DNA from: Chaetoceros tenuissimus
Taxonomy: Eukaryota > Bacillariophyta > Thalassiosirophyceae > Chaetocerotales > Chaetocerotaceae
DNA: 64,000 bases
Reading direction: 5' to 3'
Assembly (NCBI GenBank): GCA_021927905.1
Contig: BLLK01000047.1
Location: 1,116,001 to 1,180,000 of the forward strand
Under the pieces are notes generated by a model. The model saw only the letters and a list, made by a program, of their open reading frames with translations. It did not search any database and was not told the DNA's origin. The position numbers and the translations under genes were made by a program. Below, piece by piece: positions 1 to 64,000 of the stretch (position 1 is the first letter of the stretch; the number at the start of each line of letters is the position of its first letter).

Positions 1-103
1 CTCTCTTCACTCTTTTCGTTTACGTACTCCATCGCTTCCCAAACACTACACTGCTAGGTGATAAAGTGAATACAATTCACCGCCATCTTTACTTGATTCT
101 AAC

Positions 104-1108
104 ATGCGTTGTCTTCGCTTAATGAATTTTGAGAAAAGGAGAGAGGTCGGCCAACTGAAACTATACTTTTCATCTCGAGCAAAATGTGTCCCTTCAGATC
201 TCATTGAACCAATCACTGAATTTGCATCACCAGCTTGTTCTCATGTAGATGCATCGTTTGCTCCTAATGAAAATATAAAACTCCCATCTAAACATTTAGA
301 TCCAAAAGATTTCGCATTCCATCCGTATTCTGCCTTGGTTTATACAGACTTTGTTTCTCCCAAACAAGCATCGGCATTAGAAAATGATATCTTGAAAAGA
401 ATGAGACGGAAACGATTCGAGAAGGGACACTGGGATGCTGTGATTACAAATTACAAAGAGATTGAATTGCCAATATACAACAGTCCAACTGATGAAATGG
501 CTTGGAATAACATTCATGAATCTCATCCGGTAGAAATGACACATGAAAAGGCAAACCAAGAACAAGTAAATCCCATGTTTCAACTGTCAAAAGATTCCAT
601 TAGTGCTATAGAACGAGTAAGAAGGCATATTGTACAATCTCATTTCTTTCCATCCAAAGAACAGCAAGATAATGAAAAAATATTGAAATATCTCAACTGC
701 CATGCCATCCATTTGAAAAAGGATGGAATGCTGACTGCACATGTAGATTCCATCAAATTCTCTGGAGATATAGTAGCTGGTCTCTCTTTAAAGAGTGCAT
801 CCATCATGAGATTACGACCAGCTTCTGCATCTGAACTAGCTAGACGAGATGGTGAAGAGGAACATGGTGACACATTGGATCAAACAGAGGCCGGTAGTAA
901 AGCCATGATTGGTTGTGGACATGTCGATTTATATTTACCACCATATTCACTGTATATTCTTTCTGGTGTAAGTCGCTACTTTTATACTCATGAGATTCTT
1001 CCATCTGGAGCTACATTTCAGCTTCAAGATGAAAGCAATCAAGAGGATTCTTCTATAAAAGTCGAACGAGAAGATAGAATCAGTGTAATTTTTAGAGATG
1101 AAAAGTAA
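104..1108 (+). CDS. ALKBH7: ALKBH7-like 2-oxoglutarate/Fe(II) dioxygenase
   Basis: Predicted AlkB-family dioxygenase of 334 aa. The core resembles animal ALKBH7, a mitochondrial member: the stretch HVDSIKF then GLSLKSAS, later SLYILSG..RY and THEI, ending with RISVIFR. The iron ligands would be H213, D215 and H296, and the Arg residues R325 and R331 lie in the 2-oxoglutarate-binding tail. Human ALKBH7 is shorter (about 220 aa); the extra length here is mainly N-terminal. The first Met at 104 is followed by a basic stretch (MRCLRLMNFEKRREV) that could target mitochondria, but the Met at residue 7 is also possible. Intronless. The subfamily assignment is by remembered motif similarity; the exact substrate of this family is not settled. 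Confidence 0.85.
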   Translation: MRCLRLMNFEKRREVGQLKLYFSSRAKCVPSDLIEPITEFASPACSHVDASFAPNENIKLPSKHLDPKDFAFHPYSALVYTDFVSPKQASALENDILKRMRRKRFEKGHWDAVITNYKEIELPIYNSPTDEMAWNNIHESHPVEMTHEKANQEQVNPMFQLSKDSISAIERVRRHIVQSHFFPSKEQQDNEKILKYLNCHAIHLKKDGMLTAHVDSIKFSGDIVAGLSLKSASIMRLRPASASELARRDGEEEHGDTLDQTEAGSKAMIGCGHVDLYLPPYSLYILSGVSRYFYTHEILPSGATFQLQDESNQEDSSIKVEREDRISVIFRDEK

Positions 1109-1469
1109 AGAAATGATGATATCGGACCATCTACCAACTAAATGTTTTGGTATTTAATTGCTTCATTTTGTAATTGAATATGTATTGAACCATCGTAATC
1201 CTGATCGAATAGTGAAAGAAGTAATACTGCAAACAATTAATTATAAAATTTTGCGTAGTGTATTCTCTCTTATCTAAACTCTATCTGATAGATATAAATT
1301 AGGTTATGCATCGGATCCAATGTCGATCAACGACCACACAAACACAGAAAATTTCCTCATTTTTTGTGCAAGCAAAGGATTGTGATGAATGAGATCAAAA
1401 CAAAAAGGCTTTGACTGAATCATTGACTTTTCTATCAAATAAATTACACTGTAATAGTTATACAACAAT

Positions 1470-4400
1470 ATGATAAGGACATCTATTGCCTCTTCGACGA
1501 GGTATCTTCGGTCAAAATTCAACAATGGGCTCTCAAGAAATTGTCGTCATCGGCAGGCTTCCATTTCAAGCTTTTTGAACTCGAAAAAGATTCATCGACG
1601 AAAAGCTACAAGTATTGCAAATATACAACCTGCTCTAGGAACCATTGATTTCTTTCAAAGGCAGCAAGTGAAGTACCTTTCTTTAGCTGCAAATGAAAAT
1701 GCAACTTTAGAGAAGAATGAGTCATTAGATGCTGACTGGGGCTCATTATTGAATACAAATCTGAATTCATATTATCGCATCATAGGAAACAAGCTTGGTA
1801 TCAAAGCTATCAGACATGACTATACAATTGAAGAAATGACAGTTCCAACATATCATAACCCAATATGGACAGCTACTTTCCAATGTCCAATTACAAACAA
1901 GCTCATTCCTTCTGGTAAGCTCAAGGAAAAGTTTTATGATGCTATTACCACGGAGCCCACTCGAAATACACCAACTATAGATTTCATCAATGGTAAATAT
2001 TATTATCGAAATAAAAGGACGGCTTTACGTGCTAGTGTCGCTGCAGCTATTGATGCCTTGTCTCATCAAGAGTTTGTAAAATGTACTGAATTGCAAATTC
2101 CTTTGGAGAATTTTTGTGAAAAGGGTGAGGAGCCATTTCTAAAAGAGTTGATTGCGAATAAAATTGAAAATCATGAGGCGTCTTCCAAAGAGGTAGTATC
2201 AGACAGTCAAAGTGAAGCCGCAACTTTGCAATTTGAAAATGATGGAATTGACAATTGTGAGGTTATAAAAGAAATCATTTTGGACGACGCTACAAAAGGT
2301 CCAATCCGAAGAGAAATGAAGGAAGGATTAGGATTTTTGGAAAATCCAATGAGTGCCATTTCCTACTTGCACCGAATATACAATCCGAAAGATTTGAGAG
2401 CAGCTATGACAACAGATAGTATCTCCTATTTCTCAACGAGGAAAAATGTAGATGGAGGTAATAGGATGTGTTGGACTGCCCAGTTCCAGTCTCCGGTCAC
2501 AAACGAAATATTCAACTCGGGGAGTCTCATAGGTGAAGAGTATACAGCTATTGATGGAAAGATTTACTATCAAAATAAAAAATTGGCACGGTTGGCTGCT
2601 GTAGGTCTAGCAATTGATTGCTTCATCCATCGAGGTGGATGGCTTTCTCGGGACGACAAAGACGGATACAGATTTCCTTTCGAAAGTGATGTCTCCATGG
2701 TACATGAACCATTTTGTATAGAAGAACCATATAATGCAGATAGTAATGTGAAATTGGAGTTGAAAGAATTCGTTCCTCCGCCACCCAAGGAAAAGTCTGC
2801 AAAGGATGATACCATCACGCCTAAAGGGGCGATTTTCAATCGTTATCAAGCTTTACTACGGGAACCTATTGGGGTTGATTGTTTCGCAACAGAATGTGTA
2901 GAGCTTGATGTTGATGGGACTTTGTCAGATTATTGGACTTCAACCTTTGAGTGTCCAGTGACAGGGAAATTGTTTCCAAGTGGAACACTCATCAACGTAG
3001 ATGAATTTTCGGACAAACTTGACGTTCCGGCTGTAATGAATGTTGATGGTGTAGTTTACTACAAAGAAAAGAAATATGCTGAACATGCAGCTGCTGGGAG
3101 AACTTTTGATATTTTATCAGCAACAAATTTCTTTCCTTCGTTTGGAATAAAGGATATAACCGCTGTTGTGCCACAATTCTGTGAGGAAGATCCTCATTCC
3201 TACACAGAGGAATACTACGAAGACGATGAAGATAGTGATGAATTCGTCATTCAAGAAGTTCCAAAGGCAGGCAGCCTAAGCGTTGATGACAACTCAAATG
3301 TGACAACATTAGACATTATTCTGGATACATGGGCAGATCACAACACACTGAATCGCAGCAGTGATTCATCCTCTTCTAATGCGGTAGCAACTGCTCGAGC
3401 TTGGTTACAGAAGATGAAGCATGAATCTGGATTATCCCAGTCAGTCTCTAAGAATTATAGTCTCCGACAAAGTAGAATATCTACATTTTCTTGTAATGCC
3501 ATCCTAAGAGCGTTGGCGAACTCAAATGGAGGGGCAAATAGAGAAAATATTGAAAATATCGCTAGCGATATCTTGAATCTAATGATTAAGAGCTCAACTT
3601 CCGACAAAAGCCTACCATGCTCACCTGACGTTTCGACATTTAATGCATTTATGAGATGCTTCAAGGGAGGTAATCCATATGAAAATGCTAAACGAGCTGA
3701 AAATTTTCTTACAGACATGAGGAGACGTAAGAACTTCAATGGTATTAAGTTACCAGAGCCAAACTGCGACTCTTTTAATACTGTCATGAAACTTTGGCTT
3801 GAATGCGCAACTAACGAATGCTATGATAAGAATCTCGAGCTATTTCGAGAATTTGAGTCTTTTACGGCTGAGGCGAACAGTGATATCAATCCAAGCAAAG
3901 AAGTATTTCTCACTCTTCTACAGTCACTTGCTGTCCAGAAGGATTTCTTTGATCACGATGAAGCACAGAGCTTAATAGAATGTATGGAACATTATGTTTC
4001 ACTTTCAGAAGACGACGAAATGATTGTAGATACTGAAGTATACAATGCCTCCCTACCTACAATGCATCGGGATCATCTGAAATCATTCATCAAAGATCAA
4101 TACGAGTACAATTTTGTGAAAAGTTGCGAATGTAGTCCTGTTTGGGAAAATGCTGTCAATGTAGAGAATTGGTTTCATGAAATGGAGAGAATGAATGTGA
4201 AGGAACATCAATTATTTCTAGCTCCCGATATCACAACATATGTTGCTGTTATCCAAAATTGGTTGAAGACATGTTCAGAAGATGGTTTGGAAAAAGCTGA
4301 AAAGTGGGCTTTCCATATGACTGAAACAGCAGCTACAGACTCAGCTATTACTCCTACACTAGATATTTTCCGAGATATTCTACTTGCATGGGCCTACTCA

Positions 4401-5414
4401 GGCAGTCCAAAAGCTTCAGTAAAAATTGAAAATGTTTTAGAAAATTTGGAAACTTTGAGTGAGACTTTCCCAGAGTTGAAACCAGACGAGTCCATTAGAT
4501 CACTATTATTTCTTGCCTGGAACATTCAAGGAAACGAAGTAGAATCGTCCCAAGACAATGTTGCAATTGCAGAAAAAGCGTTGAACTCATTACAGTCTTC
4601 AGTACTTAAATACGCAGAATCTGGAGGGAATATTCCAGATAGTGACATCTTTGTAATTGTTCTTGATTTGTGGAGAAAAGCTGCACTTTCGTCCATAGAT
4701 CCAGTGACTGCTGCAAATAAAATCAGTGACGTTGCTAATTTATACAACGATATCATCATGTCAATCTCCACAGTCAACAACGATGATACAGTAGCAAGCG
4801 AGGCATTTGTGAACGGAGACCAAGTGTTCGAAGAAATTATCAGAAATCTGTCTCATATGGTAGCAGAAAATGAAGACTTGAATGTAACTTTTGCCGAAGA
4901 CAATCTCCATCTTGTTGAACGCTTTTTGCTCAGAAGAGAAAAATTTCAACGAACGCCAATTGCAACAAAGCAAGATTGGGGGATTCATAGCAATGACTTA
5001 CAATTCCCTCGTGCTTTGTACATTGAAACATTACGATGGTGTAAGCTCATGACGAACCCAACAAGAAATGGAGACGCAATAAGAATATCATTTGATATTC
5101 TTCACTGGACCCTACACGCGCAAAAGCAAGAACTTGTTTCTCAATCCAATGCTATTGATATTTACACAACTATCTTCGAGGTAATCAAGACCGTTGTTTT
5201 GAATGATAAGGAAAAAATATTGCTTGCGCAACGAATAGCCAAAGAGATCACTGAGGTTGAGTCTGGGAACATTAGTTTCCTAGTCGCCCTGAATTCCAAA
5301 GTTCCTGAGGAGCTCCAAGTATCAGATATTTTTACAAATATAAAAGTGGAATCACAAAAGACAAAGTCAAAAAAGAAGAAGAGGGGTAGAAAGAAACGTG
5401 TCCGAAAAGGATAA
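1470..5414 (+). CDS. large organellar PPR protein with three N-terminal dsRBD-like repeats
   Basis: Intronless, 1314 aa. The first ~45 residues are rich in Arg, Ser and Lys and nearly free of acids, as in a mitochondrial presequence. Three homologous ~100-aa units follow at about 100-200, 298-395 and 456-550. Each has W.A.F.CP(I/V)T...PSG, then a strand with (I/V)(N/D)GK.YY, then a helix K(R/K)xAxxAAxxxAIDxL. That helix resembles the last helix of a double-stranded-RNA-binding domain, but this is inference. From about residue 620 to 1000 there are degenerate 35-residue helical hairpins (TFNAFMRCF..., SFNTVMKLW...) typical of pentatricopeptide repeats. The last 17 residues are almost all Lys/Arg. 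It is likely an organellar RNA-processing or translation factor; the precise role is unknown. Confidence 0.75.
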   Translation: MIRTSIASSTRYLRSKFNNGLSRNCRHRQASISSFLNSKKIHRRKATSIANIQPALGTIDFFQRQQVKYLSLAANENATLEKNESLDADWGSLLNTNLNSYYRIIGNKLGIKAIRHDYTIEEMTVPTYHNPIWTATFQCPITNKLIPSGKLKEKFYDAITTEPTRNTPTIDFINGKYYYRNKRTALRASVAAAIDALSHQEFVKCTELQIPLENFCEKGEEPFLKELIANKIENHEASSKEVVSDSQSEAATLQFENDGIDNCEVIKEIILDDATKGPIRREMKEGLGFLENPMSAISYLHRIYNPKDLRAAMTTDSISYFSTRKNVDGGNRMCWTAQFQSPVTNEIFNSGSLIGEEYTAIDGKIYYQNKKLARLAAVGLAIDCFIHRGGWLSRDDKDGYRFPFESDVSMVHEPFCIEEPYNADSNVKLELKEFVPPPPKEKSAKDDTITPKGAIFNRYQALLREPIGVDCFATECVELDVDGTLSDYWTSTFECPVTGKLFPSGTLINVDEFSDKLDVPAVMNVDGVVYYKEKKYAEHAAAGRTFDILSATNFFPSFGIKDITAVVPQFCEEDPHSYTEEYYEDDEDSDEFVIQEVPKAGSLSVDDNSNVTTLDIILDTWADHNTLNRSSDSSSSNAVATARAWLQKMKHESGLSQSVSKNYSLRQSRISTFSCNAILRALANSNGGANRENIENIASDILNLMIKSSTSDKSLPCSPDVSTFNAFMRCFKGGNPYENAKRAENFLTDMRRRKNFNGIKLPEPNCDSFNTVMKLWLECATNECYDKNLELFREFESFTAEANSDINPSKEVFLTLLQSLAVQKDFFDHDEAQSLIECMEHYVSLSEDDEMIVDTEVYNASLPTMHRDHLKSFIKDQYEYNFVKSCECSPVWENAVNVENWFHEMERMNVKEHQLFLAPDITTYVAVIQNWLKTCSEDGLEKAEKWAFHMTETAATDSAITPTLDIFRDILLAWAYSGSPKASVKIENVLENLETLSETFPELKPDESIRSLLFLAWNIQGNEVESSQDNVAIAEKALNSLQSSVLKYAESGGNIPDSDIFVIVLDLWRKAALSSIDPVTAANKISDVANLYNDIIMSISTVNNDDTVASEAFVNGDQVFEEIIRNLSHMVAENEDLNVTFAEDNLHLVERFLLRREKFQRTPIATKQDWGIHSNDLQFPRALYIETLRWCKLMTNPTRNGDAIRISFDILHWTLHAQKQELVSQSNAIDIYTTIFEVIKTVVLNDKEKILLAQRIAKEITEVESGNISFLVALNSKVPEELQVSDIFTNIKVESQKTKSKKKKRGRKKRVRKG

Positions 5415-5478
5415 ATTAATCCCTTTCCTTATTTAATTATATTTGTAGTATGAGCATACCTAGTGGATCAGCATCATT

Positions 5479-8046
5479 TTATAGATACTTGTCAAACCAG
5501 TGCTTGATGTTGATCCAATGATCACTTTCAGATTTTACTTTGTCAATGGCGTGGTCATCGTCTTCGTACATTAGTAACTTTGTATCCACACCTTTTGATC
5601 GCAATGAATGGTAGTACTCTATCCCCTGAGATGGCGGAACTCTTTTATCCGAATTTCCCAGAGCGACTAAAGTTGGCGCTTTTACATTATTTACATATGC
5701 AATAGGACTTGCATCCCACATTTGGGCGAGCTGCTCCTTTGTTGCACCCTGAAATTTAGACCAATCATATGATCCGAGCCCGAAGGTTTCAATGTAGCAC
5801 CAATCAGGAATATCTGTCGCTGTAGTCATCGTTGCTATATTAGTGACAGGGTTACGGAGTGCTGCAACTTTAAACATGTCAGGATGTTGCCCAATCAAAT
5901 GGGAAGCCAGATATCCACCATGCGATCCTCCACAGACACCAACACGATCCTGATTTATCACCATTTCAAATTCTTTCAGCACATGATTAGTTAAGAAAAC
6001 GCAGTCCTCTACGTCTTGGGTACCTGCAGTACCAGCAAGACTCTCAAGAGCAGCTTGTCCAAATCCACTTGAACCTCTAAAGTTAACGTGGAGTATAGCG
6101 TAACTGTTTGCCAAGAAGGCATAACTAGGAATAAATGATGTAGGAGTACATGAATGAGGACCTCCATGAGGAACAATTATCAGTGGTAATTTTTCAGCCT
6201 TTTCTTTTCGAAATGGGAGTAACAAAATTCCTTCAACGGGAGCTCTTACAGATCCATGAGGAGGATGAACACGAATGACAGTGGACTGAAAGTTTGTGCA
6301 TTCTTCGTCTTTCAATAATCCAACCGAGCAAGTAGCTGCTACTGGCCCTAGTTTTGAGAGTACTCGGGACTTTATTACTTCAGTTCCTGCATTTGAAACA
6401 TTTTCTGCACTGATGACCCCTACAACTGCTGGAGAATTAGAATCACTTTGTGTCACAATAGCATCTCCTTCTGGAGACATACATAATAATGTCTGACTTG
6501 CCATCGTCTCGTCATCACCCTTTAGATTGAATGACAATGGTACAACAGTTCCGTCATCCAAATCAATACGAATAACTCTGGACTGTGATCTCCACTGTGT
6601 GTTTACAAGAATGTGCCTTGCATCATTAGATAAAAATGGATGTTCTGGCAATTGATTCATAAACAGTCCAGGAAAAGAATCATCATTTTCAGGCTCATGG
6701 ATGGGAGCAACAATTTCTCTGCTTGTATTTACCAAAGCACCCTGCTTACTATCGTATTCTAGCATGGAAAGACCCATAACTCCTCCATGCGTGTCAAATC
6801 CTTTAGAATTACTCAACCAAATCAACATGTCTTTTGAAGAATTAGCCTTGATAAATCTAGGAGATCGTGCGAGTCTGTCATTTGGAGTGATACATAGGTA
6901 GTCAGTATCATCTTTGTCGTGATTTCCATCAATACTAGAAAGAGCATCCAATAAGTTTGAAACAGACGATTGATACAAGGCACAATGACGTTGGTAGCAA
7001 TAGATGGATCCTAACCGTCTTGGCATTTGACCTCCATCACCTCCATCCCATGCAGTGTAGACAATACTCTTTCCATCGGGACTAAAGATGGCTTGACCAA
7101 GTGTATAGCCCTTCAAGGTGGACGAATCTTTATCCTTTGCTACAGGAACATTTTCAACTTTTCCAATATTGCCAGTTTCAACATTGACTACAAAAAGATC
7201 CAGCACACATGTCGAAGTATACTTTTCTCCCCAATTTTCTCCCTTACCAAACCCCAAAGTATTTGTTTTACCAATCCAACCAAGTGAATCAGAGGAAGAG
7301 TCCTTGCTGTAATTCTCCTTTTCAAAGAAAGATGAAGATTTTGGTGCTGTCCTTTCCGCCGAATATACCATAGCTGTTTCATCCTTGTTCCAATTGATGG
7401 AACCAAACCAGTTCGTGTCAAAGCATATATCACCATGAAGAGACTTTGGTACAGGTATTTTATTGACGAGAGACGATCCTCCATCTTGCCAGATTTCAAT
7501 AAAGACTTGCTCTATATCATCAGAGGAACGAGTAAAGATTGCAATTTTATCTCCAGATGGTGATACTTTCCGAAATAAAATGTTATCCGCCATTTGTGTA
7601 GGTGGAGACGGCAGTACTGTCCATGTATCATCGTCATGGTTTGAAATTAACATGATATGATGAAGAAATTTTCTTCGTTGGTTGAAATCAATGTCTCGAG
7701 CCGATCGAATAAATGAGAGAATCTTTCCATGTTTGGTAGATTGTACATTGGCTTGAGAAAGGTCTACAGCTGAAGCTACTAAAGAATTGTAGAGAGTTGC
7801 ATCTTTCATGATGGCATCAACGTCTTGATCCTTTCCCATGTTGATAGATGATTGTCTGATCTTTTTAGGAGTTGATGAAGATGAAAAGGAAGTTGCAAGT
7901 GACGAGGTTAGCAGAAAAAGAGCCACATACAAGATTGCGATGGCGTTGGACATTACAATGCAGTGCTGCTCGGCTGATCTTTCTTGATACACGAAGGAAC
8001 TAGCTGAGGCTAATGAGGTTATTCTACGTATGACCTGTAGAATCAT
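5479..8046 (-). CDS. APEH: acylaminoacyl-peptidase (prolyl oligopeptidase family S9)
   Basis: Serine peptidase of up to 855 aa that removes N-acylated amino acids from blocked peptides. The N-terminal ~560 residues look like the S9 beta-propeller (repeated SPDGKSIVYTA, SNDARHILV motifs). The C-terminal alpha/beta hydrolase has the nucleophile box GGSHGGY with S708, and D800 (GNSDKRVPP) and H832 (DDDHAID) complete the triad. The oxyanion motif HGGPH is present. A second Met at residue 32 (position 7953) opens a hydrophobic signal-peptide-like stretch ending in LATSFSSSS, which resembles the diatom plastid motif with Phe at +1; residues 1-31 look less like real coding. If so the enzyme goes through the ER, perhaps to the plastid. 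No intron seen. Confidence 0.88.
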   Translation of the reverse strand: MILQVIRRITSLASASSFVYQERSAEQHCIVMSNAIAILYVALFLLTSSLATSFSSSSTPKKIRQSSINMGKDQDVDAIMKDATLYNSLVASAVDLSQANVQSTKHGKILSFIRSARDIDFNQRRKFLHHIMLISNHDDDTWTVLPSPPTQMADNILFRKVSPSGDKIAIFTRSSDDIEQVFIEIWQDGGSSLVNKIPVPKSLHGDICFDTNWFGSINWNKDETAMVYSAERTAPKSSSFFEKENYSKDSSSDSLGWIGKTNTLGFGKGENWGEKYTSTCVLDLFVVNVETGNIGKVENVPVAKDKDSSTLKGYTLGQAIFSPDGKSIVYTAWDGGDGGQMPRRLGSIYCYQRHCALYQSSVSNLLDALSSIDGNHDKDDTDYLCITPNDRLARSPRFIKANSSKDMLIWLSNSKGFDTHGGVMGLSMLEYDSKQGALVNTSREIVAPIHEPENDDSFPGLFMNQLPEHPFLSNDARHILVNTQWRSQSRVIRIDLDDGTVVPLSFNLKGDDETMASQTLLCMSPEGDAIVTQSDSNSPAVVGVISAENVSNAGTEVIKSRVLSKLGPVAATCSVGLLKDEECTNFQSTVIRVHPPHGSVRAPVEGILLLPFRKEKAEKLPLIIVPHGGPHSCTPTSFIPSYAFLANSYAILHVNFRGSSGFGQAALESLAGTAGTQDVEDCVFLTNHVLKEFEMVINQDRVGVCGGSHGGYLASHLIGQHPDMFKVAALRNPVTNIATMTTATDIPDWCYIETFGLGSYDWSKFQGATKEQLAQMWDASPIAYVNNVKAPTLVALGNSDKRVPPSQGIEYYHSLRSKGVDTKLLMYEDDDHAIDKVKSESDHWINIKHWFDKYL

Positions 8047-8340
8047 TTTGACTCACTCATCTCTCATCTCTCTCACCCTGCTGATGAGCGAGAAGAAGCG
8101 AGAATAATGAGACATTGGCATGACACATGTTTGATAAACATGCTTACGGACGAATGCAAGACCAAAATGACATTTTCGGATTTACGTCAACCAACGCACG
8201 ACGCACTTTCATCTATAATACCATCATCTACCTGTATTCAATGTTCTTGTTCTTCCTATAGTTTATTACTTGAATCAATTATTCTCTATAGATAGTGGAA
8301 GGCTTTGTATAAAATCAGAGATACAAGTCAATTCACGAAA

Positions 8341-9207
8341 ATGGCTGCTCATTCCAAGGGAACTAAATTGACAAAAAACACTTTTGAGCCAAGAGGATCG
8401 ATTTGTGTCATTACGGGTGGTGGCAATGGAATTGGAAAAGCAATAGCGTTGGAGCTTGCAAAACGAAAAGCATCTACAATTGTTCTCGTAGATATTGATA
8501 CAAAATCAACAACGTCACTTGTCTCACAACTGCAGCAATCATTTCCTCGTACAAAAGCTATGGCGATCAAGGCAAATTGCTGTCAAGAAAAAGATATCCG
8601 CTATGTAATCAACAAAGTAGAACATGAATGTGGACCTATTGATGCTTTTTTTGTGAATGCGGGTATTCTATCGACTGGAGGGTTAGAGGTTTCGGAAGAT
8701 GAATGGGAACTCATTTGGAAATTAAATGTCATGCAGATCTTATATGTAGCAAGACATTTAATGCCACGATTTGTAGAGAGAAAACGAGGAGCATTTGTAA
8801 TTACTGCAAGTGCTGCAGGATTGCTATCGATGCCTGGTGCATTACCATATGCGGTGACGAAACATGCCGCGGTGGCAATGGCAGAATGGCTTGCTTTTAC
8901 TTATGCAAAGAATAATATACAAGTTGCTTGTCTGTGTCCACAAGCAGTGAGGACAGACATGACTGCTCTTGGTGATGGAAATGGAGGACCAGCTGGACTC
9001 GATGGTATGATAGAACCTGCAGATGCCGCAAGGGATACTATTGAAACATTGAAAACGGGATCTTTTCTGATTTTGCCGCATAAACAAGTGTACAAGCATA
9101 TGAATCGCAAGGCAAAGGATTATGATGGCTTCCTCAAAGCCATGATGAAGATAGACTCAATGTTTGGCGAAACATTTAAGAATGTACCTCCTAATTCAAG
9201 ATTGTAA
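8341..9207 (+). CDS. short-chain dehydrogenase/reductase
   Basis: Classical SDR of 288 aa when started at the ATG at 8341, which has an A-rich upstream context; an upstream in-frame Met at 8305 would add 12 residues with no family support. Motifs from that start: cofactor loop TGGGNGIG (25-32), NAG (106-108), catalytic S157 in ASAAG, and Y170-x3-K174 in YAVTK. VLVDID at the end of beta-2 carries an Asp, which favours NAD(H) over NADP(H). Substrate unknown. It is divergently arranged with the acylaminoacyl-peptidase, with about 295 bp between the two starts that presumably holds both promoters. Confidence 0.88.
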   Translation: MAAHSKGTKLTKNTFEPRGSICVITGGGNGIGKAIALELAKRKASTIVLVDIDTKSTTSLVSQLQQSFPRTKAMAIKANCCQEKDIRYVINKVEHECGPIDAFFVNAGILSTGGLEVSEDEWELIWKLNVMQILYVARHLMPRFVERKRGAFVITASAAGLLSMPGALPYAVTKHAAVAMAEWLAFTYAKNNIQVACLCPQAVRTDMTALGDGNGGPAGLDGMIEPADAARDTIETLKTGSFLILPHKQVYKHMNRKAKDYDGFLKAMMKIDSMFGETFKNVPPNSRL

Positions 9208-9415
9208 GATAGAGATTTCAATGGAAGAAATATTCTCCTTTGCTTAGAGATAGCTCTCAATATCTACAACTTTCAATTCGAGGAAACACTCTTTCGTTAA
9301 ACATCTAGAATAATATTTTTAAAATCTTTCTTGTTTATTATTTTATTTTTACAAATGCTAAAAATGCGTGTGTTTAATCACACTTTTCTCCTTATTTTAT
9401 TTCCAATCTATTGAT

Positions 9416-10417
9416 TCAAATTCTGGATACTACAACAACTGTTCCTCTATTTCCCTCTGTAATCCTGGTTTCATCGTCCAAGTACAATACCTGCTGATAT
9501 GCAACATTATGACCTCCAATAGGTTTCTTCATGACGTACTGTAGAGAATCATCTTCCAACATACCCGAAGAAGGCTGAGCGCCCATCATCAACTTTGCCA
9601 TCCATAGTTGGAATTTCTCACGTTTCTTAAGTTTCAATTCTGTTCCAAATACATCACGCCACTTTTGACGTGCATCTTTATCTTTTCCATTCAATGCATA
9701 GCATCTACCTCCAGTGAACCAAATACTGTAACGATTTTCAACTGTAGGATTAGGGATAGTATACCCATCCATCTGTAAAACACCCTGCACACCACTGGAT
9801 TCAACTGTAAAGTGTACATCTGTTCGATAGCTACGCAGTTCGGATGCATCAACTTCAAGTTCCTCACGTAGACGTTTCGGTATCAACTCTGGAAGAATGA
9901 CGGATCCATCTTGTGAGTTGACATGAGTAGGATCATCCGACAACTTATGAATATGCTGAGTAATTTTCTGAACAGAGCAAAGTACATTGGATGGCTGAAT
10001 CATATTATATGTAAGTCTTCCCATGGTGTAAAGAGCATCACCATCTTTGTTTCGTCCTTGCAAATCTGGGAAAGTAGGATGAGTCTCCATGAACCAGTCA
10101 CCATCATAGTCGGGGGATGTAGAGATTCGCGCATCGATTCCAGCATTGCTGTAAACCTGCTTTAGATCTTTTAACACATCTTGAACTGGTTCAGCATCGA
10201 TATCGCGTCCATATGATTTCAGGACTTCATAAAACTTTTCAGAAGATGTGGTACCTTGTTCGGAAGAAGTGAAAGAAGTTGAGGTCGCACTTTGGAATAA
10301 CGAAGAATGAGTACTCTCAGAAGAAGTCGGTTTGTGAAAGGAAAATGCTCTTGTAGTGCCGATGTGAAGGCTCGACAAAACTAGAAGAACAACGGTGCTG
10401 GAGTTAATGGTGATCAT
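9416..10417 (-). CDS. predicted plastid-targeted protein of unknown function
   Basis: 333 aa, intronless. The N-terminus (MITINSSTVVLLVLSSLHIG) is a signal peptide and is followed by TTRAFSFHKP, a good match to the diatom plastid-import motif with Phe just after the cleavage site, then a Ser/Thr-rich transit-like stretch. The mature part has no motif I can name with certainty. YTMGRLTYNMIQPSNVLCSVQ and the W/F-rich segments recall lipocalin/fibrillin-type plastid proteins, but this is only an impression. Location (plastid stroma or thylakoid) is inferred from the presequence. Confidence 0.7.
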   Translation of the reverse strand: MITINSSTVVLLVLSSLHIGTTRAFSFHKPTSSESTHSSLFQSATSTSFTSSEQGTTSSEKFYEVLKSYGRDIDAEPVQDVLKDLKQVYSNAGIDARISTSPDYDGDWFMETHPTFPDLQGRNKDGDALYTMGRLTYNMIQPSNVLCSVQKITQHIHKLSDDPTHVNSQDGSVILPELIPKRLREELEVDASELRSYRTDVHFTVESSGVQGVLQMDGYTIPNPTVENRYSIWFTGGRCYALNGKDKDARQKWRDVFGTELKLKKREKFQLWMAKLMMGAQPSSGMLEDDSLQYVMKKPIGGHNVAYQQVLYLDDETRITEGNRGTVVVVSRI

Positions 10418-10985
10418 TATGGGTTCTCGCTTTTATGAAAAATAATGAGGGAGGTGTTTTGGTGGGAAGTGAAGACGAAGACGAACGACGTTCTCTGTTT
10501 TACGACTACCAGCTGGCTTACCACGTAGTTCCTTGTGTGAGGTTATTTAGCGCGCGAAAACAATGACTTTTTCCCGCCATTTTTCCTAAAATTTCCACAG
10601 CCATTCATTTTTCAAAAATACAAAAGATCTTTTCACACAGCACAAAGCACAAAAAGCAACATCCACCTTCTTCTCAGTTTTCAGACAAGTGATGGAGAAT
10701 GGCGTAGGTGCTTGCCCCGTTTCAATTCTATTGAAGCCGAGGGCAGCTCATCTTTATGATGCAGCAAAGGCACTTGGGTAAATTCCCCGGATACAACGAT
10801 AGAGAGTATCGCTTCGAAAGAAGTTCCGCCGTGGATGCCGCTTCTTTGCGACGACGGTCCTTGCTTTTTCGGGAGGGCAAGAGCACTTTGGGAAGTCGGC
10901 TCCATTACACAGGCGCTATCTGAGCAAAGTTATGCCATATGATTAACCAAACGGGGGTCACTACCATCCTTTCTGAAAACTGTCC
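10418..10985. other. intergenic, no gene recognised
   Basis: About 570 bp upstream of the plastid-protein gene and of the first Sec-type tRNA. The part at 10681-10910 is more GC-rich than its surroundings and holds a 74-codon minus-strand open frame with no recognisable product. The last ~30 bp (10951-10981) resemble the sequence just upstream of the second Sec-type tRNA. Confidence 0.5.
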
Positions 10986-11072
10986 GTGCGCATGATCCTG
11001 CCTGGTGGTGGGTGCAGGCCTTAAATCTGTAGGGGATTAGCGTCCCAGTCGTTCGATTCGACCTTGCGCACA
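10986..11072 (+). tRNA. selenocysteine-type tRNA with UUA anticodon (reads UAA)
   Basis: 87 nt, the same length and layout as eukaryotic tRNA-Sec. Acceptor arm GTGCGCA (10986-10992) pairs perfectly with TGCGCAC (11065-11071), extended Sec-style toward nine positions. Six-pair D stem CCTGCC/GGTGGG with the TGGT loop as in human tRNA-Sec. Variable arm GGGA/TCCC with six-nt loop TTAGCG. Four-pair T stem GTCG/CGAC with loop TTCGATT. The anticodon loop is CC-TTA-AA (anticodon 11021-11023), so it would pair with the stop codon UAA. Oddities: C instead of U at position 33, a G-U closing pair on the anticodon stem, and A (11072) instead of G as discriminator base. These could mean altered charging or a decaying copy. 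A normal UCA copy lies 2.8 kb downstream. Confidence 0.75.
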
Positions 11073-11241
11073 CCGTATATAAATGAAGTTTAGATGGATA
11101 ATCAACTTAGATTTATCTAGACTTTTAGTTATGAATCCATGATTGAAAGGAAAGAGAAGAGTAGCACAGAGATTAAGGCAGCCATCCAAGGTGAGTATGG
11201 ATCCTTCTTGGTTTGCATCACAACCTCGTCACCATTCTCAT

Positions 11242-13215
11242 CTATCCATGTCTCTCCTTCATCTCCTTAATTTTGTCTCTCAACAGTTTTGCTGCATATC
11301 CTTTCTTGTTCCACTGATTATAATGCTCGAGCATAATTTCATAGTTACGCAAACGATTAATTCTCTGTGCTTCATTTGAAAGTCGAGACCAAGGAGTTTC
11401 TGTCGGAACTAACTTCAGTTCAGGAATATTTGCCGCTGCGATCATTTGGGTAACTTGTTTCTCAGTGATATTCTTACTACGTGATTTGTCAGTAGTTTTG
11501 AAGGCAAGGCATTCGTCGTTCATGGTTTTGAAGAGTTTACGATTGTCGATCGCAAATTGACGTCCTTGCTCTTCTGTCAAAACTTCTCCATAATCTTTTT
11601 TATTGATGATCCAGATGAGAGAAATGAGAGTCGAAACACACAGAGCAGAGACATAAGTACCCTTTACTTGATTTTCAGTTCCTGGACTCAGACGCAAATT
11701 TACTACTGAATATACAATAGCAGGGTCCTTGGTTTTTCTGATTGGGGAAGTCTCATCAGCTTGGTTTTTACCAACTCGATCAGTGAGCTCGTCTATATCC
11801 GCAACAAAGTTATCCTCCTCAAAAAGATTGTCGTTGCAAACTTGCACAATCATCGCATTTCTAAATTCTCGTGATGCATTGAAAAGTACTTCAGTCATAA
11901 TTCCTTCATGTACTCCAGCTTTTGGAAATCATAGTTAAAAAGTATTGCAGTTATAAAATAAGCAAAACACTTCAAGGCTTACCTCTTGCTCCTCTACCAC
12001 CATTCATCATTTCACGTCTTCTACCTCTAATATTTCTTTCCAACCTTGCTTCAGGGGAGTTATATACCACAGTCTGTCTGTGAACTTTCTGATTTGCTCT
12101 GATGTCTGCTCTTATTTCTTCCTTCGTTTTCCTACAAAGATTTCCACTACGTTTTGATTTCTGTGACTTTTTCATAGCAAATCCAACATTACGCTTATGT
12201 TCTCGAATTTTATCTCTGATCTCCGGATCGCGACCGTTGATATAATTTTGAATTTCTCTCGTTTTGCCTTCTGCACAAAGTTCTTGACATGGCTGTCCAA
12301 GTGGGTTATTTTTATTGTAAGCTTCCATCTGATCTGCAATAGCTTCCATATCATCATGATACTCTTGCACTAAACGATCATCCATTTCCCAACAAATGTT
12401 ATGCAGACAAGCTGATGAAACACGAATTACCTTTCCATTTACATCTAGCACTGGTAGTTTACATTGATCCTTTAAATGGAGAGCTAGAAATAACCCGCAA
12501 TCTCTACCACATTCACAAGGTTCTTTCATGTCGTACAACCCTCTGATATTCAGTAGCTCCAAGGTAAAAGAAGATGAAACACTACCAATCATATTGCTCT
12601 TAGGGTCACGCATAGTATGACAAATGAATTCATAAGGGGAACATCCTGGATTCGCTGCCATGTATTTGCTCCCATTCTTTGAGTTTTGAACAAATGGAAG
12701 CATTAGTTGATTCAAAAAGTTAGTAGCTCGGACAGTCCTTTCTTGAAGCAGTGGTGGATCATCCTCATTTTCAGGGTCGGGTTCACGGTTTACTTCCTCA
12801 TGAGCAAATTCCAATGCTTTTTGAAATTTGTGATCATCAGGCACTTTCTCAGTTGCACGTTGAATAGTATCATCGTCATTATGCAGATACATGGTGATTG
12901 CAAGAAGACAACTGGTGCAATGACGAACCAATGTAGATCCTTTATCTCCCTCAACCTCCTCAACTACCTCAACTTCCACAACTTCCACAACTTCCTCAAA
13001 TCCCTCGTCTTCCTCAGCTACGTCAACTATCTCCACGTCCTCAACATCCTCAAGTACTCTAGTTCTACCTTCCTGAATTTCGGAAAGTCTTTCGAATAGA
13101 TTTCGTTTTGTAAAATCACAATTGCAACCTGGGCAAGGACGTCCCACTGAGATGAAAAGGTAAGAAGAGTGAGAGAATGGTTTGGAATCCAGTGAAAGTA
13201 AATAGAAGACTTACT
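11242..13215 (-). CDS. acidic-repeat/Cys-containing protein of unknown function, three exons
   Basis: Two protein-coding exons join in phase: 13146-11983 and 11918-11242, across a 64-nt GT-AG intron (11919-11982). A further intron (13147-13214, GTAAGT...TCTCAG) splits the start: the A of ATG is the last base of the upstream exon at 13215 and TG opens the next exon. Without it the frame has only a GTG. The product is 613 aa. It opens with CPGCNC, a zinc-ribbon-like cluster, then an acidic Val/Glu repeat (about residues 30-68), then CECGRDCG and other Cys residues mid-protein, a Lys/Arg-rich RGRRREMMNGGRGARG patch, and a C-terminal helical, possibly membrane-touching part. I do not recognise the family. 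The gene lies between the two Sec-type tRNAs. Confidence 0.65.
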
Positions 13216-13786
13216 TTTGATAGTAGAAAGATCGATTCGATTGCTTGTGATGATTCGATTGGTTGAGTAGAGAAAGTCAATTGGACAATTGGATTTCTTA
13301 GATTGTAACAATACTACAATTCAATTCTATTTGAAATGAGTAATTGGTTCTTTTTCACGAAGAGCTTTTTAATGAGAAGTGAGAGTACTCGCAAACATGA
13401 GTGAAGCGAGCAAAGGAGATGAAAATTCGAAAAATACACAAGACTGCACAAATAAACAATTAGCTTATAGAATAATTAGCTTACAATTTTTAAATGTTCC
13501 ATTTTTATAAAGAGTCTTTTCCTGCAAACCTGTCTTAACCTTTATCTACTTATGATAGATTGTGCTTAGCGGTATTGTACTACACTTGTGAGTGCTTCCT
13601 TGATGGAGTTGTCCAGTATCATTCCATCGATTCCAACCGTAGATACAACTCTATGTTCAAAGTCTTCCTAACTGATTTGACCCTTGAATTGTTTCAATGC
13701 AGCTTGCATGAGGTCATCTTGAGTGGCTTCCAAATCTTCACGACGGGGGCTACTACTGTCCTTTCTGAAAACTCCCTCCTCTTTTT
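13216..13786. other. intergenic with a coding-like minus-strand remnant
   Basis: No complete gene. On the minus strand 13668-13775 reads as a plausible C-terminal peptide (VFRKDSSSPRREDLEATQ continuing to QFKGQIS, then stop), and 13562-13640 reads in another frame as a short peptide ending VVQYR. These may be remnants of a degraded gene. The block 13743-13773 is shared, at reduced identity, with the sequence upstream of the first Sec-type tRNA. Confidence 0.4.
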
Positions 13787-13873
13787 GTGTGCATGATCCT
13801 GCCTGGTGGTGGGTGCAGGCTTCAAACCTGTGGCGGCTTGACGGCCGAGTTGTTCGATTCAACCTTGCGCACG
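13787..13873 (+). tRNA. selenocysteine tRNA, anticodon UCA
   Basis: 87 nt, the standard eukaryotic tRNA-Sec fold. Acceptor GTGTGCA (13787-13793) pairs with TGCGCAC (13866-13872) with one T-G wobble, and the discriminator is G (13873) as required for serylation by SerRS in this family. D stem CCTGCC/GGTGGG with TGGT loop; anticodon loop CT-TCA-AA (anticodon 13822-13824) after the conserved GTGCAGG; variable arm CGGC/GCCG with loop TTGACG; T stem GTTG/CAAC with loop TTCGATT, which also serves as a B-box-like element. It inserts selenocysteine at UGA. It differs from the 10986 copy at about 14 positions, six of them in three compensated base pairs. No clear T-run terminator lies immediately downstream. 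Confidence 0.9.
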
Positions 13874-14218
13874 TTGTTTGTATGTAAGTGAAAGAGATTG
13901 GATTATGGATGATGGAGATGAACAAGGAATCATTAGACCAAGCTGTAGAATAATTAGTACATGACTGCCCATTGCAATCAGATAAGAAGCAGAAATTTTC
14001 TATTAAAATATTTGATAACCAATACACACATTATGTACATTTTTCTTTGAAATATTGCTTGAATTGTTTATATGTAAATATAAAGTTGCCATCTGAGAGT
14101 CAGATAAATGTCCTCCGATTTTAAATATTCTTTGCTTTGATCATACCTCCATGGACTATTAAAATATATATTTATTGTTTGTTTTCGACCTCATCAGCTC
14201 TGATATTCGATTTTTTTC

Positions 14219-14610
14219 TTAGCATGAGACCGATGAATCACTACCCACTTCATCCAGCTCACTTTCACTGTCACTGTACCCGTAGTCATAGTAGTCACTG
14301 TTCACACTACTTCTAAGATCATTGCGTGGATTGGTTTCAAAAGTATCCAAAACACCTTCATTCATGTTTGGATTTTCGATGTCAGTCAATGGATTGGTAC
14401 CATAAAGATCATCTTCATAAGTTTCTTTCTTCGCATTGGCTGATGATGCATGCTCTCCCACATATGCTCTATAAGCATATGTCTCGGGTCCGTAAGTAGT
14501 TCCACATGAAACACGCGTACCTCTTTGGAGAAGTCCTGACAAATTTGACTTTCCCACAATCACTTTGTCAAATACGCCATAATGACCTCTGATACTAGAT
14601 GCATCAATCC
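14219..14610 (-). pseudogene. detached C-terminal fragment of the adenylating-enzyme gene at 49-53.6 kb
   Basis: Minus-strand frame whose product (from about SIRGHYGVFDKVIVG onward) matches the end of the 49-53.6 kb protein: VSGHHAVFDRMTLGHSS, LHQGTYVSCG, GPET and the ending in Ser-Cys. The aligned parts are SGLLQRGTRVSCGTTYGPET here and AGILHQGTYVSCGIISGPET there. There is no adenylation, carrier or membrane part, so this is a loose tail of about 130 codons lying directly behind the oxidoreductase gene. The open frame extends up to 14698 but those extra codons overlap the neighbour and show no similarity. Could be transcribed as a readthrough tail; most likely a duplication remnant. Confidence 0.6.
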
Positions 14611-14681
14611 ATAAAATAATCGAAGAGAAATAATAAAGTACGGTTTTGTTACTTTCAACTTTCCAAGCCTTTTCCAGGTAC

Positions 14682-15809
14682 TTATGACGATGATACAATC
14701 TTCATCACCAACTTTCCTACACAGTGCCCACTTCCTACAAGATCAATCAAGCCCCCTTCCTTCATCGCCTCTGTCCAAGATATGCAACTTGGATTCGACC
14801 TTATCCTATCTTCCAAAGTAGGACTTAAAGATACGCTCACCCTTTTATTAGCAATCAAGTCCAATATTATCCCCATTTCCTCATCTTGATCTAGTATATA
14901 TCCAGCACGAGCGGAACTAAAGACCGTTTCCGTAGACACTGTCCCACTCTTGAAAAATACAAAGCCAAGATCAAGAGATTGAATCCCTTTCCCAGCAACT
15001 ACCAAACATATCTTTCCAAATGGCCGTAAAACCTCTGCCAAAGCATCAAATAGCTCCTTGGTAGGTTCTGCTAGACAAATGATATGATCTACACTTCCTT
15101 TTGGACCACCACCTAGAGACTTTATTTCATCATGTCCAATGACTTTATTTGCACCCATCTTTTTACACCATTCCGATGACACTGTCGAAGAAGCTGTACA
15201 TATAATGTTGAGATTGGGATAACATGCTCGAGCAAGCTGTGTGCACCAGCTTCCAACTCCTCCACCGCCACCAACAATCAGCAATGTCTTGTCACTACTA
15301 TCATCTTGTATATTTGATATTGGCAAGCCAACTTTATTCAAAGATTCAAAAGCCGTGCATCCAGCAAGTGGAATAGTGGCTGCATGCATCATATCAATCA
15401 AAGAATCACAATCTTTAAATTTTGGAATTAAGGTCACCAATCTTTTATCGCATACAATGTATTCTGCAAAAGATCCCTTTTTGGAAGGATGAGAATCGAC
15501 CAAAAAGCAGACAGATTGATTCAAAAGAGAGTCATCAATTATTCCTGACGCCACGACGATACCCGATCCTCCGTATCCAACTACCAGAGGAGAAAACTCG
15601 GATGGGACTTTGTTAATCTTTCCATTTCCTTTAATTTTATGATGGTCAACTGGGTTAAGCTCGGAATAATGGACTTGAATCATGACTTGATTGGAAGATA
15701 GACATGATGGATCTGGTTTTGCAATTTGATGAAAGGACAAAAGGGACGTGGCAGGAGATCCGTACTCCACTGTTCCAAGTACAGTCATTAGAGGTATGTC
15801 GTCTGTCAT
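14682..15809 (-). CDS. zinc-type alcohol dehydrogenase-like / quinone oxidoreductase (MDR family)
   Basis: 375 aa, full-length for the medium-chain reductase family, intronless. The N-terminal GroES-like fold has SELNPVDHHKIKG and a VVGYGGSGIVVASG segment. The Rossmann part carries the nucleotide loop LLIVGGGGGVGSWCTQLA, an extended G-x-G-x-x-G run, and later DHIICL and GKICLVVAGKG. The usual zinc-binding Cys/His set of true alcohol dehydrogenases is not evident, which fits the NADPH-dependent quinone or enone reductase subgroup. A decayed partial copy of its nucleotide-binding region lies at about 48.2 kb, next to the adenylating-enzyme gene. Confidence 0.85.
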   Translation of the reverse strand: MTDDIPLMTVLGTVEYGSPATSLLSFHQIAKPDPSCLSSNQVMIQVHYSELNPVDHHKIKGNGKINKVPSEFSPLVVGYGGSGIVVASGIIDDSLLNQSVCFLVDSHPSKKGSFAEYIVCDKRLVTLIPKFKDCDSLIDMMHAATIPLAGCTAFESLNKVGLPISNIQDDSSDKTLLIVGGGGGVGSWCTQLARACYPNLNIICTASSTVSSEWCKKMGANKVIGHDEIKSLGGGPKGSVDHIICLAEPTKELFDALAEVLRPFGKICLVVAGKGIQSLDLGFVFFKSGTVSTETVFSSARAGYILDQDEEMGIILDLIANKRVSVSLSPTLEDRIRSNPSCISWTEAMKEGGLIDLVGSGHCVGKLVMKIVSSS

Positions 15810-15984
15810 TTTGATTTATAAACTATGAATTAAATGAACATAGCTTGAGAAGAGTAGAACCTAATTATGCAGTTGAACATGAACATGTATTCGCGGTGTA
15901 TCTTTTTTAAAACGCAGAAAAGATACTCATCTACCTACATGATAGAGATAATTGGAAGTGTTCTCAAAAGTTCGCGGAAAAATC

Positions 15985-16119
15985 ATGGTTGAAAATAATC
16001 CAATCGCTGACCTCAGAAGCAGTGTCAATAGTGATTATTATGACTACGGCTACAGTGAGAGCGATGACAGCAATAAGGATGAAGACTGTAGTTACTCATC
16101 ATCAATTGTTTCATGCTAA
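15985..16119 (+). pseudogene. second detached C-terminal tail fragment of the adenylating-enzyme family
   Basis: A 44-codon open frame on the plus strand. It shares LRSSVNSDYYDYGYS with the fragment at 14219-14610 and ends SYSSSIVSC, close to SYSSSDISC at the end of the 49-53.6 kb protein. It begins with an ATG that may be fortuitous. No upstream domain accompanies it. Together with the minus-strand fragment it brackets the oxidoreductase gene in opposite orientation. Confidence 0.55.
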
Positions 16120-16653
16120 GTATGGAAGACTTAGTGGTCATATACGGTAATCTAAATTATTTATGGAAAATCTGTATGTACGAAATTTTTCATGTTCTAC
16201 GTTTGTGTCATTACCTCGCGCTTCTTGTAGCTATGAATTTTACTGTTCCAATGACACCCGAAAAAGGTATCCAAATACCTACATGGAAGGGATAAATAAC
16301 TACATTGGTACGTACGTACTCTTTCTACCAAGAAAATCAAACATGGAAACAAAATTAGATGAATTATGCATGTACTAGCATGGTTTTTAGGAGAAGAGGT
16401 CCATCATATAGAATGAAATACACAATACGCGATGCATCTCACTTATTTGACTTTAATAATGAAAAGTCAATCAACGAGGTAGTCGATTAGAATGGGATCA
16501 AGTAATAATGTGTCTTCTTCCATCTTGAATGAATGAACAAAAATGTCGTATCTAGAATTTTCTACAGTTCTCTCGAGTTCTCTCTCTCTTCTGCAAAGTG
16601 CAGATAGATTGAATTTTGTTTCATTTAATAAATAGAAAGCTGATATTGACACC
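16120..16653. other. intergenic, nothing recognised
   Basis: About 530 AT-rich bases with only short, unsupported frames. It presumably holds the promoter of the gene starting at 16654. Confidence 0.5.
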
Positions 16654-18030
16654 ATGATTCGAGACTTGGTATCAGTTGCTTCATTTAAAGAGTACATCTT
16701 GGCACTCATCATCCTTGGCTTCACTGCCATCGTCATCTACCGTCGACAAGAGAAGCCTTTTCATGTCAAGTACGAGGCACCAAAGTATCCACTAGCTCTG
16801 CACATCATAGCAAATCTACCTTTTTTCATTCGGAAAAGGCTGCTTCTAGCGGAATTTACCCCAAAGGTACCTCTAGATGCCATCGATTTTGGAATCACCG
16901 AGAAAGATGAGCAATTGTACGTCATCAAAGAGATTGAACCAGACAAGATTTGGAGGGTTCGCTATACATATCCTCGAGATCCGGATTTTGTAAAGGTATT
17001 GACAAGTATTTGCGGCGTAAACTTGGAAGATGAATCTCTACTTTTACAAATTGAAGATAAAAAAATGAGGGATACAGTGGCGAGAGAAATGAAAATGACT
17101 CAAGCTATCGAAGCGGAGAACTCGAATATGGACTATTCCAAAGATAAAGCAAAGAACTTTTGTTCTCACGGATGCAACTGTACTCAGGATATGTTAGTTG
17201 CGAGATTGAATGACGGTGAAAATGGTCTGTTGCTGTTCAATCCTTGTAGAATCCATCCATCTATTGAAAAGTTTCTAAATGAACTCGGAAATGTAAAGTA
17301 TATTGTGAGCGGAAGCAGTGCTCATACAAATCAATTGAAACAGGTTTGGAATAAATATCTAGATGCAAAAATGGTTTGTGCTGAAGCAGCAGATATAAAA
17401 TGTCAGTCTATTGGGATGCGTCCGGCTACTTTCCTATACACGAGACATGATAATACAAACAAATCATTCAATAGTCTGAAAAAGGAGTTGAATGAGGTTG
17501 GTGTAGATGCATACCATGTTGTTGGAGATGTAGTTGCACAAGCTCTTGTTCTAGTCTGTCATAATCATTTATTCGAAGTAGACTTGCTCTATGGTAATGG
17601 GGATAGGCTTGCTTTGACAGATCAGTCCGCATGGGATGATCCAAATGCCACAGACATTAACTTTTGGAAATGGTTTTACTTTGGAAGTATACACTCTTCT
17701 GCAGTACCTGGCTTTCTTCCAAATCATCGTGTAATGAGCCAAGATCCATCATCTCTCATGGCAAAGTTGCTTCTGGATCCTCCACATGAGGATTCATGCA
17801 AAATAATGGCTAATTCTTTGCGTGAAATGTTGAAACTTCAATTTGATTACGTCGATAGTGCTCATAATCTTGCAGAAGGATCTTTACCAGCATTTACATT
17901 TCGAAATGTTATAAATAAAACATGGAACTGGCTTGATGGTCAAAGCTTACTTCATTTTGATGAGAATAAGATGTTGAATGAAGAATCCAAGTCGCACAAT
18001 GGCGCGAATGGTATGACTTTGGAACAGTAG
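16654..18030 (+). CDS. membrane-anchored DUF4336-like protein
   Basis: 458 aa, intronless. One N-terminal membrane span (about residues 13-30) is followed by a soluble domain. The segment LLLFNPCRIHPSIEKFLNEL then NVKYIVSGSSAHTNQLKQ resembles the DUF4336 family, a metallo-beta-lactamase-like fold without the usual HxHxDH metal site; I see no such site here either. A Cys-rich motif (CSHGCNC, about residues 169-175) precedes it. Function unknown; enzyme activity cannot be claimed. Confidence 0.6.
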   Translation: MIRDLVSVASFKEYILALIILGFTAIVIYRRQEKPFHVKYEAPKYPLALHIIANLPFFIRKRLLLAEFTPKVPLDAIDFGITEKDEQLYVIKEIEPDKIWRVRYTYPRDPDFVKVLTSICGVNLEDESLLLQIEDKKMRDTVAREMKMTQAIEAENSNMDYSKDKAKNFCSHGCNCTQDMLVARLNDGENGLLLFNPCRIHPSIEKFLNELGNVKYIVSGSSAHTNQLKQVWNKYLDAKMVCAEAADIKCQSIGMRPATFLYTRHDNTNKSFNSLKKELNEVGVDAYHVVGDVVAQALVLVCHNHLFEVDLLYGNGDRLALTDQSAWDDPNATDINFWKWFYFGSIHSSAVPGFLPNHRVMSQDPSSLMAKLLLDPPHEDSCKIMANSLREMLKLQFDYVDSAHNLAEGSLPAFTFRNVINKTWNWLDGQSLLHFDENKMLNEESKSHNGANGMTLEQ

Positions 18031-18509
18031 ACTTATCAGACAGCTTGAACACTTACATGATAATAAATATAATAAAATCTTCAATTAAGAATAAGCAATA
18101 GAATACTCAGTAGGACAAAATCATACATCATAGCTAGTACATACAAAAAACAAAAATTAAATAAGTGAGTCTGGAGTCGAGTCTTATTGATACTATTCCC
18201 ACGAGAGCAAGACCCAATCCATAATCGATTTTCGATTTATTAGAATCATCACGACTCACTTCAAGATTTGATTCTTCTCCGTCAAAGAACTAAATGTTCC
18301 CTTGGAACACATCATGGAAGCGAAAGCCCTAGAATGTTAATGATTCTTCAATGACTATTCTCAAAGTTGCCATAAATCTATGAATTGTGCACACTACATC
18401 TAGCTTTGATATATTTAGCTGAACTTTGAGTGCAACAAAAAGGATATAGATTTTACTTGAACCCATAGCTCATAGTAGCAACTTCAACGACTTAGTGTGA
18501 ACACAAGAG
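18031..18509. other. intergenic, nothing recognised
   Basis: About 480 AT-rich bases between two plus-strand genes; no coding or RNA feature seen. Confidence 0.5.
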
Positions 18510-21500
18510 ATGTCTTCCTTCTTCTTGGTCTTTGCTTTGGTTGCTTCTTTTGTAGGCGGCAATGATAACCGAAGATTTTCCCTCATAACACTAGCTGCGA
18601 CTCTAGCTCCTCCCAAATCAATGTATGCCAATGCACTTGATTCAAACGTACCGGATCTGGATTTGAGTGATGCAGGACCAGTAGAACCGTCTTCAAAAAG
18701 CAGAGGATCTACTCTCTTTATTGGTATTGTGATCCTACTTCAATCCCTTTTTGTGACCAACTACTTCTATATCAAGAGTTTACGTTGTCAAAGAGACAAT
18801 GAGCCAGAACCTATTCGAAGCCTTGTCAGTTCTGAACAAATGGAGAAAGCCACTAACGCTATGAACGAAACTTGGCTATTCTTCTTTGACCCCAAACAAT
18901 TGGATAAGAAAAGAAGGAAAGAGAAAGCTGCATGGCTTCGTGAGCGAAGGTTGCTCTGGTTGAGCATTGTGCTTCAAGGCCTTTTTCTCAATCAAGTTCG
19001 AAAAGAACCATTAGATGAAAAACGTTTTGTTGAATGGAAACCAATTACAAAAAAAAAGGGGTTGATTACAACTTCACTCCTTTTAATTCTATCTTCAATT
19101 CTATTAAGCCCTTCCCTTTTAGGAAGTGACTCGAAGGATATGTTAGTACCTGATTTATGCGTGAAGGAGGAAAGTGATCCTCTCATGCAAAAGATGAGAA
19201 ACGATTTGGATCTTGAAATGAATATCAAAGCCGCACGAGATCAAGCGAAATTCTATTCTGATCTTGCAACTGCTTTAAAAAACGATACCAGTCTATATGG
19301 TACTAGTGACTATAGATGTCCAAATATCACTGACAATGATGGCAAAGGAGACAATTTATCTGGCGATAAGAGTGTGTGGGAAAGTGACCCTTTCTCTTAT
19401 CCCCAGTCAAAATATGGTGAATTCTTTCCTGGATACTGTGGAGCTTCACGAGTCAAAGCTCTTGAAAATGCACGTAGTGCGATGTGCAAAAAAAAGCATT
19501 GCATTGGTGGTGTCACAGGTTTTTTCAGAGGAGTTTTTGGTCAAAAGAGGTGCTGGAAAACCCCTGTTGCGTGCCCGAAGCATACTGGTAAGTCATACAT
19601 GACCTAGAACATTTGTGCAACTTAAATTTTTCTAAAAGAAGTTTGCCATAGCTGATCAGGAATCTGATACAGAGAATTATCGATATGCCCAGTATAAAAG
19701 AGCCCAGGAGCTTCAAGACGCAGTCGAGAAATTTGCCGAAAACGCAGAAAAGAAATTTGAAGAAGTATCTTCAAATGCAGGCGCAACGTTGGCAAAAATA
19801 CTTTTTCGGATAGATGTTGCGAGCTCAGTCTATGTATTGTACAAAGGAATTTCGCTATTCCTACCTGTCCCTCTTGAAATGTTCCGACCGGAATTTGGTA
19901 CTTTAATCAAAATGCATTTATCTGGTGCAAGTAGCGCTAAATTTTGCATTTATGCTCTTTTTGTATGGTGGGGTGTAGAGTATTTCTCTCAATTTCATTC
20001 AGTATTGAAAAAGTACATTAATCCTGACTATCTAAAAGCTCCATGCTTTGCTGATAAAGACTTTTTACAACAAAGATCGGAATTGCTGTATGATAGGTGC
20101 GACGAGATTGTGAACTTATCCAACGCTATTGCTCTTGACAACGTTACTATTTATCACATTGCTACTGAAGTGTTGGCATTTCAAAAGCATTGCAACTGCA
20201 AGTTTCCTCATGTTCACACCAAAGAGCTCGATATTCCACTTACAGTCGCTGAATTTGGAATGGAAGCAATAGATGTTTGCAAAGGCAGTTGCGATGATGT
20301 CAAAGACGAAATACCTGAAGTTCCAAAATGGCTTGTTAATTTTGAAGGAAAGTCTCTACAAGAAATGGTTGATGGGGCCGTGATTCCAGCACAAAAGTTT
20401 GAATATGTAATCCCAATTCCTTCGAAAAATATGTCTTTTGTGGGAAACTCCACTCTCTGTTTTGACCCAACATACTCAAGAAAGAAGTATTTTATGCCTC
20501 CGAAAACAAATGTCCGTATATTTGATGTGTGGTTCAAGACAGGCATTCTTTCCATGTTGTCCTTGAGATTTTTCATTGCCGTCTTTGGATTTTGGTTACT
20601 TCGTTTAGCTGACCCTTTTTCGAGTTGTGATGGGAGATACCTCAACCCTCCAAAGAAATATGTGCTTGAAGAAAGTGATGAGAGTCTAACTGAAATGAAA
20701 GACAATACTTTGCTAGCATTACGTTCAATTGCCTTGAAACAAGTTGTACTTTACATCGTCATCACTAATTTGGCATTGATCAATCTCATCATCGTTGTGG
20801 CTGGTAATAATGATAGAGACAACTCGAAAGATGCATTATACCTTGGGACGACATTATCCGTGGCATTGGCTGTTCCAATGGCAGCAGCATGCTTCTTCAA
20901 TAGAAACTCAGGCAATCAATTCAAGTTTTGGAGAAAGAAGGAAGATTCTTCGTCGGTATTCGAACGACTATTCTATCCATCTGGAGATAGTAGAGACTTC
21001 GGTTTGAGTCTATCCAAGTCAAATGATTCCAGCAATGCAGGTCCATTGAGAAATCTCGCAAAAGGTGGAAAGACCAAGGCCGAAAAGAAGAAAAAGGGAG
21101 AAACAAGCTTTCTGCCGTTGTTTCAACAGAAACAGAATAAAAAAGCAGCGCAACCTGCAAAAAGTAAAAGTAGTGCAGCAAAAGGTGCAAAGTCTGCGAA
21201 AAAGAAAGAGGATGAGAGCAAAGGCGCTTTCGGGCAATGGGGCATTTACACAGAATCTTCACCGAAAGAGGAGAAAAAGACTTTCCTTTCTACCATGACG
21301 AATATTGTCACTCCTGCCCAAAGCAGTAAAAAGAAGAAGAAGAATGACGAAGAACAAAACATTTTTTCTTTTCCAGCCATCACACCATCATCTCCAACAA
21401 AAAAGTCAACTCCAGAGAAACTAAGAAACAGCAAGAAAAAGAAAACAAGTTCAGATCAGAAGGAGCCATCTTATAGCTTTTTCCCTAGTACTTGTGGAAT

Positions 21501-22227
21501 GGAACCTGCAAAAAGTAAAAGTAGTGCAGCAAAAGGTGCAAAGTCTGCGAAAAAGAAAGAGGATGAGAGCAAAGGCGCTTTCGGGCAATGGGGCATTTAC
21601 ACAGAATCTTCACCGAAAGAGGAGAAAAAGACTTTCCTTTCTACCATGACGAATATTGTCACTCCTGCCCAAAGCAGTAAAAAGAAGAAGAAGAATGACG
21701 AAGAACAAAACATTTTTTCTTTTCCAACCATCACACCATCATCTCCAACAAAAAAGTCAACTCCAGAGAAACTAAGAAACAGCAAGAAAAAGAAAACAAG
21801 TTCAGATCAGAAGGAGCCATCTTATAGCTTTTTCCCTAGTACTTGTGGAATGGAACCTGCAAAAAGTAAAAGTAGTGCAGCAAAAGGTGCAAAGTCTGCG
21901 AAAAAGAAAGAGGATGAGAGCAAAGGCGCTTTCGGGCAATGGGGCATTTACACAGAATCTTCACCGAAAGAGGAGAAAAAGACTTTCCTTTCTACCATGA
22001 CGAATATTGTCACTCCTGCCCAAAGCAGTAAAAAGAAGAAGAAGAATGATGAAGAACAAAACATTTTTTCTTTTCCAGCCATCACACCATCATCTCCAAC
22101 AAAAAAGTCAACTCCAGAGAAACTAAGAAACAGCAAGAAAAAGAAAACAAGTTCAGATCAGAAGGAGCCATCTTATAGCTTTTTCCCTAGTACTTGTGGA
22201 ATGGATTCTATTTGGAACAATGTCTAG
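18510..22227 (+). CDS. multi-pass membrane protein with a repeated Lys-rich tail
   Basis: Two coding blocks, 18510-19587 and from about 19673 to 22227, join across an intron with a strong donor (G|GTAAGT at 19588). The acceptor that keeps phase is at 19671-19672; a closer AG at 19637-19638 does not keep phase with that donor, so this join is tentative. The product is about 1,210 aa. It has an N-terminal hydrophobic stretch, several membrane spans (around LFIGIVILLQSLFV, LLILSSILL, LSLRFFIAVFGFWLL, YIVITNLALINLIIVVAG and LGTTLSVALAVPMAAACFF), paired extracellular Cys residues, and a cytosolic-looking tail. The tail contains three 117-aa repeats, each rich in Lys and Ser. I do not recognise the family. 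The layout resembles cell-surface stalk or fusion proteins, but that is speculation. Confidence 0.65.
21154..22206 (+). repeat. three tandem 351-bp coding repeats
   Basis: Units begin at 21154, 21505 and 21856, each opening with the codons for PAKSKSSAAKGAKSAKKKED. They are almost identical at the DNA level; visible differences include a GCC/ACC change (Ala/Thr after SFP) in the middle unit and a synonymous GAC/GAT change in the last. The period of 351 is a multiple of three, so copy-number change keeps the frame. Confidence 0.95.
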
Positions 22228-22389
22228 AATATTCTAGCTAGAGCTAGAATGTTTCTAAATTTTAAACTAAGCTAATGAATGAATTGAAATATTGCTCAAA
22301 GCATTACCTTATCTTTGCGAAGAGATCTACTAGTGACGAGCGAGTACAGAAGACCATTACCCGTACTATAATCTAAGGTCGTCCATTTA

Positions 22390-24162
22390 TCAATCTACTG
22401 AATCCAAACCCCCATTTTCTAACCTTTCCAAAAAGTCAATAGCCTTTGTGTAGTTCGGATTCAAACTGATTGCTTTTCTCAAATAGTCTTTGGCATTTTC
22501 ATTATCATCTAGACTTGCATAACACATTCCCATATTTTGAAAAGTGACAAAATGCCTACCGCATAAATCTATGCTATGCTGGTAAAATTCTATTGCTTCC
22601 TTGTACATGAATAATCCATAGAATAACCTCCCAAGTTCAAATGCAACATCTTCAGTCTCATTCATGTGATAATAGTTCTTCCATAACTTGTGTATTGCAT
22701 TTTGAAACTCTCCACGAATTCCGTCGCTCTCTTTACCAATGCCATTTATAATATCCAACCGGAACTTGTAAAAGATTTTACAGTCAAAGTGCGAAAGTTT
22801 CAAGAGAGAAATGATGCTTTGCAAGGACGGATTCTGACACTCATCTCGGAGTGTTTTCTGAAAGTAATAAAACTCATTAGGACCAAAGCTGTTGATATAG
22901 TCTTGGAATGCATCATTGAGGAACAACCATTGTACATTTCTTTTTGAATTCAAATCATTGATTTGCTTTCCATCTATTTCTATAGAATCTATAATTTCAT
23001 CTTTGTCACTAAATACAAATGCATTCGCCATGATGGAAACTTCATCTTGATCACCCAATACACAGTGCCCACCCCTTTGCAAACAATAAAGTTGAATTGC
23101 ATGAAAGTTAGCCATAAACGAGACACTGCCATGGAAAGCAACATGCGGATCTGATAATCCCCGAAATCGATCAGGATTGAGAATTCCCTTGTCTCCAGTG
23201 ATGAATAATGTTTTACTAGATGATAAATCTGTCAAGTTTCGCATGGCCTTGATGAAACCTATAGGCAAGAGTATCGAAGCATCAGGTGGTAACGGTGCTG
23301 GAGTACAACCTAAAATATCACGAGTCTGATTCTCTTTGTCATCATCATTACTTTTGGAAAAATATGATTGATACCACTTCAATATCGCTTCAAGCAATGT
23401 TCTATCTCTAGGATCGACTTGTGTATGATAGTATTCTTTCGCGTCCACTTGATTATACTTATATTCTGTTTCCAAGTGGCATAAATGATCTGATCCAATC
23501 AAGTTAGATATTGCATCTACATTTTGAGGATCTGCATTGTCCTTTTTCTTGACAGATACTAGCCCCTCTTTCAAAATACCTTGTTCTATACGAAAGGAAT
23601 CTTGCGCAAGGGTATCAATGACATAATTTCCAATGATACAAGTTGGATTGACAACCGAATGCTTGTCCAAGGTTACATTGGAAACTTTTAACTTCAACTT
23701 TGAATCATGTACAGCATCAAACTGTGCAAAGTCCAACATATTCTCATTTACAAATTGTTCAAGACCCGAATGAGTCTGCCAATAGGATACATTACTCTCA
23801 CAAAAATCCGTCAAGACATACTTTATATTCTCAAATGGTAGAAATCTTTCAATGCGACGTTGAAGCTCCTTCAACGCGTTACAAATGTAAAATGAAAGTC
23901 GACCACTACCTCCACCAACTTCAATGATGTAAAATGGTTCTCTTGTATCTAAAACATTTTGTTGGTGTAAATCTTGAATGTATCCTAAAATCAATTGGAC
24001 GTAGGAATGTGCAATAAATGTATTTTGTGTCACAAACGATGGGACTATTCCATGTTTCCATGCATCGATTGATACATTGGAGTAAAAGTCGTTCATCATT
24101 TCAAACAATGGCGATTGAGATAAACGGACGAATTCATTTTCATTGGCGTCAGTATCATTCAT
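22390..24162 (-). CDS. MidA/NDUFAF7-like SAM-dependent methyltransferase with C-terminal TPRs
   Basis: 590 aa, intronless. SAM-binding motif I is EVGGGSGRLSFY (about residue 80), with YVLTDF and GNYVIDTL as later motifs. The last pair resembles the region where the MidA/NDUFAF7 family has its acceptor-side residues. Residues ~500-580 form two or three TPR-like hairpins (FQNMGMCYASLDDNENAKDYL, then AISLNPNY). Family members methylate proteins, for example NDUFAF7 acting on an arginine of a complex I subunit; a MidA-like domain coupled to TPRs suggests a protein substrate, but the target is unknown. There is no clear targeting presequence. Confidence 0.7.
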   Translation of the reverse strand: MNDTDANENEFVRLSQSPLFEMMNDFYSNVSIDAWKHGIVPSFVTQNTFIAHSYVQLILGYIQDLHQQNVLDTREPFYIIEVGGGSGRLSFYICNALKELQRRIERFLPFENIKYVLTDFCESNVSYWQTHSGLEQFVNENMLDFAQFDAVHDSKLKLKVSNVTLDKHSVVNPTCIIGNYVIDTLAQDSFRIEQGILKEGLVSVKKKDNADPQNVDAISNLIGSDHLCHLETEYKYNQVDAKEYYHTQVDPRDRTLLEAILKWYQSYFSKSNDDDKENQTRDILGCTPAPLPPDASILLPIGFIKAMRNLTDLSSSKTLFITGDKGILNPDRFRGLSDPHVAFHGSVSFMANFHAIQLYCLQRGGHCVLGDQDEVSIMANAFVFSDKDEIIDSIEIDGKQINDLNSKRNVQWLFLNDAFQDYINSFGPNEFYYFQKTLRDECQNPSLQSIISLLKLSHFDCKIFYKFRLDIINGIGKESDGIRGEFQNAIHKLWKNYYHMNETEDVAFELGRLFYGLFMYKEAIEFYQHSIDLCGRHFVTFQNMGMCYASLDDNENAKDYLRKAISLNPNYTKAIDFLERLENGGLDSVD

Positions 24163-24824
24163 TTTTGTTCTATGGGTGGTGTGTGATGGAACAAGAGAGA
24201 AGAGAGAAGGGACAAAAAGGCGTAGCTAGATGGTGCAGTAGTTTCTCTTTAGTTTCTGATTCTTCTTCGCTTCGATAGATGGAACTCTGAAGTGCTTTTA
24301 TGAACAGAAAGCTACAAGCTAGAGAATAGTAATAGTGAGCAGAGTGATGTATTTTTATGTTTGATGATTTGAATTGATTGATGAAGTTGAATCTTTTTCC
24401 AATGTCGTTGCCCTCAAAACCTGTTATCACGATATTCATAACCGGTTTACATTTCATTTTTTGATTTTGTGATTGAAAGTCGAAATGCAAGTAAGATAGG
24501 AACACACAGAAGCTTGAAAGCAAACTCAAACCCTTGTTCATTTATCTAACCAACAATTATATTAATTTAATTGAAATTCAATTATCTGCTAGAGTACATG
24601 AAGCGTTTCCAATTTCACGAAAAAATGGTCATTGTCAAGCAAGATACTAAAATGACTCTTTGATACGGTCAAGAATTGAATTGAATCTTTTCTATTTCCA
24701 ATTCTGTGAAAAAACTCTAGAATTATATATCAAATTTGTAACTTATTCATTTATTCCATGCATTATCCCAGCCAAGTAATCTGCAATACATGTCAAATAG
24801 ATCGCTCTCGAAATCTTACTATCC
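24163..24824. other. intergenic, nothing recognised
   Basis: About 660 AT-rich bases between the methyltransferase start and the end of the next minus-strand gene; only short unsupported frames. Confidence 0.5.
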
Positions 24825-26322
24825 TCAAGAAGAGCAACTATTGCATGATAAAGGGCACATATTCTTCACTTCTTCACGAATACAATACTTTGCTTTTCTC
24901 TTGCTACTTCGCTTCTTATTCTTGAGGATCCATTTACAGTCAACAGCATTTCCATTATCGAGAGTGATTGTGTCATTGAAATTATCAATACATGGATCTT
25001 CTTCATCTTCCTTATCGTCTGTGACTGCTGGAGTAGGAGATGCTGTTGGAGCCAATGTTGGAGACGAAGTTGGAGACTTGGACGGAGATTTAGTGATGGG
25101 AAAGCAACGGTTTACATTGGCATGAAATTCATGATTGTTGGGACAAATACAATCCAACTTATTTTCTGATTGGATAAAAGTATTCTCGCACTTGCATTGT
25201 GCTTCGGTCGAGGAGAGGACTTCACACTTTCCTCTTTTGCTACAGTTGACATTGGTACATGGGTCTTCTACAACAGCGATGAAAGATGGTGGACTGCTTG
25301 AGTCCAATGAAGGTAAAGAAGAAGGGGACAAAGACGGAAGTGAAGAAGGCATATCAGATGGTATCATTGACGGAAATGAAGAAGGAATATCAGATGGTAC
25401 CATAGACGGAAGTGAGGACGGTGCATCAGTGGATGTACATTTTTCATCTGTTGTAGTAGCAGCACCATCGTCACAACAATCAATTGTTGCAACAAAAGTT
25501 CCAGGAAAAGTTGATTCTCTACCACAACTATCGCATGATCTAGTATCATTGCACTCATTATCTGGAACCTGAATATGTGTGCCATATGTTGTACCAATAG
25601 AATCGCATGTATGGTCAGCATTACATGCTCCAGTTCCCACTTCAACATTTACTTCACTTGTTCCAGAATTTGCATATCTGCCAATTGCAACACAGGCCCA
25701 ACTTCCAAAGCAGGAATTTGATTTGATAGTTACAGACCCTCCTGTAGCATCTCCCGCTATCCATCTACACGCAGATCCTCTTTGACATGATCCATTACAA
25801 ATTGTATACTCTACAGCTGTACTCCAACCAATGCACTCATTCTGGGCATTCACAATACCTGAGCCGTTATATATCGTGGTCCTACAACAGTCATTAGCAA
25901 GGCAGAATGTAGAAAGGCTTGTACTGCTAGAAGTTTTCCAATCGCCACCAATATAATTAAAGGTTGCACAGGTACTCGTCAAGTGTCGTTTCTTGGTCGA
26001 CTATGAAATGAAAGAGATGTTAGTGATGTGTCTTCTAGCTTTGCTTATCGTAATGAGAAAACAATTATTGGAGTTTGCATGTGGTTTTTGTAGTCTCCAA
26101 ACAGAGGGTATCAAACGATATGTAAATCTATTGTAGCATGTTTTCCGATCCCTCTTGGGTGCGTTGCTAGTTACTTTGATGTCGTTACGACTGAAGAAAG
26201 AATCCAACAATTAAATTCAAACTCACTTTGACAAGAGGGGAAGTAACTTCACTCGCAAAGGACGAAGTTGTACTGACTACCAAAGCAATCAAACTTAAAA
26301 TGCAGTTGTTCATAAACTTCAT
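24825..26322 (-). CDS. secreted PS-repeat protein with EGF-like and ShK-like modules
   Basis: Two exons: 26322-26227 (32 codons, a signal peptide MKFMNNCILSLIALVVST) and 26000-24825, joined in phase 0 across a 226-nt intron with GTGAGT donor and TTTCATAG acceptor. The product is 423 aa. Residues ~35-215 hold many evenly spaced Cys with N..C.GSWAC..IG.YA type repeats, suggestive of a beta-helix. Then comes a PSxxPS-type linker typical of diatom surface proteins, an EGF-like segment (NCSKRGKCEVLSS, CKCENTF), a second TSSPTLAPT linker, and a C-terminal Cys module ending CPLSCNSCSS that fits a ShKT domain. It is probably a cell-wall or secreted protein; no catalytic motif seen. Confidence 0.75.
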
Positions 26323-27213
26323 TTTGATGATATCCTGCTGTGGAAATATAAGAGAGTAATGTGTTAGTACACGTATGACATTGAGACAAATCATTATGAT
26401 AGTCTCATACGAAAGGCATTCATATGGAAGCAAGGTAAATCATAGCTGAAAACTCACATTTATTTTTGTATGATTGCTTTCAAAAGTGAATGTGGAGATT
26501 TTATGAACCGAAATATAAAGGTTCTGAAGTCGACATATCTTCAGTTGATGAGGAAATTTCAAGGCATTTTTATTTTTCGCTTGATAATAGTGTATGAAAA
26601 AAGCAAGAGCAAACTAAAAAGGTAGGTCAAATTCTAGATTAACACCAAAGTACTGACATTACCCTAACTCTAAATCTCTGTATGTATTAATCATATGAAT
26701 TTCAAGTGGATTTCTCAACGGCTTCTCTAAATTTTCAGACGGAACACGCAACTTTTGTCGTCAAAAATCTAATTTAGTCATGGTGACTTTTTGAAAAGTT
26801 CTCTGAACTTAACGTTATGTACCTACGTACGTACAATACTGCTATTGTTTACAAACAACAAACAGCCAACAAACATCGAAATGTTCCGATGCCCATTCAA
26901 AACTAAAACATGCTCCATTTTTATCCAGATGTCATATCAATAACACAAGGCGCATAGAATTCTCCTTCGAGTTGCGGCTAAAACATTGATTGGAAATTAC
27001 CGCATACACTATGACAGTTTCAAAATTGTAGCTCTTTCACGAGACACAAGAAGGATAGCATTCCACCAAACAGTCAACGCTCATTTCTACAATTTTTATC
27101 ACTTTTTCAAAAGAGCGAATCTTTTATGTAAAAAATGTTCTACTCGTACACTAGCAGGCGACATAATGTTTACAAAGTGCAAAGTTATCGTCTTGTAGAA
27201 CAATTCAACAACC
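26323..27213. other. intergenic between divergent genes
   Basis: About 890 AT-rich bases. The last ~120 (27090-27205) recur upstream of the second LNR gene at about 29905-30020 and are the shared 5' flank and promoter of the duplicated pair. The rest shows nothing recognisable. Confidence 0.5.
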
Positions 27214-29244
27214 ATGCAGAAGAACGAAGACGACAACAGTAGCCACGACACATCTAGAGTCACTCCTCCTAGTACTAGTGCACCGGATGAATGGTTAGAT
27301 AACGATGTTGAGTGTGCAGAGGAATCTGTAGTTGCTAGTAGAGTCGTTCCAAGAGAAGAAGAAGCAGTTGCTAACCCTGCAGGTGTTTCTTCAGCATATA
27401 TCGATCTCTCAAAGAACATTGAAGAGAAAGATCATAAAGCATCTCCTCAAGCAAGAAGAAAAAGAATCAAATATTGCTTGGTGATTTTTGCACTTCTTGT
27501 GTTAGGAATCATTGGGGCGACCGTTGGAACTTATCTTAATAAGGTAGTCTCTAGTAAGAAAGTGAAGCCGGTGTGCAAAGTTTACAATGAAGAAGAGCTT
27601 GGAAATGGTGTTTGCAATTCAGACTACAACACTGAAATTTGCAAGTGGGACGGTGGAGACTGTGTTGAAATTAATAAGATTGTGGAGATGTACCCTGACT
27701 GTTGGGCGAGTCAAATGTGGCACAAGTATGGGACTGATTTAGACTCTAGTTGGGGTGATGGATCCATTTGCAATTACGGGTTCAATAGTGAGGAATGTGG
27801 TTGGGATCTGGGTGACTGTGACTTGTACAACTCTTTGGTAAATTGTGATGTTCTTCATCCTGACAGGATTGGTGATGGAATCTGCCATGTTGGCAGAGTA
27901 TACAATACCGAAGCATCTGGCTTCGATGGCGGAGATTGTAAAGAGTTTTATGAAAAGTACCCTAATTGTACGTACGAACCTAAAGACTGGCAAGGGTTTA
28001 CTAAAGTTGGTGATGGAATTTGTGATACAAATTACCTAGGAATGAACAATGAAAGATGTGGCTTCGAGGATGGAGACTGCGACGAGTTCAACGAAAAATA
28101 TCCAAACTGCAATGTGGAAAATCCCAGATGGATTGGTAATGGGGTATGCAGTGGCTCGTATAACACAGAAGCATGTGGTTTTGATGGTGGAGACTGCGCC
28201 GACTTCAATGAGAAATATCCAAACTGTAATGCTGATACTCCAAAAGAAGTTGGCGATGGATACTGCGATGGAGGAGAATACAACACAGAAGAATGTGGTT
28301 TTGATGGTGGAGACTGTACTAAGTTCAATAATAAATATCCAAACTGTGATGTTGATAATCCCTACCGTATCGGCGATGGACGCTGCCATAACTGGGGAGA
28401 ATACAACACAGAAGCATGTGGTTTTGATGGTAGGGACTGTATCGAGTTCAATGAGAAATATCCAGATTGTGATGCGCCCTTTCCAATAGACATTGGTGAT
28501 GGTAGTTGTTTTGGAGGATACAACACAGAAGAATGTGGTTTCGATGGTGGAGACTGTGCCGAGTTTAATGAGAAATATCCAAATTGTGATGTCGATATTC
28601 CTACCCGTATTGGTGATGGAAGGTGCGATGGAAGAGAATACAACACAGAAGCATGTGGCTTTGACGGTGGAGACTGCATCGTATTCAATGAAAAATATCC
28701 AGATTGTAATGTCGATATTACTTACTGGATTGGTGATGGAGAATGCCATGGAAGAGAATACAACACAGAAGAATGTGGCTTCGATGGTGGAGACTGTTCT
28801 GAGTTCAATGAGAAATATCCAAATTGTTCAGCTTTTATTGTCGATATTATTGGCGATGGAAAGTGCGATGGAGAAGAATATAACACAGAGGAATGTGGCT
28901 TCGATGGTGGAGACTGTATCGAGTTCAATGAGAAATATCCAAACTGCAATGCTGAACTCCAGAAGAAGTTGGCGATGGTACATGCGACGGAGGGGAATCC
29001 AACACAGAAGCATGTGATTTTGATGGTGGAGACTGCGCCTACTTCAATGAGAAATATCCAGATTGTGATGTCGATCATCCTCACTGGATTGGTAATGGAT
29101 ACTGTAGTGGAGGAGAATACAACACAGAGGAATGTGGCTTCGATGGTGGAGACTGTACCTAGATCAATGAGAAACATCCATATTGTGATGTCATTATTCC
29201 TGACTGGATTGGCAATTGATGGTGCAACAAAGATTACAACATAG
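27214..29244 (+). CDS. single-pass LNR (Notch-type repeat) receptor-like protein, copy 1, 3' end decaying
   Basis: 676 codons. An acidic cytosolic N-terminus (86 aa), one membrane span at about 87-107 after a RRKRIK stop-transfer, then roughly a dozen Lin-12/Notch repeats with the pattern [21 protein letters not shown] and calcium-type Asp/Gly positions. The topology is type II. Near 28955 one base is missing relative to the sibling repeats (GAT-ACT-CCA became GA-ACT-CCA), so the last ~95 codons are read out of frame. Two or three further LNR units remain recognisable in the other frame to about 29160, followed by stops. The intact part may still be functional. LNR proteins are common in diatoms; the ligand or role is unknown. 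Confidence 0.8.
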
Positions 29245-29904
29245 TTGAATGAGGATACGATGTGTCTATTGTCTTGATTGATCGTGGAAGTTTTTTATAC
29301 ATGGTAAAATAATTTTATGTTTGAGTAAATACTAGAAGCATGATACATTGAATGAGATTCATACTTTGGATTTTGTTTGAAATAATGAGCTGATTAAAGA
29401 TACTCCTTCTCTTGACACTTCTTGACACTAACTTTGCGACATTTCAAAATGGCCTCTTTTGAAACAAATTTGTAATTTTTATTTTTATTAAAAGCAGCTT
29501 ACGAAGTAGACTTATAATTCTATAGATAAGTATTATATTGATGTACACTTATCAAATTGCTATTCTAGGTATGAATAGTAAATATTGATGAAAAAGAGTG
29601 AAGTGAGGAAATGTAGGTCTTTGCACATTTGACAAAAAGCGAAAATAGCTAGCACTAACATGATACGGATAGAGCTATGCATCTCTGCTCGAGCAGATCT
29701 GTGGCTAATGAATAATGAATAATGAATGTTTCAAAAGCCATCATCTAATACATCTTACAATTGACATCGTTCCTAAAGTTTCATCGTTTCTATTGTATCA
29801 TCAAGAAAATGAAGAAGGGACTCGACTCCCAGAAAGCAAGACAGTAGCTTCGCTCGGAGGCTCAACGCTCAACGCTCATTCTCACCCCTCGTCACCGCAG
29901 TAAT
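29245..29904. other. duplicated 3' flank plus decayed STI1 leader
   Basis: No gene. 29407-29670 matches, with many changes, 33176-33480 behind the second LNR gene. 29780-29812 (TTTCTATTGTATCATCA run) matches the leader just before the STI1 start at 33633. The stretch is therefore a relic of the STI1 promoter and start carried in the tandem duplication. Confidence 0.55.
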
Positions 29905-30024
29905 TTTTATCACTTTTTTCAAAAGAGCGAATCTTTTATGGTGAAAAAATGTTCTACTCGTACACTAGCAGGCGACATAATGTTTACAAAGAGCAAAGTA
30001 ATGGTCTTGTAGAAATCAACAACC

Positions 30025-32855
30025 ATGCCTAAGAAGGAAGATGAAAAGATTAGACACGACACATCTAGAGTCGCTGTTGCACCGGAAGAATGTTCTGATA
30101 ACGATGTTGAGTGTGCAGAGGAATCTGTAGTTGCTAGTAGAGTCGTTCCAAGAGAAGAAGAAGCAGTTGCTAACCCTGCAGGCGTTTCTCCAGCATATAT
30201 ATCTCCAGCATATATCGATCTCTCCAAGGACATCGAAGAGAAAGATCATGAAGCATCTCCTCAAGCAAGAAGAAAAAGAATCAAATATTGCTTGGTGATT
30301 TCTTTTGCAGTTGTGTTTGGAATTATTGGTGCGACCATTGGAATAATTATTACAAGTAAGAAGCCGGTGTGCGAAAAGGAAAACAAAGAAGAAGAGCTTG
30401 GAAACGGTGTTTGCAATTCAGACTACAACACTAAAAATTGCGAGTGGGACGGTGGAGACTGTGATGAATGGAATAAGAAGGCAGAGAAGTACCCTGACTG
30501 TTTTGCCTATCCCTATCGTGGGTGGGGTGATGGATCTTGCGATTACAGATACAACACTGAAAGCTGCGGGTGGGATTTGGGTGATTGCGACTTGTACAAC
30601 TCTTTGATACATTGTGATGTTCCATATCCTGAGTATATTGGTGATGGAATCTGCCATATCGGTAGAGGATACAATACCGAAGCATGTGGTTTCGATGGTG
30701 GAGACTGTAAAGAGTTTTATGAGAAGTACCCTAATTGTACCTACGGAGAAGATTTCTACTTTGCTGAAACAGTTGGTGATGGAATTTGTGATACCAACTT
30801 CCTTAACCCTTTTCTGCCTAGCTGCTCAAAACTGCTCAATTTTTAGCGAATATCCTAAAATATTCAATATTTGACCAATTTGAGTAATTCCAATTACGTT
30901 ATCTTCCTTCTATATATGTGTTGGATGCGTGTGCAAAATAGAAATATTTTCATACATGTATTTGATGAGATATCATATACTTTCCATACACATTTTTCCA
31001 ATGACGTCCAGTCATGGGGTCAAAATGTCATACAAAAAACGTAATACAAAAAGTTGCTATTTTTTGGGGATGCGAATATATATGCATTACAAGGTGATAT
31101 GAATACATTTGATAGCTCAAAATCCTTCTCTGAACATTGTTGAAACGATATGAGTTGAGAGATATGGAACTTAGATGGGTTTTGAAGACGCTATAGAGCG
31201 ATTCCTACAGTCTATGAAATTTATCGCCAAAATCGAGATTTTTATGTTACACTGAGTAGATCTACAAATCGATCTAATAGCCAGAAAAATAAACAATGGT
31301 ACCATCTGACATGCTCAACTGATATAAGAATACCATTGTGATGATCTTCAATCAAATTCCTACTAAGAATAAGCATATTGTAAGTGATATAGACTCTTTC
31401 ATTGTCAACAGATGAGTGTTCTTTTCCAATCCCATTTGTCGTCTCATCTTCACAATTTGAGTATTCGATGGATTGACCAACAAGTTCCCCAGGTCTCGCT
31501 TCCAAATCATTCCTTAATACATCAAGTTCACCGGAAGGTACTGGGCATGTGGATTGTGCAACTCTGTCATCAGATACATAGCCTTAAGTACAATCATCGC
31601 TGAAACTGATCTCAGAACCACTCATCGTGCTATAACGGCGAATTTTGTTAGTAATTTCATATATACGAAAAAACTGACTTCACTACCTACTTACTGAGAA
31701 TATTTTGTATGTATATTTAAAATTTGGAAGAGATTGAAGTTTTCATTATGGATTTAGAGTAGTGTTTGTGTTAAGGATATGTTGTTGTTTTGTTCGTGAA
31801 TCGCTGATTTTTTGAGTCCCAACTGGGCAGAAAAGGGTTAAGCTGAATAATGAAGAATGCGGCTTCGAGGATGGAGACTGTGACGAGTTCAACGAAAAAT
31901 ATCCCAATTGCGAAGCATATGTAATCTCCAAAATTGGTGATGGACACTGCGATGGAGGAGAATACAACACAGAAGAATGTGGCTTCGATGGTGGAGACTG
32001 CACCGAATTCAATCTGAAATATCCAAACTGTTTGGTGTACCTGAAGTCATTGGTGATGGACATTGCGATGGAGGAGAATATAACACAGAAGCATGTGGCT
32101 TCGATGGTGGAGACTGTAATGAGTTTAATAAGAAATATCCAAACTGTGATGTTAATAGCCCAGAAAGAGTTGGCGATGAACGCTGCAATGGAGGAGAATA
32201 CAACACAGAAGCATGTGGCTTCGATGGTGGAGACTGCATTGAGTTCAATGAGAAATATCCAAACTGTTCAGCTTTCATTGTCGATAATATTGGCGATGGA
32301 GAGTGCGATGGAGAAGAATATAACACAGAAGCATGTGGCTTCGATGGTGGGGATTGCACCGAGTTCAATGAGAAATATCCAGATTGTGATGTCGATGATC
32401 CTGACTGGATTGGTGATGGACAGTGCGATGGAGGACCATACAACACAGAAGCATGTGGCTTTGATGGTGGAGACTGCATTGAGTTCAATGAGAAATATCC
32501 AGATTGTTATGTTGATGATCCTGACTGGATTGGTGATGGAGAGTGCGATAAATGGGGAGAATACAACACAGAGGAATGTGGCTTCGATGGTGGAGACTGC
32601 GCAGAGTTCAATGAGAAATATCCAGATTGTGATGTCGATGACAAATATTTGCTTGGCGATGGAAAGTGCCATGGAGGGGAATACAACACAGAGGCATGTG
32701 ATTTCGATGGTGGGGACTGCGCCGAGTTCAATGAGAAATATCCAGATTGTGATGTTAACAATCCTTACTTGATTGGCGATGGAGAGTGCCAAAATTACAT
32801 GGACAAGTACATGACTGCTGAATGCGGATACGATGGTGGAGACTGTCTTGATTAA
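30025..32855 (+). pseudogene. LNR receptor-like protein, copy 2, interrupted by a piggyBac-type element
   Basis: The N-terminal part (30025-30806) closely copies the first LNR gene: the acidic tail with [20 protein letters not shown], the RRKRIK-flanked span and the first LNR units. It is cut at a TTAA by a 1,031-bp element (30807-31837). Behind the element the coding sequence resumes in register at 31842 ([13 protein letters not shown], matching [13 protein letters not shown] in copy 1). A further frameshift lies near 32025-32035, between the NLKYPNC unit and VIGDGHCDGG, after which about seven LNRs run to the stop at 32853. Before these events it would have been a type II LNR protein like its neighbour. 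Unless the element is removed the product is a 273-aa truncated membrane protein. Confidence 0.75.
30807..31837. mobile_element. non-autonomous piggyBac-type DNA transposon with TTAA target duplication
   Basis: 1,031 bp flanked on both sides by TTAA (30803-30806 and 31838-31841). Terminal inverted repeats start CCCTTTTCTGCC and, read inward from the right end, are identical for 12 bp and similar for 18 bp (TAGCTG versus CAGTTG). CCC..GGG termini and TTAA duplications are the hallmark of piggyBac. On the minus strand 31242-31505 encodes a peptide (RWYHCLFFWLLDRFV preceded by YNMLILSRNL) that looks like the end of a piggyBac transposase. The rest of the transposase is absent, so the copy is a deletion derivative that would need a transposase in trans. 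Both TTAA copies and 12 bp of ends are perfect, so the insertion looks young. Confidence 0.85.
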
Positions 32856-33632
32856 ATTTGGAATTTTTTTATGTGTGATGAATGATTTATGTTTGAGTTA
32901 ATACTACAAGCATGTACATGTTGAATGATGAGATATTTTAGATGTTTGGAATAATGAGCTGATAAAGATAACAACAAAAATACATCTGAATATCATCTAG
33001 TACCTTCCGTACTTGATCATGGATGTAAATTAGACATGTGCGTGGTACTGCTATGCTATCAGCTATCAATCTCTCTAAGTTGATTCATTCGCCAAAGAGG
33101 AATCAAAGATTCTTTTCGAGGTGATGGCGTCACCTCTTTTCTCAGTGTCGCAAAAGACTCTTTTAGTCTTCTTTCCTTCTCTTGACACTTCTGACACCAA
33201 CTTTGCGACTTTCCAAAATCAAGTAGCTTCTATGTAAACAATTTGGAATTTTGTTTATTTGTAAAGCACGACCTTACGAAGTAGCCGTGCAATTCTTTAT
33301 AGATGAGTACTATAATAGATGTAGTCATATTATATTGATGTACAAGGTAAAAGTAATGAAAGTAGTGAGAAAGAGGGATTAGTCGACATGATGCATGATG
33401 AGTGTGCAGAGCATATGTAGGTCATTGGATATACTTGACACTTGACAAAGGCTAAAATATCGAGTATCTACATGATACGGTTTCCAGCATCCTCTCTTCT
33501 AAGAAGATCGCAAAACCATGAGCCAAAAATGAGATGGCCAATGAATGTTCCAAAGCTAATGATACACTTTACAATTCAATAGAATATCACATTCATATCA
33601 ATTCATAGAGTCATCATTTCTATTGTATCATC
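32856..33632. other. intergenic: duplicated LNR 3' flank and STI1 promoter
   Basis: About 780 AT-rich bases. 33176-33480 has a diverged copy at 29407-29670. The 100 bp before 33633 form the STI1 leader. No other feature seen. Confidence 0.5.
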
Positions 33633-35475
33633 ATGACCACTGCAGAAGAGGTAAGCCAAAGAAATTGATTTTTGAAAATTTAGCAGCAGCCTTTATTTTC
33701 TCTGAGTACTTTGTCTCACATATCTTATTACCTCTTTATTACAGCACAAAGCCAATGGAAACAAAGCCCTCATGGCTAAAAACTTTAGCGAGGCAATTCA
33801 ACACTACACAAACGCCATCAACCTCGACGGAGCAAATCACGTATACTACTCCAACAGAAGTGCAGCTTACCTCTCCAAAAACGACGCAGTCAACGCACTC
33901 GAAGATGCAAATGCATGCATCGGACTCAACCCTGATTTTGCAAAAGGATACTCACGCAAGGGTGCAGCATTACACGCTCTGAAAAGATTCAATGACTCAA
34001 TTGCAGCATATGAAGAAGGACTTGAAAAGTTTCCAAATGATGCTGGATTGCAAAAGGGATTGGAAGCTGCGAAAAAGGCCAAGGAAGGTCCTGCTCCTTC
34101 TTCTTCTGCGGGGGGTATGCCACCTGGGATGGCGGGATTATTCGGACCTGAAATGATGGCGAAAATTGCGTTAGATCCAAAATTACGGGGATATATGTCA
34201 GATCCGGAGTTTATGACCAAGTTGAATACTTTGCAAAAGGATCCTAATCAGCTTCCGAATATGTTGGGTGATCCTAGAATTATGGAAGTATTCCAAGTTA
34301 TTTTGGGACAACAGGGTATGTCTATGAAGACTGGTGATGAATTTCGTAAAGAGCAAGAAGAAAAGATGGCAGAAAAGGAAGCTCCGAAACCTGCTCCGAA
34401 AAAGGAACCGGAGCCAGAACCTATGGAAGTCGAAGAAGAAGAAGAAGATTTGTCGGCTTTGTCACCGGAAGAACGTAAAGTCAAGGAGGATCAAAAGGCA
34501 GCACTTGCAGCAAAAGCAAAGGGTAATGAATTGTTCAAGAATAAAAAGTTTGATGAAGCTCTTGCTGCATACGATGAAGCAATTGCTTTAGATCCAACCA
34601 GTATGACTTTTATCAACAATAAGGCTGCTGTATACTTTAATACCAAGAAATATGATGAATGTATCAAGGCATGTCAAGAAGCGGTAGAAGTTGGACAAGC
34701 AAATATGGCTCCGTTTGAAGATAGAGCAAAGGCACTCACCAGAGCAGCAAAGGCTTATGAGAAAAAGGGAGATCTTGCATCGGCAATTGACATGTGTAAC
34801 AAGAGTCTTTTGGAACATCATGATAGAGCTACCCAGAGACTTATGAAAAATATGGAATTGAAAAAGAGACAAGCTGATAAACTTGCTTATCAAGATGATG
34901 ATAAGGCTGAAGAAGCAAAGCAAGAAGGAAATAATCACTTCCGTAATAAGGAGTTTGGAAAGGCTGTAGAATGCTATGAAGAAGCTGTCAAACGTGCACC
35001 AAAGAATGCAACCATTCGTAACAACCTTGCTGCTGCTCTTTGTAAAATTATGGACTTTAATGGAGCAAAGCGTGAGATTGAAGTTGCACTTGACCTTGAT
35101 GATAAGTATGTAAAGGCATGGGCTAGAAAGGGAGATATTGAAGTACTCATGAAGGAGAATCATAAAGCTTTGGACTCATACAAGAAGGGACTTTCTCTTG
35201 ATCCAAGTAATGCTGCATGCAAAGAAGGAGTACGTAAGGTGACTGCTATGATCAACTATGGGGCTGCAAATATGACTGAAGAAGAGAGAAAAGAGAGAGC
35301 TGCACACGCAATGGCTGATCCAGAGATTCAAGCTATTCTACAAGATCCTGTTGTGAACCAAGTTTTGAGAGACTTCAATGAAAACCCAAATGCTGCTAAC
35401 CAAGCAATGGCTGATCCTGTCATGAGAGGAAAGATTGAAAAGTTGATTGCTGCTGGAATTATTCAAACTGCATAA
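33633..35475 (+). CDS. STI1: Hsp70-Hsp90 organising co-chaperone (STI1/HOP)
   Basis: Two exons: a six-codon first exon (MTTAEE, 33633-33650) and 33745-35475, across a 94-nt intron (GTAAGC...TTACAG); the product is 582 aa. The order is TPR1 (HKANGNKALMAKNFSEAI, with the K..N..R clamp residues that hold the EEVD tail), a Pro/Gly linker, the first DP/STI1 domain (about 130-200), an acidic KEPEPEPMEVEEEEED stretch, TPR2A (KGNELFKNKKFDEAL), TPR2B (EGNNHFRNKEFGKAVECYEEA) and the C-terminal DP2 domain (DPEIQAILQDPVVNQVL). This is the complete canonical HOP layout. It transfers client proteins from Hsp70 to Hsp90 in the cytosol. Confidence 0.95.
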
Positions 35476-35785
35476 TTTTAGGAAATAATGTAAAAAATTC
35501 TAGGGCTCGTTTTTCAAGAACAATCTATATTTGTAGAACTACGACTTTTGAAGTGTTCCTCCTCGTACAAGCCTTCGTAGAATTATCCAAATTTTGACTC
35601 CGGCTAAAATGGTAGTCTCATTCCAACGGCTCAGAACAGATTTTCCATGTCGCGTTCGTGTCACCTCGAGATTCTCCATTTATTTTGTAGTACTCTTCTC
35701 CAAATTCCAATCAACAGATACAGGAAGGAGATCAATTAATTATAGAATTGTTTTTACAATCTACCATAAATCTATATTCTACACT

Positions 35786-36685
35786 ATGAACGATAGTGAC
35801 TCAGATCTACAACTGATCCTAGCATTGAATCTAAAGTGCCGTGAGTTGAAAAAGCCAGCAGCTCAGGGATTTCACTTACTAGATACATCTGACAACAAAA
35901 AGATTTCAGCAAAAGAAGTCAAAGTCGGATTGAGCAAATGTGGAAAGGATGTATCTGTCGATAGAGCAAAGAAGCTCATTTCTCACTTTGTTCCTCCTGG
36001 AGGACAGATGAATCATAGCCAGTATGTCCGATTCATCACCTCGATTCCTAAGCCTGTCCTTGTATATTGGCCTGTGCATGGAAGATCAGACTTTTGTCAA
36101 GCCATGTTGGTAGCGGGCAATGTAACATATGAACTTGATACAGATACAGCTAACTCTTGGCCTGCTGCAAAAGAAGAAACTCCTTTTGGACAGATTCCTG
36201 TGCTTCACCATGGTGATATGACTATTGGTCAAGGAGGAGCAATCAATAGATATTGTGCGAAGCTAGCTGGTCTTTATCCAAGTGGAGTGGTGGAACAGGC
36301 TACTTGTGATATGTACTTGGAGCAAATCATGGACATCTTTAGTGGAATTTTCAAAGCCTATAATGAAACTGACAAAGATACAAAGATTGAAAAGTGGAAG
36401 ATGCTTGAGACAGAGTTTTTACCAAAGAATTTCAAACTATTGGAGAAGAACTTGGTAGCTAGTGGGAAGCCATTCCTTGGTGGAGATGAAATAAATGCTG
36501 CAGATGTTGCTTTCTTTGCTCTATATGGTATTTACTCAAAGGCATCACTAGATATGAGTATTGCCATGGCAGATTGTCCTAAACTACAAGAGGCATACGA
36601 TGCTACTTGCAAGTTTGGAGGGTTACCTAATTTCCCAAAACGCTATCTTTACTTTAGCTCTGATCCAAGCAACCCTGCTTTCTAA
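35786..36685 (+). CDS. glutathione S-transferase with an N-terminal EF-hand-like domain
   Basis: 299 aa from the ATG at 35786; the frame is open back to 35594 but that 64-residue extension lacks family support and overlaps likely leader. Residues ~1-85 form a helix-loop-helix pair with LLDTSDNKKISAKEVKVGL, an EF-hand-type loop (D-T-S-D-N-K-K-I-S), and a second half (VSVDRAKKLISHF..GGQMNHSQYVRFI). Next is a GST: VLVYWPVHGRSDFCQAML (sigma-like catalytic Tyr in VYW), PFGQIPVLHHGD with the cis-Pro, the GGAINRYCAKL helix, and a C-terminal all-helical domain with FLGGDEINAADVAFFALYG. Calcium binding is inferred, since the second loop looks degenerate. Confidence 0.82.
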   Translation: MNDSDSDLQLILALNLKCRELKKPAAQGFHLLDTSDNKKISAKEVKVGLSKCGKDVSVDRAKKLISHFVPPGGQMNHSQYVRFITSIPKPVLVYWPVHGRSDFCQAMLVAGNVTYELDTDTANSWPAAKEETPFGQIPVLHHGDMTIGQGGAINRYCAKLAGLYPSGVVEQATCDMYLEQIMDIFSGIFKAYNETDKDTKIEKWKMLETEFLPKNFKLLEKNLVASGKPFLGGDEINAADVAFFALYGIYSKASLDMSIAMADCPKLQEAYDATCKFGGLPNFPKRYLYFSSDPSNPAF

Positions 36686-37067
36686 GATTGTAAGTCAAGC
36701 TCTCTTGTCGGGATGGTTTACTTTATCAGAAACTCTGTGTACGGTACCATCGGGAGTATGTTCATGTTCGTATCTTAAAGGCAAAATATATGTTTCATAA
36801 TAACAGATTTCTCTCAATGAATAGAATTACAATGCATTTTTTATGCTTGGCTTTATGTTTACAATAGCTCCTCTTTGGTTTTTCTTTGCATACAAAAGAG
36901 TGTCTTCACTACGGTTAAAAGGGAGGTTGAGAAGTCCCAATGTCTGACGTGACTCCGATCGCCACGTACGTACCTATACGTAAATGCGAAGGGTATCTTA
37001 TTCTTTACGAGTAAACCTCTCTATGACTTGTGCAAACTTTCCCACAATGTGCATAAAATATCTGAAT
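36686..37067. other. intergenic, nothing recognised
   Basis: About 380 bases between two plus-strand genes; contains ACGTACGTAC-type runs but no supported feature. Confidence 0.4.
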
Positions 37068-38211
37068 ATGTTTTTGAAGAGTAAGCTCCTTTTCTCCTTT
37101 CTGCTAGCAGCTGTATTGCCAGCTCTGACAGTAGGCACTGCTGTGAATCCAATCATCTTGGCTACTCGTAAGGTCACCACTCCAATTGGATTTGTAGTCA
37201 GTAAAGCATTTTCCATTCCAAACAAGATTATTTTCCATAGTTTTCTAGGATCGGATCTTCCGAAAAACTATGAGAGTCTTTCGGCAAAAGAGAAAATCAA
37301 TCTTCTATGGGGAAAATGCATAGAAGATAGAACTACTGTTGGACATACTCCCAATAGTAAAGCTCTTCCAGTTTTCTTCAGAGACATGAATGATGTATTT
37401 GATCATTGTTCGGATGAAAGACCGTGGAGAGGAAATAAACCAATCCATGGATCTGGATATATCTGCAAAGCTAAATTTGTTGCTTCCCCATCTGAATACA
37501 CTGGTCTATTTAAGGGCTGTGATAATCTTATCATTCGCTCTGCTCCAGTAAGTAGAATTGTGAAAACTAATTGAGGCATGCATCAATCCTATGCATATCT
37601 AACTCTTGTAATGGTACGTCTAGGGACTTCCTCCAACTAAAATGCTGTTAAGTGGAGTTTCAATCAAGTTCCTACGCGACAAGGTGCACTCTGGAAACGT
37701 CTTGGCTTTGAGAAAGATTGGAACAAACAAGGATAACTTCAACTGGTTCGATGGGATGAAATCTATGCTGGCTTCGCCTATCACACCTCCTATTGGAACT
37801 TTGCTTGGAATGAAGTTTCGCACTGCGAAGACGAGTTTTGATACTGATCTTAGTATTTCGGACATGAGCGACTATGATCAAAAGGGTATGAAAGAATCTA
37901 ATCCTATGTTCCCTCACGAGGTACTTTTGAAACCAAGTACCTCAAAGTTTGAAAATCTCAGATTTGAAGAGTTCGAGAATATCAAGGCAGGATCAAAGCT
38001 TTATGATGTGTTTGCTAAAAAAACTGAAGCCTCTCCTGAGGTCTTAATCGGATCCATTACGACTACCTCTGAGCAGACTTTATCACGCTGGGGAGATAAA
38101 AAGTTGTTCTTCCAACACCAGCGTAGAGAAGATGATCTCAAGAGAGTAAAAGAGATGAACAAGCAGGCTAAGGTTAAGGGAGGTGCTTCTAGATGCCCTT
38201 TTTCTCATTGA
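37068..38211 (+). CDS. secreted or ER protein of unknown function, two exons
   Basis: Exons 37068-37547 and 37624-38211 join in phase 0 across a 76-nt intron (GTAAGT...GTCTAG). I prefer the Met at 37068, which opens a good signal peptide (MFLKSKLLFSFLLAAVLPAL); an upstream in-frame Met at 36984 adds 28 residues. The product is 355 aa. The motifs NLLWGKCIEDRTTVGHTPNSK, GLFKGCDNLIIRSAP, then GVSIKFLRDKVHSGN recall a conserved protist family with a catalase-like core, but I cannot confirm heme ligands. No membrane anchor follows the signal peptide. Confidence 0.7.
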
Positions 38212-38478
38212 TGATATTCTTTGCAGCCATTCATCTACAAATAATAGAAGGATAATGTATGGGATTTCGTCATGCTGACATGCGAGATGAATTGAATTAG
38301 ACCTGGATACTTGTACGGTAATCATAATCTATTCCTAATAAAATTCTTCATTCCCACAACATCGATATTCTATTCCTATTTCTATTCATAATGTATTCCT
38401 ATCCTTACACAAACGTTGAGCAAATACATGTTACTAATGAGAAAGTAAAAGAATACACGCCTTATTTTATTCGAAACA

Positions 38479-41400
38479 ATGGACTGCTGTTCGATATGTT
38501 TGGACGAAGAAGAGAGCCTGACTTTTAAGTGCTCAAGTATCTCATGCAAATATCAGCTATGTACGACATGCATTAAACATGCATTTAATGATCATAGTGG
38601 GACCAACGCCTCTAACTGCCATTTCTGCGGAAGTCCATCGGCAATGGCAATGATATCATCTCTATGTGGGGAAGGTGCAATTAAGGCAGTTGAACAAAAG
38701 TTACGAAGTTCTCTGGAATTTGAGTACAATGAAAAATTAGCCAAAAAGAAGGATAACGAACGATTGGCAAATACAAGACAGATAAAAGCAAGGCAAATCT
38801 TCAACAGAATTACCGAGGATATTAATCTGAAGTGCCCTAGGTGCAGCACAGTTTTTCATGATTATGATGGATGCAATGCTCTTAAGTGTCGTGTGGATTC
38901 GTGTAATGCTGCTTTCTGTGCAATCTGCTTACATGACTGCGGAGATAATGCCCATCCTCATGTTCGAGAGAAGCATGGAAATGTATTTGATAAAAAGGCT
39001 TTTACGAGCAGTGTAATCAAGAGAGAAAAAGCAATCATTGATAAGCATCTTGAATCCCTCGTGAACGAACCATCTGATCTTGTCCTTATGGTGAAGAATC
39101 ATATTGAGAAGGCAGAGCTGGGTAAACAGAAAGGACAATCTAAAAACTCAGATCGAACCAAGAGTGAAAAATTTCTTTCCCGAGCGAAAAGAGACTTGTT
39201 CCAAACAGTAAAGCTTGATCGTCTTTCTATACTCAGTAATCCCGATGAATACAAGACAAGAAACTTTAGAATTTATTCAGAAAAGCTAAATGCAAGGAGC
39301 TCCATTCCAACTGATTTCAGAGTTTCTCTTATCCATCAATATGGTTCTACATATGCTCTGAAGATCGTTGGAAGAGATAATATGGGGAATCGTGTCCCCC
39401 TTGACCTCAATGATTTGAGTGATTTCGATAGAAATGGGCCGAAGGTAGAGGCACTTTCGAATTTGAAGCAAGGCATAAAATGTGCAGTTGTAGCATTTGA
39501 AGGCCATAAGAGACTGTATCAAACAGGTAGTGTAAAACCAGCTAAGGATGAGCAGTTGCAAGATCATCAAGTATCTCTATCTCTGAAATCAGTGAACGAG
39601 GATGGGAGTGTTGACATAGAGACTAATTTCTATGGTGAGGAGTTTGTTGTCCTTGGTCTCAATCCTAACCAACGCATGGTTTTGCTGGAAAAGCATGTAC
39701 AAGACTCTCAAGCTGATACCTTGCTTTTTCCATCTCTACGTCATCTCGTAGGTGATGGTAGTCCAAAGACTATACTTGATCAACTTTCTACAGGGATTCC
39801 AGATACCTTTTTCGACTTAAACAAAGAGCAACAGAGTGTAGCCCATCCATTGCTTTTAAAAAGTGCGAGGGAAGTTGCCGGTCCACCAGTAAGTTACCTA
39901 GACTGCAAATTTCTTTGATACATTAGTTTTACGAAGATAATAACATAAAAATCTTCTATCGCTTGCAGGGTACTGGGAAGACAAAAACAATTGTAGAGTT
40001 GGTTAAAGCACTACTGGAGACAACAGACAAGGAAATTATTGTTCTCTCGGAAAGAAATGGAGCTATCAATGCTATCGCAGAGAAGTTTTGTGATGTGGCT
40101 TTGAAGAAGGTGACAAAGCAAAAAGGGAAAGGACCCTTCTACGAGGTAGTGGACATGCAAGTATGGTTATCTTTGATAACATATGGTTCCGCAGATGGTA
40201 TGGGATTGGCAACAAAATTGTTCACTATAGAAGAGAAGTTGAAGTGAGTATGCATTTTCATTCTCATAAGTACAACCGTCATTTGTCTCTCTATCTAACC
40301 CTGGGTGCGCAGACTTCATCCGGAAATTGTTGAACTCACAGAGAAAGTTAGTCGCTTTAGCTCAGCATCCATGCATTTGGTGAGAACAATGAAGTCAAGA
40401 CTTTCCACAGCAGTACTTGCCTTTGGCTTGGAATTCAATGAAAGGAATGCTAATGAGAGAAGTGAAGGAATTCTTGAGGATAAAGTAGTTCTTATGTCTC
40501 CTCTTCAAATCATTCGTTACATCCAAAGTATGGCCAACGACATTAGTACTAGCTTGAACGAAAAGCTATCTGAGAAACAAGTTGATTCAATTGTGTCTAA
40601 TTATGGCACTGTTCTAAATAGACTAATAGAAGTACGTCCAGATCCTGAAAAAGAGATTTCATCATGGAATGCAAAGCTTGCACAGAGCAAACTCGAGTAT
40701 CTTAAAAACCTCTTTCAAGAGGTTTTGAGTGAAGATATTTTTGACGAAACAAATGCAAATGAACTCTGTGATAAGCGTTCCAGTGCCGAGCATGACCTCA
40801 GGAAGACTAAAGAGAGATTGAAAATAGACTTACCAGATAAGGGACGCCTATTTATGTCAACTATTGGCTCATCTCACAAAATTTCGACGATGAAAGAGAG
40901 AGAACTTGAAGATCAGATGGACCTTCTTTCTCTTGAAGACTCTTCTGCGAAAGAAACGGTTGTGATCTTTGATGAAGCTGGATGTATCCCATCGTTTGAG
41001 TTACTAGGTTTGTCAAGACTAGGTCGTGATATCCAATCAATAGTTCTTGTCGGTGATAAGAATCAGCTCCCACCTTACAACCCTTCAAACAATAGCAATG
41101 TATCCAAGACAAAGAATCGTAGAGGCAATAACTTTGTCCAGAACGAAAACAATGATAGCTTGAAGAGCCTCCTTGATGTGAGCAATATGTCTATGATTGA
41201 CGAAAAGATTCTTCTGAAGACTCAGTATAGAGTTCCAAAAGATATTGCTGATTTACTCAATGTCCACGTCTACAAAGGGGATTATATTACCTGTCCAAAT
41301 TCTCCAGTACCAGCTAGGGGATTAAATATTGTGCATTGCATGGAGGACTACAGCGAGAATCGTAAGTATATCAATCTTTGGGAGGTTGACAAAGCTCTTT

Positions 41401-41830
41401 CTCTATTCTATAAGTTGAAAAGAGATGCTAGTGTTGCAAACATTTTGATTATTACTCCGGTGAGTACAGAATAATATTTGTTCAACCAAAGATACCGTTC
41501 AAGAATCTTAACCTCTTTGAGTAGTACAAAAAGCAGCAAAGAGAGTTACAACATCGATTCAAGAAAGAAGTCGAGGAAAAAGAAATCCCAACAATCTTGA
41601 CTATTGATCAATGCCAAGGACAAGAAGCAGACGCTGTCATCTTAAGCATGGTACAAAAGCCAACAAAGTTCCTCACGAAATGCCGTCTTAATGTGGCTAT
41701 TTCGAGAGTAAGAAAGAAGCTTTATGTATTGATCGATACGCATAAATTGCGAGACGCGTGTGAAAATCATTCATGGGAAACAGCACTTTTCGCTAGAGCT
41801 TTGCTTAGCGACTATGATCCTACAGGCTAA
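38479..41830 (+). CDS. TRIAD/IBR-like zinc module fused to an SF1 (UPF1-like) helicase
   Basis: Four exons joined in phase: 38479-39888, 39969-40243, 40313-41459, 41525-41830 (introns 80, 69 and 65 nt); 1,045 aa. The N-terminus has a RING-like set (CCSICLDEEE, CKYQLCTTCIKH, CHFCG) and an IBR-like set (CPRCSTVFHDYDGCNALKC, CNAAFCAICLHDC), as in TRIAD ubiquitin ligases. The helicase has Walker A GPPGTGKT at 468-475, DEAG at 782-785, GDKNQLPP at about 809, TQYRVP, DQCQGQEAD at about 972 and LNVAISRVRKKLYV. The first intron falls inside Walker A, between GPP and GTGKT. The SF1B/UPF1-like class suggests RNA or DNA unwinding; a catalytic TRIAD Cys is not certain, so ligase activity is inference. 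Confidence 0.85.
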
Positions 41831-42432
41831 ATGAACAAACTGCAGCCGTGATGGATGGGTTCAAAGTCAATTTCTAATTTTTCTAGTCTATCTTGTTGCT
41901 CGTAAGATAAATGAATTCATAATACATTTCTCTATTGTAAGAAGCAGCGTTGTCGATAAAGCATGCTGCTCAGAAATAACTTTCCCGTAATAATGAACTT
42001 CAACGAGGCTTTGCTCATGATCAACGTTTTCTGAATCTTTTCGAAAAGTGAGAGCTTGGTGCTACACTATTGTAGAATTATCCACACACGAACTTCGATG
42101 TATTGCTGACGTTTTTCTTCTTTTTGTATACCTAGATATTAAACTTTTACATTAACCAAAGCTGCAGTTATCGCCCTATTCATCTTACTTTAACTTTTCC
42201 TTTTCTATTTTTTGTTGATAGTTCAATTACTTGTACAATTTGCTATAGATGAATTATTCACTCCATCTTCTTCAGTATACGCATTTGAATCAATGCTGAA
42301 AGCAACCACAGACCCTTTTGCATATGATTGCTAAAAACGGCTTCTTATCCAGCCTCAAACATTCTTTAAAATGTTGTTCCTAGAACCAATTAGATGCTAC
42401 AATCGGTTTCAACGACGGGGTATGACCGTATA
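41831..42432. other. intergenic between convergent genes, nothing recognised
   Basis: About 600 AT-rich bases between the 3' ends of the helicase and the first RING gene. Confidence 0.5.
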
Positions 42433-43227
42433 TTAGAAGAAGTTAGAAGAGCAAGCTCCGATCCAACTTATAATATTTTCATGCTGTTTATCTGAGAACC
42501 AATTCGATGCTGCGCACGTTGTCAAAAGCATACTCACATCCAAGTGATAATGGCTTGGATTGTCTGAGTATCCATTTTCCAAAGCTCGATAGCATCTATG
42601 GACGCAATTGTAAATCCGATTACTATCGATTTCGCCTGGTTTGTCCATAAGATTTCTAGAAATGAGTTGAGCAAGATCCACAACATTATATCTGTAGAAA
42701 TTGTAACTACTGTGGTCTATTTTTTCAAGAAGATCGAACTCTTTTTTAAGATTCATAATCAAATTCGTCGCAGTTTCAACAAGTGACTCCTTCTTTGCCT
42801 CCTTCATTGCCACCTTCAAGTGCTCATTTTCCTCCTTCAGCCTAATATTTTCCTGTCTTAATCTCTCTAGCTCTTCTCGATTAATGCTCATTCTATTTCC
42901 AGCAGAGCAATTTTGCTGATGCGATTCAAGATCACTGATTGAACCAGTCCAAGCACATCCACTTTCACTTTGATCACATTTCACTTGAACACTATTCCAT
43001 ATACGAAAGGCAAAAGGATTAGCACATAAATTTCTAACATTGCTTTCGTTGCAAATAGTTCTACATGTTGGACAACTTGTCTGTGTTTCTAGAGCTCTGC
43101 GGATGCAATTTGCACAGAATACATGTTCACAAGAAAGCAATTTAGGCTTCAAAGGGATACTGAAGCAAATGGCGCAAATCAGCTCATCAGGTACTTCGTC
43201 TGGCCGTAAAAGAGAGATAGATGACAT
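42433..43227 (-). CDS. RING plus TRAF-type zinc finger protein, copy A
   Basis: 264 aa from the ATG at 43227, chosen because MSSISLLRP(D/E)EVP is shared with the tandem neighbour; the open frame continues upstream to 43344 without similarity. RING finger CAICFSIPLKP..LSCEHVFCANCIRRA...CPTCR at about 17-57 (C3HC4). Next is a TRAF-type segment (QVKCDQSESGCAWTGSISDLESH..NC), a coiled coil (ELERLRQENIRLKEENEHL), and a C-terminal helical domain shared with copy B (VVDLAQLISR..., DNP.HYHLDV.MLLTTC.AS.WF). Likely a ubiquitin E3 ligase; substrate unknown. Confidence 0.85.
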   Translation of the reverse strand: MSSISLLRPDEVPDELICAICFSIPLKPKLLSCEHVFCANCIRRALETQTSCPTCRTICNESNVRNLCANPFAFRIWNSVQVKCDQSESGCAWTGSISDLESHQQNCSAGNRMSINREELERLRQENIRLKEENEHLKVAMKEAKKESLVETATNLIMNLKKEFDLLEKIDHSSYNFYRYNVVDLAQLISRNLMDKPGEIDSNRIYNCVHRCYRALENGYSDNPSHYHLDVSMLLTTCAASNWFSDKQHENIISWIGACSSNFF

Positions 43228-43574
43228 TGTAAGCTTATTTGAAGTAGATTTAAACGATTGTACGAGTAGATGCAACGAGTAAATCCAATAGGAAAAAGCT
43301 ATCGTAAGTCGTTTTCGTTTTGATCGCGTTGGACTTCCTGCCAAATGCTGTACTCATTACCTAATAAAACCACGACTGAAAACTTACTGAACTTTGCTGA
43401 GCTCAACCTTTTTCGACATTGGCTCATATTTCTATGCTACGAGTAGTGCATGATAGAGAACCAAAAATGGATATAGCAGAGCTATTCTTTCAATTTATTC
43501 CGGAGGTATTATATTACAGCAAGTGTGCTGGAAGAGTCTTACATAAATGCTTGAGTCTTCTGCTTAGATAGTAA

Positions 43575-44324
43575 TCAATTGTTAAACTGACTATTTATCC
43601 AATGTCGAATATTATCTTTCTGCTTAGTTGTAAACCAAGTAGATGCCACACACGTTGTTAAAAGCATATGCATGTCCATGTGGTAATATGGAGGATTATC
43701 CGAATAGTTTGCTTCAAGATCTCGGTAACAATTCTGAACACATTGATAAATTCTATTTCTATCAATTTCATATGGTTTGTTCTCTAAATACCTAGAAATG
43801 AGTTGAGCAAGTTCCACTACATTTGATCTATTGAATTGATAATTTGAATAAGGTATCTTTGGAACCAAAGTATGCGTTTCAATCTTTGTTTTCAAGGCAT
43901 CAATAACATCTTGCTTCTCTTTTAGTTCTGCCTTCAACTTGTTGTTCTCCTCTTTGAAATTATCCAACTCATATTGATTTCCATATCCTCTATTTTTAGA
44001 AGAGCAATTTCTTCTATGCGATTTGAGATCACTGATTGAACCTGTCCAAGCACATCCTTTTTCACTATGATCACATTTCACTTGTATACTTGACCATATA
44101 CGAGAAGCCAGAGAATTTCGATTTAACTCTTTCGCTTGATTATGAGCACAAGATATTCTGCAAGTCGGGCAAGCCAATTGTGTCTCAAATGCTTTCTTTA
44201 TACAATCCGCACAGAAAATGTGTTCGCAAGGAAGCAAATTTGGTTCCAGAGGGACACTGAAGCAAATGGCACAAATAAACTCATTAGGAACCTCCTCTGG
44301 ACGTAAAAGAGAGATTGAGGACAT
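43575..44324 (-). CDS. RING plus TRAF-type zinc finger protein, copy B
   Basis: 249 aa, the same architecture and start as the neighbour downstream: RING CAICFSVPLEP..LPCEHIFCADCIKKA...CPTCR, TRAF-type QVKCDHSEKGCAWTGSISDLKSH, a coiled coil and the shared C-terminal domain. The pair is head-to-tail on the minus strand, about 350 bp apart, clearly a tandem duplication with substantial divergence. Probable E3 ligase. Confidence 0.85.
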   Translation of the reverse strand: MSSISLLRPEEVPNEFICAICFSVPLEPNLLPCEHIFCADCIKKAFETQLACPTCRISCAHNQAKELNRNSLASRIWSSIQVKCDHSEKGCAWTGSISDLKSHRRNCSSKNRGYGNQYELDNFKEENNKLKAELKEKQDVIDALKTKIETHTLVPKIPYSNYQFNRSNVVELAQLISRYLENKPYEIDRNRIYQCVQNCYRDLEANYSDNPPYYHMDMHMLLTTCVASTWFTTKQKDNIRHWINSQFNN

Positions 44325-44539
44325 CTTGTACTAGCTGGTATTTGTTAGAAATATATATATATTTGTGACAACATATTTCAAAGAAAAGTATAGATCTATT
44401 ATTTTTCAACTTTCACAGAATTCGCTCGTGTTTTTTGAAAGAGTTCAAAAGAAGAACGTGAAAAGTGAAAAGTGTGGTGAAGCTGTCAATTTCTGTAACA
44501 AGAATTTAAATCTAGTAGTGGACGACAACATTGTAACAA

Positions 44540-44613
44540 GCACGGGTGGTCTAGTTGGTTATGACGACTGGTTTACACCCAGTAGGTCGGGAGTTCGATT
44601 CTCTCCCTGTGTA
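44540..44613 (+). tRNA. tRNA-Val, anticodon UAC
   Basis: 74 nt. Acceptor GCACGGG (44540-44546) pairs with CCTGTGT (44606-44612) with two wobbles, discriminator A. D arm TGGTCTAGTTGGTTATGAC; anticodon stem ACTGG/CCAGT with loop TTTACAC (anticodon 44574-44576); T stem GGGAG/CTCTC with loop TTCGATT. A T-rich run (TTTTCTTTTT) starting at 44615 is a good Pol III terminator. Confidence 0.92.
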
Positions 44614-44625
44614 TTTTCTTTTTGA
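44614..44625 (+). terminator. Pol III T-run terminator of tRNA-Val
   Basis: TTTTCTTTTT directly behind the mature tRNA 3' end. Confidence 0.7.
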
Positions 44626-44897
44626 TTAGGCCCGTTTTGTTCTATTTAATGTGTTTGATCAACAGCGAAAAGAATGAGTTGAACTGAGATTTTGGTTACC
44701 GAGATATGCTCTGACTTTAACATTGATTTTTTGAGGGTGTTCGATCCCCGCAGAGATTGGAAGTTTTCCTTCCATTGGTCTTTGTTTTGAATTACATTCT
44801 TTGTCTGCTGTATGTAGAAAGAACAAAAGTATGCTTTTTGATGGACTATCATTTATATTTACTAGCAGAAGTGAGTGAGTCACCTATCGTCACTCAC

Positions 44898-46800
44898 TCA
44901 CCCAGCTTTATGTCCAAGATGCTCCAATGACAACAGCCACTCTACCATATCTTCGTTCGATTTAAGTTTCAAATAAAGCTTGCGGGTTTGTGCCTTTCTC
45001 CCTTTGTAGGTAGTCTCCTTAATATCAACAACAGCATCTCCTTGCGGCTGCCCTTTCTTTGGTTTACGAATTGTAATGTCAGAATGCTTTAGGTCAATGG
45101 AATAGCGCGGCTTCAGTCGATCATACCATGAAGAAATATTGGGTAAATGTCCTTTGGAAATCATGTCTTCGGTAGGTACTTCTACCGTTGGCAGTAGTGT
45201 ATTGAATGCTATTTCCGAGGAGGCACCCATGGATATGTTTTCTCCATCTGGCACTTCCATTAAATGCAGAAAATTGTCAAAGGTAGTGATTGCCATCCGC
45301 GGTTTCCAAGTACTCATCATTTTATCATGTTTGGCCCATACGACTTGAATTTTGCATAGTAATTCACTCTCAAGAGGTGTTTGCAACATAAATCCTTCCT
45401 CAGGCTCGGGTAATCCTTGCAAACCATTGTCTACCACTTCATTTTCATTCTCTTTTTTCGTAGGCAAGCCTCCATATCCAAGTTCAATCATATCTACTTT
45501 ATTTTCAGCCTTTTTCTTTTCTTCTTCATCATACGCCTTGATGGAAAGCGCTTTACTTTTTACTTGGTTGGTAATATCTTGTTCCAATGCTTCCATATCC
45601 GACGGTGCATCATTCAAAGTTTGAATCATGGAATCCATCATGGACGGCATCCCCGTCCACATTTGTTGATTTTGTGTCATGAACGTAATCAAAATATCTC
45701 GCAACTGCACTCGTCTTTTTGCTTCCTTTTCTTTGATATTTGTAAATGCTTTTGTCAATTCTTGTGTAGACTTTTCCCACATGGATATCAGATTTGCAAC
45801 TGCAATACGATAATGCATTTCTACAATCCATACTGTATTGAAAAAGAGAGAGTAATGAGTAAAGCATGAAGTATCATATAAACACAAATATCTATCTTGA
45901 CGTACCATCCATAACTGGCTTTGCATGTTTTCCATCAGGAACAGGCATATGATTGACAACATCTGCAGTCGCTTCCTCATCTCCCAACAAAACAGCTTTG
46001 GCAAGTTTATAATATGCATCCCATGCATTCGTCACTTCCTGTTCGGCATGTTTCAACTGTAAAATCGTAGCATCACCAACAGCACCAACATTTTTAACAA
46101 ACGTATCCAAATCATTCTTGATTTCCTTCATTTGATCCAATACATTTTGAGTCGAATCTAAATTCTCCTCAAAGGCTTGTGCCATGGATCCATAACTTTT
46201 TCTAACAGCTTGACAAAAGTCACTCTCTTCCTCTTCTTCATTTCCAATTTGAAGTAAAGAATTATAATCCTCTAGATATAATTTCTCCACATGTTTTTCA
46301 ACATCATGTTTGACACAATAAGATTTTGCATCTCCACCTAAATGTCGACACCGTTCATTTCTATCATTTTGAACCTGTTGCAATTTTTTCTCAGGTATAA
46401 TTTCATAATTGTCACTAATAGAATCATTGACAATAGCTTGTAAATGATTTTTATAAACCAGATTCATGTTAAAAGTCGTTGATAGAATTTGTTCCATAGA
46501 ATTTGTTTCCTGGTAAGCTTTTTTCAACAAGTTTCGATTGGATCGCCAAAGTAAATTATGTTGAATGTATTTTTTACTATAATCAGAACGACGTTTGGCT
46601 TCGTAGCTTCTGAGTTGCATAAAGTGATTATGACGTTGTGCGGGTGTGGGTGGAGAGGAATGGAGTACTTGGTCTTGGATGTTTTCTTGTGTTTCATGGA
46701 GTTGATTGAGATTTGCTTCTGTACTCGTTGAAGGAGTTATGGGTGGAGGAGGAGGCGACGATGATGGCATCGCTGGTATCTGAGGTACTTCTTCGTTCAT
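44898..46800 (-). CDS. BAR/PH-like membrane-trafficking protein
   Basis: Two exons, 46800-45906 and 45832-44898, join in phase 1 across a 73-nt intron (GTACGT...AATACAG); 609 aa. A Pro-rich, disordered N-terminus (PSSSPPPPPITPS) is followed by about 300 residues of long amphipathic helices (SYGSMAQAFEENLDSTQNVLDQMKEIKNDL; WEKSTQELTKAFTNIKEKEAKRR) that resemble a BAR or F-BAR dimer. An acidic linker precedes a C-terminal ~100-residue beta-rich module (RYSIDLKHSDITIRKPKKG, RKLYLKLKSNEDMVEWLLSLEH) that fits a PH domain with its closing helix. Membrane-curvature binding is inferred from this layout. Confidence 0.7.
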
Positions 46801-48189
46801 GGTATGTATGTATATATATGGTTGGCTTTAAAGTACAGAGGTCAACAGAGATTATGGATCAATAAGTGCAATAAGTAGTAAAATGTTTCATAAAAATATC
46901 AAAGATCGTCTCATCGTCTTGAGTGTGTTGTGTGCTTTAACGGCTAACGGATACAACAATAAAGAAGACACTCGATATTCATAAAAGACACTCTATTCAA
47001 GATGCGCGGAAAATCGTGCGACGATAGCTAAACAGCTCTTACAATATGCTAAATTAGATATAATTGCTATATAAAAATAACATAGCTAGGTGCTGAGTCG
47101 CCCGATGGCTGTAACCCTAATCCACTCCGGCACATGATTTGCCTGGGAAGAAGACATCACCTGAGAGTATCCCCAGTACTTGAAAGTGCTCCACAGTACT
47201 TTTACATTTTGTGTTGTTCTAATGTACAATAACACAGAATCCGTTGCCTTTTTTTCTTCCATAACTTCCATAAAGACCATCACAAACATATACCTTGCAA
47301 GTTATGGAAAGGGAGGCTAAAAATTGAATGCAAGAGCCATGGAAAGGAAGGTACAAAAATAGTCATCGTCGTGAGCGAGTGACCCGTCTCTCTTTTCCCC
47401 TTTTTGACTGGGAAAAGGAAATAGAACTTTTGATTTATGTATGAAAAAGTTGGCTCACTTTCATCAAGAAATAGAGAGCTTAGATCCTTTCTGAATTGCT
47501 GAATGGAGGCAATCTATCAAGTTTGAATAACAGAGAGGAAATGTCGGAGCAAGAAAAAGAGTATGATACAATTGACTACGTGATAGACTCTGAAACTTAT
47601 GTTCAAGGTGAATGTTTCAATAGTCTTGCGATTTCAGAAAAGAATCGAAACGAATAAAGCGTCTGTAGCTTGACTTTGGTAAAGAGTAATAATAGTGATG
47701 GACACTTGGTGTACATGTGACGGTACTCCATGAAACTGCTTCTGTACGATTATAATCTACAAATCAAATCACTTTCGCCAACATTACAAAACTCCAAACT
47801 CGTCATCGGTGGCAGGAAGGACACGATGGACTGTTGTTGCACTTACGACCTCTACGTCAAATCCAACCTGTGTCATTGAAGATTAAAACAAGTAGACGCT
47901 CTCGATCCATCTCTTAATGGGGGAAATGGGAATAGAACTGAGAATAGAACGAACTAAGAATAGAACTGCAGATATTCACTGCCTGAGAAATAGACACCCT
48001 ATTTACTGAAAAGGCAATGAAGCAGAAATGTTCTATGTTTCAGAAAGCTGGACTTGGAACAAGCTTGACACGAATTGTTTTGGGGGGGAAAGAAACTTGA
48101 TGTTCATGTAGCTACTTGATGGATCGAATGTAATCGAATCGGATCTATCATCAAAATCAATCCTCACTGGAAAATGCTTCACTTTATTG
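46801..48189. other. long intergenic stretch, nothing firm
   Basis: About 1.4 kb with no supported gene. A 39-codon frame at 47541-47660 (MSEQEKEYDTIDYVID start) could be the first exon of something, but nothing downstream supports it. Confidence 0.4.
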
Positions 48190-48345
48190 TTCTTTTTCAA
48201 GAGTGCTGATTGTTGGTGGAGGTGTTGGAAGCTGGTGTATACAGCTTGCTCGAGCATGTCATCCGAATCTCAACATTTGTATGCACAGCTTATTCGACGT
48301 TGTCATCGCGATGGTTTCTCTTGACGCTTGGAGATACGAACATGC
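48190..48345 (+). pseudogene. relic of the oxidoreductase nucleotide-binding region
   Basis: Plus-strand translation gives LIVGGGVGSWCIQLARAC then PNLNI, almost the same as LIVGGGGGVGSWCTQLARAC, PNLNI in the gene at 14682-15809. The match continues at DNA level for another ~60 bp (ACAGCTT.TTCGAC..TGTCATCG) but is out of frame. It is a short fragment of about 150 bp next to the adenylating-enzyme gene. Confidence 0.75.
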
Positions 48346-49085
48346 ATTTTCCAATTTCCAAGAAAAATGTCCAAGAGAATTTGGTGGAAATCCAGCTTGT
48401 TGTTAGCTTGTAAGAAGGAATGGAGAACGGAATGCACTTACTGATCCAAATAGCTGACAGATTACTGGGTAATAATAATCTTAGTCTAGAAATGATCAAC
48501 TGAAACTCAAACGGCACAATGATCAGTGCTGCTAATCTGACTCATCACTCGTGTCCGCAGCAGTTTGACGGAAATTTGGAGAGTTATGCTTAAATAAGCG
48601 CTGAAAAAAGGAGTCAGTCTATTCGTCTTGCTTTATGTTTTTCAAAATTGGTCAGTGTCTATAGACGGTCTTTATCTCATTTTACGCTGGATATTGCTTG
48701 CTGGATCAAGTTGAGAGGAATGAAAGTAATATTGGGCTTGATTGCTGAGATTGAAATGAGAATTCTTAAAGTCCTACTTTAAAATATAGGAGAAAGTCAA
48801 ACCAGGTTTCTTATCTTTGGGAAAGAAGCGGAGAAGGGAGAAGGGAGGGAACTTGATTGATTCGTAGAAAATGAACATTTTGTATTTTTTGGTAATCAAG
48901 ACAGCATCGTTGTAGGGTGAAAAATATATGTTGTTTCAAGTTAGTTTATAGTAACCAAGATGATTTTAGAGCTCATGCTGAGAGTAAGTGAAGAAATTCC
49001 ATTTGAAAGTAGGTCAAAATAATAATTTTGACCCAAATCACATTGAATTGTACTAAATATCGATACACAGATTTATTATTTATTT
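48346..49085. other. intergenic, nothing recognised
   Basis: About 740 AT-rich bases downstream of the adenylating-enzyme gene. Confidence 0.5.
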
Positions 49086-52000
49086 TCAACATGAAATATC
49101 TGAAGATGAATAACTGATGCAATCATCATGACCACTGGTGTTAGTTCTGTCATCGCTGATAGGATTTACTTCGAAAGCATCGTCAGAAGCTTCAGCGATA
49201 ATTGGACTTTCAATATCAGAAGAATTAGAAAGCCTCTTGTCCTCATCATCGAAAGAATATGAATTTTCTCCAATTATTGTAGCACTCCCCTTCACGGTTG
49301 TAGGTTGTTCACTGATTTCTGGTGCTTGTCCTCCAATATATGTTCTCCAAGGGTCTGTTTCAGGTCCAGAGATGATCCCACATGATACATATGTGCCTTG
49401 GTGCAGGATACCGGCTAGACTGGAGTGACCTAAAGTCATCCGATCGAAAACAGCATGATGACCACTGACATGAGCGGAGTCAACAATTGTCTTGTCCTGA
49501 ACTGAAACATTTTTATACTCATAAAGTGCTTGGTCCATGACAATTGCTTGTCCTTCAAAACGAACTCCCAATAGATTCAAGATACCGTTGTACAGAGAGC
49601 TACCACATAGTGCAACTACTGGAACGGAAAAAAACTTGAAAACACAGGCAACACGCAAGAATGACATGTGCATTAGTCTATATGATGTTTCTGATGAATT
49701 CTTTTCAGTTTTCAAAGCAGATAATTGAAGAAAGCTTAGAATCAAAGCTAGTGAAATTGTATGGACAATTAAAGAGATTGTCAACAAAGGAACAGCGATC
49801 CATATGGACTTTGATTGCCAGCACAAAATCCATAATTCATAAGACGGGATCAGCGAGCAGAATGAGCCCCCTAAGACGACAACAATGTGAAGGAAGGCTA
49901 GCTTTGTTCCTATCCAAAGCTTCTGCGGCATTGTACCAAAGTCAGTGACTCTATCATCATTACCATGAATTGTATCGATGATTTTTGAATAAGGAGGTAT
50001 CGAGACTTTTGTAACTTGAAGGTTTCCAATACTTGTAGATGCTCTGCACCCATAGCCGATGCTGCTTTTCTCAATGACAACTTGATTGAGGCAACCATTG
50101 TATTCTACGTCAAAGATAGTGTTGGATACAAATGACTCCTTTATACTCACAAGATCAACCTTGCTGGGCATGAGATGAAGAGGAGCAACAAGGCGAGTAG
50201 CCATATCAATGTCCATCCCATGCAATTTCAAGATTACGTTCCAAATGGTTCCAGAATAGGCAGTAATCGAAATGAGCTCAAAAGCATTTACGAAATGCCA
50301 ATCTGCGGCCCAATGGCACATTTCTTTACTCAAAGACGAAATTCTGGTCTTCCCTGGCCTTCTCTTGCCTACTAATATCCACTTCAGCAAAACACTCGTT
50401 CCGATAGAGGCATACGCAAACCATAAAATTAGTAAAAACCATAAGAGTAATGATGAGTATCTCCATTGTGGTAAGTAAGGTACCCACAAATATTGGCCAA
50501 GTAATATAGTAGAGAAGAAGAGATATAACTCAAACACTAACCACATCACCTTCAAGAAACCGAAGACAGATTGGTTGACCTTACTCTCATATGGACAAGC
50601 TTTTCCAGTTATAAATGCAGGATTCCCAACCACTTTCGACAACTCTGGTACTTGCCCACCTTCAGGAATTACTGACAAGCTATCAACATACGATCCATCG
50701 CCAATAGAACAGCCCGGTGAAACCATACCTTTGATTTCACAAGCATTGCCAATCAGCACTGATCGAAAACGGAGAGATGGGCCTTCATCAGTCCAAGCTC
50801 CAAACTTACGACAGCTGATTGGGTGACTGACGGAGCTGAAGCCTTCAACGGTCACAAGGTCAAACTCTCGAATGAAAGAATTTACGGAAGTGTGCATATT
50901 GATTTTTGCACCCATAACAAAGTAGAAAGCGTTTAAAAGAGGAGTGTCAAGGAAGAATTTTCCAATCCATGCCTCCCACAATGCAACAGCTCTATCTACT
51001 AGCCACCACTGTACATAAGCAATTGATTGTACTTGTACTATTCCTTCTTTGTATCTTCCTATGAAGATCCACTTGATCAAAGCGACGCAGAGTGAAAAGG
51101 AAAACATCCACACTGGGATAATGATGGGAATCCAGATCCAATCAATTTTAAACGTGCTTTTACTTGTAGGGATTTCAACTATAAGACCCAATTGGACCAA
51201 TAATTTTCCGATATAGAAAGATGGTATTACGCAAAAAGAAAATAGTAGCAAGAGACCAAAACCTCCTAATAGTTGTAGCACGCCAAGCCAAAACCATGAG
51301 ATTTTGGATGATTGGATCTCAGGGATCTCATTTAAATGAACCGTGATTGGTTCTCCCAGTGTCCCATTAACAAATGCCTTCAAGTCAGCAGGGGAAGGGT
51401 ATAGTTCAAATGCGTCAGGAGGCAGGGCCACAGGGAAAGCATCTGAGATCGCATCACATAGCTGTATCGACATCATTGAGGACATGCCCAAGTCATCCCA
51501 AGATTGCTCAAAGTCAAGATCTGGACCAAAGTAGGAATAAATAATTCTATCAAAATCATCGGTATTGTCCTCTTCGGAGTTAGAGTCTGACTCGATAGAT
51601 GATGACGTTGCAGTATGTGTAGTCATTCTCTTCTTGAGTGGCGTATGGCCTGTATGAATGTAGATAATATCGAAATGTCCACTATGAAAGGCTGCCCTTG
51701 TTGCCTTTCTTTGGATTTTGCCACTTGTGGTTTTGCAGATGGTTCTTTCCTTGATAGCAACAACCTTCGATGGTACAATTCCAATATATTTTAATACTTC
51801 ATCATATACTTTTGTGGCGACTTCATTTGCAGAGCTTTCATGCGACTTGCGAACCTCAAATACGATCTCTAGATCCCCATCGGCTCCGATATCGTCTGAG
51901 GAGAAAGCAGCTACACAGCCTGGCCTTACCCCAGGTGATGCGTTTTCTACAGCATGCTCGATATCTTGTGGGTAGTAGTTAACTCCGTTAACGATCACGA

Positions 52001-53585
52001 TATCTTTTAAGCGACCACATCTAGGAATTAAATGAAAAGGCAGAAAAAATGAGAAAGAAATGTCACTAGAAAAAAGAAATAGCAAGTATTAAGAGAAGAC
52101 TTACATATACAAATATCCATCCTCCATGAAAGCAAGATCCCCAGTTCGAAGATATTGTCTTTCATCATTATTATTCAACTTTGCATGAAAGACTTCTTGT
52201 GTGAGTTGAGGTTTGCCAAAGTATCCCGAAGCAACGGATGGACCAGAGAGCCATAGTTCCCCAACTTCTTTCTCTTGTACTTCTTTGAAAGATTTTGTGT
52301 CGATAATCTTGATGATTTGTTGTTTTGGGAAAGAATTTTTGTGCCCTACAGCTATCAGTGGTGTCGAGCCATTTGGTGTGTACGTGGAGACCTTGTATTC
52401 ACAAAGATGACACACTCCAACAACTGATTCAGCTAGTCCATATGCAGTAACAAACCAGTCATCATTCAAACCGTACTCTTTGAAAGCCTGCTCAAACATA
52501 TCTTTCGTATCAGTTTGAATAGGCTCTGCTGCATTTTGCGCAGATTGCAAATGTTGAAGATTTAGATTTTGGATTGGTTCAGCTTTCTTCTTTTTGGCTT
52601 CTAGGAACTTCCGGGCAGCTAATCTAAAAGCGAAGTTTGGGGCAACGGTCCAGTTGACTCGAAGCTTCGACATGAGGTCAATCCATAGCAAAGGATTTTG
52701 GATAAATGAAACAGGTGAAATCATGTTGCATTTCCATCCTCCAGCAAATGGGGCAATCACTGCTTGAATAAGGCCCTATATAATATCACGTGAAACTGTA
52801 AATATCAAATACCACATGTTCATAAGCTAAATAGATTTTTTGACACTTACCATATCATGGTACTGCGGAAGCCACGAAAAGCCCACAATCTCATACGGCA
52901 TGATTCCTTTTTTCATCATTTGATTTTGAATCCCATTATGAATAAACTTCACATTGGCATGTAAAGCCCGAAACGAGACCATAACACCCTTCGGATCTCC
53001 AGTGCTTCCAGACGTATACTGCAAAAACGCAATATCTTCTGGCACTATTGAAGCTCCATCCCAGTTTGATGTACGCTTCAGATTCACATCAATCATTTCA
53101 GTTCTAGAATTCTTCATGTTCTTCGGTATCTTCGGATGAACTTTCCAAGTCACATCCTTCGGCCATAGATGTCTCGTCTTTGAAAGAGGATTGATACGCA
53201 ACAAATTGATTGTACCATCAATCAATATAAGCTTCGGTTTCGAATCATCAACTACTTTATTCATTTTCTCAAGAGACTTGGTCATGTTGGAAGGCAAAGG
53301 TGGATAAATGAGCACAGCTACTACGCCTGCTCGTAGACATGCAAGGAAAGCAGCGAAGAACTGCAACCCAAAGTTGTAGCAAAGTATCACTCTATCACCT
53401 TTGGATAGATGATGATTTGCGAGAAGATCATGTGTGATGTATCCAGCTTCGTTCCATAGCTCATTGAATGTGTATTTGAGTTCTGGTTTTCCATGTTTAT
53501 CGTACCAAGTGGCGAAGGTAGAGTTACCTTTTCTATCTACGGTCTCTTGTAGTAGTTGTAGGAAGTGCTCTTTTGGAAATGACAT
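49086..53585 (-). CDS. acyl-AMP ligase / acyl carrier / membrane-hexapeptide synthetase (NRPS-like)
   Basis: Three exons, 53585-52851, 52775-52105 and 52020-49086, join in phase (introns 75 and 84 nt); 1,446 aa. The adenylation part has the core motif YTSGSTGDPKG (about 190-200), HDMGLIQ built across the first splice, YLRTGDLAFMEDGYLYI-CGRLKD across the second, and KTTSGKIQRKATR near its end. It looks like a fatty-acyl-AMP ligase. A carrier domain follows with S649 in LGMSSM as phosphopantetheine site. The remaining ~750 residues alternate membrane spans with two left-handed-helix-like hexapeptide segments (IGNACEIKGMVSPGCSIGDGS; HSSLAGILHQGTYVSCG), resembling the terminal domain of polylysine-type synthetases. 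Probably activates an acyl or amino acid and transfers it at a membrane; the product is unknown. Confidence 0.85.
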
Positions 53586-53962
53586 GGATGGTTGTAGAGT
53601 TTTTTATATTATAAACAATTTACTGTAGAATCAATTACTCTTTTATCTTGCATCGAACCAAGAAAGTTATTGGGTTTAGAAGATTTGAGATTGTTTTGAG
53701 ATTGGAAATTCCTTAAATCATCAGAGAAAAAAGACTGATTTCTGACGTCAATGTCTGATGAGGCACGTACTCGTCGTACGTCAGACCGCATATACTCTCT
53801 TCTATCGTTGTATGGAACAACCACCTTTTCTTGTAAGTATTGACCTGGTATTGTTTGTACGTAGCGGTCATAGCGGTCATTCTAAAAAGTCTTAGTTGTA
53901 TGGGAAGAGCTTTTTACGTTGTATGGGAACAACATTGAAAGCGTGTGCATCCTTTCTTTAGG
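53586..53962. other. intergenic, promoter side of the ligase gene
   Basis: Nothing recognised beyond a presumptive promoter. Confidence 0.4.
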
Positions 53963-54089
53963 GCGCCGCAGGCACCACAAAGTGTTAGAGGTTCACAAAG
54001 TGTTAGAGGGCGGTAAAAGGAGCGCAGCGACTCGCCCTCTACCACTTTGTGACCACCTCTACCACTTTGTGGCGGTGCGCCGCAGGCAC
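53963..54089. repeat. hairpin flanked by 13-bp direct repeats
   Basis: GCGCCGCAGGCAC occurs at 53963-53975 and again at 54077-54089. Between them lies a long imperfect inverted repeat: CACAAAGTG-TTAGAG units repeated twice in the left arm (to 54012) against CTCTA-CCACTTTGTG units repeated twice in the right arm (54033-54074), with a ~20-nt GC-richer loop. It is more GC-rich than the surroundings. It could be a small foldback element; each arm is itself a short tandem repeat. Confidence 0.75.
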
Positions 54090-54131
54090 TTACAGATTAT
54101 ATTTTGCAGTAGCACCCTATTATGCAATAAT

Positions 54132-54188
54132 AGCCGAATAGCTTAGTCGGTAGAGCGCACGACTCTGAAATCGTGTGGTTGTGGGTTC
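54132..54188 (+). pseudogene. tRNA gene truncated in its T-loop
   Basis: AGCCGAA acceptor half, TA, D arm GCTT..AGTCGGTA..GAGC, anticodon stem CACGA/TCGTG with an eight-base loop CTCTGAAA (Gln-like CTG), then GTGGGTTC, the first half of the T arm. The sequence then becomes unrelated (ATTTTGCACA...). The 3' T stem and acceptor strand are missing within view. It looks like a tRNA-Gln-like gene cut in the T-loop. Confidence 0.7.
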
Positions 54189-54189
54189 A

Positions 54190-54660
54190 TTTTGCACATA
54201 CAGTTCAATAGGGAAAAGAAAGAGAAGCGAAGGAGGTGAAAGTGCAGACTACGATGCAGAAAGAATATCTTTTGAAACGCTCCGCTAACGTCAAGTTGTC
54301 AGCTTTTGAAAGTTCAAAAAATGACGCTCACATCATACTCTGATACATCTACTACCTACAGAGAAGATCCAAAAGATATGATTGGAAGTCCTGGACTTGA
54401 AACAAGTGACGTATATCAAAAAGGAACGGCTGACAGACGAGAGAAAGAATTGAAACGAATGACGTGCTGCAAGCAGAGCCATTGAAATTGTAAGGTGTCA
54501 GAAAGAGGTGTCAGTTAGAAGGTCTTTACTTTACTTCAGCAGTGTGCTCATAGAAAGTCGAAATTCAGTTGTGTGGAAGAATAGCTATCTTGTACTGGAA
54601 CTGGAAAGAAAATTTTTACTTTCTCCAAACTAATATAATTTCAAATTCAATCGCTACACC
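54190..54660. other. left flank of the tyrosine-recombinase retroelement
   Basis: About 470 bases between the broken tRNA and the first coding region of the element; probably its 5' non-coding part. No internal feature recognised. Confidence 0.4.
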
Positions 54661-57600
54661 ATGTCTTTGTTCGCTGATTTCATTCCTACCGGCCCAGGTA
54701 AGCAACCTGCTAAAGTGCGTGGGGGGGAAGAGATGATGATGATGATGATGATAATGTCAGTCCTTTCTCTGATTCTTGGACGGAGGCAGGGTCTGCAAAC
54801 ACTGCCCCTCCAGTCAGATACGGACGCTGTGTAGCGCTGGTCAATGATCTCGAAGCCTTGTGCTGTGGGAGAATTGGCAACAATGGGAATGTCTTCTGTG
54901 GAGCGGTCGGCTCGAAGGGATGCCCAACCAGCCATGAGAACAAGGTGGCAGTTCTGGAGGCCCGCAAAGCTACAGGTGCTGCTGCTTTGTACTACATGTC
55001 TAGATCTTCTACTAAGGTCAAGCTTTCTGTTGATCCGATGCTGGATGCTGCTAACTTGGATACCATGGAGATTGCTGGACTCCTTCAGGCCAACTTCAAG
55101 GATCAAGGAGATTGGATGCATGAAGTTGAGGCTAGAACTGAAGCTCTATTGACTGGTGTCTCTCTTGCTATTGCTAGATCTACCGTCAAGAAACCTGCCG
55201 TGTTCAGCAAGATGGACGATGAAGAGGATATGGAGGACGTTGCTCATGGACTGACTGACATGTTCGATAAAGCTGCTCTTAATTCACCTGAGAGAGTGAG
55301 TGACCAGAAACCAGCTGCTATCGAGCCCAAGGAAGAAGGATGGTTGACGTTAGTGGACAAGCAGATTGAAGCGTGGATGAGTTCTGCTAATCAAAAGCTC
55401 GAGAAAGATGTCGAAGATCTTACTACCAAGTATCAGATGCTTTGTACCCAGGTGGGAAATCCAAGTGTTCACCTCGCAAGAGCAGGGCAATCTATTTGGG
55501 AAGCAATCGAAGATACAGGTGCTCCGGATCTCATGAAGGTAGTACAAGATCCTGTCAAGCTCAAGGATCTGCAAGAGGCTGTATTTCAGAATCAAGACTT
55601 CAAGAAGTATCTCAAATCTACTAAGGATACGGTTCAGAGCATCACCAACAGAATCAGTAAATTGGAGCTGGCTAATGCGAACCGGTCTACTGCCCCTGCT
55701 ACTGCTACTTCTCTTTTTGACAGCTTTCATGTTGGAGTCGCGGCACCACCACCAGCTGCAGCTCCGAATGGAGATACTCTGGCAAAGTTAGCTCAGAAGG
55801 TAGCAGATCTTGAACGAGCTAAGAATGGAAATTCTTCTAGAGGAGAGATCACTGTGGTATTCAAGGATCGGGTATTCACTTCACCTAGAGATGTGCGTTC
55901 AGCTTTCAGAATGAATCCTACATCTACTTCTCTGGTACGTCCGTCGATGGTCTACGATGCTTACATCCTCTTCGACCTTGTAGCCGACAGAGTATTTGGC
56001 TATCCGGATGAGAGGAAGTTCTCTCCAGATAAAGCTCACAGGCTTAACAGGAGCGTCAAGGACTTGTTGCATATCCAGTCATCTACCTTGAGTGGGCTAC
56101 CTAACTTCTTCGATGGATCAAAGAGCTCAAAAATATTCATGGATGGTAGTATTAAAGGATCAAAGGCGAGTGTGTTCTCTAACATCAAGTCCCATGATAT
56201 TTGGGGCCCTATGGGGACTCCAAACAATTGTGTCAGGGTGGCTGCAGAAAGGGCTTTGGATTCCATCAAGCTGGAATACTTGAACAATCCCAGGGAAGGT
56301 TTGGATGCTTCGGTCACTGTACTATTGGATGCCATGCTGGTACGCTCTGTCGAATTCGTCAAGGCTGTGTTTCTCTTTCTCTCCAACGAGTATGAAACAC
56401 TAAAGCTGTACTTCAGTGAGGGAGACAAGTGCTGGAATTTCCTATGTAATTGTGTCAAGCAAGTGTTCTCAAGTGAATTCCATGTTGCTAGAGCTGTATC
56501 CAGTTCTGCTGATCATATGAACTGCGACGGAACTAATGTGAATGTGATTTGGACAGCACTGCGTACTATTTCTATCCAAGAAGACTTTCTTCGCGTGGGC
56601 TTTGAGAATCATTCTGGTTTATCTAGTGCCTACTCCCGTTTTATGCTCACCCATATGCCAAACAAGGCTGTCACTAAGCTACAGACTGAGATGGAGGGCA
56701 CGGTGAAGAAGGTAAAGGCAATCGAGGAGAAGTTGACAAAGGTAGAGGGTTTGGCAAACTCGGCTATTTCCAAGGCTGCAGCAGCAGGCGGAGGAAAGAA
56801 GAAGAAGGAGATCTGAAAGGTTGGGGTCAATGAAGTGAAAGTAAGACTAGAGGAAGAGTGTAGTGGCATTAAGTTAATTACACCTGTCAACACTCCTCTT
56901 TTCATATTTGCACAACATTGGCCCTCATTGGCCTTCAGTAGTGTGTCACTAGGTTGTAAAAATCTAACGACGGTAGTAGATGACATCACATTGCAAGGCA
57001 AGTTGGAGTTAGAAAAATCACAAATTGGGGTCACAGTTTGTAGAAGGAATGAAACTCTACGGGCATTGCATGCATTCAAGGGATCGTGCTGGGTAATGTT
57101 ACAAGGCTCAGTCAATTACCTTGTACAAATTCTCTCTGCTTTACCTCAGGAGATGGCTTCGCAGGCGGTGGTTCTCATAACTAATGGCAACAGGAGAAGA
57201 CTGAGAGACTTTGGTTTGAAGCGGTTCACCAAGATTCCTCATAGACATGTGGGTGGAGCATTGGATCACGTATGGTGGATTGGATCAGCCCAAGAACTGC
57301 ACATTCCAGCTGCTAAGGTGCATGCACAACTGAGAGATATGCTAAAGTGTACGGAGGAAGGAAGCTTCTACTCTGGCGAGATGAATACTCCAGCATATAT
57401 TCCCTTGGCTAGAATAAATGATCCCGTGATCTGTCCTTCGGTGTTAGTAAGATCTGGGAAGGTGAGGCGAAAGATAACTTCTGCTGAAGCTTTAGATCTG
57501 TACGATGTTGAAGTGCAGTACCAGCATTTCACATCTATAGATTTCAAGAAGCAAGCACCTGGAAAAATCACGTATGGGTTGATGGAATCGGTGTTGAAAG

Positions 57601-60600
57601 CTAGAAGTGTATTGAGTAAGAAGCGTGAAGTAGAGGACACCGGCAGTGATGTACCTTCGGCTAAGAAGGCAAGGGTAACGCAGATACTGGTAGAAGAAGA
57701 TCCGCAGATCGAGGATGTAAGGGAGGATCCAACAGTCAAGAGTGCCAAGGCAACCAAATCAGATGATGCCGAGGTTCAAGTGGACATTTGGAACAGACGA
57801 ATGTTTCAAAAGTGTTTGAGTGTTACCTATCAAGCGGATAAGCATGCTAAGATGTGTGATATGCTGCGAAGAGTTATGCTACGTTTCTATCAGAGAAAGA
57901 TCTACGCAAGCTTTAGAAAATACCTACACAAGGAGCATGGTGCTAAGGCAGTCTCAAGATACCATCAACTCAAGCAGAACAAGAAAAAGAAGCTATCTGA
58001 GTTGGAGAAGGATATCATCGTAGGAACAGATGCAATTCGTAGAGCCTCGGAAGCTTCATACTGGGAGTGGACTAGTGGTTCTACACTGTTCTTTTGGCGG
58101 TGGCCGGAGTGCTATCAACAGGAAGTAAGGGACGGTTTGGCTGTGACTTTGCTAGACAAGCCACCTGTTTACTGGAAGAAATCCAGATGGCCAGAGGATG
58201 ATAAACAGCTGGAAGCTATGCGGAAGAAGATCAAAAAGGTAGCGGATAGAGGCTATATCAAAGATGGAGAGGTGGACAGTTTGATTTCATTCTTTGCTGT
58301 ACCAAAGGGTGAAGAAGACATAAGAATGGTGTATGATGCCACCAAGTGTGGCTTGAACGAGGTTATCTGGTCACCAAACTTCTTTCTACCTACTGTAGCA
58401 ACGGTGGTACGAAGCGCTACTCCAGATACTTTCTTTGGTGACATAGATTTGGGGGAGATGTTTCTCAACTATTTCTTGGATGAGGATCTTAGATCAAGTG
58501 CTGGGGTGGATGTGACAAACATTGCTGATCTGCTTGAGGTGGAGGTTCCAGAGGGGAAGAGACTGATCATGCGATGGGAGAGGAACCTCATGGGGCTAAA
58601 GAGTTCTCTGTATAACTGCATCAGAACCTTTTTGTGGAGCGAAGACTTCATTCGTGGAGACAGAAAAGACAGCAACAATCCTTTACGGTGGGACACAGTA
58701 GTCACTAACTTGCCTGGCTCAGCTGATTATGATCCTACAAAGCCTTGGATCTACAGGTGGGATGAAACTAACAAGAGAATTGCTGCTTCCTTTTGTTCAT
58801 ATGTGGATGACATTCGTACTTGGGCTCAAGGTGAAGACCACTGCAACGAAGCAACTCGTACCATAGCTGCAAAGATTAACTATCTAGGTCAGCAAGATGC
58901 GCCGCGTAAAAGGAGAGAAGTGAGTCAGGCACCTGGAGCATGGGCTGGAGCTACAGTAGAAACAGTAGCTGGAGAAGGAGTCTACGCTTCTATACTTCCG
59001 GAGAAGTGGAACAAAGCTAGAGATATTGTGGAAAAGTGGCTAAGATGTGCTCCAGAGGAGGAGGAAGAGGACTGGAAGGTGAACCGGAAGGAGTTGGAGA
59101 AGGATACTGGTTTCTTGATTCATGTATGCTTAACCTTTGAAAATTTCAAGCCTTACTTGAAGGGTTTCTACAACACCCTTAATGGCTGGAGATGGGATAG
59201 GGACTCAGACGGTTGGAAGAGAAGCAATAAAGACTGGAAGCAGTATTGGGAAGATTTGGAAGCAGGAGATGGAACTACCAATGGTGTTGAATGGACCAAC
59301 ATTGGAAGTAGGGCGGAGCACTGGTCAGATGTAAAGTTCATGTTGAAGGAAGAACATCAAGATGACAATGCGCCTGTGTTTGTGAAGGGGGTACCTCGCT
59401 TCAAGCAAGATCTTAGAGTGCTTAGTAAGTTGCTAGAGTCAGAAACACCAAGTAAAAGACTCATAAGAGGTAGCAAAATCTGGGAGATAATCTACGGCTT
59501 TGGAGACGCGAGTGGATCCGGCTTTGGTATGTCATGGGAAAAAGACTGCAAGGGCGAGACTACAGGCAGATCAAGCATCTCTTACAGATTTGGAAGATGG
59601 GGAAGTGATATGGATGATTCTAGTTCTAATCTCCGCGAGCTGAAAAACCTAGTTCAGACGCTGGAGAAGATGGGAGAGAAAGAGCTAGAAGGAGTGGAGA
59701 TGTTTCTATTTACGGATAACTCCACAGCTGAAGCAGCCTTTTACAAGGGATCTTCAAGCTCAGAATGGCTGTTTGATTTGGTAGTGAGGCTTTCTGTGCT
59801 AGAAATGACTCGTAACTGCAAGATACATATCATACATGTAGCAGGCACTAGAATGATAGCGCAAGGCGCGGATGGTTTGAGCAGAGGAGCTCTAACTGAA
59901 GGAGTAATGAAAGGAGAAGCAATGAAATCATTTGTTCCGCTGCATCAGTCAGCCTTGGACAGAGATCCAGCACTGGAACCGTGGCTACGTGACTGGTTTG
60001 AAAGTGCAGGAAGAAATCAAGGCCAAGATTTGGAGTTTCTGTCCATGGAGGACTGGTTTGAGAGAGGTCATGACATTTTGGAAGGCAGTGTCAACGTAGA
60101 CGGTCAATGGGTTCCAAATTATGTATCTGGTAATTTTGTATGGTCGCCTCCTCCTAGCTTGGCTTTACCTTGCTTGGAAGAAATACGGCGCGCCAGACAC
60201 AAGAGACAAGAGTCAACTCACATTTTCATTTGTCCCAGGTTGATGACACCTGCATGGAAAAGGCATTTACACAAGGCGGCTGATATCATCTTGGAACTTC
60301 CCCCTGGTCATGCAGCTTGGAGTGTGAACATGTTTGAACCTTTACTAATAGCAATATTTTTTCCTTTCCTCAACAGTAGACCATGGCAACTCAAAGGGTC
60401 ACCAGCACTTTTGGAATTGGGAAGGAAGGTGCAACAGGTGTTCAAAGGAGACGAAAGCACCAAAAGACATGTTTTGCGGGAACTTTGGAATCTCCCGAGA
60501 AGGCTGCAAGGAATGTCAGATGAGTTGGTGCTGCGAGTGCTACGTATATCAGGGGAGCCTAGAATTTCATCGAAAGCTACCGGAAAACGACGAAGGAGCA

Positions 60601-61838
60601 AAGTGGAAGAAAACAAGCGACTCAAACCGTTTCAATCATGCTAGACCAGGAGATTCTTTTCTGGCTCCATTTCAATGTGACAATTGTTGCTTCATGAACC
60701 TGTATCTGAGAAATCCTAACCCGCACTCTCCCAGCGATGAAATAGCATTGAATTTGATTCGTCGTGCAAATCTTGATATGTTATGGGGTAGAGACTCTTC
60801 TACCGTGTCTAGTGCTTATGGTCAAATGCTACAGCTGAAGAAAATGTCTTCTAACTTAGGGTTGTTAGTTTCAAGGGACAAGATGGGACCTTGGCCAATT
60901 GAAGACTGCTCTGGAGTAGAAACGGCCATGTTGATGTTGTGGAAATCATTAGACAAGGGTCAAAAGGGAAGAAACTACTGTCAGTTTGACACTATTCGAA
61001 AAATACGTTCATTGAGAGAGAACATACATTCAGGCAGTGTAAATGGACTGCTCAGCAATGTTGCTTTCACGGATCAGAGAGGAAGAGTTTTTCATATGGA
61101 CAAATCTCCTATGCATACCAAATGGTTTCAACTATTCAGCAAGGGTTGTGAATCCCGGATGGGAAATTCTACATCACAAGACGCAGCTCTTTCAGTGGAA
61201 GCAATGCTAGCAATGTTGGAATTACTGGAGTTGAGAGTGCAACGTACTAGTACGTCTAAGGAAGAGAGAAGAATGGCGGTCATGATTGCCGCAGTACTTG
61301 TGGTAGGATTTTGTGCAGCTCTTAGAGGAGGTGAAATAATGCTGGTAGAAGCAACAGAGTTCTGCAGGAGAATAGATGCTGGAAGAGTTGAGTCTACACA
61401 GCACGTGCTGGTACCTCTTATGGGACGATTCAAAAATGAAATAGGAGAAAGAAACGTTCTACTAGCGTTGGTAGCTGTCACTAAGAGTGGAATTCAGATC
61501 AGAAAATGGTTGGATCGACTTGCAATGATCCTTAGCGTTGGAAATAATAAAAGGAAGGCAACCAATGACGGTAGTAGCAATCATGCTAAAATTGTAGAAC
61601 GCCAAAAGAAAACGTACGCGGAGGCAGTAAAGGCTCAGAATGAAGAATGTGTGGAGGAGATGAAGCAGCACGTAACGGCAGCATCATCTCATTAAATAGA
61701 AACCATCCGTTTCTGTATCGAGTAAACTAAAACTATAGAAGAGCAAGTACTTCATCTAGCTACAGAGTATTATATACTACATAGCTTAAGGGCAAGTAGC
61801 TACCAAAGGAGAGGTATTTCAACGTGGTTTCTATTTAA
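54661..61838 (+). mobile_element. DIRS-like tyrosine-recombinase retrotransposon
   Basis: Three long frames in the order and overlap typical of DIRS-type elements. A gag-like region (to 56816) has a Cys-rich start and coiled coils. A reverse transcriptase/RNase H region (56835-60644) has the YVDD active-site box and a DIRS-like RNase H ending (HVAGTRMIAQGADGLSRG). An overlapping recombinase-like region (60469-61695) has an ALRGGEI box. No integrase or LTR is seen. A 14-bp perfect inverted repeat brackets the 3' non-coding part (61692-61838). The left boundary is unclear and may lie at the truncated tRNA near 54190. The copy looks largely whole, with perhaps one or two breaks, so it is probably young. 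Gag assignment is by position only. Confidence 0.75.
61692..61838. repeat. 14-bp perfect inverted repeat around a 119-bp spacer
   Basis: TTAAATAGAAACCA at 61692-61705 and its exact reverse complement at 61825-61838. It overlaps the stop of the recombinase frame and precedes the next element; it may be part of the 3' end of the DIRS-like element. Confidence 0.8.
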
Positions 61839-61893
61839 AAGGATAACCCAAAAATCGCCGAAATTTTGCACAACCTAAGAACTGCAGCGGTTT

Positions 61894-62208
61894 ATGACCA
61901 TCAGTCAGGTGAGCAACGACGACCTTTTAGAAGAGATTAGACTACTGAAAGCCACCGTGGAATCGCTTTCGAAGCAGTTAAGTGACTTAAAGTTAGAGAA
62001 AGAGAGTGAAAATAAGGAGAAGCTCCCTAGCAACTCGGAGAAGAAACTAGTGGTTGGAGCACGTGTGAGAGTGCAAACCAAAGCCAAGTACGGGAAGCAC
62101 GGAGACTTCGCTATAGTGACACATATCGGGAAAGTGTTCGTGTCTATAAAACTGGAGTCAAGTGGAAGGACGACAACCAGGCTACCAGAGAATTTAAAGC
62201 TAGTGTAA
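61894..62208 (+). CDS. small coiled-coil plus KOW/SH3-like protein, probably retroelement-associated
   Basis: 104 aa. A leucine-heptad coiled coil (LLEEIRLLKATVESLSKQL) is followed by a Lys-rich linker and a C-terminal beta module (VGARVRVQTKAKYGKHGDF to RLPENLKLV) with the spacing of a KOW or SH3-like fold. It ends 7 bp before the gag start at 62216. Such short frames sit ahead of gag in some diatom retroelements, so it likely belongs to the element on its right; a host origin is possible. Confidence 0.55.
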   Translation: MTISQVSNDDLLEEIRLLKATVESLSKQLSDLKLEKESENKEKLPSNSEKKLVVGARVRVQTKAKYGKHGDFAIVTHIGKVFVSIKLESSGRTTTRLPENLKLV

Positions 62209-62215
62209 AAGCAAG

Positions 62216-64000
62216 ATGAGTGAAAGTGGAAATCAGCAGCAGCAGCAGCAACCGACTGCAGAGAATCAGCAGCAACAAGACCAGTCTGGGAACGTGAATG
62301 GCCCAGGTATCGATGGTAGACAGAGAAACAACAACAGATTTGGCGGAGGCAATGCATTCAGGAACTTCAAAGGACAGATCCAAGAGTTACCGGTCATGGG
62401 AACAAAGGCAGAGAGCAGCAACCAAAACACGGCAAACTTCATCAAGAAATTTGCTGCGTATATTCTGGTAAACTTCAAGAGCCCAAGCGTGCTATCTAGA
62501 GCGGTGTCAGAGCTAGAGGACCCGCTGGTTCTCCTCAGGAATGAGCTGCCAGACATTAGTAAGATTGTAGCTTACTTGCAGATTGTGCAAACTGAACCAG
62601 GAGAGAACGAGACCGAAGCCGAGAGGACCCTTAGAGTACAGCAGAACAGCATGGCAATGGCGCCTGCGAATGCTCTATACGCACAGGAGATGAACCAATT
62701 TTCTAAGAAGAAGAGCCTGTTGCAAGAGAACATGGCTAAGTTATGGGGCATAATCCTAGGCCAGTGTACCAAAGCCCTCGTCGAGAACTTGAGAGCAGAG
62801 CATGATTTTGAGATACAGCAAAACAACTACAACGCTATTTGGCTATTGAAGAGCATCAAAAGAGTTGTGCATGGCGTGACAACATCCTCGAACCCTATTC
62901 ACACAGCTTTCACAGCAACCAGAGATTTCTATAAGACCAAGCAGATGGGTAAGCCTCTGGAGGATTACCAAGCAGATTTTGAGAATGCACAGGAATTGGT
63001 GGCTCAAGCAGGTGTTGATATTGTCGACCATGAAGACCTATTGAAGAAAGAGAAAGCTAAGGACCCAACCATCACAGATGAAGATGTAAGACAGAAGTAT
63101 GCGGCGATGGCATTCCTCATGAATGCAGATGTGAAAAGATTTGGAGGACTTTGGGATCATCTACACAATAGTCTATTGCAAGGACAGGACAATTATCCTA
63201 CGACAATGGCTGCAGCAATCCACATGATGACAAATTGGAAGAGTGGAAACAACAACAATGGCGATAGAAGTAATAATCAGCAGAGGAACAGAGGAGCAGG
63301 ACGCAACGGTATGCAATTTGCACAGAGCGGAGGTGCAACGACATGTCAGCCTGTAGCAGGTAGAACAGGACCGCTACGCCCTGACATTACCTGCTACAGG
63401 TGCAACACACGTGGACATTATGCAAATGATTGTCCGAATGAGAATGGCACCACAGGTAATTATATCATTCTCTCACAATTTGGCTACATTTTTGTCCAGT
63501 CGCAACCACGACTCCCTGAGTCGCTTATCATTGTCGATACCGGCTCAACTTTCTCTTCTTTCTTTAACAGGGGGTTGATGGTAGGAGTAGGTGTGTGTTT
63601 GCCAATCCGAGGACATACGAATGGAGGATTCATGGACTATGACAAGAGAGGTCATATTAAGTTGTTACCAGCTTTGACTGCTTACTTCAATAGCAAGTCT
63701 CTGTCTAATATCCTTAGTATGGCTGATCTGGAGCGGTATTACAGAGTTTTCAAAGACTCCCAACATTCCAGCAGCTTCTTTGTTTTTATCTCCGACGATT
63801 ACATCTTGGAATTCAAACAATTAAGCAATGGTCTCTACGGTTTCGATGTCAACAGTAGTAGTAACCTAAACAGGATTCACACATCTACTTCCTTCCATCA
63901 CCTCTTCTTTTCAACTGTTAAAGCTAACAAGAGATTCTTCTCCAACGCTGAAGTGGAAGGAGCGGAGAAGGCGAGAATACTTCAAGGAAGGATGGGTTGG
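62216..64000 (+). mobile_element. Ty1/copia-like LTR retrotransposon, left part, runs off the window
   Basis: A single frame open to the right edge. It starts with a Gln-rich gag, then a helical capsid-like region, a zinc knuckle CYRCNTRGHYANDC (about residue 393), an aspartic protease box IVDTGSTFSSF (about 441), and the start of a segment like the pre-integrase region of diatom copia (CoDi) elements. Integrase, reverse transcriptase and both LTRs are not visible; the left LTR was not identified. The visible part looks whole, suggesting a young copy. Family assignment rests on gene order and is provisional. Confidence 0.7.

Follow-up and report, generated by a model that had tools for sequence, protein, structure and literature searches.

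What might a selenocysteine tRNA (tRNA-Sec) with the anticodon UUA be doing in a eukaryote? Such an element lies at positions 10986-11072 of the stretch of Chaetoceros tenuissimus DNA analysed here, which is 64 kb long and is called the window in the following. An earlier note on this DNA had described a full tRNA-Sec fold with UUA anticodon, C33 and A73 and, at 13787, a canonical UCA copy, and had predicted that the UUA copy, if expressed, would recode UAA. As a structural description this is accurate. The Rfam model search with RF01852, the eukaryotic tRNA-Sec family, matches 10986-11071 from end to end (69.6 bits, E 3.8e-12, gathering score 47), and RNAfold returns the cloverleaf as both the MFE and the centroid structure (-34.8 kcal/mol, z -2.18), with 6 of 200 shuffled sequences folding as well. 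The element possesses the 9/4 fold, the 6-bp D stem and the long variable arm of the eukaryotic tRNA-Sec body, and lacks three attributes of a functional one, as the anticodon loop reads CCUUAAA, placing C at position 33 and UUA in the anticodon, and the discriminator, position 73 at 11072, is an A instead of G. The UCA copy is matched by RF01852 at 13787-13872 with 74.1 bits, likewise above the gathering score of 47; its anticodon loop is CUUCAAA, its discriminator G and its folding energy -33.6 kcal/mol (z -1.20; equalled by 24 of 200 shuffles). The tRNA list produced by ARAGORN for the 64-kb window consists of the UCA copy and one tRNA-Val only, so the UUA copy was missed by this program.

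The UUA element and its upstream neighbour

The features of the two loci are the following.

10685-10973, forward strand: likely RNase MRP RNA gene, start uncertain (RF00030, full model length, below the gathering score)
10779-10788, forward strand: putative 5' strand of MRP P4 (TAAATTCCCC), 2 mismatches to the consensus gaaAGuCCCC
10797-10811, forward strand: putative MRP P8 hairpin, in which a 5-bp stem closes a GARAR pentaloop, GAGAG (definition in PMC1796607)
10926-10932, forward strand: putative MRP CR-IV, AAAGTTA (consensus AnAGUnA)
10946-10963, forward strand: putative 3' strand of MRP P4 (ACCAAACGGGGGTCACTA; consensus acnnnanGGGG)
10951-10981, forward strand: MRP 3' end plus a few bases, a 31-base element repeated before the UCA copy (repeat family D3)
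10986-11072, forward strand: tRNA-Sec-like element with anticodon UUA, C33 and A73 (RF01852, 69.6 bits; fold)
11085-11126, forward strand: 15-bp hairpin ending in T4, a possible transcript end (fold z -2.71)
13743-13773, forward strand: orphan MRP 3' end, copied upstream of the UCA tRNA-Sec (27 of 31 bases identical)
13787-13873, forward strand: canonical tRNA-Sec with UCA anticodon, U33 and G73 (RF01852, 74.1 bits; ARAGORN)

Only 12 bases separate the UUA element from the end of a match to RNase MRP RNA. When the 701 bases from 10500 to 11200 are searched with RF00030, the model matches 10685-10973 with 37.1 bits and an E value of 4.6e-9, below the gathering score of 50; a search of the whole window at relaxed threshold gives 10731-10973, again over the full model length, with 29 bits and E 1.5e-4. 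The available part of PMC1796607 gives as hallmarks of MRP RNA a 5' P4 strand gaaAGuCCCC, a GARAR pentaloop, CR-IV AnAGUnA and a 3' P4 strand acnnnanGGGG, and all of these, P4 strands, pentaloop and CR-IV, occur here in the proper order, the 5' P4 strand with two mismatches. In the window this set of four has a single occurrence, and 60 Markov-1 random sequences of 64 kb contain none; both strands were scanned, with thresholds chosen after the Rfam match and the candidate had been seen. Moreover, the MRP stretch folds better than its own shuffles (z -2.45). Judged by model match and motifs, the stretch at about 10685-10973 is likely to be an RNase MRP RNA gene, so that a tRNA-like fold is situated directly 3' of a noncoding RNA, as in genes of the MALAT1 type. 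A run of five T at 10865 lies inside the MRP match, and in some organisms such a run could terminate Pol III transcription; which terminator rule, or which polymerase, applies here is therefore uncertain.

Between the MRP match and the UUA element runs of four or more T are absent, and the first one after MRP is encountered at 11123, 51 bases 3' of the element. Since roughly one T4 would be expected over 149 bases, its absence along this distance is weak evidence for a common transcript. The T4 at 11123 belongs to the hairpin 11085-11126, which is matched in stability by 3 of 200 shuffles. Elsewhere in the window, the tRNA-Val at 44540 is followed directly by T4 and T5, and the UCA tRNA-Sec has a T5 just upstream, at 13782, and no T4 for 123 bases downstream, the next being at 13996. 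For Ostreococcus the MRP gene is reported to finish in a T stretch (PMC7671301, available part).

Two tRNA-Sec copies and their history

How did a tRNA-Sec come to lie behind an MRP gene, and how are the two copies related? A clue is provided by the 31-base elements at 10951-10981 and 13743-13773, which are identical at 27 of 31 positions and overlap the 3' end of the MRP match, while around the UCA copy (13250-14150) RNase MRP RNA is not matched at E values up to 5. Beyond the tRNA and the 31-base element, the best word common to 10600-11200 and 13300-14100 is 12 bases long (E 0.023). As the tail of MRP thus precedes the UCA copy too, the linkage between tRNA-Sec and MRP most simply predates the duplication. 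On this simplest reading of the sequence, tRNA-Sec would have been joined to MRP before the copies split, and the second locus would be a partial copy carrying the MRP tail together with the tRNA. Because the 31-base element reaches into the 3' end of the MRP match, the idea that it is a common tRNA-Sec promoter was dropped; for the UCA copy it may still have a role as an upstream element. An origin by retroposition was also considered for the UCA copy, the copied stretch stopping at the 3' end of the tRNA, and was rejected; the longest word shared by the close flanks has only 3 bases, which leaves it without support from a target-site duplication. Beside the orphan MRP tail, at 13566-13745 of the reverse strand, a protein-like frame with one TAG inside resembles what is left of a gene; the 25 residues preceding the TAG find no match in Pfam. 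The interval between the tRNA copies holds, at 11242-12892 of the reverse strand, two ORFs of 218 and 306 amino acids without Pfam match.

The copies differ at 13 of the 86 positions of the fold and additionally at position 73. Nine of the 13 differences fall into paired sites and alter six pairs, three of them on both sides (C-G to G-C, C-G to A-U and U-A to C-G) and the other three on a single side; all six remain standard pairs. The UCA copy has 29 standard pairs, each of which is standard in the UUA copy as well, and the one non-standard pair among 30, an acceptor U-U, is the same in both, so that the UUA copy does not have the disrupted stems of a pseudogene. Human tRNA-Sec carries the acceptor U-U pair too. 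The D and T loops are identical in both copies; positions 33, 35 and 73 differ, and with regard to these the UUA copy shows the loss of functional sites that pseudogenes have. Simulated random substitution, 13 changes in number, leads to 5 to 7 non-standard pairs on average expectation, and at most one remains in only about 0.04-0.75% of the simulations, depending on the transition bias. Taken together, the two lines were consequently constrained in their fold during at least some of the time after the split, a statement that concerns the copies as a pair, as the simulation does not assign the paired changes to a branch. If the two-sided changes arose on the UCA branch, the UUA line is left with as few as four changes (33, 35, 39 and 73), the UCA copy agreeing with the consensus at each of these positions; in simulations, four random changes break no further pair in 7-18% of cases, and 6 to 10 changes in 0.2-8%. 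For the UUA copy alone the test of pair constraint is therefore weak, because most changes may fall on the UCA branch.

Processing signal, dead copy or decoding tRNA

What could the UUA copy be kept for, if it is kept at all? Two main readings deserve attention, an element for the processing of MRP RNA and a recently dead copy. According to the former, for which we see a nearly even chance from the arrangement of the locus, the element at 10986-11072 was once a tRNA-Sec and has since become the 3' punctuation of the transcript that carries RNase MRP RNA. The linkage to MRP suggests such a non-decoding role, which the earlier note did not consider. The polymerase would pass through the MRP RNA and then through the tRNA-like element, yielding one transcript, and an RNase P activity would cut at 10985/10986, thereby creating the 3' end of MRP RNA, whereupon the released tRNA-like piece would be neither charged nor used for decoding. 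In stramenopiles this activity probably belongs to PRORP, a protein-only enzyme. RNase P and RNase Z are expected to need the acceptor and T stems and the D and T loops; all of these are intact in the UUA copy, and the changed parts are those for charging and decoding only. As to the order of events, the ancestral unit could have consisted of MRP and a working tRNA-Sec, of which a partial copy with 31 bases of MRP tail arose, moving the decoding job to 13787; afterwards the MRP-linked copy would have lost U33, C35 and G73, and selection on the UUA copy itself would have preserved the fold needed by RNase P. This fuller account, in which MRP RNA obtains its 3' end from a domesticated tRNA-Sec cut off by protein-only RNase P and decoding has passed to the partial copy, is put forward tentatively, its chances being rather less than even. 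If it is true, maturation of RNase MRP is tied to RNase P, and a tRNA gene can give up decoding and still be retained for the sake of its shape. Among the open-licence papers listed by literature searches, at most 20 per search, none was seen to report an MRP-tRNA-Sec unit.

The UUA copy could also be a recently inactivated tRNA-Sec, hit at 33, 35, 39 and 73, that neighbours MRP by history only and whose decay began once the UCA copy took over. This main rival, already listed in the earlier note as a decaying duplicate, we regard as an appreciable possibility that stays clearly short of even. If only four changes belong to its branch, the lack of any further broken pair (7-18%) is unsurprising for a dead copy, and the first T4 lies as far as those 51 bases behind the element. 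In addition, the available sections of PMC5330540 report 178 tRNA-Sec candidates without G73 in 125 genomes, which may partly be pseudogenes, and draw the conclusion that G73 is essential. However, the 117 non-G73 predictions in multi-copy genomes score much below the G73 ones according to the same sections (PMC5330540), whereas here 69.6 bits stand against 74.1. Also against decay speaks that the unpaired changes assigned to the UUA copy by the Rfam consensus, together with position 73, are 33, 35 and 73 only, and that its fold is intact and by a small margin the more stable of the two (-34.8 versus -33.6 kcal/mol for the UCA copy).

A further conceivable role is that of a downstream promoter element, the B box of the T arm recruiting TFIIIC for transcription of MRP. 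In yeast U6 a downstream B block recruits TFIIIC, and the GTTCGATTC core (B box, T arm) is present in both tRNA-Sec copies. For a promoter, however, the anticodon and variable stems would be dispensable, yet both are preserved, and we consider this explanation improbable.

Could the UUA copy, finally, be expressed, charged with selenocysteine, serine or leucine and read UAA? Its tRNA-Sec body is complete as judged by RF01852, a CUA tRNA-Sec occurs in bacteria (PMC5330540) and in some species whose tRNA-Sec has the matching anticodon UAG, UAA and ten sense codons are reported to be recoded to selenocysteine (PMC10778597, available part). Against such a function stands A73, as G73 of tRNA-Sec is critical for serylation and any mutation at this position is reported to prevent it (PMC5330540). 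In that source, as far as available, G73 is present in 3,162 of 3,341 tRNA-Sec candidates overall, its presence in the 553 eukaryotic candidates being no independent evidence because they were chosen for G73. C33 has to be seen against U33, which like the anticodon triplet is 100% conserved in these 553 candidates (PMC5330540). Charging with leucine, which the earlier note had raised, finds weak backing: of the eukaryotic elements given in Table 1 of PMC9976931 (A73, C3-G70, A4-U69, G5-C68, a large variable region and U8:A14; available part), A73, G5-C68 and the long arm are present, but G3-C70 and C4-G69 replace C3-G70 and A4-U69, such that the leucine identity set is only partly there. UAA, moreover, behaves as an ordinary stop. 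It closes 11 of 30 ORFs picked by hand from 45 (the 15 dropped were mostly short or overlapped the frame of a longer ORF) and six of the ten ORFs with Pfam support among 20 scanned proteins (5/5 in the first set, 1/5 in the second), where ORFs are uninterrupted frames, introns left out, and some stops may not be true ends. In the five TAA-ending Pfam-supported ORFs of the first set the next in-frame stop follows 1 to 30 codons on. As UAA closes most of the Pfam-supported ORFs, a general UAA suppressor would be costly, which speaks against the ochre suppressor that had also been envisaged. No SECIS family matches in the 64-kb window at E values up to 2, no target for UAA-directed selenocysteine insertion was seen in it, and none of the open-licence papers listed by the literature searches, at most 20 per search, was seen to describe a eukaryotic tRNA-Sec with UUA. 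With A73, C33, UAA as ordinary stop and no SECIS match in the window, the recoding predicted at the outset is not supported, and decoding of UAA by this copy is highly unlikely; finding a stop anticodon in a tRNA-Sec body is not in itself evidence of an altered genetic code.

Several other ORFs of the window may be mentioned. At 27214-32855 adjoining ORFs contain many LNR (Notch)-like repeats and are apparent paralogs, one apparently split between frames, the Pfam match for the repeats coming from the one scanned ORF at 27214-29244. The ORF at 19879-22227 has a lysine-rich C-terminal part in which a unit of more than 100 residues occurs three times, almost identically. From 54001 on the G+C content is 0.43-0.46 as compared with 0.36-0.42 before, and within a stretch of higher G+C at 54996-61695 there are long ORFs resembling a retroelement; the ORF at 57096-60644 has no Pfam match.

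Comparison with known systems

Is a comparable arrangement known elsewhere? Searches of viral contigs gave 0 matches both with the eukaryotic tRNA-Sec pattern and with the MRP motif pattern, and scans for relatives through the neighbouring proteins yielded none that was confirmed, three pattern-matching stretches failing in tblastn. Three bacterial MAG loci matching the tRNA-Sec pattern in genome contigs were set aside as chance matches, ARAGORN finding a tRNA in none of the three; the two stretches that were inspected look protein-coding.

With eukaryotic tRNA-Sec (RF01852) the UUA copy shares the 9/4 fold, the six-pair D stem and the long variable arm, and differs from it by the UUA anticodon, C33 and A73. 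Multiple non-identical tRNA-Sec copies are also found in another diatom, Fragilariopsis cylindrus, for which eleven non-identical predictions, some with compensatory changes, are reported (PMC5330540); the available sections of that paper mention neither a UUA anticodon nor an MRP neighbour. A tRNA-Sec body with another stop anticodon is likewise known from bacterial non-UCA tRNA-Sec, but there matching recoded selenoprotein genes exist and none was seen in this window.

Nearer to the proposed processing role are plant dicistronic tRNA-snoRNA genes, reportedly described by Kruszka in 2003. They give rise to one precursor that is cut by tRNA enzymes (PMC10941002, available part). Both there and in the joint precursor proposed for the UUA copy a tRNA is joined to a small nucleolar RNA, yet the order is reversed here, with the RNA first and the tRNA second, and the RNA is MRP. 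MALAT1 and NEAT1 resemble the present locus in that a noncoding RNA is followed at its 3' end by a tRNA-like element, mascRNA or menRNA; RNase P and RNase Z cleave on either side of this element, and the RNase P cut provides the transcript with its 3' end (PMC12941219, available part). Unlike the present case, these two lncRNAs are made by Pol II and carry a triple helix at the 3' end so formed; here the host would be RNase MRP RNA, the element is a recognisable tRNA-Sec and the cutting is predicted.
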